This document shows positions 1 through 34,193 of a stretch of DNA of 34,193 nt, in pieces (within the stretch, counting starts at the first letter, position 1; each line of letters opens with the position of its first letter). The translations under genes were made by a program, and so were the position numbers. This DNA comes from Bacteroidota bacterium (GTDB taxonomy: Bacteria; Bacteroidota; Bacteroidia; B-17B0; Aurantibacillaceae). The stretch covers positions 1 through 34,193 of the forward strand of contig JACDED010000035.1 in NCBI GenBank assembly GCA_013816615.1, written 5' to 3'. The notes beneath the pieces were generated by a model. The model had not been told where the DNA came from. It saw nothing but the letters and a program-made list of their open reading frames with translations, and ran no database searches.

Positions 1-1
1 C

Positions 2-190
2 CGGGTAGATAAAAACCAAGTTCTTCGTCTAGCAAATTGTGAGTTTATTAAACGCAAAGAGAATATCATTATCACCGGCAGCACCGGTATTGGTAAAAGT
101 TTTCTTGCCTCAGCGCTTGGTCATCAGTGTTATTTCCGGAGGGAATTTGCTTTAGTAAGAAAAATGGGGAGTGTCGAACCACAAAAGTAA
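2..190 (+). pseudogene. istB: IS21-family helper ATPase IstB fragment
   Basis: An open frame enters from the window edge and runs about 62 codons to a stop at 188-190. It contains DKNQVLRLANCEFI followed by NIIITGSTGIGKSFLASALG, which matches the Walker A region of IstB-type AAA+ ATPases, the transposition helpers of IS21 elements. After GHQC the frame (YFRREFALVRK) loses its likeness to IstB and stops. An intact IstB is about 245-260 residues and needs Walker B, sensor and C-terminal parts that are absent here. The fragment is therefore a decayed or deleted IS21 remnant, or the inner edge of one cut by the contig end. No istA is visible. The ATPase family is clear from the sequence; assignment to IS21 rather than a DnaC-like relative is inference. 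Confidence 0.6.
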
Positions 191-198
191 ATTCTGTG

Positions 199-237
199 TT
201 TCGCTACATTGCCCAACTGGTGCGGGATGTAGCGAAA
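199..237. repeat. Hairpin-forming inverted repeat next to the istB fragment
   Basis: TTTCGCTACAT (199-209) and ATGTAGCGAAA (227-237) are perfect 11-base inverted repeats around a 17-base loop. CCC and GGG inside the loop could extend the stem. It lies 8 bases after the istB fragment stop and before the tRNA terminator. It could be a terminal repeat or a terminator-like relic of the mobile element. No T-run follows on either strand, so an intrinsic terminator is not well supported. Confidence 0.4.
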
Positions 238-240
238 ATA

Positions 241-277
241 AAAATGGGGGAGTCAAAATTAATTTTTGACATCCCCC
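241..277 (-). terminator. Intrinsic terminator of the tRNA gene
   Basis: Reading the minus strand, the tRNA 3' end at 281 is followed by a stem of GGGGG(AT)GTCAAAA pairing with TTTTGACTCCCCC, with a single bulged base and a short AT loop (246-277). An A+T stretch with TTTTTA follows. The stem position directly behind the tRNA and the U-rich tail fit a rho-independent terminator. Confidence 0.7.
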
Positions 278-280
278 ACT

Positions 281-357
281 TGGTGGTCCCACTTGGAATC
301 GAACCAAGCACCTACTGATTATGAGTCAGTTGCTCTAACCGAATGAGCTATAGGACC
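281..357 (-). tRNA. tRNA with CAU anticodon (Ile2 or elongator Met)
   Basis: The minus strand folds into a complete cloverleaf of 77 bases including an encoded CCA. The acceptor stem is GGTCCTA with TGGGACC (one G-T pair), the D stem GCTC/GAGC, the anticodon stem ACTGA/TCAGT with loop CTCATAA, and the T stem CTTGG/CCAAG with TTCGATT. The anticodon is CAT. A fully paired first acceptor base pair argues against initiator tRNA-fMet. The choice between elongator Met and the lysidine-modified Ile2 tRNA cannot be settled by eye, although the GGTCCTATAGCTCA start and ACTCATAATC core resemble many Ile2 (CAU) genes. It has its own promoter and terminator. Confidence 0.93.
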
Positions 358-378
358 ATTTCCCTTTACAAGGGATTG

Positions 379-409
379 CAAAAATAGCCAAAAGCCACAT
401 ATTCACAAA
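379..409 (-). promoter_or_regulatory. Bacteroidota-type promoter of the tRNA gene
   Basis: On the minus strand TTTG (406-409) is followed after exactly 19 bases by TATTTTTG (379-386). This is a full match to the Bacteroidota primary sigma consensus TTTG-N19-TAnnTTTG. The mature tRNA 5' end lies about 22 bases past the -7 box. A small hairpin (TCCCTT/AAGGGA, 361-375) sits in the short leader. Confidence 0.75.
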
Positions 410-454
410 ATAAATAAACGTAAACTCTATAATTTTTGAGTGATAAGAATTAAA

Positions 455-1645
455 TTAACCGGCAGTTTCTTTTTTAAATGTTTCCGGCATAGCTGTTACA
501 AGCAGTATTAGAGCCGCAACAGCCAGTAAGCCCAATAACAGAAAGCAGGTGCTAAAACCTGAAGCGTCTAAAATAAATCCGCATACCAGGTTACTAAGAG
601 CAACGCCCAAGCCAACCGCCGTGGCAAATACACCCTGCGCCAAATTTGCCTTACCCGACTCGGCGGCCAGGTCGGCCACTACAAGTACAGACACCACACC
701 AAAAATACCTGCAGAAACGCCATCCAGCAACTGTAGTGATAATATTAAGGCAGGAGAACTGCCAAGCAGGTAAAGCAGGCCTCTTACCGGCAAAGCTATA
801 AAACCAATAATAAGGAGCTTCTTTCTGCCTTTTAATACGCCGCGCCCACACCAGTAAGCAACCGGTATCATTACCAGTTGAGAAATAACAATACAGGCCG
901 ACATGTAAAGCGAAGCATTAGAAGCATTTGTTTTGCTTAGTTGCTGTCCTATAAGCGGAAGCAGCGCGCCATTTGCAAAATTAAAAATAAACGCTGCTAT
1001 TATAAAAACAATAAAAGCCCTGTTGTTTAAATGTTTTTTCTCTTTTAATTGTTTAGCAGTAGCGGGCTTTGGCGCGGGTTTTATTTCTTTTGCGCTTATT
1101 ACCAAAGCGCTTATAACGCTGGCCAGCGACAGAAAAATAAGGCAATAAAATAAGCCTTCATTATGTGTATAGTTGCAAATAATACCAATAAGTACCGAAA
1201 ATATTACATGGCCCGCGTGGTTGTATGCCTGGTTTTTACTTATTGTTTTATCAAAATTGTTTTTGCCGGTAAGGCCCTGCGCCAGGGCAATAAGGCCGGG
1301 TACATAAAATGCGGCGGCAATGCCCATAATTATGCGCCCTGTAAGAATTACGGAAAATGCCGGGAATAACTGCATAAAGAGTGCTGCAATTGCTATAACA
1401 ATAGATGGAAGAATGATTACCCAACGCTTATATTTTGTTTTATCAACAAAAAAACCTGCCGGAGATTGGCAAATAACGGTGGCAAAACTCATAGCCGAAA
1501 TGGCAATACCAATATCAGAAGAACTCCACTTAAGGTTCGACGATAAATAAACAACTAAAAATGAGCCAACACCTGTTGATACAATAGCAAGAAAAAAATT
1601 AAGCCAGTTTAACCCTTTAAGGCTATACTCGGTATTATTATCCAT
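455..1645 (-). CDS. MFS transporter
   Basis: A 396-residue integral membrane protein with about 12 hydrophobic segments, the normal size of a major facilitator superfamily carrier. Between the second and third segments is GFFVDKTKYKRW, which follows the MFS motif A pattern (G-x-x-x-D-x-x-x-R/K). A lysine-rich cytoplasmic loop (about residues 190-207, KPAPKPATAKQLKEKKH) separates the two six-helix halves. The closest resemblance is to drug/metabolite efflux type MFS proteins, but the substrate cannot be read from sequence. The start codon is ATG, with Asn-Asn-Thr-Glu before the first helix. The gene is transcribed alone toward the tRNA and diverges from the HAD gene. A short dyad (TCCGCA/TGCGGA, 1724-1738) in the divergent spacer might be regulatory. 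Confidence 0.88.
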   Translation of the reverse strand: MDNNTEYSLKGLNWLNFFLAIVSTGVGSFLVVYLSSNLKWSSSDIGIAISAMSFATVICQSPAGFFVDKTKYKRWVIILPSIVIAIAALFMQLFPAFSVILTGRIIMGIAAAFYVPGLIALAQGLTGKNNFDKTISKNQAYNHAGHVIFSVLIGIICNYTHNEGLFYCLIFLSLASVISALVISAKEIKPAPKPATAKQLKEKKHLNNRAFIVFIIAAFIFNFANGALLPLIGQQLSKTNASNASLYMSACIVISQLVMIPVAYWCGRGVLKGRKKLLIIGFIALPVRGLLYLLGSSPALILSLQLLDGVSAGIFGVVSVLVVADLAAESGKANLAQGVFATAVGLGVALSNLVCGFILDASGFSTCFLLLGLLAVAALILLVTAMPETFKKETAG

Positions 1646-1797
1646 ATTATAATACCTGCAATAACCTTACCAGTAGAAATCATACTATATTCCATTCCAC
1701 GCGCAAATACAACTCCTGTTTTTTCCGCATTTTGCGGAGAATAACGAATTGATGTCCTAAAAATGAGGAGATTAAACTTTTTTACTAATTTTAAAAC

Positions 1798-2427
1798 GTG
1801 CAACATATTAAAAATATCATTTTCGACCTTGGTGGCGTTATCATAAATTTAGATACCAATAAAACCATATCTGAATTTAATAAGCTCAGCTATATGCCAT
1901 TTGAAGCCATATACACACAGGCTTCGCAGGATGCTTTGTTTGATAATTTTGATAAAGGCCTTATTTCTACCAAAGAATTTTTTACTGAGATCCGTAAACA
2001 AATACGTTACGAGGGGCCGGAAAATGAATTACTAAATGCCTGGAATGCTATGCTGCTGGATGTTCCGGAAAAGCGCCTGGATGTATTGGTAAAAATGAAA
2101 CAGAACTATAATACCTTTTTATTAAGCAATACCTGTGAGCCACACATTGCCGCTTTTGAACACGATCTTTACCAGCACCATGGTGTAAAAAACTTTAACG
2201 ATTATTTTGATGAGGTATATTACTCTTGCCGCATGGGTATGCGCAAACCCAATAAAGAAATTTTTGAATTTGTATTAAAGCAAAATGATCTTAAGCCGGA
2301 AGAAACCGTTTTTATTGACGATTCTATACAACATGTTAAAGGTGCGGGCGAATGCGGCATCAGCGCTTTTTTATTGCCTAAAGGCGAAGAGATAGGTTCT
2401 TTTTTAAAGGGCTTAAACCTGTTATAA
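1798..2427 (+). CDS. HAD-superfamily hydrolase (HAD-IA, YihX-like)
   Basis: A 209-residue haloacid dehalogenase-type phosphatase. Motif I is FDLGGVIINLD with the nucleophile at Asp10, motif II is LLSNT, the motif III lysine is in GMRKPNKEIF, and motif IV is VFIDDS. The cap lies between motifs I and II (subclass IA). The DLGGVI variant is typical of the YihX/epoxide-hydrolase N-domain group of small sugar-phosphate phosphatases. The start is GTG at 1798; no ATG fits, and this start puts motif I at the usual distance from the N-terminus. It stands alone, divergent from the MFS gene. The substrate is unknown. Confidence 0.88.
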   Translation: MQHIKNIIFDLGGVIINLDTNKTISEFNKLSYMPFEAIYTQASQDALFDNFDKGLISTKEFFTEIRKQIRYEGPENELLNAWNAMLLDVPEKRLDVLVKMKQNYNTFLLSNTCEPHIAAFEHDLYQHHGVKNFNDYFDEVYYSCRMGMRKPNKEIFEFVLKQNDLKPEETVFIDDSIQHVKGAGECGISAFLLPKGEEIGSFLKGLNLL

Positions 2428-2536
2428 GCGTTATTATTGCAGATTAACTATATGAAAAAACCGCTAAAATTGTGTGTTTGTTAAATTTACGAAACATGAA
2501 TTAATTCATATTTTTCGCCTTATCTTTACATTTCGC

Positions 2537-3043
2537 ATGAAAGATAAAGAAGAGCCAAAGGACAACGAAAAGGATAAAAAAGATCCTATAAAAATTATCT
2601 TGGCAGATGATGATAAAGATGATCAGCACTTATTTAAAGAAGCGCTTGAACATACATACATTCCAACAGAATTAACAACAAAAAATAACGGCCAGGATTT
2701 GATGGATGCTCTTCACGACCCTACAATTCCTAACCCTGATGTTATTTTTTTGGATATTAATATGCCAGGAAAAAATGGTAAAGAGTGTCTTGAGGAAATT
2801 AAAGAAGATGAAGAGCTGAAAGACATACCCACTGTAATGTACACCACCTCTACAAGCGAACAGGATATTAATGAGACGTATCAAAAAGGCGCGAATTTAT
2901 ATGTACCAAAGCCTTATTCTTTTTCTTCTATCATAACAATACTTAAAAGTATTTTTACATTAAAGTGGAAACAGCTTTTTACAAAGCCTGATAAAAAAGA
3001 CTTTGTATTATCTGAAGAGACGGTGAATGTAAAAAAACACTAG
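2537..3043 (+). CDS. Single-domain response regulator
   Basis: A 168-residue protein with one CheY-like receiver domain and no output domain. After a highly charged N-terminal tail (Lys/Glu/Asp, residues 2-17) come IILADDDKDD (acidic pocket Asp24/Asp25), the phosphoacceptor Asp73 in VIFLDINMPGKNG, the switch Thr in MYTTS and the Lys in VPKPYS. This layout matches the rcp1-like regulators common in Bacteroidota that pair with phytochrome-type or hybrid histidine kinases. The frame is open to 2474, but I chose ATG 2537 because a -7 box (TATCTTTA, 2521-2528) lies just upstream inside the longer frame. That would make the message nearly leaderless. No kinase is nearby, so the partner is unknown. 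Confidence 0.85.
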   Translation: MKDKEEPKDNEKDKKDPIKIILADDDKDDQHLFKEALEHTYIPTELTTKNNGQDLMDALHDPTIPNPDVIFLDINMPGKNGKECLEEIKEDEELKDIPTVMYTTSTSEQDINETYQKGANLYVPKPYSFSSIITILKSIFTLKWKQLFTKPDKKDFVLSEETVNVKKH

Positions 3044-3204
3044 AATTGTAAGATTAACTTACTTTTTATTGTGGCTTGCCTTCGGCCCGCGCTTACACAA
3101 GTCAACGCACAGGTCCGCTCAAAAGCACTCTGCGCTTTCGTTTCAATCCTTGTGCTCGTAACTCTCAAAAGGGATTTTTCACTACAATCGTATACGTGCT
3201 ATAA

Positions 3205-3301
3205 GCGTGAGGGATAGAGCCTTTGTTTGAGCTCTTTTTTATGAGCCGGAAGGCAAGTAAAAAAAGCGAGTGGCGAAAGCCCGACCCGAAGGGACACGCC
3301 C
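3205..3301 (+). ncRNA. Multi-hairpin intergenic element (Flavo-1-like?)
   Basis: Between two convergent genes the plus strand can fold as four nested or adjacent stems. An outer GCGTG (3205-3209) pairs with CACGC (3295-3299). Inside it are CTTTTTT (3234-3240) with AAAAAAG (3260-3266), capped by GCC-GGAA-GGC (3245-3254); then GGC-GAAA-GCC (3272-3281), a GNRA tetraloop; then CCC-GAA-GGG (3285-3293). From memory the GCGAAAGCCCGACCCGAAGG portion is a recurrent intergenic motif in Flavobacteria and relatives, possibly Rfam Flavo-1. The identification is not verified. The G+C-richer, non-coding stretch from about 3065, including TTTTTCACTACAATCG, may belong to the same element. Whether it is transcribed is unknown. 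Confidence 0.5.
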
Positions 3302-3333
3302 AAAAAAACTATGATGAAATTTTTTTTATTTTT

Positions 3334-4107
3334 TTACATCGAACGTATAAACAACATCACTACTTCAAAAAATTCTTTTGGCTTTTCTGCATGTATCCAA
3401 TGGCCGGAACCTAAAACAGTTTCTAATTTAAAATTTGGAAAATGTTTTTTAAAATCCGCAAGGTCACTTTCTTCAATATAATTTGACCTTTCCCCACGCA
3501 CTACTAAAGTTGAAACATTGCTATTGCCATTGGGTACAGCAACGCCAATGCTATTATAATTTTTTGTAATTGTTTTTAAATTAAAGCGCCAATCCATAAT
3601 ATTATTTTCAGTATCACGCCAATAAATATTCTTTAATAAAAATTGTTTAGTGCCAAAATCGCTTAAATAAGTATTTAAAACTGCTTCGGCTTCTTTACGA
3701 TTTTTTATTTGTGTAAAATCAACAGCATTCAGTGCTTTCAATACATCATCGTGGTGCGGTTCATAAGCGCGTGGCGAAATATCAGCTACAATTATTTTTG
3801 CAGCAATGCCTTTATATTTTAATTCAAAGAACATGGTTACTTTTCCACCCATACTATGGCCTAAAATAATCGGATCTTTTAATTGATGCTCGTCAATAAA
3901 CTCTTTTAAATCATCAGCCATCACTTCATAATTCCAAACATCGCTGTGTGGTGAAAGACCATGGTTACGAAGATCTAACGTAAAAACATGCAAACCTTTT
4001 TCTGCAAATTGTTTTGCCAGCGTATTCCAGTTATCGCTTTGTCCAAATAAACCATGCATAATAATTAATGGTTGTCCTTGTCCGAATTCTCTGTATGCTA
4101 ATTTCAT
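3334..4107 (-). CDS. ybfF: Alpha/beta-fold esterase, YbfF-like
   Basis: A 257-residue soluble alpha/beta hydrolase. The oxyanion loop is MHGLFGQSDNW (about residues 18-27), then LDLRNHGLSPHS (45-55), the nucleophile elbow GHSMGG with Ser85, and the catalytic His236 in GSGHWIHAEKP. The LRNHGLSP plus GHSMGGK combination is characteristic of E. coli YbfF, an acyl-CoA/short-chain ester hydrolase. The true substrate in this organism is unknown. It follows pdxJ on the same strand with an 87-base gap that contains a hairpin, so co-transcription is possible but may be reduced. The 3' end lies just past the multi-hairpin element. Confidence 0.88.
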   Translation of the reverse strand: MKLAYREFGQGQPLIIMHGLFGQSDNWNTLAKQFAEKGLHVFTLDLRNHGLSPHSDVWNYEVMADDLKEFIDEHQLKDPIILGHSMGGKVTMFFELKYKGIAAKIIVADISPRAYEPHHDDVLKALNAVDFTQIKNRKEAEAVLNTYLSDFGTKQFLLKNIYWRDTENNIMDWRFNLKTITKNYNSIGVAVPNGNSNVSTLVVRGERSNYIEESDLADFKKHFPNFKLETVLGSGHWIHAEKPKEFFEVVMLFIRSM

Positions 4108-4167
4108 TTTCTTTTTCTTTATTATTCACGGTCTCAGCCCTCAATAGATCATTACAAGAGAACTGAG

Positions 4168-4188
4168 ATTCCGGCTCAAGGCCGGAAT
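4168..4188. repeat. Short REP-like palindrome
   Basis: ATTCCGGC (4168-4175) and GCCGGAAT (4181-4188) are perfect 8-base arms around TCAAG, located 7 bases beyond the pdxJ stop. CTGAGA (4163-4168) can also pair with TCTCAG (4132-4137). There is no T-run, so it is more like a REP-type or mRNA-stabilising hairpin than an intrinsic terminator. Only one copy is in the window. Confidence 0.5.
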
Positions 4189-4194
4189 GACAAA

Positions 4195-4911
4195 TTATTT
4201 AAGTTGACGTAAATATAGTTGCACTGTGTTCTCTAATCCCAAATATAAAGCATCGCTAATTAATGCATGTCCTATTGACACTTCTAATAAATTTGGAACA
4301 TTCTGTTTAAAGAATTTAAGATTGTCTAAACTCAGGTCGTGGCCCGCGTTTACACCTAATCCTAACTCGCCCGCTAATTTTGCGGCTGCAGTAAATGGTA
4401 AAATTGTTTTTTCTTTTTCAGTAAAAAATAAACGCGCGTATTCTTCAGTATATAATTCAATTCTATCTGCACCGGTTTCTTTGGCGCCTTTTACCATTTC
4501 TAAATTTGCATCAACAAAAATAGAAGTACGAATATTATTTTTTTGAAACAAGGCTATCATTTCTTTTAAATACTCTTTGTTCTTAATTGTATCCCAGCCA
4601 TGATCGCTGGTTATTTGCCCTTGTACATCAGGTACCAGTGTTACCTGTTGGGGCTTTACTTCTAAAACAAGATCAACAAATTTTTGTTCTTTTGGATTGC
4701 CTTCGATATTAAATTCTGTTTTTAAGATCGGTTTCAGATCACGCACATCTTTATAAGTAATATGTCTTTCATCCGGTCGTGGATGCACAGTAATACCATT
4801 AGCACCAAAGCTTTCTATTTGTTGTGCGGCCTTAATAACATCCGGAATATTACCACCACGCGCATTGCGCAAAGTGGCTATTTTATTAATGTTTACGCTT
4901 AATTTAGTCAT
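4195..4911 (-). CDS. pdxJ: Pyridoxine 5'-phosphate synthase PdxJ
   Basis: PdxJ condenses 1-deoxyxylulose 5-phosphate with 3-amino-2-oxopropyl phosphate to pyridoxine 5'-phosphate, the last ring-forming step of the DXP-dependent vitamin B6 pathway. The 238 residues match the family length. Visible signatures are VNINKIATLRNARGGNIPD at the N-terminus (phosphate/substrate contacts), GITVHPRPDERHI with the catalytic His, QVTLVPDVQGQITSDHGWD, and the C-terminal VNAGHDLSLDNL and EVSIGHALISDAL segments that bind phosphate in the TIM barrel. It is divergent from the CBS protein across an 81-base spacer and upstream of the ybfF-like esterase. The start is ATG. Confidence 0.97.
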   Translation of the reverse strand: MTKLSVNINKIATLRNARGGNIPDVIKAAQQIESFGANGITVHPRPDERHITYKDVRDLKPILKTEFNIEGNPKEQKFVDLVLEVKPQQVTLVPDVQGQITSDHGWDTIKNKEYLKEMIALFQKNNIRTSIFVDANLEMVKGAKETGADRIELYTEEYARLFFTEKEKTILPFTAAAKLAGELGLGVNAGHDLSLDNLKFFKQNVPNLLEVSIGHALISDALYLGLENTVQLYLRQLK

Positions 4912-4974
4912 TTTGAGGTAATTAATGTTTTGTTACTTTTTGCTAAAATCAATAGTAAAGCTAATTAATTTACA

Positions 4975-4982
4975 TAAATTTG
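4975..4982 (+). promoter_or_regulatory. -7 box of the CBS-protein gene
   Basis: TAAATTTG fits the Bacteroidota -7 consensus TAnnTTTG, ten bases before the ATG at 4993. No good TTTG is found 19 bases upstream, so only the -7 element is supported. Confidence 0.5.
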
Positions 4983-4992
4983 AGAAAGAAAT

Positions 4993-5655
4993 ATGTTAGT
5001 TGTTGATCTTATAACGGACGAAATTCCACCACTTAAAACCACCGATACGGTTGAGCTTGCTTTGGACTGGATGGAACAGTTTAAAGTATCGCACTTACCG
5101 GTTGTAAAAGACCGTGAGTTAATTGGCGTTGTTTCTGAAACTGATTTGATGGATTACAATCATCCTGAAGAAACCATTGATGCCAGCAAATTGCATTTAA
5201 TGCGCCCGGCTATTCATTTACACCAACACACTTATGAACTGGTAAAATTAATGACCAGCTTAAATCTAACGCTTATACCGGTTTTAGATGAAGATGAAAA
5301 ATACAAAGGTTGTATTACTTTAAAAGGCATTGTGCAAAATTTAAGTACCATGATCTCGGTACAAAATCCGGGCGGTGTTATAGTTCTTGAATTAAATCAA
5401 AACGATTATTCGGTTACACAAATTGGAAATATTATTGAAGGCAACGACGCTAAAATTTTAAGCTTACACGTTTCATCTCAACCTGATAGTATGAAACTGG
5501 AAGTGACCATTAAAGTTAACCGCGAAGACCTTTCGAGTATCATACAAACATTTAATCGCTACAATTATATTATCAAAGCTACTTATAGCCACAGCGATTA
5601 TGAAACAGGAATGAAAGACCGTTTGAACGAGTTCTTACATTTCCTGAATATTTAA
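4993..5655 (+). CDS. CBS-domain protein with ACT-like C-terminus
   Basis: A 220-residue cytosolic protein. Residues about 1-60 and 65-125 form a tandem CBS pair: VSHLPVVKDRELIGVVSETDL in the first, and LTLIPVLDEDEKYKGCITL in the second. Such Bateman modules usually bind adenine nucleotides. The last third (about 128-205: GGVIVLELNQNDYSVTQIG and further beta-alpha-beta segments) has the look of an ACT-type ligand-binding fold. No catalytic domain is present, so it is probably a sensor or regulator of an unknown partner. In Bacteroidota this type of gene is often beside pdxJ, as here, which suggests but does not prove a link with B6 or nucleotide status. Confidence 0.85.
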   Translation: MLVVDLITDEIPPLKTTDTVELALDWMEQFKVSHLPVVKDRELIGVVSETDLMDYNHPEETIDASKLHLMRPAIHLHQHTYELVKLMTSLNLTLIPVLDEDEKYKGCITLKGIVQNLSTMISVQNPGGVIVLELNQNDYSVTQIGNIIEGNDAKILSLHVSSQPDSMKLEVTIKVNREDLSSIIQTFNRYNYIIKATYSHSDYETGMKDRLNEFLHFLNI

Positions 5656-5668
5656 CCCAAATTTTTTT

Positions 5669-5767
5669 GCCACAGATTTCACTAATTTACGCAGATTGTT
5701 TTTTGTGTTAATGCTTAGTATTTAAGTCTTTTGAAGAAAAATCTGCGGCATCTGTGCAATCTGTGGC
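5669..5767. repeat. Long imperfect palindrome between convergent genes
   Basis: GCCACAGATTTCAC near 5669-5682 and GTGCAATCTGTGGC at 5754-5767 form the outer stem. CGCAGATT (5690-5697) pairs with AATCTGCG, giving a near-continuous hairpin with an A+T-rich centre. Its end abuts the truB stop codon. It is of the same type as the element at 8540-8700 (arms starting GCCAC and containing CACTAATT) and fills the gap between convergent genes. It could serve as a bidirectional terminator or be a mobile palindromic repeat. From memory such GCCACAGATT...AATCTGTGGC repeats recur in Bacteroidota and Chlorobi genomes. Confidence 0.75.
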
Positions 5768-6475
5768 TTAAAGGTTCGCAAATTTTTCCGCAAATTCCTG
5801 CGGCGTTACTGCGTTTGATAGTTTAAAGTCGCCAATGCGCGTACGGCAAAGCGCTGTAAGATGAGCACCGCTGTTTAATGCTAAACCAAAATCGCGGGCA
5901 ATACTGCGAATGTATGTTCCTTTACTGCACACAATTCTAAAACTAACGCTTGGCATATTGACAGATATGATCTCAAATTCTTTAATTTCTACTTCACGCG
6001 ATTTCATCTCCACTTCCTCACCCGCCCTTGCCATTTCGTAAGCCCGCTTGCCATTTATCATTACGGCGCTAAAAATTGGTGGTACTTGTTGTAATATGCC
6101 TGTAAAATCTTTTGCTGTTTGTTGAATTGCTTCTAATGTAATATGTTCGGTTGGAAATGTTTTGTCTACTTCTTTTTCAAGATCGTAACACGGTGTGGTT
6201 GCTCCTAATAAAAATGTGCCCGTGTATTCTTTTTCCATTCCCATTAGATCATTAATGGTCTTTGTTTTTTTACCGGTACAAACAATTAATAAACCTGTTG
6301 CTAAAGGATCAAGTGTACCAGCGTGGCCAATTTTTGGCTTTACTTTTACACCATCTACCATAAAAGAAGGATGATTTTTTATAGCGTGCTTTAATTTGTT
6401 TACCGCCTGAAAACTGCTCCAGGTATAGGGTTTATCGATCAATAAAACTTCGCCTGTATAAAAATTGTAATCCAT
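5768..6475 (-). CDS. truB: tRNA pseudouridine(55) synthase TruB
   Basis: TruB makes pseudouridine 55 in the T loop of tRNAs. The 235-residue sequence has LLIDKPYTWSSF at the N-terminus, the catalytic motif GHAGTLDPLATGLL with the nucleophile Asp56, KEYTGTFLLGATT, and the C-terminal SKGTYIRSIARDFG and LTALCRTRIGDF segments typical of the family. It lacks a long C-terminal PUA extension, as is common in Bacteroidota. Its ATG shares one base with the metF stop codon (TAATG), indicating translational coupling in the nifU-like/metF/truB operon. Confidence 0.97.
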   Translation of the reverse strand: MDYNFYTGEVLLIDKPYTWSSFQAVNKLKHAIKNHPSFMVDGVKVKPKIGHAGTLDPLATGLLIVCTGKKTKTINDLMGMEKEYTGTFLLGATTPCYDLEKEVDKTFPTEHITLEAIQQTAKDFTGILQQVPPIFSAVMINGKRAYEMARAGEEVEMKSREVEIKEFEIISVNMPSVSFRIVCSKGTYIRSIARDFGLALNSGAHLTALCRTRIGDFKLSNAVTPQEFAEKFANL

Positions 6476-7428
6476 TAAAATACTTCCTTCGCTACTTTTT
6501 TAGTAGCCTCAGAAGTACCCATTGTATAAAAATGCAGGCACGGTACATTAGCTTTTATCAATTCTTTGCTTTGTTCAATACACCACTGAATACCTACTTC
6601 CTTAACGGCTTTATCATCCTTACATTTTTCTAACTCTTCATAAAAAGGTTGAGGAATATCGATGTGAAAAATCTTAGGAAGCGTTGTAATTTGTTTTTTA
6701 GTGCTCAGTATTTTTAAACCCGGAATAATTGGAACCGTAATACCGTTATCACGACATAATTTTACAAAATCAAAATATTTTTTATTGTCGAAGAACATTT
6801 GTGTAACAACATATTCAGCACCTGCTTCTACTTTTGCTTTTAAATATTTAAGGTCGCTGATCATATTTGGTGCTTCAAAATGTTTTTCAGGATAACCTGC
6901 AATACCAATACAAAAATCAGTGGGTGCTGCATCTTTCATCTCTTCATCCAGGTATTGTGCACGATTCATTTCTGTAATTTGTTTTACAAGATCCAATGCA
7001 TAAGCATGTCCGCCCGGCTCAGGTACAAAAGCAGGTTCTGTTTTAATGCTATCGCCACGTAAAGCCAATACATTATCAATTCCTAAGAACTGAAGGTCAA
7101 TTAAAGCATTTTCAGTCTCTTCTTTCGTAAAACCGCCGCAAATAATATGTGGTACTGCTTCAACATTATATTTATTCATAATAGCAGCGCAAATACCAAC
7201 CGTACCAGGACGTTTACGAATACTTACTTTTTCTAAATAGCCTCCATCGCGTTTTTTGTAAATGTATTCTTCGCGATGATATGTTACATCAACAAACGCC
7301 GGCTTAAATTCCATTAAAGGATCGATGCCATCATAAATGCTTTGTATACTTTTTCCTTTTAAAGGTGGGAGAATTTCAATAGAAAATAGCGGCTTCTTAC
7401 TTTGAGAAAGCTTTTGTGTTAACTTCAT
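6475..7428 (-). CDS. metF: Methylenetetrahydrofolate reductase
   Basis: MetF reduces 5,10-methylene-THF to 5-methyl-THF with FAD, supplying methyl groups for methionine synthesis. At 317 residues it is near the bacterial family length. It shows FSIEILPP (the catalytic Glu18), VDVTYHREE, VPHIICGGFTKEE, LALRGDS, FCIGIAGYPEKH and the FAD/folate-site segment YVVTQMFFDN, followed by PIIPGLKILS. It starts 8 bases after the nifU-like gene and overlaps truB by one base, so the three are one operon read from the promoter at 7688-7718. Confidence 0.96.
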   Translation of the reverse strand: MKLTQKLSQSKKPLFSIEILPPLKGKSIQSIYDGIDPLMEFKPAFVDVTYHREEYIYKKRDGGYLEKVSIRKRPGTVGICAAIMNKYNVEAVPHIICGGFTKEETENALIDLQFLGIDNVLALRGDSIKTEPAFVPEPGGHAYALDLVKQITEMNRAQYLDEEMKDAAPTDFCIGIAGYPEKHFEAPNMISDLKYLKAKVEAGAEYVVTQMFFDNKKYFDFVKLCRDNGITVPIIPGLKILSTKKQITTLPKIFHIDIPQPFYEELEKCKDDKAVKEVGIQWCIEQSKELIKANVPCLHFYTMGTSEATKKVAKEVF

Positions 7429-7436
7429 AAATTGTA

Positions 7437-7673
7437 TTAATTGACAGAGATAATTTCTTTTATTTCGGGAACAGCGCGTTTGATAGTTTCCTCTATTCCT
7501 GCTTTCATGGTCATATGACTCATGGTACAGGTTTTGCAGGCGCCTTTTAATTCTAATTTAAGAATGCTTCCATCTGTAATATCTATAACTTCTACATTAC
7601 CTCCGTCCGCCTCTAAATAAGGGCGAATAGAATCCAATGCGTCTTCAACTTTTTTATGCAGTGCTGCGTCCAT
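7437..7673 (-). CDS. NifU-like Fe-S cluster scaffold (NFU domain)
   Basis: A 78-residue stand-alone NFU domain. It has the hallmarks IRPYLEADGGNVEVI, then LKGACKTCTMSHMTMKAGIE with the cluster-binding CxxC at Cys46 and Cys49, and a C-terminal helix. Such proteins carry or deliver [4Fe-4S] clusters, probably to apo-enzymes in the cytosol. It is the first gene of the operon with metF and truB and sits eight bases downstream of a complete Bacteroidota promoter, so the 5' leader should be very short. Known relatives are NfuA C-termini and small NifU-type proteins next to Mrp ATPases; no mrp is present here. Confidence 0.93.
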   Translation of the reverse strand: MDAALHKKVEDALDSIRPYLEADGGNVEVIDITDGSILKLELKGACKTCTMSHMTMKAGIEETIKRAVPEIKEIISVN

Positions 7674-7687
7674 CCTCTAAATTTAAG

Positions 7688-7718
7688 CAAAGATACGAGT
7701 AAAGGAGGATTTACCAAA
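7688..7718 (-). promoter_or_regulatory. Promoter of the nifU-like/metF/truB operon
   Basis: On the minus strand TTTG (715-718 of the 7 kb block, 7715-7718) is followed after 19 bases by TATCTTTG (7688-7695), a perfect Bacteroidota consensus promoter. The ATG at 7673 lies 14 bases past the -7 box. Confidence 0.78.
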
Positions 7719-7749
7719 CACAATTCATTTACTTTATTGTGGATTTGAC

Positions 7750-7781
7750 TTGTTAAATGCGTTAAATTTTAAGTACTTTGC
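7750..7781 (+). promoter_or_regulatory. Probable promoter of rlmB
   Basis: TTG (7750-7752) and, after 21 bases, TACTTTGC (7774-7781), a one-base-short version of the -7 consensus. The ATG at 7787 follows within six bases, implying a leaderless or nearly leaderless transcript. Confidence 0.4.
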
Positions 7782-7786
7782 CCTTA

Positions 7787-8521
7787 ATGGAAGAAGACAA
7801 CTTAATTTTTGGTACCCGCGCTGTTCTTGAAGCAGTGGAAGCAGGAAAAGACATTGAAAAAATATTTATTCAAAAAGGCTTATCTAACGAATTATATCAT
7901 CAACTGCGCACCGCATTAAAAGGGCAAACGGTGCCTATTCAAATTGTGCCGCCTGAAAAGTTAAAGCGCATTACCGAGAAGAACCATCAAGGCGTTGTAG
8001 CTTATTTAACTGAAATAAATTATTACAATACTGAAGAGCTTTTAGCAGGCGTTTTTGAAAAAGGAAAGATCCCTTTGGTGTTGATACTTGATCGTGTAAC
8101 AGACGTAAGGAATTTTGGAGCTATTGCGCGTGGTGCCGAATGTGCCGGCGTGGATTTTATTATTATTCCAAGCCGCGGAGCTGCGCAAATTACGGGCGAT
8201 GCCATAAAAACCAGTGCCGGTGCGTTACACAGGATAAAAGTTTGCCGCGAAGATAATTTAAAGAACACACTTGACTATTTAAAAGAAAGTGGTTTGCAAA
8301 TTGTTTCCTGTCATGAAAAAACAGACAACTTAATTTATGCGGCTGATTTTACAAAGCCAAGTGCTATAATTGTTGGCAGCGAAGAAAACGGAATTAGCAA
8401 CGAGTACATTAAACGCAGCGATGTGGAAGTAAAAATACCAATGGTTGGCAAAATAGCATCGTTAAATGTTTCAGTGGCATCGGGTATTGTTTTGTTTGAG
8501 GCAGTAAAACAACGTTTGTAG
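7787..8521 (+). CDS. rlmB: 23S rRNA 2'-O-methyltransferase, RlmB/TrmH (SpoU) family
   Basis: A 244-residue SPOUT-class methyltransferase; RlmB methylates the 2'-OH of G2251 in 23S rRNA. The N-terminal substrate-binding domain starts with NLIFGTRAVLEA and contains KNHQGVVAYLT. The catalytic domain has motif 1 TDVRNFGAIARGAECAG, motif 2 IIVGSEENGIS, and motif 3 IPMVGKIASLNVSVASGI, which make the trefoil knot and SAM site. I chose ATG 7787 rather than the in-frame TTG at 7778 because family members begin two to five residues before the conserved I-F/Y-G. The gene is divergent from the nifU-like operon and ends in a long palindrome. Assignment to rlmB rather than another TrmH-family methylase is likely but not certain. 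Confidence 0.9.
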   Translation: MEEDNLIFGTRAVLEAVEAGKDIEKIFIQKGLSNELYHQLRTALKGQTVPIQIVPPEKLKRITEKNHQGVVAYLTEINYYNTEELLAGVFEKGKIPLVLILDRVTDVRNFGAIARGAECAGVDFIIIPSRGAAQITGDAIKTSAGALHRIKVCREDNLKNTLDYLKESGLQIVSCHEKTDNLIYAADFTKPSAIIVGSEENGISNEYIKRSDVEVKIPMVGKIASLNVSVASGIVLFEAVKQRL

Positions 8522-8539
8522 AAGTAACTCAAAATAAGC

Positions 8540-8700
8540 GCCACTAATCACACTAATTTTCACAAATCTATATGGCTTGCTAGTATTAAATTATTATGTT
8601 TTGTGGAATTTTTATTATTCACAACAACATTGTTGTGAATAATTATTTCCACCAAACAACGCAGGAAAAAGTATTAGTGCTAATTAGTGAAATTCGTGGC
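8540..8700. repeat. Nested long inverted repeat between convergent genes
   Basis: Outer arms GCCACTAATCACACTAATTTTCAC (from 8540; written here only as landmarks GCCAC, CACTAATT, CAC) pair imperfectly with the arm ending GTGAAATTCGTGGC at 8700. Inside, GTGGAA pairs with TTCCAC, and in the centre ATTATTCACAACAA (8614-8627) pairs perfectly with TTGTTGTGAATAAT (8630-8643). The whole spacer can thus fold as one very long hairpin. It has the same arm motifs as 5669-5767 and the same convergent setting. There is no open frame within it. Confidence 0.75.
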
Positions 8701-8728
8701 TAAAAATAATGAGCCCTTAGTGGTTTGA

Positions 8729-9523
8729 TCAAAACACTTTTCTTAAAAATTTTCGTAAAGCTTTGTTGCTCTCTCTTGGCGATTCCAAAAAACCAAAATG
8801 TCCATCGTGTTCTAAATACAAAACACTTTTGTTTTTTATAAATTCTGCCTGCTCTAATAATTGATCATAAGGCAATATATTATCTTCTTCTCCAATTACC
8901 ATCATTATAGGATATTCAACCAGGCCTAAAATAATGTCGCGTCTTGGGCGGTCTCTCATACCATGCAATGCAGCAATAATACCTTTTTTTGGTGTTTGTT
9001 TTGCTATTTCAGTTGCAAAGGCAACCTCTTCTTTTAAATATTTTAAATTTTTTGTGGCAAATAAATTTTTTATAGTTGCTTTTGTATAAATACCGCGATT
9101 AGCTTTTACTGCATTTATTGCGCGAAGGCGGTCTTTTTTCTTTTCTTCACTATCTGCATAAGAAGTACTATGATACAAACACAGGCCTTTCAAATGATCA
9201 GGGTACAGATCGGCAAATGCAAGCGCCACGTAACCACCCATACTGTGGCCAATGATCGCATATTTTTTTAATCGCAAAAAATCCATAACCGATTTTACAC
9301 ATTTAGCCATTAATTCCATACTGTGCGCATAACCCACACACTCTGTATTGCCATGGCCCGGAAGATCAATTGCAATTACCCTGTAAGATCTCGAAAGATT
9401 ATTAATGGTCTTTTCCCAGATCTTATGCGAACCTAAATAACCATGTAAAAGCACAACAACTTTCCCTTTTCCTTTATCAAAAAAAGTAACCTTCTCGTTT
9501 TTATATTTTGTGGTTTTTAGCAT
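8729..9523 (-). CDS. Alpha/beta-fold hydrolase
   Basis: A 264-residue protein of the alpha/beta hydrolase superfamily. Visible are the oxyanion-loop HGYLGSHKIW, IDLPGHGNTE, the nucleophile elbow GHSMGGY, the acidic residue region VIGEEDNILPY, and the catalytic His in HDGHFGFLESP. The order and spacing match lid-containing hydrolases of the BioH/MenH/haloperoxidase type; the substrate is unknown. The frame is open to an ATG at 9637, but a -7 box (TAAATTTG, 9536-9543) lies within that extension and the extension has no family likeness, so ATG 9523 is preferred. It is distinct from the ybfF-like esterase at 3334-4107. Confidence 0.85.
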   Translation of the reverse strand: MLKTTKYKNEKVTFFDKGKGKVVVLLHGYLGSHKIWEKTINNLSRSYRVIAIDLPGHGNTECVGYAHSMELMAKCVKSVMDFLRLKKYAIIGHSMGGYVALAFADLYPDHLKGLCLYHSTSYADSEEKKKDRLRAINAVKANRGIYTKATIKNLFATKNLKYLKEEVAFATEIAKQTPKKGIIAALHGMRDRPRRDIILGLVEYPIMMVIGEEDNILPYDQLLEQAEFIKNKSVLYLEHDGHFGFLESPRESNKALRKFLRKVF

Positions 9524-9535
9524 GGCGCGCAAAAA

Positions 9536-9543
9536 CAAATTTA
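9536..9543 (-). promoter_or_regulatory. -7 box of the alpha/beta hydrolase gene
   Basis: On the minus strand TAAATTTG matches TAnnTTTG and lies 12 bases before the chosen ATG at 9523. No TTTG is found at the standard distance upstream; CTTTTTT is the nearest. It decides between the two possible starts of the gene. Confidence 0.45.
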
Positions 9544-9639
9544 AACGATTATTAATATTAAAAAAGCATAATTTATCAATAGCTACCATATTTAAGGTAT
9601 AGGTAAAAGCTCTAAAAACCGTACATTTATACTTCATTT

Positions 9640-9867
9640 ATGAACTCTTTAGATCATCTTAAAGCAGGCCAAAAGGCTATTATCATGTCTTTTGCCAACG
9701 ACGCCCTTAGCTCAAAATTAATTGAGATGGGTTGTTTGCCCGGCGAATTGGTTAGTCTTTCTAAAACGGCGCCATTGGGCTGCCCTATGGCTATTAATAT
9801 TGCAGGCTATGAATTAAGTCTTCGCAAAGATGAAGCTGCTGCTGTGATAATAGAACTAGTGGCATAA
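9640..9867 (+). CDS. feoA: Ferrous iron transport protein FeoA
   Basis: A 75-residue SH3-like cytosolic protein that works with the FeoB ferrous iron permease. It shows the family pattern LDHLKAGQKAII at the start, KLIEMGCLPGELV (the L-x-x-M-G-x-x-P-G motif), then APLGCPMAINIAGYELSLRKDEA (the G-x-P and L-R-K-x-x-A motifs). It lies four bases before feoB, so the two are an operon. A possible -7 box, TACATTTA (9622-9629), lies ten bases before the ATG. A Fur box was not recognised. Confidence 0.95.
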   Translation: MNSLDHLKAGQKAIIMSFANDALSSKLIEMGCLPGELVSLSKTAPLGCPMAINIAGYELSLRKDEAAAVIIELVA

Positions 9868-9871
9868 ATTT

Positions 9872-11908
9872 TTGTCGGATACTAAGCAAAATAATTATTT
9901 AAAAGTTGCTTTGCTTGGAAATCCCAACGCAGGCAAATCAAGTATTTTTAATGGCTTAACAGGCTTATCTCAAAAAACCGGCAATTACGCCGGCGTTACG
10001 GTTGACAGGCAGGAAGGCAAAACCAATTTTTTATATAACGGTAGTAAAATAGATCTTTCCATTCTTGATCTGCCAGGCATTTACAGCCTTTTTCCAAAAT
10101 CAAACGATGAAGAAATTGCCTGCAAAACGTTGCTGGATGAAAAGGAGAGCATTGATGTTGTTGTTATAGTAGTTGATGCCTCTAACCTTAAACGTAATTT
10201 ATTATTAGCAACACAACTTTTAGATCTTAAGTTTAAAACAGTTATTGCTTTAAACATGATAGATGAGGCCGAAGCACAAAACATAAAAATAAATATTGCA
10301 GAGCTTCAACAAACTTTAGGTGTAAAAATCATTCCCTTAGACTCGCGCAGGCAAATAGGTTTTTTAAACCTAAAAGAAGCAATTGTAAATGCAAAAGTGA
10401 GCGAGAGTTTGTTTTATGATCTTAATGCCGCTTACATTAAAGAATATAATAACTATAAACATTTTATTTCAGCCACGCTTGCTTCCGTAAAAAATAAGGA
10501 AACAACGCAGCTTGAAAATGCAGATAAGATCTATCGCTTTAATACAATCAATTACATTATTAAAAAAAATGTACAAAGCCCCGAACAGTTATCTTCTAAA
10601 AAAATAACTTCTAAAATTGATGCCATTACAACACATAAGGTATACGGTTATTTTATTCTATTACTAGTGTTATTCCTCGTTTTTCAGTTTATCTTCTTCA
10701 TTTCTGAAGCCCCCATGAACTGGATAGAGACTGCCTTTTTAAACTTAGGTGAAGTGATCCATGACAATTTACCAAAGGGCCAATTGAACGATCTTATTGT
10801 AAATGGATTGATTGCCGGCATTAGCGGCGTGGTTATGTTCATTCCACAAATTGCATTTTTATTTATGTTTATTGGTTTTTTAGAAGACAGTGGTTACATG
10901 GCACGCGCCAGTTTTATAATGGATAAAATTATGCGCCGCTTTGGATTGAATGGTAAATCTGTAATTCCGTTAATTAGTGGTACAGCTTGCGCAGTGCCCG
11001 CTATTATGGCAACCCGCGCCATTAGCAATACAAAAGAAAGATTAATAACCGTTTTTATTTTACCCATTATTAGTTGCTCTGCACGTTTACCCGTTTATAC
11101 CTTGCTTATTTCGGTGCTTTACCCTAACAGTAAATTTTTAGGGATCTTTAATTCAAAAGGTGCTGTATTATTTTTATTATATCTTTTAGGATTTGTAGTA
11201 ACATTGCTTACCGCTTTTGTATTAAAGAAAATTTTAAAAACAAAAGAATCTTCTTTTTTTGTAATGGAATTACCCGTGTATCGCTGGCCACAAGCCAAGA
11301 ACATTGGCATTATGGTTTTCTCAAAAGTTAAAGTATTTATTAAAGAAGCAGGAAAAGTGATCTTAGCTATTTCAATAGTACTTTGGTTTTTAAGCACACA
11401 TGGTGTAAGCCATAAATTTGTAGCCTTAGAAATACAACAGGTGGCGCTTGAAAATAATAGTACAACAAAAAATTCGGAAGAATTAAAAAAAATAGAAACG
11501 CAAAAATTACAACACTCCTACATTGGGCAATTTGGGCAATTTATTGAGCCGGCCATAAAACCTATGGGCTACGACTGGAAAATTGGTATTGCATTAATAA
11601 CCTCTTTTGCTGCCCGCGAAGTATTTGTAGGCACCATGGCAACCATTTACCAGGCTAATGATGAAGACAATGATAAGGGCATAAAACAAAAACTATTAAC
11701 CGAAAAAGATGAGAATGGCGCACTACGCTATACACCCGCTGTATGCTGGTCCTTGCTTTTATTTTATGCTTTTGCTTTACAGTGTATGAGCACAATTGCC
11801 GTAGTTAAACGCGAAACAAAAAGCTGGGCCTGGGTTGTTGTTCAATTGGTATTTATGTCGGCATTGGCCTATTTATCAGCTTTTGGCGCCTACCAATTGC
11901 TTTCGTAA
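9872..11908 (+). CDS. feoB: Ferrous iron transport protein B
   Basis: FeoB is the inner-membrane Fe2+ transporter with an N-terminal GTPase-like domain. The 678-residue sequence has G1 GNPNAGKSS (16-24), G2 in YAGVTV, G3 DLPGIYSL, and G4 NMID; then a helical GDI-like linker and, from about residue 255, a polytopic region with the two Gate motifs. In the membrane part GTACAVPAIMATRAI and SCSARLPVY contain the conserved cysteines of the pore, repeated by AAREVFVGTMATIY and the C-terminal CMSTIAV. The start is TTG at 9872, since the next Met is far inside and G1 would be lost. It is slightly shorter than E. coli FeoB (773), as is common in Bacteroidota. Confidence 0.96.
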   Translation: MSDTKQNNYLKVALLGNPNAGKSSIFNGLTGLSQKTGNYAGVTVDRQEGKTNFLYNGSKIDLSILDLPGIYSLFPKSNDEEIACKTLLDEKESIDVVVIVVDASNLKRNLLLATQLLDLKFKTVIALNMIDEAEAQNIKINIAELQQTLGVKIIPLDSRRQIGFLNLKEAIVNAKVSESLFYDLNAAYIKEYNNYKHFISATLASVKNKETTQLENADKIYRFNTINYIIKKNVQSPEQLSSKKITSKIDAITTHKVYGYFILLLVLFLVFQFIFFISEAPMNWIETAFLNLGEVIHDNLPKGQLNDLIVNGLIAGISGVVMFIPQIAFLFMFIGFLEDSGYMARASFIMDKIMRRFGLNGKSVIPLISGTACAVPAIMATRAISNTKERLITVFILPIISCSARLPVYTLLISVLYPNSKFLGIFNSKGAVLFLLYLLGFVVTLLTAFVLKKILKTKESSFFVMELPVYRWPQAKNIGIMVFSKVKVFIKEAGKVILAISIVLWFLSTHGVSHKFVALEIQQVALENNSTTKNSEELKKIETQKLQHSYIGQFGQFIEPAIKPMGYDWKIGIALITSFAAREVFVGTMATIYQANDEDNDKGIKQKLLTEKDENGALRYTPAVCWSLLLFYAFALQCMSTIAVVKRETKSWAWVVVQLVFMSALAYLSAFGAYQLLS

Positions 11909-11968
11909 TCAATCTTTTCGGTCGCTTATCATCAAAATCCTCCATTAGCACTAAATTGTTTTTAATAT

Positions 11969-11997
11969 TTTGGTATTCAATAAATTAATTACATTTT
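11969..11997 (+). promoter_or_regulatory. Possible promoter of the M1 aminopeptidase gene
   Basis: TTTG (11969-11972) and, 17 bases on, TACATTTT (11990-11997). The -7 match is one base off consensus and the spacing is at the short end of the allowed range. It sits inside the possible upstream extension of the gene, supporting ATG 12018. Confidence 0.35.
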
Positions 11998-12017
11998 TAC
12001 AACCTAATTATTTAAAA

Positions 12018-14699
12018 ATGACCTCACGTATTTTAATTTCTGCAGCCGCTGCCTTTGTTCTTATTACAGCCTGCCATAACACTAAAAAAGCTACTACCAC
12101 AGCAGTAATAGATGAGCCCGCTATTTTACTGGATACAATTAGCGTACTTGCAAACGATCCTCCAAAAAAAGAAACCTACCGCGGCTCTAACCCACGCACA
12201 ACTGATATTATTCATACACGTTTGGATGTAAATTTTGACTGGACCAACTCGCGCATGAATGGTAAAGCGTTGATATTGTCAAAGCCCTATTTCTATCCAA
12301 CAAATATGCTGTATTTAAATGCACGTGGCATGGATATTAAAAGTATTGTTGTTTCCGAAATAATCCAACCACCAACAAAAAGCAAAGAAGGCACTAAAAT
12401 TTATGAGCCGGCCGCTGCATCGTTAATACCAATAAAAAACGCTTCCTATTCTTATGAAAATGATTCGTTGAAAATAAATCTTGGAAGAATATTTAATAAC
12501 GAAGAAAAATATTATGTTGAGATCGTTTACATTTCAAAACCAAACGAATTAAAATCAGGTGGCAGCAGTGCTATTAGCAGCGATAAGGGTTTATACTTTA
12601 TAAATCCAACCGGAGAAAATGTTTATAAAATGCCGCAAATATGGACGCAGGGTGAAACACAATCTAACTCTGCCTGGTTTCCAACCATTGATAGTCCGAA
12701 CGAAAAAATGACCCAGGAGATCTTTATGACCGTTGAACAGAAATTTACTACCCTATCTAACGGTTTGTTGGTTGACGCAAAAAAGAATGCTGATGGAACA
12801 AGAACAGATCATTGGAAAATGGATGAGCCCCATGCACCTTATTTAGCTATGATGGCGGTTGGTGAATTTAAAAAAGTTGTTGATGAACCGTGGAGAGGGA
12901 AAGAAGTAAGTTATTATGTAGAAAAAGAATACGAAGCACACGCTAAAGCTATTTTTAGAGACACTAAAGAAATGATCGAATTTTATTCATCAAAACTTGG
13001 AGTGCCATATGCCTGGCCAAAATACGCCCAAATTGCAGTACGTGATTATGTAAGTGGCGCTATGGAAAATACAAGCGCAACATTGCATGGTGATTTTGCA
13101 GTGTATCAAACAACACGCGAAACACTTGATGGTATAAAAGGAAATTCAATTATTGCACACGAATTATTTCACCAATGGTTTGGCGATCTTGTTACCTGCG
13201 AAAGCTGGAGCAATTTACCATTAAACGAAAGTTTTGCTACTTATGGTGAGTATATGTGGGAAGAATATAAATTCGGAAGAGATGCTGCCGATTACCATCA
13301 TTACAATAGCCGCGAAGGTTACATGGCGTCTGATAAAGAAGTAAATCTTATCCGTTTTAATTATGAGGAGCGTGAAGATATGTTTGATGGTTTTAGCTAC
13401 AACAAAGGCGGACAAGTATTACACATGTTACGCAAGGTTGTTGGAGACAATGCATTTTATGCCTCTTTAAAAAATTATTTAGAGACCAATAAATTCAAAT
13501 CGGCAGAGATCCACAATTTACGTTTGGCTTTTGAAGAAACAACCGGACAGGATCTTAACTGGTTCTTTAACCAATGGTTCTTGAGTCGCGGACGCCCATT
13601 TATTACGTTTACAAAAAACTACAATGCTGCAACCAATAATTTAGAATTAACTGTTGAGCAAACACAAAATTTTAAAAAATATCCTTTATACATTTTACCA
13701 CTTGAAATAGATGTTTATGTAAATGGAAAAGCAGAGCGTTCCCATATTGTGGTTACAGATGCAAAACAAACTTTTAATATTAAAACAAGTGGTCAACCAC
13801 AATTAGTGAATTTTGATGCTGAAAGACAATTGTTATGCAACCTTGATTATGAAAAAACACAGGAAGAATATATCTTCCAATACAAAAATGCACCTTTGTT
13901 TGAAGACCGTTATGAAAGTTTGAAAAAACTGGATTCAAAACTGGCAGATGCTAATGTTTATGCACTTTTTAAATGGGCCGCAGAAAATGATAAATACCAT
14001 GTAATAAGAAATTTCGCTATTGCAAAGTTAGGTGAGGCACCTGTAGATAAATTACCGGAAGTAAAAACCACTTTAATTTCTATTTACAATACTGATAAAA
14101 AAACAAGAACACGTGCAAAAGCATTGAACGTTTTAAATAAAAAATTTGCTGCTGACGCAGATATAAAAGCGCTGAATCTAAAAGCACTTAATGAGCAATC
14201 GTATGCTATTTGTGGCGAAGGTTTAGATGCTATTGCAAAGTATGATCCAAAATTAGCAATGGAAAAAGCAAAAACTTTTGAGAACGAAGGTGGCAAAGAT
14301 GTTTTGTTTCCAGTGGCAGAATTATATTCAAATCATGGCAGCGACGAACAATTGGTTTTCTTTCAAAATAATATAAAACAATTTAATGGTTTTGAATTAA
14401 TGGGCTTTATTGGCATGTACGCTAAAACTGCTAAACGTTGCTCCACATCAACATCTGCAATTATCGCAGTTGGAGATCTTCATATCTTGGGGAAAGGCGC
14501 TAACAGATTTACAAAATTTAGCGCGGCAAAGGGCATTAAGGATATTTTAACCGTTTGGGAAGGAAAAGAAAAAGCATTGAAAGCACAATTAGAAATTGCA
14601 AAAAAAGAAAACAAAGATGTAACAGCACTTGAAAAAGAACTTAAAACAACAAGTGAAACAAAAGACATTATTGCTAAAAAATACGCAGAGGTAAAATAA
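12018..14699 (+). CDS. M1-family aminopeptidase, lipoprotein
   Basis: An 893-residue zinc metallopeptidase of family M1 (aminopeptidase N-like), which removes N-terminal residues from peptides in the periplasm or at the envelope. A type II signal peptide ends in LITAC with the lipid Cys19. The catalytic domain has the exopeptidase motif GAMEN (347-351) and the zinc site HELFH (381-385) with Glu404, that is HEXXH-X18-E. Further C-terminal is an all-helical HEAT-like region and, at the end, a Lys/Glu-rich coiled coil (about 845-893). The frame is open back to a TTG at 11970, but ATG 12018 gives a proper lipoprotein signal. It follows feoB by about 110 bases and is closed by a strong terminator. 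Confidence 0.94.
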   Translation: MTSRILISAAAAFVLITACHNTKKATTTAVIDEPAILLDTISVLANDPPKKETYRGSNPRTTDIIHTRLDVNFDWTNSRMNGKALILSKPYFYPTNMLYLNARGMDIKSIVVSEIIQPPTKSKEGTKIYEPAAASLIPIKNASYSYENDSLKINLGRIFNNEEKYYVEIVYISKPNELKSGGSSAISSDKGLYFINPTGENVYKMPQIWTQGETQSNSAWFPTIDSPNEKMTQEIFMTVEQKFTTLSNGLLVDAKKNADGTRTDHWKMDEPHAPYLAMMAVGEFKKVVDEPWRGKEVSYYVEKEYEAHAKAIFRDTKEMIEFYSSKLGVPYAWPKYAQIAVRDYVSGAMENTSATLHGDFAVYQTTRETLDGIKGNSIIAHELFHQWFGDLVTCESWSNLPLNESFATYGEYMWEEYKFGRDAADYHHYNSREGYMASDKEVNLIRFNYEEREDMFDGFSYNKGGQVLHMLRKVVGDNAFYASLKNYLETNKFKSAEIHNLRLAFEETTGQDLNWFFNQWFLSRGRPFITFTKNYNAATNNLELTVEQTQNFKKYPLYILPLEIDVYVNGKAERSHIVVTDAKQTFNIKTSGQPQLVNFDAERQLLCNLDYEKTQEEYIFQYKNAPLFEDRYESLKKLDSKLADANVYALFKWAAENDKYHVIRNFAIAKLGEAPVDKLPEVKTTLISIYNTDKKTRTRAKALNVLNKKFAADADIKALNLKALNEQSYAICGEGLDAIAKYDPKLAMEKAKTFENEGGKDVLFPVAELYSNHGSDEQLVFFQNNIKQFNGFELMGFIGMYAKTAKRCSTSTSAIIAVGDLHILGKGANRFTKFSAAKGIKDILTVWEGKEKALKAQLEIAKKENKDVTALEKELKTTSETKDIIAKKYAEVK

Positions 14700-14714
14700 T
14701 CTCACTTAAATACA

Positions 14715-14745
14715 AAAGCCTCGCAAAAACTGCGGGGCTTTTTTT
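14715..14745 (+). terminator. Intrinsic terminator after the M1 aminopeptidase gene
   Basis: AAAGCCTCGCA (14715-14725), loop AAAAC, then TGCGGGGCTTT (14731-14741) with one G-T pair, running directly into a T-tract to 14745. The layout is a textbook rho-independent terminator 15 bases beyond the stop codon. Confidence 0.9.
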
Positions 14746-14773
14746 GTTTCTATTAGATTAATTGATATTTTTA
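14743..14773 (+). promoter_or_regulatory. Promoter of the lipoprotein/exonuclease genes
   Basis: TTTG (14743-14746) is followed after exactly 19 bases by TATTTTTA (14766-14773), one base off the Bacteroidota consensus. It starts in the terminator T-tract of the previous gene and ends six bases before the ATG at 14780. Confidence 0.6.
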
Positions 14774-14779
14774 AAGTCT

Positions 14780-15184
14780 ATGAAAAAATTGCTGGCCTCT
14801 GCCATTATAATTTTAAGTTTTGTTTTTACTGCCTGCCAATCTTCTGAAGCAATAGATAACAAGGCTATTAAAGTAGTGATGAAGTTTAACGAAAAATGCC
14901 CTATGATGATAGATGCCGAAACGCAAATGGATGGCATTGAAATTAAGAACGGCAACACTATCGTTTACAAATACAGGCTTATTAATTTATTTGCCGCCAG
15001 AGTTGACACCGCGCAGTTTAACAGGGCTTTAAGACCTGGAATTATCAACACCATTAAAACAAATGCAGAATTAAACGAACTAAAACGTATTAAGTCGAGT
15101 TTTGAATATTATTACAGAGACAGAGACGGTAAGTTTATCTACTCTTTTGTAATTACCCCTGAAGATTATAACGATCAAGAATAA
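14780..15184 (+). CDS. Small putative lipoprotein of unknown function
   Basis: A 134-residue protein that I do not recognise. It begins MKKLLASAIIILSFVFTAC, a type II signal peptide with the lipobox FTAC (Cys19), so it is probably an outer-membrane or periplasmic lipoprotein. The mature part has alternating strands, a CPMMIDAETQMDGIEIKNGN segment, then NTIVYKYRLINL and an acidic C-terminus. From memory this N-x-x-C-P-x-x-I/V-D-x-x-T-x-x-D-x-x pattern recurs in small secreted or lipoproteins of many Gram-negatives. Function is not known. I preferred ATG 14780 over the TTG at 14762 because the latter falls inside the promoter. The next gene starts five bases after its stop. Confidence 0.75.
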   Translation: MKKLLASAIIILSFVFTACQSSEAIDNKAIKVVMKFNEKCPMMIDAETQMDGIEIKNGNTIVYKYRLINLFAARVDTAQFNRALRPGIINTIKTNAELNELKRIKSSFEYYYRDRDGKFIYSFVITPEDYNDQE

Positions 15185-15188
15185 AATT

Positions 15189-15884
15189 ATGGCAGCAAGC
15201 GAAATAGAAAAAATACTTTTTATAGATATCGAAACTGTTCCGGTAACCTATAAATACAGCGATCTGGATGAGAGTTCACAAGATCTGTGGAATAAAAAAT
15301 GGCAGTACAATAAAGAGATCTCGCCCGAGCAACAATACAACAAGGCCGGTATTTATGCAGAGTTTGCAAAAATTGTATGCATTGGCCTTGGTTTTTACAA
15401 TCAAAAGAAATTTCGTGTAAAAGTGATTGCTTCAGATAACGAAGTGGAAATTTTGAATCAATTTTCCGAATTATTAAAAACACATTTCAATACTTACAGT
15501 CATTTATTATGCGCACACAATGGTAAAGAGTTTGATTTTCCTTTTTTATGCCGTCGCTTTTTAATTAATAATTTACCGCTTCCAAAAATATTACAGATCC
15601 AGGGCCTTCGCCCATGGGAAGTAAAACATATTGACACTATGGATCTTTGGAAATTTGGGGACGTTAAGAATTTTAGTTCTTTAAATCTTTTAGCGCATGT
15701 TTTAGGAATTCCTTCGCCTAAGGATGAAATAGATGGCAGCATGGTTGCCAAAACATTTTACGAAGAAAAAGATCTTGAAAAAATAGCTAAATATTGTAAA
15801 AAAGATGTGATCACTTTAGCCCGGGTTTATAACCGCTTTGCGGGGTCTGGAAATTTAAATGATGATGATATTATTTTTGTGTAA
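15189..15884 (+). CDS. 3'-5' exonuclease, DEDDy (PolB-like proofreading) family
   Basis: A 231-residue protein of the DnaQ-like ribonuclease H superfamily. ExoI is LFIDIETVP with Asp13 and Glu15, ExoII is CAHNGKEFDFPFLCRRF, and ExoIII is YCKKDVITLARVY with the Tyr-x3-Asp pair of the DEDDy subgroup. The closest relatives are the stand-alone predicted 3'-5' exonucleases related to family B DNA polymerase proofreading domains, which have no polymerase part. The likely activity is Mg2+-dependent trimming of single-stranded DNA or RNA ends; its physiological target is unknown. It lies five bases downstream of the lipoprotein gene, so the pair are probably one transcript. Confidence 0.9.
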   Translation: MAASEIEKILFIDIETVPVTYKYSDLDESSQDLWNKKWQYNKEISPEQQYNKAGIYAEFAKIVCIGLGFYNQKKFRVKVIASDNEVEILNQFSELLKTHFNTYSHLLCAHNGKEFDFPFLCRRFLINNLPLPKILQIQGLRPWEVKHIDTMDLWKFGDVKNFSSLNLLAHVLGIPSPKDEIDGSMVAKTFYEEKDLEKIAKYCKKDVITLARVYNRFAGSGNLNDDDIIFV

Positions 15885-15914
15885 CTTCAAACAAAAATTT
15901 AAACACGCTCTTAC

Positions 15915-16907
15915 ATGGCGCCTCGTATAGCAATTATTGGTAGCGGAAGTTGGGCAACAGCACTGGCAAAGTTACTTCTTAATAATACTTCAAAAATAAA
16001 CTGGTTTATTCGCAAGCAGGAAGATATTGACCTGTTTAAAGAACACCACAACAATCCAAAATATCTAAGCTCTGTTGAATTTGATATTTCTAAAATAACT
16101 TTTTTTACTTCTGTTTCTGAGTGTATTAAAAATTCTGATTTTATTATTCTTGCAATTCCTTCTGCATTTTTAAATACTTCATTCGCAGATCTAAAAGAAA
16201 AAGATCTTGTGGGTAAAATTATTTTTTCTGCTATTAAAGGTATTGTACCCGAACACAATTTAATTGTTGGTGAATATTTAAATACGGTTTATAATGTTCC
16301 TTTTCAAAACATTGGCGTTATCACAGGGCCTTGTCATGCAGAAGAAGTAGCGATGGAAAAATTAAGCTACCTGACCATTGCTTCTCAAAATACAGAGAAT
16401 GCAACAACATTAAGTAATTTATTGAATTGCCGTTATTTAAAGTCATCCGTAAGTGATGATATTTATGGTACCGAATATTCTGCAGTTTTAAAAAATGTAA
16501 TAGCCGTTGCCGGTGGCATTTGCCATGGACTAGGTTATGGTGATAATTTTTTGGCAGTACTTGTAAGCAATGCTATCCAGGAAATAAAACGCTTTGTAGA
16601 TGAAGTACATCCGATCGACAGGGACATAAAAGCTTCTGCCTATCTTGGTGACCTTTTGGTAACAGCCTACTCACAGTTTAGCCGCAACCGTATGTTTGGC
16701 ACTATGCTTGGAAAAGGCTATGGCGTTAAACGCGCGCAATTAGAAATGAATATGATAGCCGAAGGGTATTATGCAGTGAAATGTGTTTATGAAATAAATA
16801 AAAAATACAATGTGCACATGCCAATAACAAATGCTGTTTACAATATTATTTATAAAAATAAAGATGCGGGAAAAGAAATAACCGAATTGTCTAATCTATT
16901 ATCATAA
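15915..16907 (+). CDS. gpsA: NAD(P)H-dependent glycerol-3-phosphate dehydrogenase
   Basis: GpsA reduces dihydroxyacetone phosphate to sn-glycerol 3-phosphate, the backbone for phospholipids. The 330 residues show the Rossmann motif IIGSGSWATALAK (7-19), ILAIPSAFL, SAIKGI and VITGPCHAEE (the family G-P-S/C-x-A-x-E motif), the catalytic Lys193 in EYSAVLKNVIAVAGG, GYGDNFLAVLV and the GDLLVTAYSQFSRNRMFG block. The usual GPSxAxE is GPCHAEE here. The gene is followed by a membrane protein after three bases. A phospholipid role for the neighbours is possible but not shown. Confidence 0.96.
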   Translation: MAPRIAIIGSGSWATALAKLLLNNTSKINWFIRKQEDIDLFKEHHNNPKYLSSVEFDISKITFFTSVSECIKNSDFIILAIPSAFLNTSFADLKEKDLVGKIIFSAIKGIVPEHNLIVGEYLNTVYNVPFQNIGVITGPCHAEEVAMEKLSYLTIASQNTENATTLSNLLNCRYLKSSVSDDIYGTEYSAVLKNVIAVAGGICHGLGYGDNFLAVLVSNAIQEIKRFVDEVHPIDRDIKASAYLGDLLVTAYSQFSRNRMFGTMLGKGYGVKRAQLEMNMIAEGYYAVKCVYEINKKYNVHMPITNAVYNIIYKNKDAGKEITELSNLLS

Positions 16908-16910
16908 ACC

Positions 16911-17543
16911 TTGAAAAATTTTGCACTTGTAATTTCTGTTCTTATGCATCCGTTGCTAATGGCAACATACATGTGCCTGCTGCTTTTTTTTGGTATTCAC
17001 AATACAGTTTATGATTACCTAACACCTTTTGAAACAAAGTGGCGCATCTCACTTATTGTGTTTATGTTCTCTTTTGTTTTCCCGGTATTGAATATTTACA
17101 TTTTAGTGAAGTTAAAACGTATTCCTAACCTCACGCTTTCTAATCAAAAAGACAGAACCTTTCCTTTATTTATTACCGCTATGTTTTATTTTGGTTTGTT
17201 CTATCTTATGATGGATATTAATATCTGGAACAGCATAAAACTTTTTGTAATTGGCGGCGCCGTTTGCATTTTAATAACAACCATTATAAATTTAAAATAT
17301 AAGATCAGTGCGCACATGGTTGGGCTTGGTGGTGTATTGGGCATTTTAATCTCGGTATCTTATTTAATTAAGTTTGATATGACACCTTATTATATTGCGG
17401 TTATTATTATTGCAGGCCTTGTTGGTTGTGCCCGTTTAGTATTACACGAGCATAAGCCGGCGCAATTATACTTAGGCTTTTTTTTAGGATTAATAGTGCA
17501 GAGTGTTTTGTTTTTTAGTTTGCAAAAAATAACCTTTGCTTAA
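16911..17543 (+). CDS. PAP2-superfamily-like membrane protein (degenerate motifs)
   Basis: A 210-residue protein with about six membrane helices. Three segments recall the phosphatidic acid phosphatase type 2 motifs: LSNQKDRTFPLF (for K-x6-R-P), KISAHMVGLGG (for PSGH) and ARLVLHEHKPAQLYLG (for S-R-x5-H-x3-D). The Pro, Ser and Asp residues of the classic set are partly replaced, and the His in the third motif is kept. It could be an inactive or altered PAP2 relative; this is an inference from spacing. The start is TTG at 16911, three bases after gpsA. Next to gpsA it might act on lipid phosphates or isoprenyl phosphates. Confidence 0.6.
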   Translation: MKNFALVISVLMHPLLMATYMCLLLFFGIHNTVYDYLTPFETKWRISLIVFMFSFVFPVLNIYILVKLKRIPNLTLSNQKDRTFPLFITAMFYFGLFYLMMDINIWNSIKLFVIGGAVCILITTIINLKYKISAHMVGLGGVLGILISVSYLIKFDMTPYYIAVIIIAGLVGCARLVLHEHKPAQLYLGFFLGLIVQSVLFFSLQKITFA

Positions 17544-17554
17544 ATAAATAAATT

Positions 17555-18571
17555 TTGAATTTAGTAATAGGCGCTACAGGAATTTTAGGAGGTCATGTTG
17601 TTTTAAAGCTCTTGCAAAACAACCAGCCTGTTATTGCCGGTAAACAAAAAACCAGCGATCTTAAAAAGGTAGAAAAGCTATTTTCCTATTACGATCCTAA
17701 ATACAAACAGCTTTTCGAAAAAATAAAATGGGTAGATATTGACGTTACCGATGTTTATTCGATCGAAGAAGCTTTGGAAGGAATTTCAAATGTATATAAC
17801 TGTTCGGGCTTTGTATCATTTAATAAAGCAGATCGCAAAAAGCTTTTTCAAATAAACGAAGGTGGGGCCGCAAATGTTGTAAATGCCTGTATGCAGAAGA
17901 AGGTCGGCGCGCTTTGCCATGTAAGCTCAATTGCAACCGTAAACAATTCTGATTATATACTGCCTTTAAATGAAAGCGTTTTTTGGAAATCGTCCGGTAA
18001 AGAAAGCGATTATGCTATTAGTAAATATAGCGGTGAAAGAGAGGTTTGGCGCGGCATTGAAGAAGGATTAAACGCTATAATTGTAAATCCGGGTGTTATT
18101 TTATCTTCAGGATTTTGGGACCAAAGTAGTTCGCAATTATTTAATGTATGTTATAAAGGCAACCAATTTTATACGGATGGAATTGCCGGATACATTGCTG
18201 CGCCTGATGTTGCAGCCTGTATGATAGAGCTCGTAGAAAAGCGCTTATTTGCGAACCGTTATATTTTAATCGAAGAAAATTATTCCTTTAAAGAGATCCT
18301 TAGCTCTATTCAAACAAAGTTGAACCGTTCAAAACCCAGTATCAATGCTGGTAAGAGCATGCTCGAATTAGCACGGATAATGGATTCATTTATATGTCTT
18401 TTTTTTGGGAAACCGCGCCGGATCACAAAACCGGTAATATATGCAGGCCTAAACAAGCAATCCTTCTCAAATACCAAAATAAAAGCCGTATTCTTGAAGG
18501 GTTTTACACCTGTAAATCAAGCAATTGAGAAGATATGTGCTGATTTTTTAGCTGACAAAAACAGTAAATGA
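17555..18571 (+). CDS. NAD-dependent epimerase/dehydratase-family protein
   Basis: A 338-residue extended short-chain dehydrogenase (Rossmann fold). It has the nucleotide-binding G-x-x-G-x-x-G in VIGATGILGGHVV at residues 5-12, VDIDVTDVYSIEEAL, VYNCSGFVSF, CHVSSIATVNN and the catalytic YAISK (Tyr-x3-Lys). Later positions carry NPGVILSSG. The overall pattern is that of the dihydroflavonol-reductase/3-beta-HSD-like NAD(P)-binding epimerases in Bacteroidota; the substrate is unknown. It starts with TTG at 17555, 11 bases after the PAP2-like gene, in the same run as gpsA. Confidence 0.85.
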   Translation: MNLVIGATGILGGHVVLKLLQNNQPVIAGKQKTSDLKKVEKLFSYYDPKYKQLFEKIKWVDIDVTDVYSIEEALEGISNVYNCSGFVSFNKADRKKLFQINEGGAANVVNACMQKKVGALCHVSSIATVNNSDYILPLNESVFWKSSGKESDYAISKYSGEREVWRGIEEGLNAIIVNPGVILSSGFWDQSSSQLFNVCYKGNQFYTDGIAGYIAAPDVAACMIELVEKRLFANRYILIEENYSFKEILSSIQTKLNRSKPSINAGKSMLELARIMDSFICLFFGKPRRITKPVIYAGLNKQSFSNTKIKAVFLKGFTPVNQAIEKICADFLADKNSK

Positions 18572-18681
18572 TCTAAAAATCTATTTTTTTTCATAAAAAT
18601 TAATTTTTATCAATTAAATTTTTGTTTTTGTAGATTAAATATCTAATTTAGTCTATTATTTTAAGAAATTTTAGGAAACGT

Positions 18682-19299
18682 ATGCACATTGCTATTGCAG
18701 GGAATATAGGGTCAGGAAAAACAACATTAACATCGTTACTAGCTAAACACTACAAATGGCACGCTCATTATGAGGATGCAGACGATAATCCTTATTTGAA
18801 CGATTTTTACGAAGATATGCAGCGTTGGTCATTCAATTTGCAGGTGTATTTTTTAAACAACAGGTTTAACCAGATATTGGACATTAGAAAAGGCAAACAT
18901 TCAGTAGTTCAGGATAGAACTATTTATGAAGATGCTTATATTTTTGCTCCCAATCTTCATGCGATGGGCTTAATGACCTCGCGCGATTACGATAATTATT
19001 TTTCGTTATTTAAATTAATGGAAAGTCTTATAAAAGCTCCCGATCTTATTATTTACTTAAGAGCAAGTGTGCCTACTTTAGTAAAACAGATACAGAAACG
19101 CGGAAGGGATTATGAGAACAGTATTCGCCTGGATTATTTAAAAAGATTGAACGAGCGTTATGAAGCATGGAGCACATCATATGAATCAGGAAAAATATTG
19201 GTGGTAGATGTAGATGATATTAATTTTAGTGAGAACAAAGAAGATCTTGGTAAAGTTATAAGAATGATTGACGGTGAACTAAACGGTTTATTCAAATAA
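18682..19299 (+). CDS. Deoxynucleoside kinase
   Basis: A 205-residue member of the dCK/dGK family, which phosphorylates salvaged deoxynucleosides to dNMPs. The P-loop is GNIGSGKTT (7-15), followed by an acidic YEDADDNPYL substrate site and WSFNLQVYFLNNRF. VVQDRTIYEDAYIFA contains the DR(S/T) catalytic Asp-Arg pair. LIIYLRASVPTLVKQIQKRGRDYE includes the basic LID, and the C-terminal helix follows. The size equals bacterial dAK/dGK enzymes. It is separated from the epimerase by 110 very A+T-rich bases that contain a perfect 18-base palindrome (18593-18610); a promoter is likely there but I could not pick a consensus box. Confidence 0.93.
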   Translation: MHIAIAGNIGSGKTTLTSLLAKHYKWHAHYEDADDNPYLNDFYEDMQRWSFNLQVYFLNNRFNQILDIRKGKHSVVQDRTIYEDAYIFAPNLHAMGLMTSRDYDNYFSLFKLMESLIKAPDLIIYLRASVPTLVKQIQKRGRDYENSIRLDYLKRLNERYEAWSTSYESGKILVVDVDDINFSENKEDLGKVIRMIDGELNGLFK

Positions 19300-19304
19300 A
19301 TTAA

Positions 19305-19880
19305 GTGAGTGTAACTTTAAATAAGGAATCAGAATTTTTTGATCTGCATTTTGCAAAGCAGGTGAAAAATGTTACGCAGTCTGGCGAATTAATTTTAGCC
19401 TATGATGGTGTTTTGAATAACGAAACAATTTCTAAGCTTGAAAGTGAGATCGAAGGCAAGATCCTTGACAAGAGTTTTCCTAAACAAGTTGTAAAAAAGG
19501 TTTTTTTTATTTGTGTTGAGTCCCTACAAAATCAATTGATCCACGGGCACAAAGATGATAAAGGCTCACAACATAATTTCTTTTTATTAGCGCATACTGA
19601 TAAGATCGTAAAGATCGTTTCCGCAAACCTTATTTCAAATGCATCAGTTGAAGTTGTAAAACCTTTAATAGAAAAAATAAATTCATTTGATGATCCTGCT
19701 GTTTTAAAAGCTTATTACCTGGAACATCTTGAAAATAATGAATTAAGCGATAAAGGTGGCGCCGGACTTGGATTTATTACTATTGCTATGAAAAGCGGTA
19801 ATAAGATAACGCCTACATTTGAAGCGATCAACGAAAAATACTCTTTGTTTTTATTAGAGGTAAAAATAAATCTTGAGTAA
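19305..19880 (+). CDS. SiaB-family protein kinase (DUF6272-like)
   Basis: A 191-residue protein with a GHKL-type ATP-binding layout. There is a helix rich in FICVESLQNQLIHGHKD (the N-box region with Glu and Asn), and a DKGGAGLGFITIA glycine-rich G-box near the C-terminus. The length and motifs match the SiaB family of Pseudomonas aeruginosa, which phosphorylates the anti-sigma-antagonist-like protein SiaC to control diguanylate cyclase SiaD and biofilm formation. No SiaA phosphatase, SiaC or SiaD is visible nearby, so the partner is unknown. The start is GTG at 19305, five bases after the kinase gene stop, and the GT4 gene begins five bases after its stop. This is a family assignment from motifs only. 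Confidence 0.72.
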   Translation: MSVTLNKESEFFDLHFAKQVKNVTQSGELILAYDGVLNNETISKLESEIEGKILDKSFPKQVVKKVFFICVESLQNQLIHGHKDDKGSQHNFFLLAHTDKIVKIVSANLISNASVEVVKPLIEKINSFDDPAVLKAYYLEHLENNELSDKGGAGLGFITIAMKSGNKITPTFEAINEKYSLFLLEVKINLE

Positions 19881-19885
19881 AAATA

Positions 19886-21040
19886 ATGTCGCAAGATAAG
19901 CAGACAATTCTCTTTTTAGCTTCCTGGTATCCAACACCGCAAAACAAAAATCACGGCATTTTTATTAAAAATCACGCATTGGCATTAAGCAATTTTATGC
20001 CCGTAATTGTTGTATATGCTTATTCAACAAATGATGCAGAAGATTTTAAAATAACCAAAACCAAGCAAGGCAATTTAGAAGAATGGCTTTTAGAATATCC
20101 AAAAAGCTCAACACCTTTAATTTCTTTTTTTATAAAATATCTTCGTTTTAAAAAAGCACACAAATTATTATTAAAGGAATTAATAAAGGAGAATATACAA
20201 GTTAAAGCCATTCAATTAAACGTCATTTTTCCTGCTGCTTTGACCTTACCACTATTTAAAGATCATTTTAAAGCCCCTCACACCATTGTTGAACACTGGA
20301 GCGGCTATTTACCGGAAGATGACAATTACAAAAGCGGTATTGTAAAGAATGTTACAAAAAAAGCAGTGGCTTCTGCAGCAAAGATATTTTACGTTTCCGA
20401 AAAACAAAAACAAGCTATGCTTAGCCACGGCTTAAAAGGAAATTACGAATTGCTTTATAATGTTGTGGATACAAATTTGTTTAAAGAAAATAAAAGTGTA
20501 AAAAGCCAGAAACCTTTACTCTTACATGTTTCATCGCTTGTTGAGCGTGAAAAAAACATTAGCGGAACATTGCGCGTATCAAAAAAATTACAAGCTGCCG
20601 GAAATGATTTTGATCTTGTAATAATTGGCGGTGAAGAAGAATTAGTTTCTTATTACAAAAAAGAAGCCACTCAACTTCAGCTTAAGAATATAACATTTAC
20701 CGGTAAAAAAACACAAGCAGAAATTGCAATCTATATGCAACAAGCCCAGGCCTTAATCCTATTCAGTAATTACGAAGGTATGCCGGTTGTAGTATTAGAG
20801 GCGCTTGCCACAGGCTTACCGGTTTTTGCAACCAAGGTTGGTCAATTACCAAATATGATCACTAATGAATTTGGAAAATTAGTGGCTGTAAAAGATGAAG
20901 CAACCCTTGAAAAAGAATTAGATCTTTTCTTAAAAGGAAATACAAAATTTGATTCTCAAAAAATGATTGAATTTATTTCTCAAAATGCATCGCAGGAAAT
21001 TGTAGGCAAAAAACTTGCCGGTCTTTATTTAGGCATCTGA
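19886..21040 (+). CDS. Glycosyltransferase family 4
   Basis: A 384-residue soluble GT-B retaining glycosyltransferase. The N-terminal domain begins ILFLASWYPTPQNKNHGIFIKNHA, with WYP and the glycine-rich acceptor-loop pattern seen in GT4 enzymes of envelope polysaccharide synthesis. The C-terminal nucleotide-sugar domain has LLHVSSLVEREKN, DLVIIGGEEE and the E-x7-E motif in NYEGMPVVVLEALATGLPV. It probably adds a sugar to a lipid- or polysaccharide-linked acceptor; the sugar is unknown. Its last 16 bases overlap the 3' end of convergent rsmA. Confidence 0.92.
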   Translation: MSQDKQTILFLASWYPTPQNKNHGIFIKNHALALSNFMPVIVVYAYSTNDAEDFKITKTKQGNLEEWLLEYPKSSTPLISFFIKYLRFKKAHKLLLKELIKENIQVKAIQLNVIFPAALTLPLFKDHFKAPHTIVEHWSGYLPEDDNYKSGIVKNVTKKAVASAAKIFYVSEKQKQAMLSHGLKGNYELLYNVVDTNLFKENKSVKSQKPLLLHVSSLVEREKNISGTLRVSKKLQAAGNDFDLVIIGGEEELVSYYKKEATQLQLKNITFTGKKTQAEIAIYMQQAQALILFSNYEGMPVVVLEALATGLPVFATKVGQLPNMITNEFGKLVAVKDEATLEKELDLFLKGNTKFDSQKMIEFISQNASQEIVGKKLAGLYLGI

Positions 21041-21804
21041 TCCTGTACAAATTGCGTTAGCTCTACAAACTGTGCTACCGAAAGCTGTTCAGGTCTTTTA
21101 TCTAAAAGCGGGTGGCGTAATTCATTATTATTAAACAAGGTCCTTACCGAATTACGGATTGTTTTTCTGCGCTGATTAAAAGTCGTTTTCACTACTTTCT
21201 TAAAAAGATCTTCATCACAATCCAACTTCTGAACATTATTTCTTGTTAAACGTATTACTGCACTTTTTACTTTTGGTGGTGGAGTAAAAACATTTTCATG
21301 TACAGTAAATAAATATTCGATCTCATAAAAAGCCTGTAACAATACACTCAAAATACCATAAACTTTAGAGCCTGGTTTCTCTGCAAGGCGCATAGCTACT
21401 TCTTTTTGGAACATACCAACAACATAATCAACAGAGTTTTTATTTTCCAAAACCTTAAACATGATCTGGCTTGAAATGTTGTAAGGAAAATTTCCAACTA
21501 CATTAAATTTTTGTCCGGCCACTTGTTGAAGATCTGCTTTTAAGAAATCCGAAAAAATAATTTTATCTTTTTTATCGGGATATTTTACTTTTAAAAAATC
21601 AACCGATTCCTGGTCAACATCCATGGCTAAAAAATCGTCCACGGTATTTATCAAAAACTGTGTTAATACACCAGTTCCGGGTCCTACCTCAACAATAAAA
21701 GAAGTTTTATCTTTTTCTAAAAGAGCCTCTACAGTATTTCTTGCGATGTTTTCATCGTTTAAAAAATGCTGGCCTAAATGTTTTTTTGCTCTTACTGGTT
21801 GCAC
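21025..21804 (-). CDS. rsmA: 16S rRNA dimethyladenosine transferase RsmA (KsgA)
   Basis: RsmA dimethylates A1518 and A1519 of 16S rRNA during 30S maturation. The 259 residues show AKKHLGQHFLND at the N-terminus, SAM motif I VEVGPGTG (38-45), the acidic DVDQESVDFL, and the catalytic NFPYNISS (Asn105), then FQKEVAMRL and the C-terminal VFTPPPKVKSAVIRL. The start is GTG at 21804, two bases after the prfB stop, so the two are co-transcribed. The 3' end overlaps the glycosyltransferase gene by 16 bases. Confidence 0.97.
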   Translation of the reverse strand: MQPVRAKKHLGQHFLNDENIARNTVEALLEKDKTSFIVEVGPGTGVLTQFLINTVDDFLAMDVDQESVDFLKVKYPDKKDKIIFSDFLKADLQQVAGQKFNVVGNFPYNISSQIMFKVLENKNSVDYVVGMFQKEVAMRLAEKPGSKVYGILSVLLQAFYEIEYLFTVHENVFTPPPKVKSAVIRLTRNNVQKLDCDEDLFKKVVKTTFNQRRKTIRNSVRTLFNNNELRHPLLDKRPEQLSVAQFVELTQFVQDQMPK

Positions 21805-21806
21805 GT

Positions 21807-22911
21807 TTATGTTTTTTGATAGTGTTTGCCGCCTAAGGCCATTAAGTATACTTTTATTAATTCATCCAGGTTACCATTTAAAACTCCTTCTGCATCTGTC
21901 ATTTTAAATTCGGTACGATGATCATTTACCATTTTATACGGATGCAACACGTAACTGCGTATTTGAGAGCCCCACTCTATTTTCATCTTTCCATCTTCAA
22001 CCGCGTTTTTAGCTTCGTTACGTTTACGCATTTCCAATTCATATAATTGTGAGCGTAACATTTGCATGGCACGCTCCCTATTTCCAAGTTGCGAACGTTC
22101 TACCTGGCAAACTACAACAATGCCACTTGGTTTATGTAATAACTGTACTTTACTTTCAACCTTGTTTACGTTTTGGCCACCGGCACCACCACTTCGTGAA
22201 GTGCTCATTTCAATATCCTGCGGTTTAATTTCAATCTCTATTGTATCATCAACCATTGGATAAACATAAACAGAAGCAAAACTTGTATGGCGTTTGGCAT
22301 TCGAATCAAACGGACTGATACGCACTAAACGGTGCACGCCATTCTCGCCTTTTAAATAACCATAAGCAAAATCGCCTTCAATTTGTATAGATACAGATTT
22401 TATTCCTGCAGCATCTCCGGCATTATAATCTAATTCAGTAACTTTGTAACCGTTTTTATCGGCCCACATTTGGTACATGCGTAAAAGAATACTGGCCCAA
22501 TCGCAGCTCTCGGTGCCACCGGCCCCGGCATTTATTTGGAGAATGCAACTTAATGCATCTTCTTCACCACGAAGCATGTTTTTAAATTCAATATCTTCTA
22601 AGTCTTTTAAAACTTTAAGGTATTCGGTATTCGTTTCTTCTTCACTGGCATCGCCACCTTTAAAAAAATCGTATAAGGTGTTCAAATCCTCAAGCTCCTG
22701 ATGTAATTTATCGTAAGCTGCGGTCCAGGATTTAACTTGTTTTACTTCGTTTAAGATTTTTTCTGCCTTCTTTGAATCGTTCCAGAAATTTGGATCAAGG
22801 GTCTTTTCTTCTAATAATTCAAGATCGTGTTTCTTCTTATCGTAGTCAAAGAAACCCCCTCAACGCGGCACTGCGATCATTCAAGTCTTTTAATTGCTCA
22901 TTTGTAAACAT
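21807..22911 (-). CDS. prfB: Peptide chain release factor 2 (programmed +1 frameshift)
   Basis: RF2 recognises UGA and UAA stop codons. ATG at 22911 begins a 21-codon leader ending RGFL, then an in-frame UGA at 22848-22846. Shifting by one base continues the reading frame ([15 protein letters not shown]...) to the stop at 21807, giving 367 residues in all, a normal RF2 length. The shifted part has the catalytic [16 protein letters not shown] (GGQ) and the stop-recognition region [11 protein letters not shown] to RHTSFASV. The slip site is the classic AGGGGGTTTCTTTGAC, so the coordinates describe one gene read in two frames. A -7 box (22916-22923) lies five bases upstream, inside the downstream end of the HTTM gene spacer. 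Confidence 0.97.
22845..22860 (-). promoter_or_regulatory. prfB programmed frameshift signal
   Basis: AGGGGG (22860-22855), an internal Shine-Dalgarno-like sequence, is followed by TTT, CTT and TGA C. Ribosomes pausing at the UGA with low RF2 slip from CTT into TTT and resume in the +1 frame, an autoregulatory circuit known from E. coli prfB. It is notable in a genome that otherwise seldom uses Shine-Dalgarno sequences. Confidence 0.93.
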
Positions 22912-22915
22912 GTGG

Positions 22916-22923
22916 CAAAGATA
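22916..22923 (-). promoter_or_regulatory. -7 box of prfB
   Basis: On the minus strand TATCTTTG, a full -7 consensus, is five bases from the ATG at 22911, so prfB and rsmA may be made from a nearly leaderless transcript. No TTTG stands 19 bases upstream. Confidence 0.5.
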
Positions 22924-22931
22924 ATAAAAAA

Positions 22932-23759
22932 TTAAGCATTTTGCTTCCTAAAAGGCCAGAAATATATGTAGGCAATTATCATTATCATGCCAAAGCCTAC
23001 AAGGCCAGTAATAAAGGCAATGTACAAATGCATAAAAATGCCCAGAAAAAGTAACAGTTTTTTGAACGTATTTACCCAAATTAAAAAAGGGAATGTTAAT
23101 TGATAAGCAAGTACAATAAAGTTTATGCAGTAGTTTAAAATTTCGTTTTTAATGATTGGGCCTGAAAACAAATTAAAATGATTAACCATACCCAGATTAG
23201 CGGTGGCCGTTCCGCTTAACCAATCATTACTATACAATTTTGACAAAGCAGCAATAAAATACACAAAGCAAACCTGGATGATAATGGCCAGAACACCAAA
23301 ATTATGAAAACAAGTAGAAAAAGCATTTTGAGTGCCCGAATCTGTTCTATATGTTTTAGCAAGAAAACAATTAAAAAAAAGCAATTGATTTAAAAGTAGA
23401 TCGCCGCCGGTTAATGTGGGATATATTTTATTATGAATATTAAGAACAGAAAACCAAAGAAGAAATTCAAATATAAAAGGGATCTTTTTTAGAAAATAAC
23501 TTAATGTCAGAAGCAATAAAGTGCCGAAAACAAAAACATAGCCAAAATTAATTTCCGAATCGTTATATAATAAAAAAGCGAGATTCCTTACACTTCCAAG
23601 TGAGCCCGGCTTAATGAGCGCTATAGCATCAGCGCCAAAAAACAAAGAGTAATAACTTAGCCAATAAATAACTTTAACCGTTAAAAATAAATATAAAAGC
23701 ACTTTAAAATATACAGTTTGGCTCTTATAGTTATATTCATTAAAAAAATATGCGACCAT
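22932..23759 (-). CDS. HTTM-domain-like polytopic membrane protein
   Basis: A 275-residue protein with about eight hydrophobic helices. The pattern LTGGDLLLNQLLFFNCFLAKT, VYFIAALSKLYSNDWLSGTATANLG and the C-terminal HLYIAFITGLVGFGMIMIIAY resembles the HTTM module (related to vitamin K-dependent gamma-carboxylase) found in Bacteroidota, often with DCC-family oxidoreductases. Function is unknown. The frame is open to a GTG at 23831, but that overlaps the divergent gene at 23825, so ATG 23759 is chosen. A possible -7 box, TAAATTTA, lies about 30 bases upstream of it. prfB follows 20 bases downstream on the same strand. Confidence 0.65.
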   Translation of the reverse strand: MVAYFFNEYNYKSQTVYFKVLLYLFLTVKVIYWLSYYSLFFGADAIALIKPGSLGSVRNLAFLLYNDSEINFGYVFVFGTLLLLTLSYFLKKIPFIFEFLLWFSVLNIHNKIYPTLTGGDLLLNQLLFFNCFLAKTYRTDSGTQNAFSTCFHNFGVLAIIIQVCFVYFIAALSKLYSNDWLSGTATANLGMVNHFNLFSGPIIKNEILNYCINFIVLAYQLTFPFLIWVNTFKKLLLFLGIFMHLYIAFITGLVGFGMIMIIAYIYFWPFRKQNA

Positions 23760-23824
23760 CTTTTTCAATAAGGTTAGTGTTTTAATAGCTAAATTTAGAT
23801 GTTTATTTTTACCTTTTACAATTA

Positions 23825-25066
23825 ATGACACGTTTTAAAAATAAAATATGGTTTTTTGCAATATTTCTTATTGCGATCGTTTTTTGTTTTATAGAAGCGC
23901 GTGACAAAGGAGATTTTTATATTTTTTTATCCGCTACCGGTGACCTTAATATTGGAGAGAATTTTTATGAAAACAAATACGTTGACGGTTATCATTATTT
24001 TTATTCGGTTCTATTCGCGCTTTTATTAAAACCCGTTTACTCGCTTCCTTTCTTTTGGTTAAAATTTTGCTGGCTGCTTTTAAACACAGGCATTTATATA
24101 AATTTGTTTTACATGCTTGTTAAAAGCAAAGCTGTGGCTTTGTTGAATGAAAAACAAAAAGTTGTTTTCATCTTTTTAGTGTTTGCTTTTTCGCTGCGTT
24201 TGTTTTTAGATAATATGCACAGCTCTCAAATAACCTTACTCATATTATGGTGCTGTATTTATGGTTTATACCTTATCACAAATAACAAACCTATTAGTGG
24301 CGCGGCAATACTTGCCTTAGGTATAAATATTAAGTTATTGCCTATTGTGTTTTTACCTTATTTAATTTATAGGGGTTATTTTAAAGCGTTTGCATTTACT
24401 GTTTTGTTTTATGCTATTTATTTATTTGCTCCATCTGTTTTTATTGGACATGATTATAATATGAGCTTATTAAAAACATGGCTTGGTTTAATTAATCCTT
24501 CTAATCAAAACCATGTTTTAGATGTGGAAGAAAGAAGCTTTCACGGCCTCTCTACTCTTTTATCAACGCTATTTGTAAAAGATGTGCCGGATGTTTATGC
24601 TCTGCCCTACAAACGCAATATTGCAGATGTAGCGCTTCCAACACTTGGTAAACTACTTTTATTTACACGCCTTGCGCTTGCTGCGTTCACAGTCTATTTT
24701 TTAAAGTGGAAACCATTTATTAAAGCAAGATCGTTCTGGCATCAGTATATCGAAATAAGTTATTTATTATTATTGATCCCTCTTATCTTTCCACATCAAC
24801 AACATTATGCGTTTTTGTTTGCCGTTCCTGCATTTGCTATCGTTTTACTTTATTTAATTTTAAAGAAGAATGAATTATCAAAAACATCTGCGCTCACTGT
24901 TAGCGGATCGTTGATCCTGATCTATTTATCCGTTAATTTAAAATTATTGCTTGGTATGCTTAATCCCTATTACGATCATTATAAGATCTTAACATATGGT
25001 GCTTTATTGCTAATACCCTTATTGGTATGGGTAATAAATAAAAAAGAGATTATCAGAGGTTCTTAA
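23825..25066 (+). CDS. GT-C family membrane glycosyltransferase (GT87/DUF2029-like)
   Basis: A 413-residue protein with about ten membrane helices. The first luminal loop has RDKGDFYIFLSATGDLNIGENFY, including the acidic residue pair expected for polyprenyl-phosphate-sugar transferases of the GT-C fold. Further features are SQITLLILWCCIYG and GINIKLLPIVFLPYLIYRG, which recur in mannosyltransferase-like DUF2029 (GT87) proteins. It probably transfers a sugar from a polyprenyl-phosphate donor on the periplasmic side; donor and acceptor are unknown. ATG 23825 is used. It is divergent from the HTTM gene and its last 14 bases overlap the convergent PKD gene. Confidence 0.85.
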   Translation: MTRFKNKIWFFAIFLIAIVFCFIEARDKGDFYIFLSATGDLNIGENFYENKYVDGYHYFYSVLFALLLKPVYSLPFFWLKFCWLLLNTGIYINLFYMLVKSKAVALLNEKQKVVFIFLVFAFSLRLFLDNMHSSQITLLILWCCIYGLYLITNNKPISGAAILALGINIKLLPIVFLPYLIYRGYFKAFAFTVLFYAIYLFAPSVFIGHDYNMSLLKTWLGLINPSNQNHVLDVEERSFHGLSTLLSTLFVKDVPDVYALPYKRNIADVALPTLGKLLLFTRLALAAFTVYFLKWKPFIKARSFWHQYIEISYLLLLIPLIFPHQQHYAFLFAVPAFAIVLLYLILKKNELSKTSALTVSGSLILIYLSVNLKLLLGMLNPYYDHYKILTYGALLLIPLLVWVINKKEIIRGS

Positions 25067-27275
25067 GTAACGTAACGTGCCCGTAATGTACCTCGTCTTT
25101 TTCGTTAACTACATTTTTAAATGTAATTCTCCATACATATGTATCTTGTTTACATTCCGAGCCTTTATAAAAACCATTCCAACCCTGTTTCGGATTTTTT
25201 GTGCTGAATAATTTTTCGCCCCAGCGGTCAAATATATCAAACTCATAGTTAACAACGCCAATGGCTATTGGCATAAAATAATCATTCAATAAATTTTCAT
25301 CGGGGGTAAATGCATTTGGTATCCAAAACCTATACTCTGGTAATATTCTTACTACTTGCCGTATAGTATCCCTACAGCCAAATTTATTTGTAACAAATTG
25401 TTCTATCAAATAATCGCCATAATCCTGGTATGTATGTTTTTCGTATGGAAAAGAAGAGCCGGTGCCATCGCCAAATAAATATTGCCAATATAAAACATCA
25501 AAACTTGCATTACTGTTAATAGTTATTTCCGGATCAAAAATACTTGTTACCTGTGGCGAGAAAGTAAAGCCGGCATACGGTGATGGATTGACGGTTACGT
25601 TGGTTACCGATACTGCATTTGTATCAATACATAAACTGGTAGTAATAGCACTTAAAGTTACACCGTAAACACCTGTTGGCGTAAATATTTGTGTAGGTTC
25701 AAAAAGTGTAGATGTATTGCCATTACTAAACTGCCAGAAATAGGTCATTGGCAGATCACAACTACTTCCATTACTGAACGCCACTGTTGCGGGGTTACAC
25801 AAACTTGTAGGTAAATTACTTATTTTAGCAATAGGCCGGCCAACTACCCTCACTGTATCAATAAACGAATCAATACACGCAGATTGTTTTGCAATTAATT
25901 TAACATAGTACAGACCTGCGTTTGTATATGTGATACTTGTAGGGTTTTGAAGTGTTGACGTTCCCGGGCTTGCCGCAGATGAAAAATTCCAACTATAAGT
26001 TGTGTTTGCTAAGAATGTTCCGGTTACACTAAAATTAAATGCATTGCCTTTAAAGCATTGTTTTGGGTTTGGTGGAAAGCTTATATCTAATGGCGGATAA
26101 ACATAAAATGTTTTTTGAGTTGTATCAGCACATGGCTTTCCCGGATTTGCAATAAGGGTTACCACGTATGAACCAGTATCTGCATATGTATAATTTGGAT
26201 TCACAAGGTGGGATGTATCTGCATTAGTTGTTGGATCTCCAAAATCCCAGTTAAATTCGGTACCTCCAATACTTTGATTTCCAAAATGAAAACTATTGCC
26301 CATACACTTTGATGGTTGATCGGGGATAACGCTTAGCACTGTAACACTGCAGGTTACAACGTTTATCTGAAAATCGCGGTAATGCGTATTAATTAATTGA
26401 TTATTTCTAAATTCCTGCACACAAACACCAAAAACCCATTGCCCGTTTAAATTTGGTGTACCCACTAAAACTCCTGTAGTGGGATTAATAGAGAAGGCAG
26501 GATTACTTGCAATTGGATAAGCTGAATTGTATGGTGCCTGGAATATAACGGGTAAATACGGTGGTGGTGGTGCTTCCGTAGGGCAAAATGCCGGTGGAGA
26601 TGGACATTGAGGACTCGTTACATTGGGACTTGTATTAAGTGTTGGGCAACATCCGTCTAATCCCTGGAAAGGCGGACAAATAGAATACACCAGCTGATCT
26701 CCGTCTGGATCAGTAGCAGAATGATTAAAAGTGAATTTTAAACCATTACACACAAAAATTGGTGGCAGGTTTGTAAACCTTGGTGAATTGTTAGCAGCCA
26801 CTGCTTCCGGCCCCGGAATATGTGTATAATAAGTTGAGCCTACAAAGCCCGGTGTTACAATATTTAATATGGTATTGTTGCGGCAACATCTTTGGTAAAT
26901 AAGATAATATCCTCCTGCAATTGGTGGAAGATTTAACGTAGTTGTATAAATACCTTGCTCTACACAAATATTGTTTGGAGTTAAAATGCAGGGGTTATTA
27001 ATTGCCGGTGGCACCACAGTTATAATAGGTGCGCCAATGTCAAAAACACCAATTAAATTACTCATGGCATCATAAACAGTTACGTATGCAGGACCTGAGC
27101 CCGACCCCGGAAGCCCATCAAAAGGTGCCGTAACAGAACAATCCCTGTAAATTTTTAAAGTTAAACGGTAATTACCTGCTCCAAGATCATCATATATCAT
27201 TTCTCCGCCAACAATGTGTGTAGCAGATGCTTTAATTGTAAAAAAGCAGATAAGTATAAAAAAAAACTTTTTCAA
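25053..27275 (-). CDS. Secreted PKD protein with T9SS type B sorting domain
   Basis: A 740-residue secreted surface protein. The signal peptide (first 19 residues, KKFFFILICFFTIKASA) is followed by THIVGGEMIYDDLGAGNYRL, the N-terminal domain seen in large Bacteroidota adhesin-like proteins, including the YQRCCRNNT cysteine pair and RFTNLPPIFVC. From about residue 315 come four PKD-like Ig folds (for example NWDFGDPTTNADTSH, YSWNFSSAAS, YFWQFSNGNTS, YWQYLFGDGTG). The C-terminal 85 residues, from YRFWIPNAFTPDENLLNDYF through IFDRWGEKLF and WNGFYKG to HYGHVTLLKN, are the T9SS type B (gliding-motility-associated CHU_C) sorting domain. The start is TTG at 27275; no ATG serves the signal peptide. 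Probably an exported, surface-attached adhesin. It is a tandem paralogue of the next gene. Confidence 0.9.
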   Translation of the reverse strand: MKKFFFILICFFTIKASATHIVGGEMIYDDLGAGNYRLTLKIYRDCSVTAPFDGLPGSGSGPAYVTVYDAMSNLIGVFDIGAPIITVVPPAINNPCILTPNNICVEQGIYTTTLNLPPIAGGYYLIYQRCCRNNTILNIVTPGFVGSTYYTHIPGPEAVAANNSPRFTNLPPIFVCNGLKFTFNHSATDPDGDQLVYSICPPFQGLDGCCPTLNTSPNVTSPQCPSPPAFCPTEAPPPPYLPVIFQAPYNSAYPIASNPAFSINPTTGVLVGTPNLNGQWVFGVCVQEFRNNQLINTHYRDFQINVVTCSVTVLSVIPDQPSKCMGNSFHFGNQSIGGTEFNWDFGDPTTNADTSHLVNPNYTYADTGSYVVTLIANPGKPCADTTQKTFYVYPPLDISFPPNPKQCFKGNAFNFSVTGTFLANTTYSWNFSSAASPGTSTLQNPTSITYTNAGLYYVKLIAKQSACIDSFIDTVRVVGRPIAKISNLPTSLCNPATVAFSNGSSCDLPMTYFWQFSNGNTSTLFEPTQIFTPTGVYGVTLSAITTSLCIDTNAVSVTNVTVNPSPYAGFTFSPQVTSIFDPEITINSNASFDVLYWQYLFGDGTGSSFPYEKHTYQDYGDYLIEQFVTNKFGCRDTIRQVVRILPEYRFWIPNAFTPDENLLNDYFMPIAIGVVNYEFDIFDRWGEKLFSTKNPKQGWNGFYKGSECKQDTYVWRITFKNVVNEKDEVHYGHVTLLKNL

Positions 27276-27290
27276 TGCCTGAAACGAAGG

Positions 27291-27306
27291 GTTAAATTAC
27301 AAAAAA
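27291..27306 (-). repeat. Conserved 16-base leader of the PKD gene pair, copy 1
   Basis: GTTAAATTACAAAAAA, read on the plus strand, is identical to 29650-29665 and lies at the same distance (15 bases) from the start codon of each paralogue. It contains no clear -33/-7 pair. It may be a promoter or translation-initiation element kept from the duplication. Confidence 0.6.
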
Positions 27307-27340
27307 AAAAGCACAGTTTCTAATGGGTTAGCTTGTGCTT
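27301..27340 (-). terminator. Terminator between the PKD paralogues
   Basis: On the minus strand AAGCACA (27340-27334) pairs with TGTGCTT (27315-27309) around a loop that can itself form CTAA/TTAG, and a T-run of ten follows (27310-27301). It lies about 80 bases beyond the stop of the upstream paralogue, and its T-run merges with the leader of the downstream one. Confidence 0.65.
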
Positions 27341-27420
27341 AGATTTAACGTTTAACAAACTGGAGATTGTTTATTTTGGGTCTATTTTAGCTTATTGTGC
27401 TTGTAAAAATGGCTAAATGT

Positions 27421-29634
27421 TTACTCATTTCTTAATAAAGTAACATGCCCATAATGTATCTCATCTTTTTGGCTGACTACGTTTTTAAATGTAATGCGCC
27501 AGGCATAAACATCTTGTTTGCATCGCTCACCTTTATAAAAACCGTTCCAGCCTTTTTTTGTATCGTTGGTTTTAAAAACACGTTCGCCCCAACGATCAAA
27601 TATTTCAAAATCATAATCAACCGCCCCAATTACAATTGGCAAAAAATAATCATTTAATAAATTTTCATCCGGCGTAAACGCATTTGGTGCCCAAAATCTA
27701 TACTCCGGTAAAATTTTTACAACTTGCTCTAATTTGTCCGTACAACCGTACTTATTGGTAACTGTTTGCTCAATTAAATAATCACCATACTCCTGGTAAA
27801 TATGGTATTCAAAAGGGAAAGAAGAACTTGTGCCATCACCAAACTGGTATTGCCAATACAAAACATCATAGCTTGCATTACTGTTAACTGTAATTTGAGG
27901 ATCAAAAATAGTTGTTACCTGCGGCGAAAATGTAAAGCCTGCTTTTGGTCTAGGGCTAACTGTAACGTTGTTTATAGAAACAATGCTTGTGTCTTTACAA
28001 ATACTATCTGTTACAACCGTTAAGGTAACGCCATACACACCAGCAGGTGTAAATATCTCAACAGGTTCATACGCTGTAGAATTATTACCGTTGCTAAAAT
28101 GCCAGTAATAGTTTACAGGCAGGTCGCTACTACTGCCGTTACTAAATGCAACGGTTGCGGGATCACATAAAGCTGTGGGCAGATTATTTATTTTTGCAAT
28201 TGGCCTTCCTATAACACGAATTGTATCTGTTATAGAGTCGCGACAGTTAAATTGTTTGGCCTTTACTTTTATAATATAAGTTCCCGAATTAGTATAAGTA
28301 ACAGTACCCGGATTACTTAGTGTAGAGGTGCTTGGACTTGCCGATGATGTAAAATTCCATTGAAAAGTAGTTTGTGGCAAATAGCTACCCGTTATATTAA
28401 AATTAAACGCATTTCCTTTCAGGCATTGGTCTGCTATTGGTTGCATATCAATTGACATTGGCGGATAAACGCAAATTGTTTTTTGTGAAGTGTCTGCACA
28501 TGGCTTACCGGGATTGGCAATAAGCGTTACAACATAAGTGCCCGTATCTGCATACGTATAATTTGGGCTCACAACATGCGATGTGTCACCGTTTGTGGCA
28601 GGATCTCCAAAATCCCAATTATATGCTGTGCCACCCACACTTTGATTACCAAAAGTAAATGTATTGCCCATGCACTGAGATGGCGGATCTTTTATCACAC
28701 TCTGCACTGTTACACTACAGGTAACCACATTTACCTGAAAATCTCTGTAATGTGTATTTAGCAACACGTTGTTCCTGAATTCCTGTATGCAAATATTAAA
28801 TACCCATTGCCCATTCATATTTGGTGTACCGCTAAAAACCCCTGTTGTTGGGTTGATAGAGAACGCAGGATTACTCGCTATTGGATAAGAAGAAGTATAA
28901 GGCGATTGAAAAATCACAGCTGGATATGGCGGAGCCGGGTTTATAGTTGGACATGTAGCCGGCGGTGAGATGCAGTTTGGTCCGCTTGTTGGTGTATTGA
29001 ATAATGATCCACAGCATGGATCCATTCCCTGGTAAGGCGCACAAATAGAATACACCAGCTGATCGCCATCGGGATCGGTTGCGGAATGGTTGAATGTGAA
29101 TTTTAAACTATTACATATAAAAATGGGAGGCAGGTTTGTAAACCTTGGTGAGCTATTGGTTGCAGCCGCTTCCGGACCTGGAATATGAGTGTAATATGTA
29201 GAGCCAATGGAGCCGGGATTTACAATATTTAATATGGTAACATTACGATTATTAACCTGGTAAATAACATCATAACCTCCGGTAACCGGCAGTAGATTTA
29301 AAGTATACGTGTAAACACCCTGCTCAACACAAACGGTATTTGGAGTTAATATGCATGGATTATTAATTGCCGGTGGAACTGAAGTTACTGTTGGCGAACC
29401 AATATCAAATAACCCGATTTCATTTTGGGCAGCATCATAAACCGATAAGTATGCAGGGCTTCCGTTCCCTATACCATTAAAAGGAGCCATGCTATTACAA
29501 TCCCTGTAAATTTTTAAAGTGATACGATATTTACCTGCACCGAGATCATCATAGATCATTTCGCCCCCTACAATATGCGTAGCAGAAGCTTTTATCACAA
29601 AAAAGCAAACCAATATGAAAAGTAGCTTTTTCAC
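27421..29634 (-). CDS. Secreted PKD protein with T9SS type B sorting domain (paralogue)
   Basis: A 737-residue tandem paralogue of the 25053-27275 gene with the same architecture: signal peptide (KKLLFILVCFFVIKASA), N-terminal domain beginning THIVGGEMIYDDLGAGKY, four PKD folds, and a C-terminal CHU_C sorting domain (WAPNAFTPDENLLNDYF, IFDRWGERVF, WNGFYKG, GHVTLLRN). Long blocks are nearly identical between the copies (for example PRFTNLPPIF and FNHSATDPDGDQLVYSIC). A clear difference is that the YQRCCRNNT cysteine pair of copy 1 is YQVNNRNVT here. The start is GTG at 29634. It has the same 16-base leader 15 bases upstream and is separated from copy 1 by a terminator, so the two can be expressed independently. 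Confidence 0.9.
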   Translation of the reverse strand: MKKLLFILVCFFVIKASATHIVGGEMIYDDLGAGKYRITLKIYRDCNSMAPFNGIGNGSPAYLSVYDAAQNEIGLFDIGSPTVTSVPPAINNPCILTPNTVCVEQGVYTYTLNLLPVTGGYDVIYQVNNRNVTILNIVNPGSIGSTYYTHIPGPEAAATNSSPRFTNLPPIFICNSLKFTFNHSATDPDGDQLVYSICAPYQGMDPCCGSLFNTPTSGPNCISPPATCPTINPAPPYPAVIFQSPYTSSYPIASNPAFSINPTTGVFSGTPNMNGQWVFNICIQEFRNNVLLNTHYRDFQVNVVTCSVTVQSVIKDPPSQCMGNTFTFGNQSVGGTAYNWDFGDPATNGDTSHVVSPNYTYADTGTYVVTLIANPGKPCADTSQKTICVYPPMSIDMQPIADQCLKGNAFNFNITGSYLPQTTFQWNFTSSASPSTSTLSNPGTVTYTNSGTYIIKVKAKQFNCRDSITDTIRVIGRPIAKINNLPTALCDPATVAFSNGSSSDLPVNYYWHFSNGNNSTAYEPVEIFTPAGVYGVTLTVVTDSICKDTSIVSINNVTVSPRPKAGFTFSPQVTTIFDPQITVNSNASYDVLYWQYQFGDGTSSSFPFEYHIYQEYGDYLIEQTVTNKYGCTDKLEQVVKILPEYRFWAPNAFTPDENLLNDYFLPIVIGAVDYDFEIFDRWGERVFKTNDTKKGWNGFYKGERCKQDVYAWRITFKNVVSQKDEIHYGHVTLLRNE

Positions 29635-29649
29635 CTTCGTAAATTCACT

Positions 29650-29665
29650 GTTAAATTACAAAAAA
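29650..29665 (-). repeat. Conserved 16-base leader of the PKD gene pair, copy 2
   Basis: Identical to 27291-27306, 15 bases before the GTG start of the 27421-29634 gene. It is retained although the surrounding intergenic DNA has diverged. Confidence 0.6.
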
Positions 29666-29752
29666 TAAATAGTGGCTCGGAGCCCTTTTACATCTGGATA
29701 GATTTAATTTTTAATTGGCTGAAACCTTTTCGTTTTTGGACTTTTTTTTGCA

Positions 29753-29760
29753 TATTTTTG
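29753..29760 (+). promoter_or_regulatory. -7 box of the FG-GAP protein operon
   Basis: TATTTTTG is a full match to TAnnTTTG and lies five bases before ATG 29766. Because it is inside the longer possible frame that begins with TTG at 29715, it favours the ATG. The upstream TTTG candidates are not at 19 bases. Confidence 0.5.
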
Positions 29761-29765
29761 TATAT

Positions 29766-32003
29766 ATGGTAAAATATTATTTTATAATTCTGGCCACATT
29801 GTTTACTAAAATTTCTTTAGGTCAGTTTTTAATTGCGCGGGATACCATTTCCGTTATCGAAAATAATTATGTACTTAAAATGCCCTGGGCCAATGGCATT
29901 AATTGTTCGAATGTTTCAAACATCGATCTGAATTTTGATAATAAAAAAGATGTTGTTGCTTTTGATAAGCCAACGCTTTTTTCACCGGGTCGTTACCGCT
30001 GTTTTATAAATATGGGCACTGTTGGGCAAACAAAATACGTTGCAGCACCCGATCTTAGTTATGCATTTCCTCCGGGCAGCGATTGGTCTATTTTATTAGA
30101 TTATAATTGCGATGGTAAAGAAGATATTTTTTGTTCGGTAAATGGTGGTATTAAAATTTATAGAAACATAAGTACACCAAGCTTAGGAATAAATTTTGTG
30201 TTAGAAAGAGCTATTTTAAATACCGATTATAATCCATCGGGCCCACCTTCTGTATTTCCTATTTATGCCAGTTCTATCGGTGTTCCCGGCATTGCCGATA
30301 TTGATAATGACGGTGATCTTGATATCCTTACATTTAGTTCGGGTGGATTTTATATAGAATATCATGTAAATGAAAGCCAGGAACAAGGTTATGGCTGCGA
30401 TAGTTTGATCTTTAAATTAGAAACAGGCTGTTGGGGAAAGATAACGGAACAAGGTTGTTCGGTAAGTCTGAACGAACCCTGTAGCCCTAAGCCAATGCCC
30501 TTTAATATAATAGATCATTCATTTAAAGATAACCGCCATGCCGGCTCTTGTTTACTTTGCATTGATGCCAATTCTGATAATCTTATGGATCTCATCCTGG
30601 GTGATATTTCCTGCGATCATGTTCAGTTTGCTTCAAATACAGGCTCTGTAACCAGTGCATTAATTACAGATACAACAAAGTTTTATCCTAATTACCCCGC
30701 TGTAGGTAATACTACACGTATAAAAATGAATAATTTTCCCTGCGCTTACCATGTAGATTGTGATGGTGATGGAAAAAAAGATCTTGTGGCCACACCAAAT
30801 GTTTCCGGAAGCGAAAATATTAAAAGTATGTGGTATTATAAAAATACAAGCGCAACCAGTACGGTTAATTTTCAATTTGTAAAAAACAATTTTTTGCAGG
30901 ATGAAATGATAGAGGTAGGACAAAATTCTTTTCCTGTTGTTTTTGATTATGATGGCGATGGAAAAAAAGATCTGTTAATTGGAAATTACGGTTATTATAG
31001 TCCTACTAATTTAAAAGCACAACTGGCTTTGTACAAAAATATCGGTACACCCGCGCAGCCTTCTTACTCCCTGATCACAAAAGATTTTGCAAATGTTGCA
31101 GTTCAAAATCTTAGCCATGCTATACCAACCGTTGGAGATATTGATGGCGACGGCGATATTGATATTTTACTTGGCACCTCGAGTGGGCAAGTACATTGGC
31201 TTGAACATACCGGCGTTGTTGGCAATTATACTTTTCACAACAATCCCTTTACGTTTACAACAACCTCAGCCGAAGCTGCGCCGCAATTATTTGATATTGA
31301 TGGTGACACCAAACTTGATCTGATGATCGGCACAAAGAATGGAAGAATTGCTTATTATAAAAACATTGGTAGCACTACTGTACCTGCATATACTTTAATT
31401 ACTAATTTTTTTGGCAGTGTTGATGTGAAAGGCAACATAAATGTTTTTGGCATTGATGGCTACGCAGTACCTTTCTTTTATAAAGAAAATTCTGCTACAA
31501 AACTTCTTGTGGGCAATATTAACGGGCAAGTTTTTTATTATGATGTGCCTTCTGTAATTACCAACACCTGTAATTTAATTGATGCTGATGTAAACAATTA
31601 TAATGAAGGTGCGCAGGCGGCGGCATTTTATGAAGATGTAAATAACGATGGTATGCGCGATCTGTTTATTGGTAACGGCTCCGGAGGTTTAAGTTTCTTT
31701 TCATCAAAAGCATTAAATATTGGTTTTCCAGAAAACAGTTTACAGAATGCAAATGATCAAATTACCCTGTTTCCAAATCCGGCTACTGATCGCTTACAAT
31801 TAAAGATCGATGCACTTGAGTTTGAAACCGGCACTTTATTCTTGTATGATATTGTAGGCAAAGAAATTCAAGCATCAGTTATCCAATCAAACTCTCAAAC
31901 ATTTTTATTGAATAACCTTAACAGCGGTATATATTTTGCAAAAGTTGTATTAAGCAACAAAGCCAAAACCGTTAGTATTACAAAAAAAGTAATTATCGAA
32001 TAG
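29766..32003 (+). CDS. FG-GAP/VCBS repeat protein with T9SS type A sorting domain
   Basis: A 745-residue secreted protein. A signal peptide (MVKYYFIILATLFTKISLG) precedes an array of FG-GAP/VCBS-type calcium-binding blades. The Asp-rich loops DIDNDGDLD (near residue 177), DCDGDGKKD (333), DYDGDGKKD (394), DIDGDGDID (458), DIDGDTKLD (509) and DVNNDGMRD (623) are followed by blade-ending motifs such as LLIGNYG. They probably form a beta-propeller. The last 75 residues, with LFPNPATDRLQL, LYDIVGKEI and LNNLNSGIYFAKVV, are a T9SS type A (Por-secretion) C-terminal sorting domain. The next gene begins immediately after its stop, so they form an operon. Confidence 0.9.
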   Translation: MVKYYFIILATLFTKISLGQFLIARDTISVIENNYVLKMPWANGINCSNVSNIDLNFDNKKDVVAFDKPTLFSPGRYRCFINMGTVGQTKYVAAPDLSYAFPPGSDWSILLDYNCDGKEDIFCSVNGGIKIYRNISTPSLGINFVLERAILNTDYNPSGPPSVFPIYASSIGVPGIADIDNDGDLDILTFSSGGFYIEYHVNESQEQGYGCDSLIFKLETGCWGKITEQGCSVSLNEPCSPKPMPFNIIDHSFKDNRHAGSCLLCIDANSDNLMDLILGDISCDHVQFASNTGSVTSALITDTTKFYPNYPAVGNTTRIKMNNFPCAYHVDCDGDGKKDLVATPNVSGSENIKSMWYYKNTSATSTVNFQFVKNNFLQDEMIEVGQNSFPVVFDYDGDGKKDLLIGNYGYYSPTNLKAQLALYKNIGTPAQPSYSLITKDFANVAVQNLSHAIPTVGDIDGDGDIDILLGTSSGQVHWLEHTGVVGNYTFHNNPFTFTTTSAEAAPQLFDIDGDTKLDLMIGTKNGRIAYYKNIGSTTVPAYTLITNFFGSVDVKGNINVFGIDGYAVPFFYKENSATKLLVGNINGQVFYYDVPSVITNTCNLIDADVNNYNEGAQAAAFYEDVNNDGMRDLFIGNGSGGLSFFSSKALNIGFPENSLQNANDQITLFPNPATDRLQLKIDALEFETGTLFLYDIVGKEIQASVIQSNSQTFLLNNLNSGIYFAKVVLSNKAKTVSITKKVIIE

Positions 32004-33461
32004 TTGTCTGTCTTCTTAAAATATACATCTTGCTTTTTACTTCTTTTTTTCATCTCCTGTAAAAAAGATGTTGGCTATGTAAATAAAGGCGATTACCCAA
32101 AAGAAATCGGGATGATCGTTTCTAAAAGCTGTGCTGTAGCGGGTTGTCATAACAGTAAAAGCTTTGAAGCTGCAAGTGGTTATAATCTTGAAACGTGGAG
32201 TACTATGTTCTCAGGCAGTAACAATGGTTCACCTGTAATTCCTTTCAGTAGTAAATTTTCATCGCTTTGCTATTATATTAATACCTATCCTGAATTGGGT
32301 TTGCAAAACTCACCAACCATGCCACTTAATAAACCGGCCTTATCATACAAAGAGGTTAAGAAAATAAAAGACTGGATAGATGAGGGCGCACCAGATATTA
32401 ACGGCAATATTAAATGGGCAGATAATCCATTAAGAAAAAAAGTTTACGCCGTTAACCAGGGTTGCGATGTTGTTACCGTTTTTGATGCGGCAACACAATT
32501 GCCAATGCGCTTTATTGAAGTTGGAAATAAACCAGGCGTAATTGAAACGCCTCACCAGGTAAGGGTTTCGCCGGATGGCAAATACTGGTACGTTATTTTT
32601 ATCAATAATAACATCATGCAAAAATTTAGTTGCAGTGATGATAGTTATGTGGGTCAGATTCCACTATCCCCCTTAGCCGCCGGAACAGGAACAGATAATG
32701 CGCTTGATTGGAATACATTTGTGATCTCTAAAGACAGTAAACGCGCTTACTGCGCATCGTGGACGCCAAGCGGTTGTATTACGGCGGTAGATCTTGAGAA
32801 CAATAAATTATTGCATTTTATTGGCGGACAATATTACCCGCATGCTATTTGTTTGGATGCAACAGAACAAAATATTTATGTAGGCGCACAAACCGGGAAT
32901 TTTTTAGTAAAAATAGACACTGCTTTTTCAGGATCGAATGATATTTTATTGGAGGGTTCAAAAAATTTAAGTTCATCGTTAGATCCGCATGATATTATCT
33001 TATCGCCTAATAACCAACTTTTAATTACCTGTCAAAAATCAAATGATGTAAGGGTTTACGATATTTCTTTAGGTGCAGTTACAAATACAATTGGCACAGG
33101 AAAATATCCGCAGGAAATTATTTTTTCACCTGTTTACAATAGTTATTTTGTAAGCTGCACTTATGATAGTACAACTTTTCCAGGCTCAATGGGTTTGGTT
33201 TCAAAAATAAATGCCGCAGGATTTATGGTGTCTAATTTAAAGGTAGGGTATCAGCCACACGGCCTTGCTATTGATGAAGCTAAACGTTTACTGTATGTAA
33301 CATCGCGTAATGTTCAATCCAACGGCCCCGCGCCACATCATACCAGCCAATGCAACGGACGGAATGGTTTTGTGAATTTTATTGACCTTGTATCTTATAG
33401 TGTTTTACCAAAACGATATGAACTAAGTGTTGACCCTTACTTTATCTTTACACGACCATAA
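32004..33461 (+). CDS. Lipoprotein: cytochrome c-like domain plus beta-propeller
   Basis: A 485-residue protein beginning MSVFLKYTSCFLLLFFISC, a type II signal peptide with the lipid Cys19. Residues about 35-130 form a cytochrome c-like domain with SKSCAVAGCHNS (Cys43, Cys48, His49: CX4CH rather than CX2CH) and a distal MPLNKPALSYKEVKKIKDWIDEGAP segment that supplies a candidate Met ligand. The rest (about 140-480) has repeated strands such as VRVSPDGKYWYVIF, FVISKDSKRAYCASW, IILSPNNQLLITCQKS and LAIDEAKRLLYVTSR, a YVTN-type beta-propeller. The start is TTG at 32004, one base after the upstream stop. A surface or periplasmic electron-transfer or substrate-binding role is possible; heme attachment through CX4CH is not proven. 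Confidence 0.72.
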   Translation: MSVFLKYTSCFLLLFFISCKKDVGYVNKGDYPKEIGMIVSKSCAVAGCHNSKSFEAASGYNLETWSTMFSGSNNGSPVIPFSSKFSSLCYYINTYPELGLQNSPTMPLNKPALSYKEVKKIKDWIDEGAPDINGNIKWADNPLRKKVYAVNQGCDVVTVFDAATQLPMRFIEVGNKPGVIETPHQVRVSPDGKYWYVIFINNNIMQKFSCSDDSYVGQIPLSPLAAGTGTDNALDWNTFVISKDSKRAYCASWTPSGCITAVDLENNKLLHFIGGQYYPHAICLDATEQNIYVGAQTGNFLVKIDTAFSGSNDILLEGSKNLSSSLDPHDIILSPNNQLLITCQKSNDVRVYDISLGAVTNTIGTGKYPQEIIFSPVYNSYFVSCTYDSTTFPGSMGLVSKINAAGFMVSNLKVGYQPHGLAIDEAKRLLYVTSRNVQSNGPAPHHTSQCNGRNGFVNFIDLVSYSVLPKRYELSVDPYFIFTRP

Positions 33462-33880
33462 TGGACATTAACGAAATATTAAAAAAACAACCCATACTCT
33501 TATTTGACGGCGAATGCGGTTTTTGCAATAGAAGTTTATTATATTTTTTAAAGCGTGAAAAAAATAAGGATATGCATTTTGCTTCCTTGCAATCAAAAGT
33601 TGGTAAAGAGTTAAGAGCTTATTTTGAGATAGAAGAAAAAACCGATAGCGTGATTTTGATCCGCGATCATTCTGCTTACATTAAATCCTGTGCAGCATTA
33701 CGTTTGTTTCCATACATGAAAGGCTTGTGGCCTCTGATGATAGTTTTTGTGATCGTTCCGCCTTTTATCCGCAACTGGGTTTATGACCTGATCGCAAAAA
33801 AAAGAATGAAAATTTTTGGCCGCGTGCAAAATTGTGAATTACTGCCAAAAGAAGATAAGGAACGGTTTTTAGATCTTTGA
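33461..33880 (+). CDS. Thiol-disulfide oxidoreductase, DCC family (DUF393)
   Basis: A 139-residue protein starting ILLFDGECGFCNRS, the DxxCxxC signature (Asp16, Cys19, Cys22) of the DCC family, named for the DGxC motif and related to YuxK. A hydrophobic stretch WPLMIVFVIVPPFIRNWVYDLI lies at about 92-113, and Arg/Lys-rich C-terminal residues include NCELLPKEDKERF. Activity is predicted thiol-disulfide exchange; the partner is unknown. Its ATG overlaps the stop of the cytochrome-propeller gene by one base, so they are translationally coupled. In other Bacteroidota this family often neighbours HTTM proteins, one of which is at 22932-23759 here but not adjacent. Confidence 0.9.
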   Translation: MDINEILKKQPILLFDGECGFCNRSLLYFLKREKNKDMHFASLQSKVGKELRAYFEIEEKTDSVILIRDHSAYIKSCAALRLFPYMKGLWPLMIVFVIVPPFIRNWVYDLIAKKRMKIFGRVQNCELLPKEDKERFLDL

Positions 33881-33886
33881 TCCGAT

Positions 33887-34144
33887 CTATTTCCGTTCTG
33901 CAAAAGCAATACTTGCAACTGATAATTTAATTCCTTCCACATCTTTTAAAGCCATCCAGGCAGCTTCAATAGTAGCGCCCGTTGTAATTACATCATCTAC
34001 CAATAAAACATGTTTGTTAATGAATGCTTCTTTATTTTTTAAATTAAAGATACCTTCTACGTTTTCCCAACGCTGGTACTTTTTCTTTTTGGTTTGTGTA
34101 CTTGTTTCATGTGCGCGTTCAAATGATAATACATCTAATACTAA
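33887..34144 (-). pseudogene. comF: Truncated comF (phosphoribosyltransferase), C-terminal 85 codons
   Basis: The minus-strand frame ending at the TAG at 33887-33889 contains the C-terminal half of ComF: SFERAHETSTQTKKKKYQRWENVEGIF (the TQT and R-W-x-N-V motifs; only landmarks given) and the PRPP site VLLVDDVITTGATIE, then ending SIAFAERK. In the 5' direction it runs into an in-frame stop at 34145-34147 before any start codon. The N-terminal zinc-ribbon half is missing and is replaced by A+T-rich sequence. ComF supports natural transformation and may also salvage nucleobases; here it is probably inactivated by an insertion or cut by an assembly break. Gene identity is clear; the cause of truncation is inference. 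Confidence 0.8.
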
Positions 34145-34159
34145 TTAGTGTTCTATAAT

Positions 34160-34184
34160 ATACAAATATTTGTTATATTTGTAT
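34160..34184 (+). promoter_or_regulatory. Palindromic operator-like site with -7 box
   Basis: ATACAAATA (34160-34168) and TATTTGTAT (34176-34184) are perfect 9-base arms, and a -7 box TATATTTG (34174-34181) overlaps the right arm. An ATG (34190) follows at once, and the window ends. The arrangement fits a self-regulated gene with a repressor binding over its promoter, but the coding part is not in the window. Confidence 0.45.
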
Positions 34185-34193
34185 CAATTATGG

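Follow-up and report, generated by a model that had tools for sequence, protein, structure and literature searches.

Two large intergenic palindromes of a Bacteroidota genome: candidate gene-less members of a mobile palindromic family linked to GxxExxY genes

The attC sites of integrons have conserved outer boxes and a variable but paired centre. The palindromes described here resemble them in their long form (class B), which pairs conserved outer boxes with a variable, paired centre, but their box sequences differ and they are not cassette-borne. Small, gene-less, intergenic elements with inverted ends also recall MITEs, all the more since the gene-bearing relatives (loci L036 and L043, with an intact and an internally deleted GxxExxY gene, respectively) have the same arms; unlike in MITEs, these relatives carry GxxExxY (PF13366) and no known transposase, and no target duplication of at least 4 bases beyond chance was found in 34 family copies. 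A third described system is the intervening sequence (IVS) of the Coxiella 23S rRNA. According to one account (PMC4990558), it is about 430 nt long, its complementary ends form a stem and enclose one small gene for an S23p four-helix protein, short repeats (heptamers) lie beside the start codon, and the unit is termed selfish, with suspected mobility. The gene-bearing relatives of our palindromes likewise have complementary ends around one small gene (25/37 and 53/78 loci, see below). However, the family sites are intergenic, the two copies studied lying between protein genes and not in an rRNA gene, the linked protein is GxxExxY, of the PD-(D/E)XK fold, and gene-less copies are many.

The window, i.e. 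the whole stretch of DNA analysed (34,193 nucleotides, contig JACDED010000035.1), contains two such palindromes, with the following features:

5669..5767, no strand: element 1, class A (short type), supported by fold z and by retrieval with the L036 arm
5669-5697 and 5739-5767: arms of element 1, with the words CACAGATT/CACTAATT/CGCAGATT
8540..8700, no strand: element 2, class B (long type), supported by fold z and by retrieval with the L043 arm
8540-8568 and 8671-8700: outer arms of element 2
8597..8658, no strand: middle stem of element 2, surrounding the central hairpin; top inverted repeat of the spacer (score 15.5)
8614..8643, no strand: central perfect hairpin of element 2 (14 pairs, 2-base loop), read directly

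Both palindromes are confirmed as real, beyond chance. Folded as single-stranded DNA, elements 1 and 2 reach z values of -4.41 and -5.28, and in neither case were any of 200 dinucleotide shuffles as good; the score of the middle stem compares with a maximum of 12 in 150 shuffled spacers. The GCCAC start and GTGGC end given for both in a preliminary description of this DNA are seen at these coordinates, and so is its perfect 14-base inner stem in the second palindrome (13 pairs when a loop of at least 3 bases is demanded). The two elements resemble each other in their arms, through an inverted repeat of 41 nt at 76%, the longest among the 273 inverted-repeat pairs found in the window. Each element occupies a convergent spacer, element 1 between a CBS-domain gene and truB and element 2 between genes for a SpoU-type RNA methylase and an alpha-beta hydrolase, and neither encloses a gene. 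The last base of element 1 (5767) directly precedes the end of the truB frame (5768), so that this palindrome abuts a stop codon, as had been noted.

The membership in a repeat family that had been suspected is borne out genome-wide by 122 matches of the arm motif against one control match, and by 48 paired elements in the genome stretches examined, which are a motif-based sample and not a full count because 20 of these stretches came from contigs listed by preceding searches and the others were chosen at motif places. The same motif gave 1,563 matches against 63 for the control in 40 genomes of the genus. Among the paired elements, 47/48 measure 52-199 bases and have inverted arms, comparable to the terminal inverted repeats of MITEs; the remaining one (505 bases) encloses a gene. 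Elements were counted as outside genes when the overlap of a called gene with an arm did not exceed 25 bases; at three element ends there is such an overlap, of 1-14 bases. The outer arms are conserved at the sequence level; the centre of class B is conserved as structure only, its sequence varying between copies with pairing retained (in 19/27 copies the middle has a perfect stem, 8 pairs or longer). Pairing of the outer arms within a copy showed no excess over pairing with other copies at lengths of 19, 25 and 30 (permutation p 0.66 to 0.99), own arms being if anything less alike. Target duplications in the 34 copies numbered 2 against 1.6 expected at 4 bases and 1 against 0.8 at 5 bases, and none exceeded 5 bases. 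At 2-3 bases there is a slight surplus (11 against 7.7 and 8 against 4.0), which would be compatible with a very short target duplication.

Comparison with sister species is compatible with mobile elements. We read orthologous junctions in same-genus genomes (13/24 for site 1, 8/25 for site 2 and 20/30 for the L036 junction), and at all three the elements turn over: some genomes have them, and others lack them or have in their place other palindromes, whose families were named by reading the letters; element 2 is kept at the same junction in one genome (G007). A recent arrival is not the only reading of the GxxExxY gene found at the L036 junction, which could also go back to an old insertion with many later losses. 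The preliminary description had envisaged a mobile unit, had proposed to look for presence or absence at these sites, and would have given up the idea had copies been few or fixed in place. The family is large and its orthologous sites vary, which leaves the idea unrefuted and fits a mobile unit; that any movement is due to a nuclease is what we infer from the gene association described below.

The palindromes had also been said to lie only in convergent spacers, which holds for both window copies but not for the genome, where the 42 classified family loci are 21 convergent, 15 tandem and 6 divergent (three unclassified elements left out, the four-copy array in C75 counted once, the gene-bearing element kept). 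A preference for convergent junctions was found, 21/42 against 66/361 baseline junctions taken from simple ORF calls on 20 genome stretches and the window. Such enrichment would suit bidirectional terminators or mRNA 3'-end hairpins under selection at convergent gene ends, and an RNA hairpin would likewise keep its central stem while the sequence changes. The other half of the copies is non-convergent, however, with 6/42 at divergent junctions, and the same junctions in sister species can do without elements. Moreover, a scan for G+C-rich stems followed by a T run, to which A+T-rich stems are invisible, found no site on either element, the right flank over 34 copies is A-rich and not T-rich (the left being mixed A/T), other convergent spacers of the genome have ordinary AAAAAGCC..GGCTTTTT hairpins from which the elements differ, and termination needs no long conserved word arms. 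We consider this explanation unlikely; with no terminator-like site found and an A-rich right flank, the possible terminator role first suggested is not supported by these tests as far as simple terminators go.

High-copy extragenic palindromes, sometimes arrayed as here in C75 (four copies), are also known as REP/BIME repeats, and movement by a REP-associated Y1 (HUH) transposase (RAYT) would agree with the lack of a long target duplication and with the six Y1_Tnp matches in the genome. Yet a GCCAC-type arm pair surrounds the gene at 0/6 of these loci, and two of them (L092 and L094) have, by inspection, hairpins of other sequence (CCCCTGCCAGGG in L094). The arms of the window family are thus absent around Y1 genes, and its elements are longer and two-layered. 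An origin by RAYT is unsupported, and we judge a REP-type explanation very unlikely.

The genes that do share arms with the palindromes encode GxxExxY, a tie that had no place among the preliminary predictions. In 434 kb of the genome, the L036 arms retrieve 5 inverted pairs within less than 400 bases, including element 1, against 0.1 for shuffled arms, and the L043 arms retrieve 6, including element 2, against 0.5; the own flanks of L043 reach only p 0.04. The other arm families of this genome gave, in the same 434 kb, one inverted pair against 0.4 (L037), one against 0.3 (L038), none against none (L039) and none against 1.0 (L040, where the query mixed both arms). The A+T-rich L041 arm gave 16 pairs against 2.6, of which the first 6 did not resemble real arms. 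Gene-less relatives are well supported for only 2/7 of the genome's own arm families.

At 25/37 loci the GxxExxY gene is flanked by inverted arms, against 1/34 displaced controls, in a test that took dinucleotide shuffles and displaced flanks as its null. A null made of other loci gave 8/37 at p < 0.01 and was spoiled because those loci carry arms too. In other bacteria, 53 of the 78 loci tested (80 were named, two having too short a flank) lie between inverted repeats, against 0/67 displaced controls, and 25/78 have no significant arms. Nearly all arms of the 53 consist of short repeated words, the exceptions being L183, L207, L248 and L249. Over 40 genomes, arm number follows GxxExxY number (rho 0.73, and 0.56 once genome size and the number of four-helix genes are accounted for, kinship ignored in both); G012 has 32 arms and no GxxExxY match, and 12 genomes that have GxxExxY show fewer than 10 arms. 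Likeness of arms also follows likeness of proteins over 73 loci (r 0.32, 0/2000 permutations as high, kinship ignored), which is weak evidence because host relatedness is still contained in it; this set omits the four loci with repeats not built of words (all p <= 0.01 in the flank test) and L109, whose frame reading was short.

All seven GxxExxY loci of this genome exceed the TIGR04256 cut-off, and 5/5 proteins tested match PF13366. From its PD-(D/E)XK fold and invariant residues (D, ExK and QxxxY), the protein is predicted to be a small nuclease-like protein. A sequence search of the PDB with the GxxExxY profile gave a single match (E 0.32), which is not meaningful, and Foldseek gave none at E <= 0.001. 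Among 295 sampled genomes of the host's class, 183 have the gene. In the open-access literature that we found, GxxExxY is named only in passing, and no description of palindromic elements linked to it was found.

Genes for four-helix proteins (TIGR02436) occupy the same architecture, at 20/33 loci against 1/33 displaced controls (35 loci, two left out for short contigs). Together with the fact that gene-less copies far exceed gene-bearing ones in this genome, this is what one would expect if the palindromes were the primary selfish or functional unit, GxxExxY or unrelated four-helix genes being secondary passengers in the loop, like homing-endonuclease genes in introns. But the arm words differ, being CACAAAG/CACAGATT-like around GxxExxY and GTTATTAG-like around four-helix genes, which argues against settling in random palindromes and makes the passenger explanation doubtful. 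The resemblance to the rRNA intervening sequence (PMC4990558) could also mean that the unit acts as RNA, a hairpin excised by RNase III and spread via RNA or recombination; the position of the copies between protein genes and not in rRNA, and the lack of any Rfam match for 5500-8900 (E cut-off 1), leave this scarcely plausible.

We therefore favour, with moderate confidence, the view that the window palindromes belong to a family of small, mobile palindromic elements, as non-autonomous copies that lack the GxxExxY nuclease-like gene. A full element would consist of an array of short words (CACAGATT/CACTAATT here), one GxxExxY gene and the array inverted. The nuclease might recognise the arm words together with folded DNA (hairpin or cruciform) and drive insertion or copying, gene-less copies being served in trans. 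Survivors would collect beside stop codons, mostly between convergent genes, because copies landing inside genes would be lost.

Gene-less and gene-bearing copies with common arms suggest a bacterial mobile element of a kind that is little known. More tentatively, and as a possibility we would not yet bet on, GxxExxY elements may form an undescribed selfish class in which one small PD-(D/E)XK nuclease spreads palindromic hairpin DNA without transposase, integrase or reverse transcriptase; the word arrays would be its recognition code, gene-less hairpins would be spread in trans, while the four-helix protein of 'intervening sequences' would be another such solution, reached in parallel and using a word code of its own. 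The presence of GxxExxY genes in word-built inverted arms, beside large gene-less families, gives this protein a testable role, and the link would explain many of the intergenic palindromes in these genomes. Since four-helix genes occupy the same architecture, rRNA intervening sequences can be viewed within the same framework.

The two palindromes in question occupy the following positions in the window.

5669-5767: element 1, imperfect palindrome starting with GCCAC and ending with GTGGC, between the convergent CBS-domain gene and truB
8540-8700: element 2, imperfect palindrome (GCCAC...GTGGC), between the convergent genes for a SpoU-type RNA methylase and an alpha/beta hydrolase

Both palindromes are real: their folds (z -4.41 for element 1 and -5.28 for element 2) were each better than all 200 dinucleotide shuffles. 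Their arms are runs of degenerate words, for example CACAGATT or CACTAATT. Positions 3073-3306 of the window hold a third palindrome, with convergent genes on either side; it belongs to another family (GGCTTGCCTTCGGCCCG ... CCCGAAGGGACACGCCCAA). Elsewhere in the window (25053-29634), two neighbouring genes on the minus strand, encoding 740 and 737 aa, are diverged duplicates of one another, with DNA blocks 74-81% identical.

The repeat family suspected in the preliminary description was recovered with the motif GCCRCNRATTNCRCNRATT (at most one mismatch), which occurs 122 times in the genome carrying the window (reversed pattern, 1) and 1,563 times over 40 same-genus genomes (reversed pattern, 63). 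In the stretches of the own genome that were read, forward and reverse arms form 48 paired elements: 20 belong to class A (short, <120 bases, like element 1), 27 to class B (long, like element 2), and the last, 505 bases long, has a gene between its arms. Called genes intrude into the arms of these 48 elements by 25 bases at most, and contact with genes was seen at three ends, with 1 to 14 bases of overlap. On one contig (C75:5627-6268), four class B elements form a head-to-tail array with a spacing of about 34 bases. The elements had been described as lying only in convergent spacers, which is true of both window copies but not genome-wide, where the 42 classified loci comprise 21 convergent, 15 tandem and 6 divergent junctions. 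A preference for convergent junctions does exist, given 66 convergent, 233 tandem and 62 divergent cases among 361 baseline junctions (binomial p 3e-6; p 0.001 when intergenic length sets the expected share). Convergent spacers of this genome also contain ordinary terminator-like hairpins, which differ from the elements in sequence.

The anatomy of a copy has two layers. Within a copy, the two outer arms resemble one another no more closely than arms taken from different copies do (permutation p 0.66 to 0.99), and they therefore look like conserved sequence, not co-varying partners. The class B centre is the opposite, its structure being kept and its sequence free. Indeed, a perfect central stem (at least 8 pairs in the middle 40%) is present in 19 of the 27 class B copies, versus 2.8% of shuffles, and absent from the other 8; these 19 stems have 16 different sequences, and their sides match at 8 of 8 positions inside a copy versus 2.8 of 8 between copies. 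The inner stem previously noticed in element 2 is one of the 19.

The elements turn over at orthologous junctions, and presence at the same sites is not fixed: between same-genus genomes, they are present, absent or replaced. At the site of element 1, compared in 13 such genomes, G021 has a palindrome whose arms are of the GCCAC type, four genomes (G012, G007, G019 and G006) carry palindromes belonging to different families, and 8 have no element. The palindromes of G012 and G007 look like members of the family found at window 3073-3306. Of the 8 genomes compared at the site of element 2, G007 shares the element, G021 has a short palindrome of the AGATT type, G019 has other repeats and G012 carries an insert of about 850 bases. 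The spacer of G020 is free of GCCAC-type arms, and G006, G004 and G005 hold no element. No target duplication of at least 4 bases was found across 34 copies, in which 3-base flank matches numbered 8 versus 4.0 expected.

The arms are linked to genes of the GxxExxY family (TIGR04256), which has 8 matches at 7 loci in the own genome. By eye, all seven loci lie between inverted arms; in the flank test, six passed at p <= 0.01, and L043, whose gene lacks about one third of the domain, gave 0.04. The arms of L036, an intact gene, are of class A, those of L043 of class B, and those of the remaining five are built of other words. Within about 434 kb of own sequence, the L036 arm query retrieved 5 inverted pairs of <400 bases, including element 1 (shuffled arms, 0.1), and the L043 query retrieved 6, including element 2 (shuffled arms, 0.5). 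Significant inverted repeats surround 25 of 37 GxxExxY genes (7 own and 30 from other genomes of the same class), versus 1 of 34 flanks displaced by 700 bases. Among 80 named loci, 78 of them testable, such repeats were found at 53, versus 0 of 67 flanks displaced by 800 bases; in four of the 53 they are not built of the arm words. By record titles the named loci are mostly from Bacteroidota, and passing loci also occur in Melioribacter and Melioribacteraceae (L186, L191), Anaerolineae (L244) and Treponema (L243). An example arm, at L105, reads like TTTAACCGCAAAGGGCGCTAAGAAGACGCAAAG. Across the 40 same-genus genomes, with shared ancestry left in, arm number correlates with GxxExxY number (rho 0.73, falling to 0.56 once genome size and four-helix number are accounted for) and with the number of four-helix (TIGR02436) genes (rho 0.52; 0.25 after adjustment). 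G012 has 32 arms and zero GxxExxY matches, and 12 of the 40 have GxxExxY and fewer than 10 arms.

The L036 element sits at an operon-internal junction, between two consecutive genes in one direction. Among 20 same-genus genomes compared there (L262-L281), a GxxExxY gene is found in G317, G003, G022 (a partial match with a stop), G018 and G011, with two or three arm copies per side in G003 and G317. A lone half arm remains in G012, palindromes from two other word families occupy G316 and G008, and none of these arms were seen in the remaining 12. This patchiness could have arisen by gain, or through an old insertion that was lost repeatedly, and the junction is possibly an insertion hot spot.

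The four-helix family is unrelated to GxxExxY and is kin to the rRNA intervening-sequence protein. Inverted word arms surround its genes at 20 of 33 tested loci (from L282-L311 and L031-L035), versus 1 of 33 displaced flanks; two of the five own loci passed the flank test. Their words, GTTATTAG-like, differ from those of GxxExxY arms. PMC4990558 describes an rRNA intervening sequence (IVS) whose complementary ends enclose a four-helix S23p gene; heptamer repeats precede the start codon of this gene, and RNase III excises the IVS. Two own loci, L092 (C209) and L094 (C65), carry Y1_Tnp (RAYT-like) genes amid hairpins of their own sequence (CCCCTGCCAGGG at L094) and are an ordinary REP/RAYT pair alongside the GCCAC-arm family.

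Across twenty GxxExxY members, G-x2-E-x2-Y, D, E-x-K and Q-x3-Y are invariant, and all five proteins tested matched PF13366 (PD-(D/E)XK). A structure model from 43 sequences (mean pLDDT 96.2) had no Foldseek match in the PDB at E <= 0.001 (best 1.5e-3). In a further structure comparison, the best hit was SSO0001, a Cas4 (Z 9.8, rmsd 3.6, 99 residues); next came other restriction-endonuclease-like folds, none above Z 8.6. The protein is a putative nuclease. In the open-access library searched, which omits most subscription journals, GxxExxY is mentioned in two papers, both times in passing, PF13366 appears in a single listing, six arm-word strings were absent and broader searches listed no title describing such palindromic elements.

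The most economical account is a family of small palindromic elements whose full form carries a GxxExxY gene and whose gene-less form, to which elements 1 and 2 would belong, is far commoner. The linkage to the gene, the anatomy in two layers and the turnover are all observed. On this account the GxxExxY nuclease would read the arm words and move the elements.
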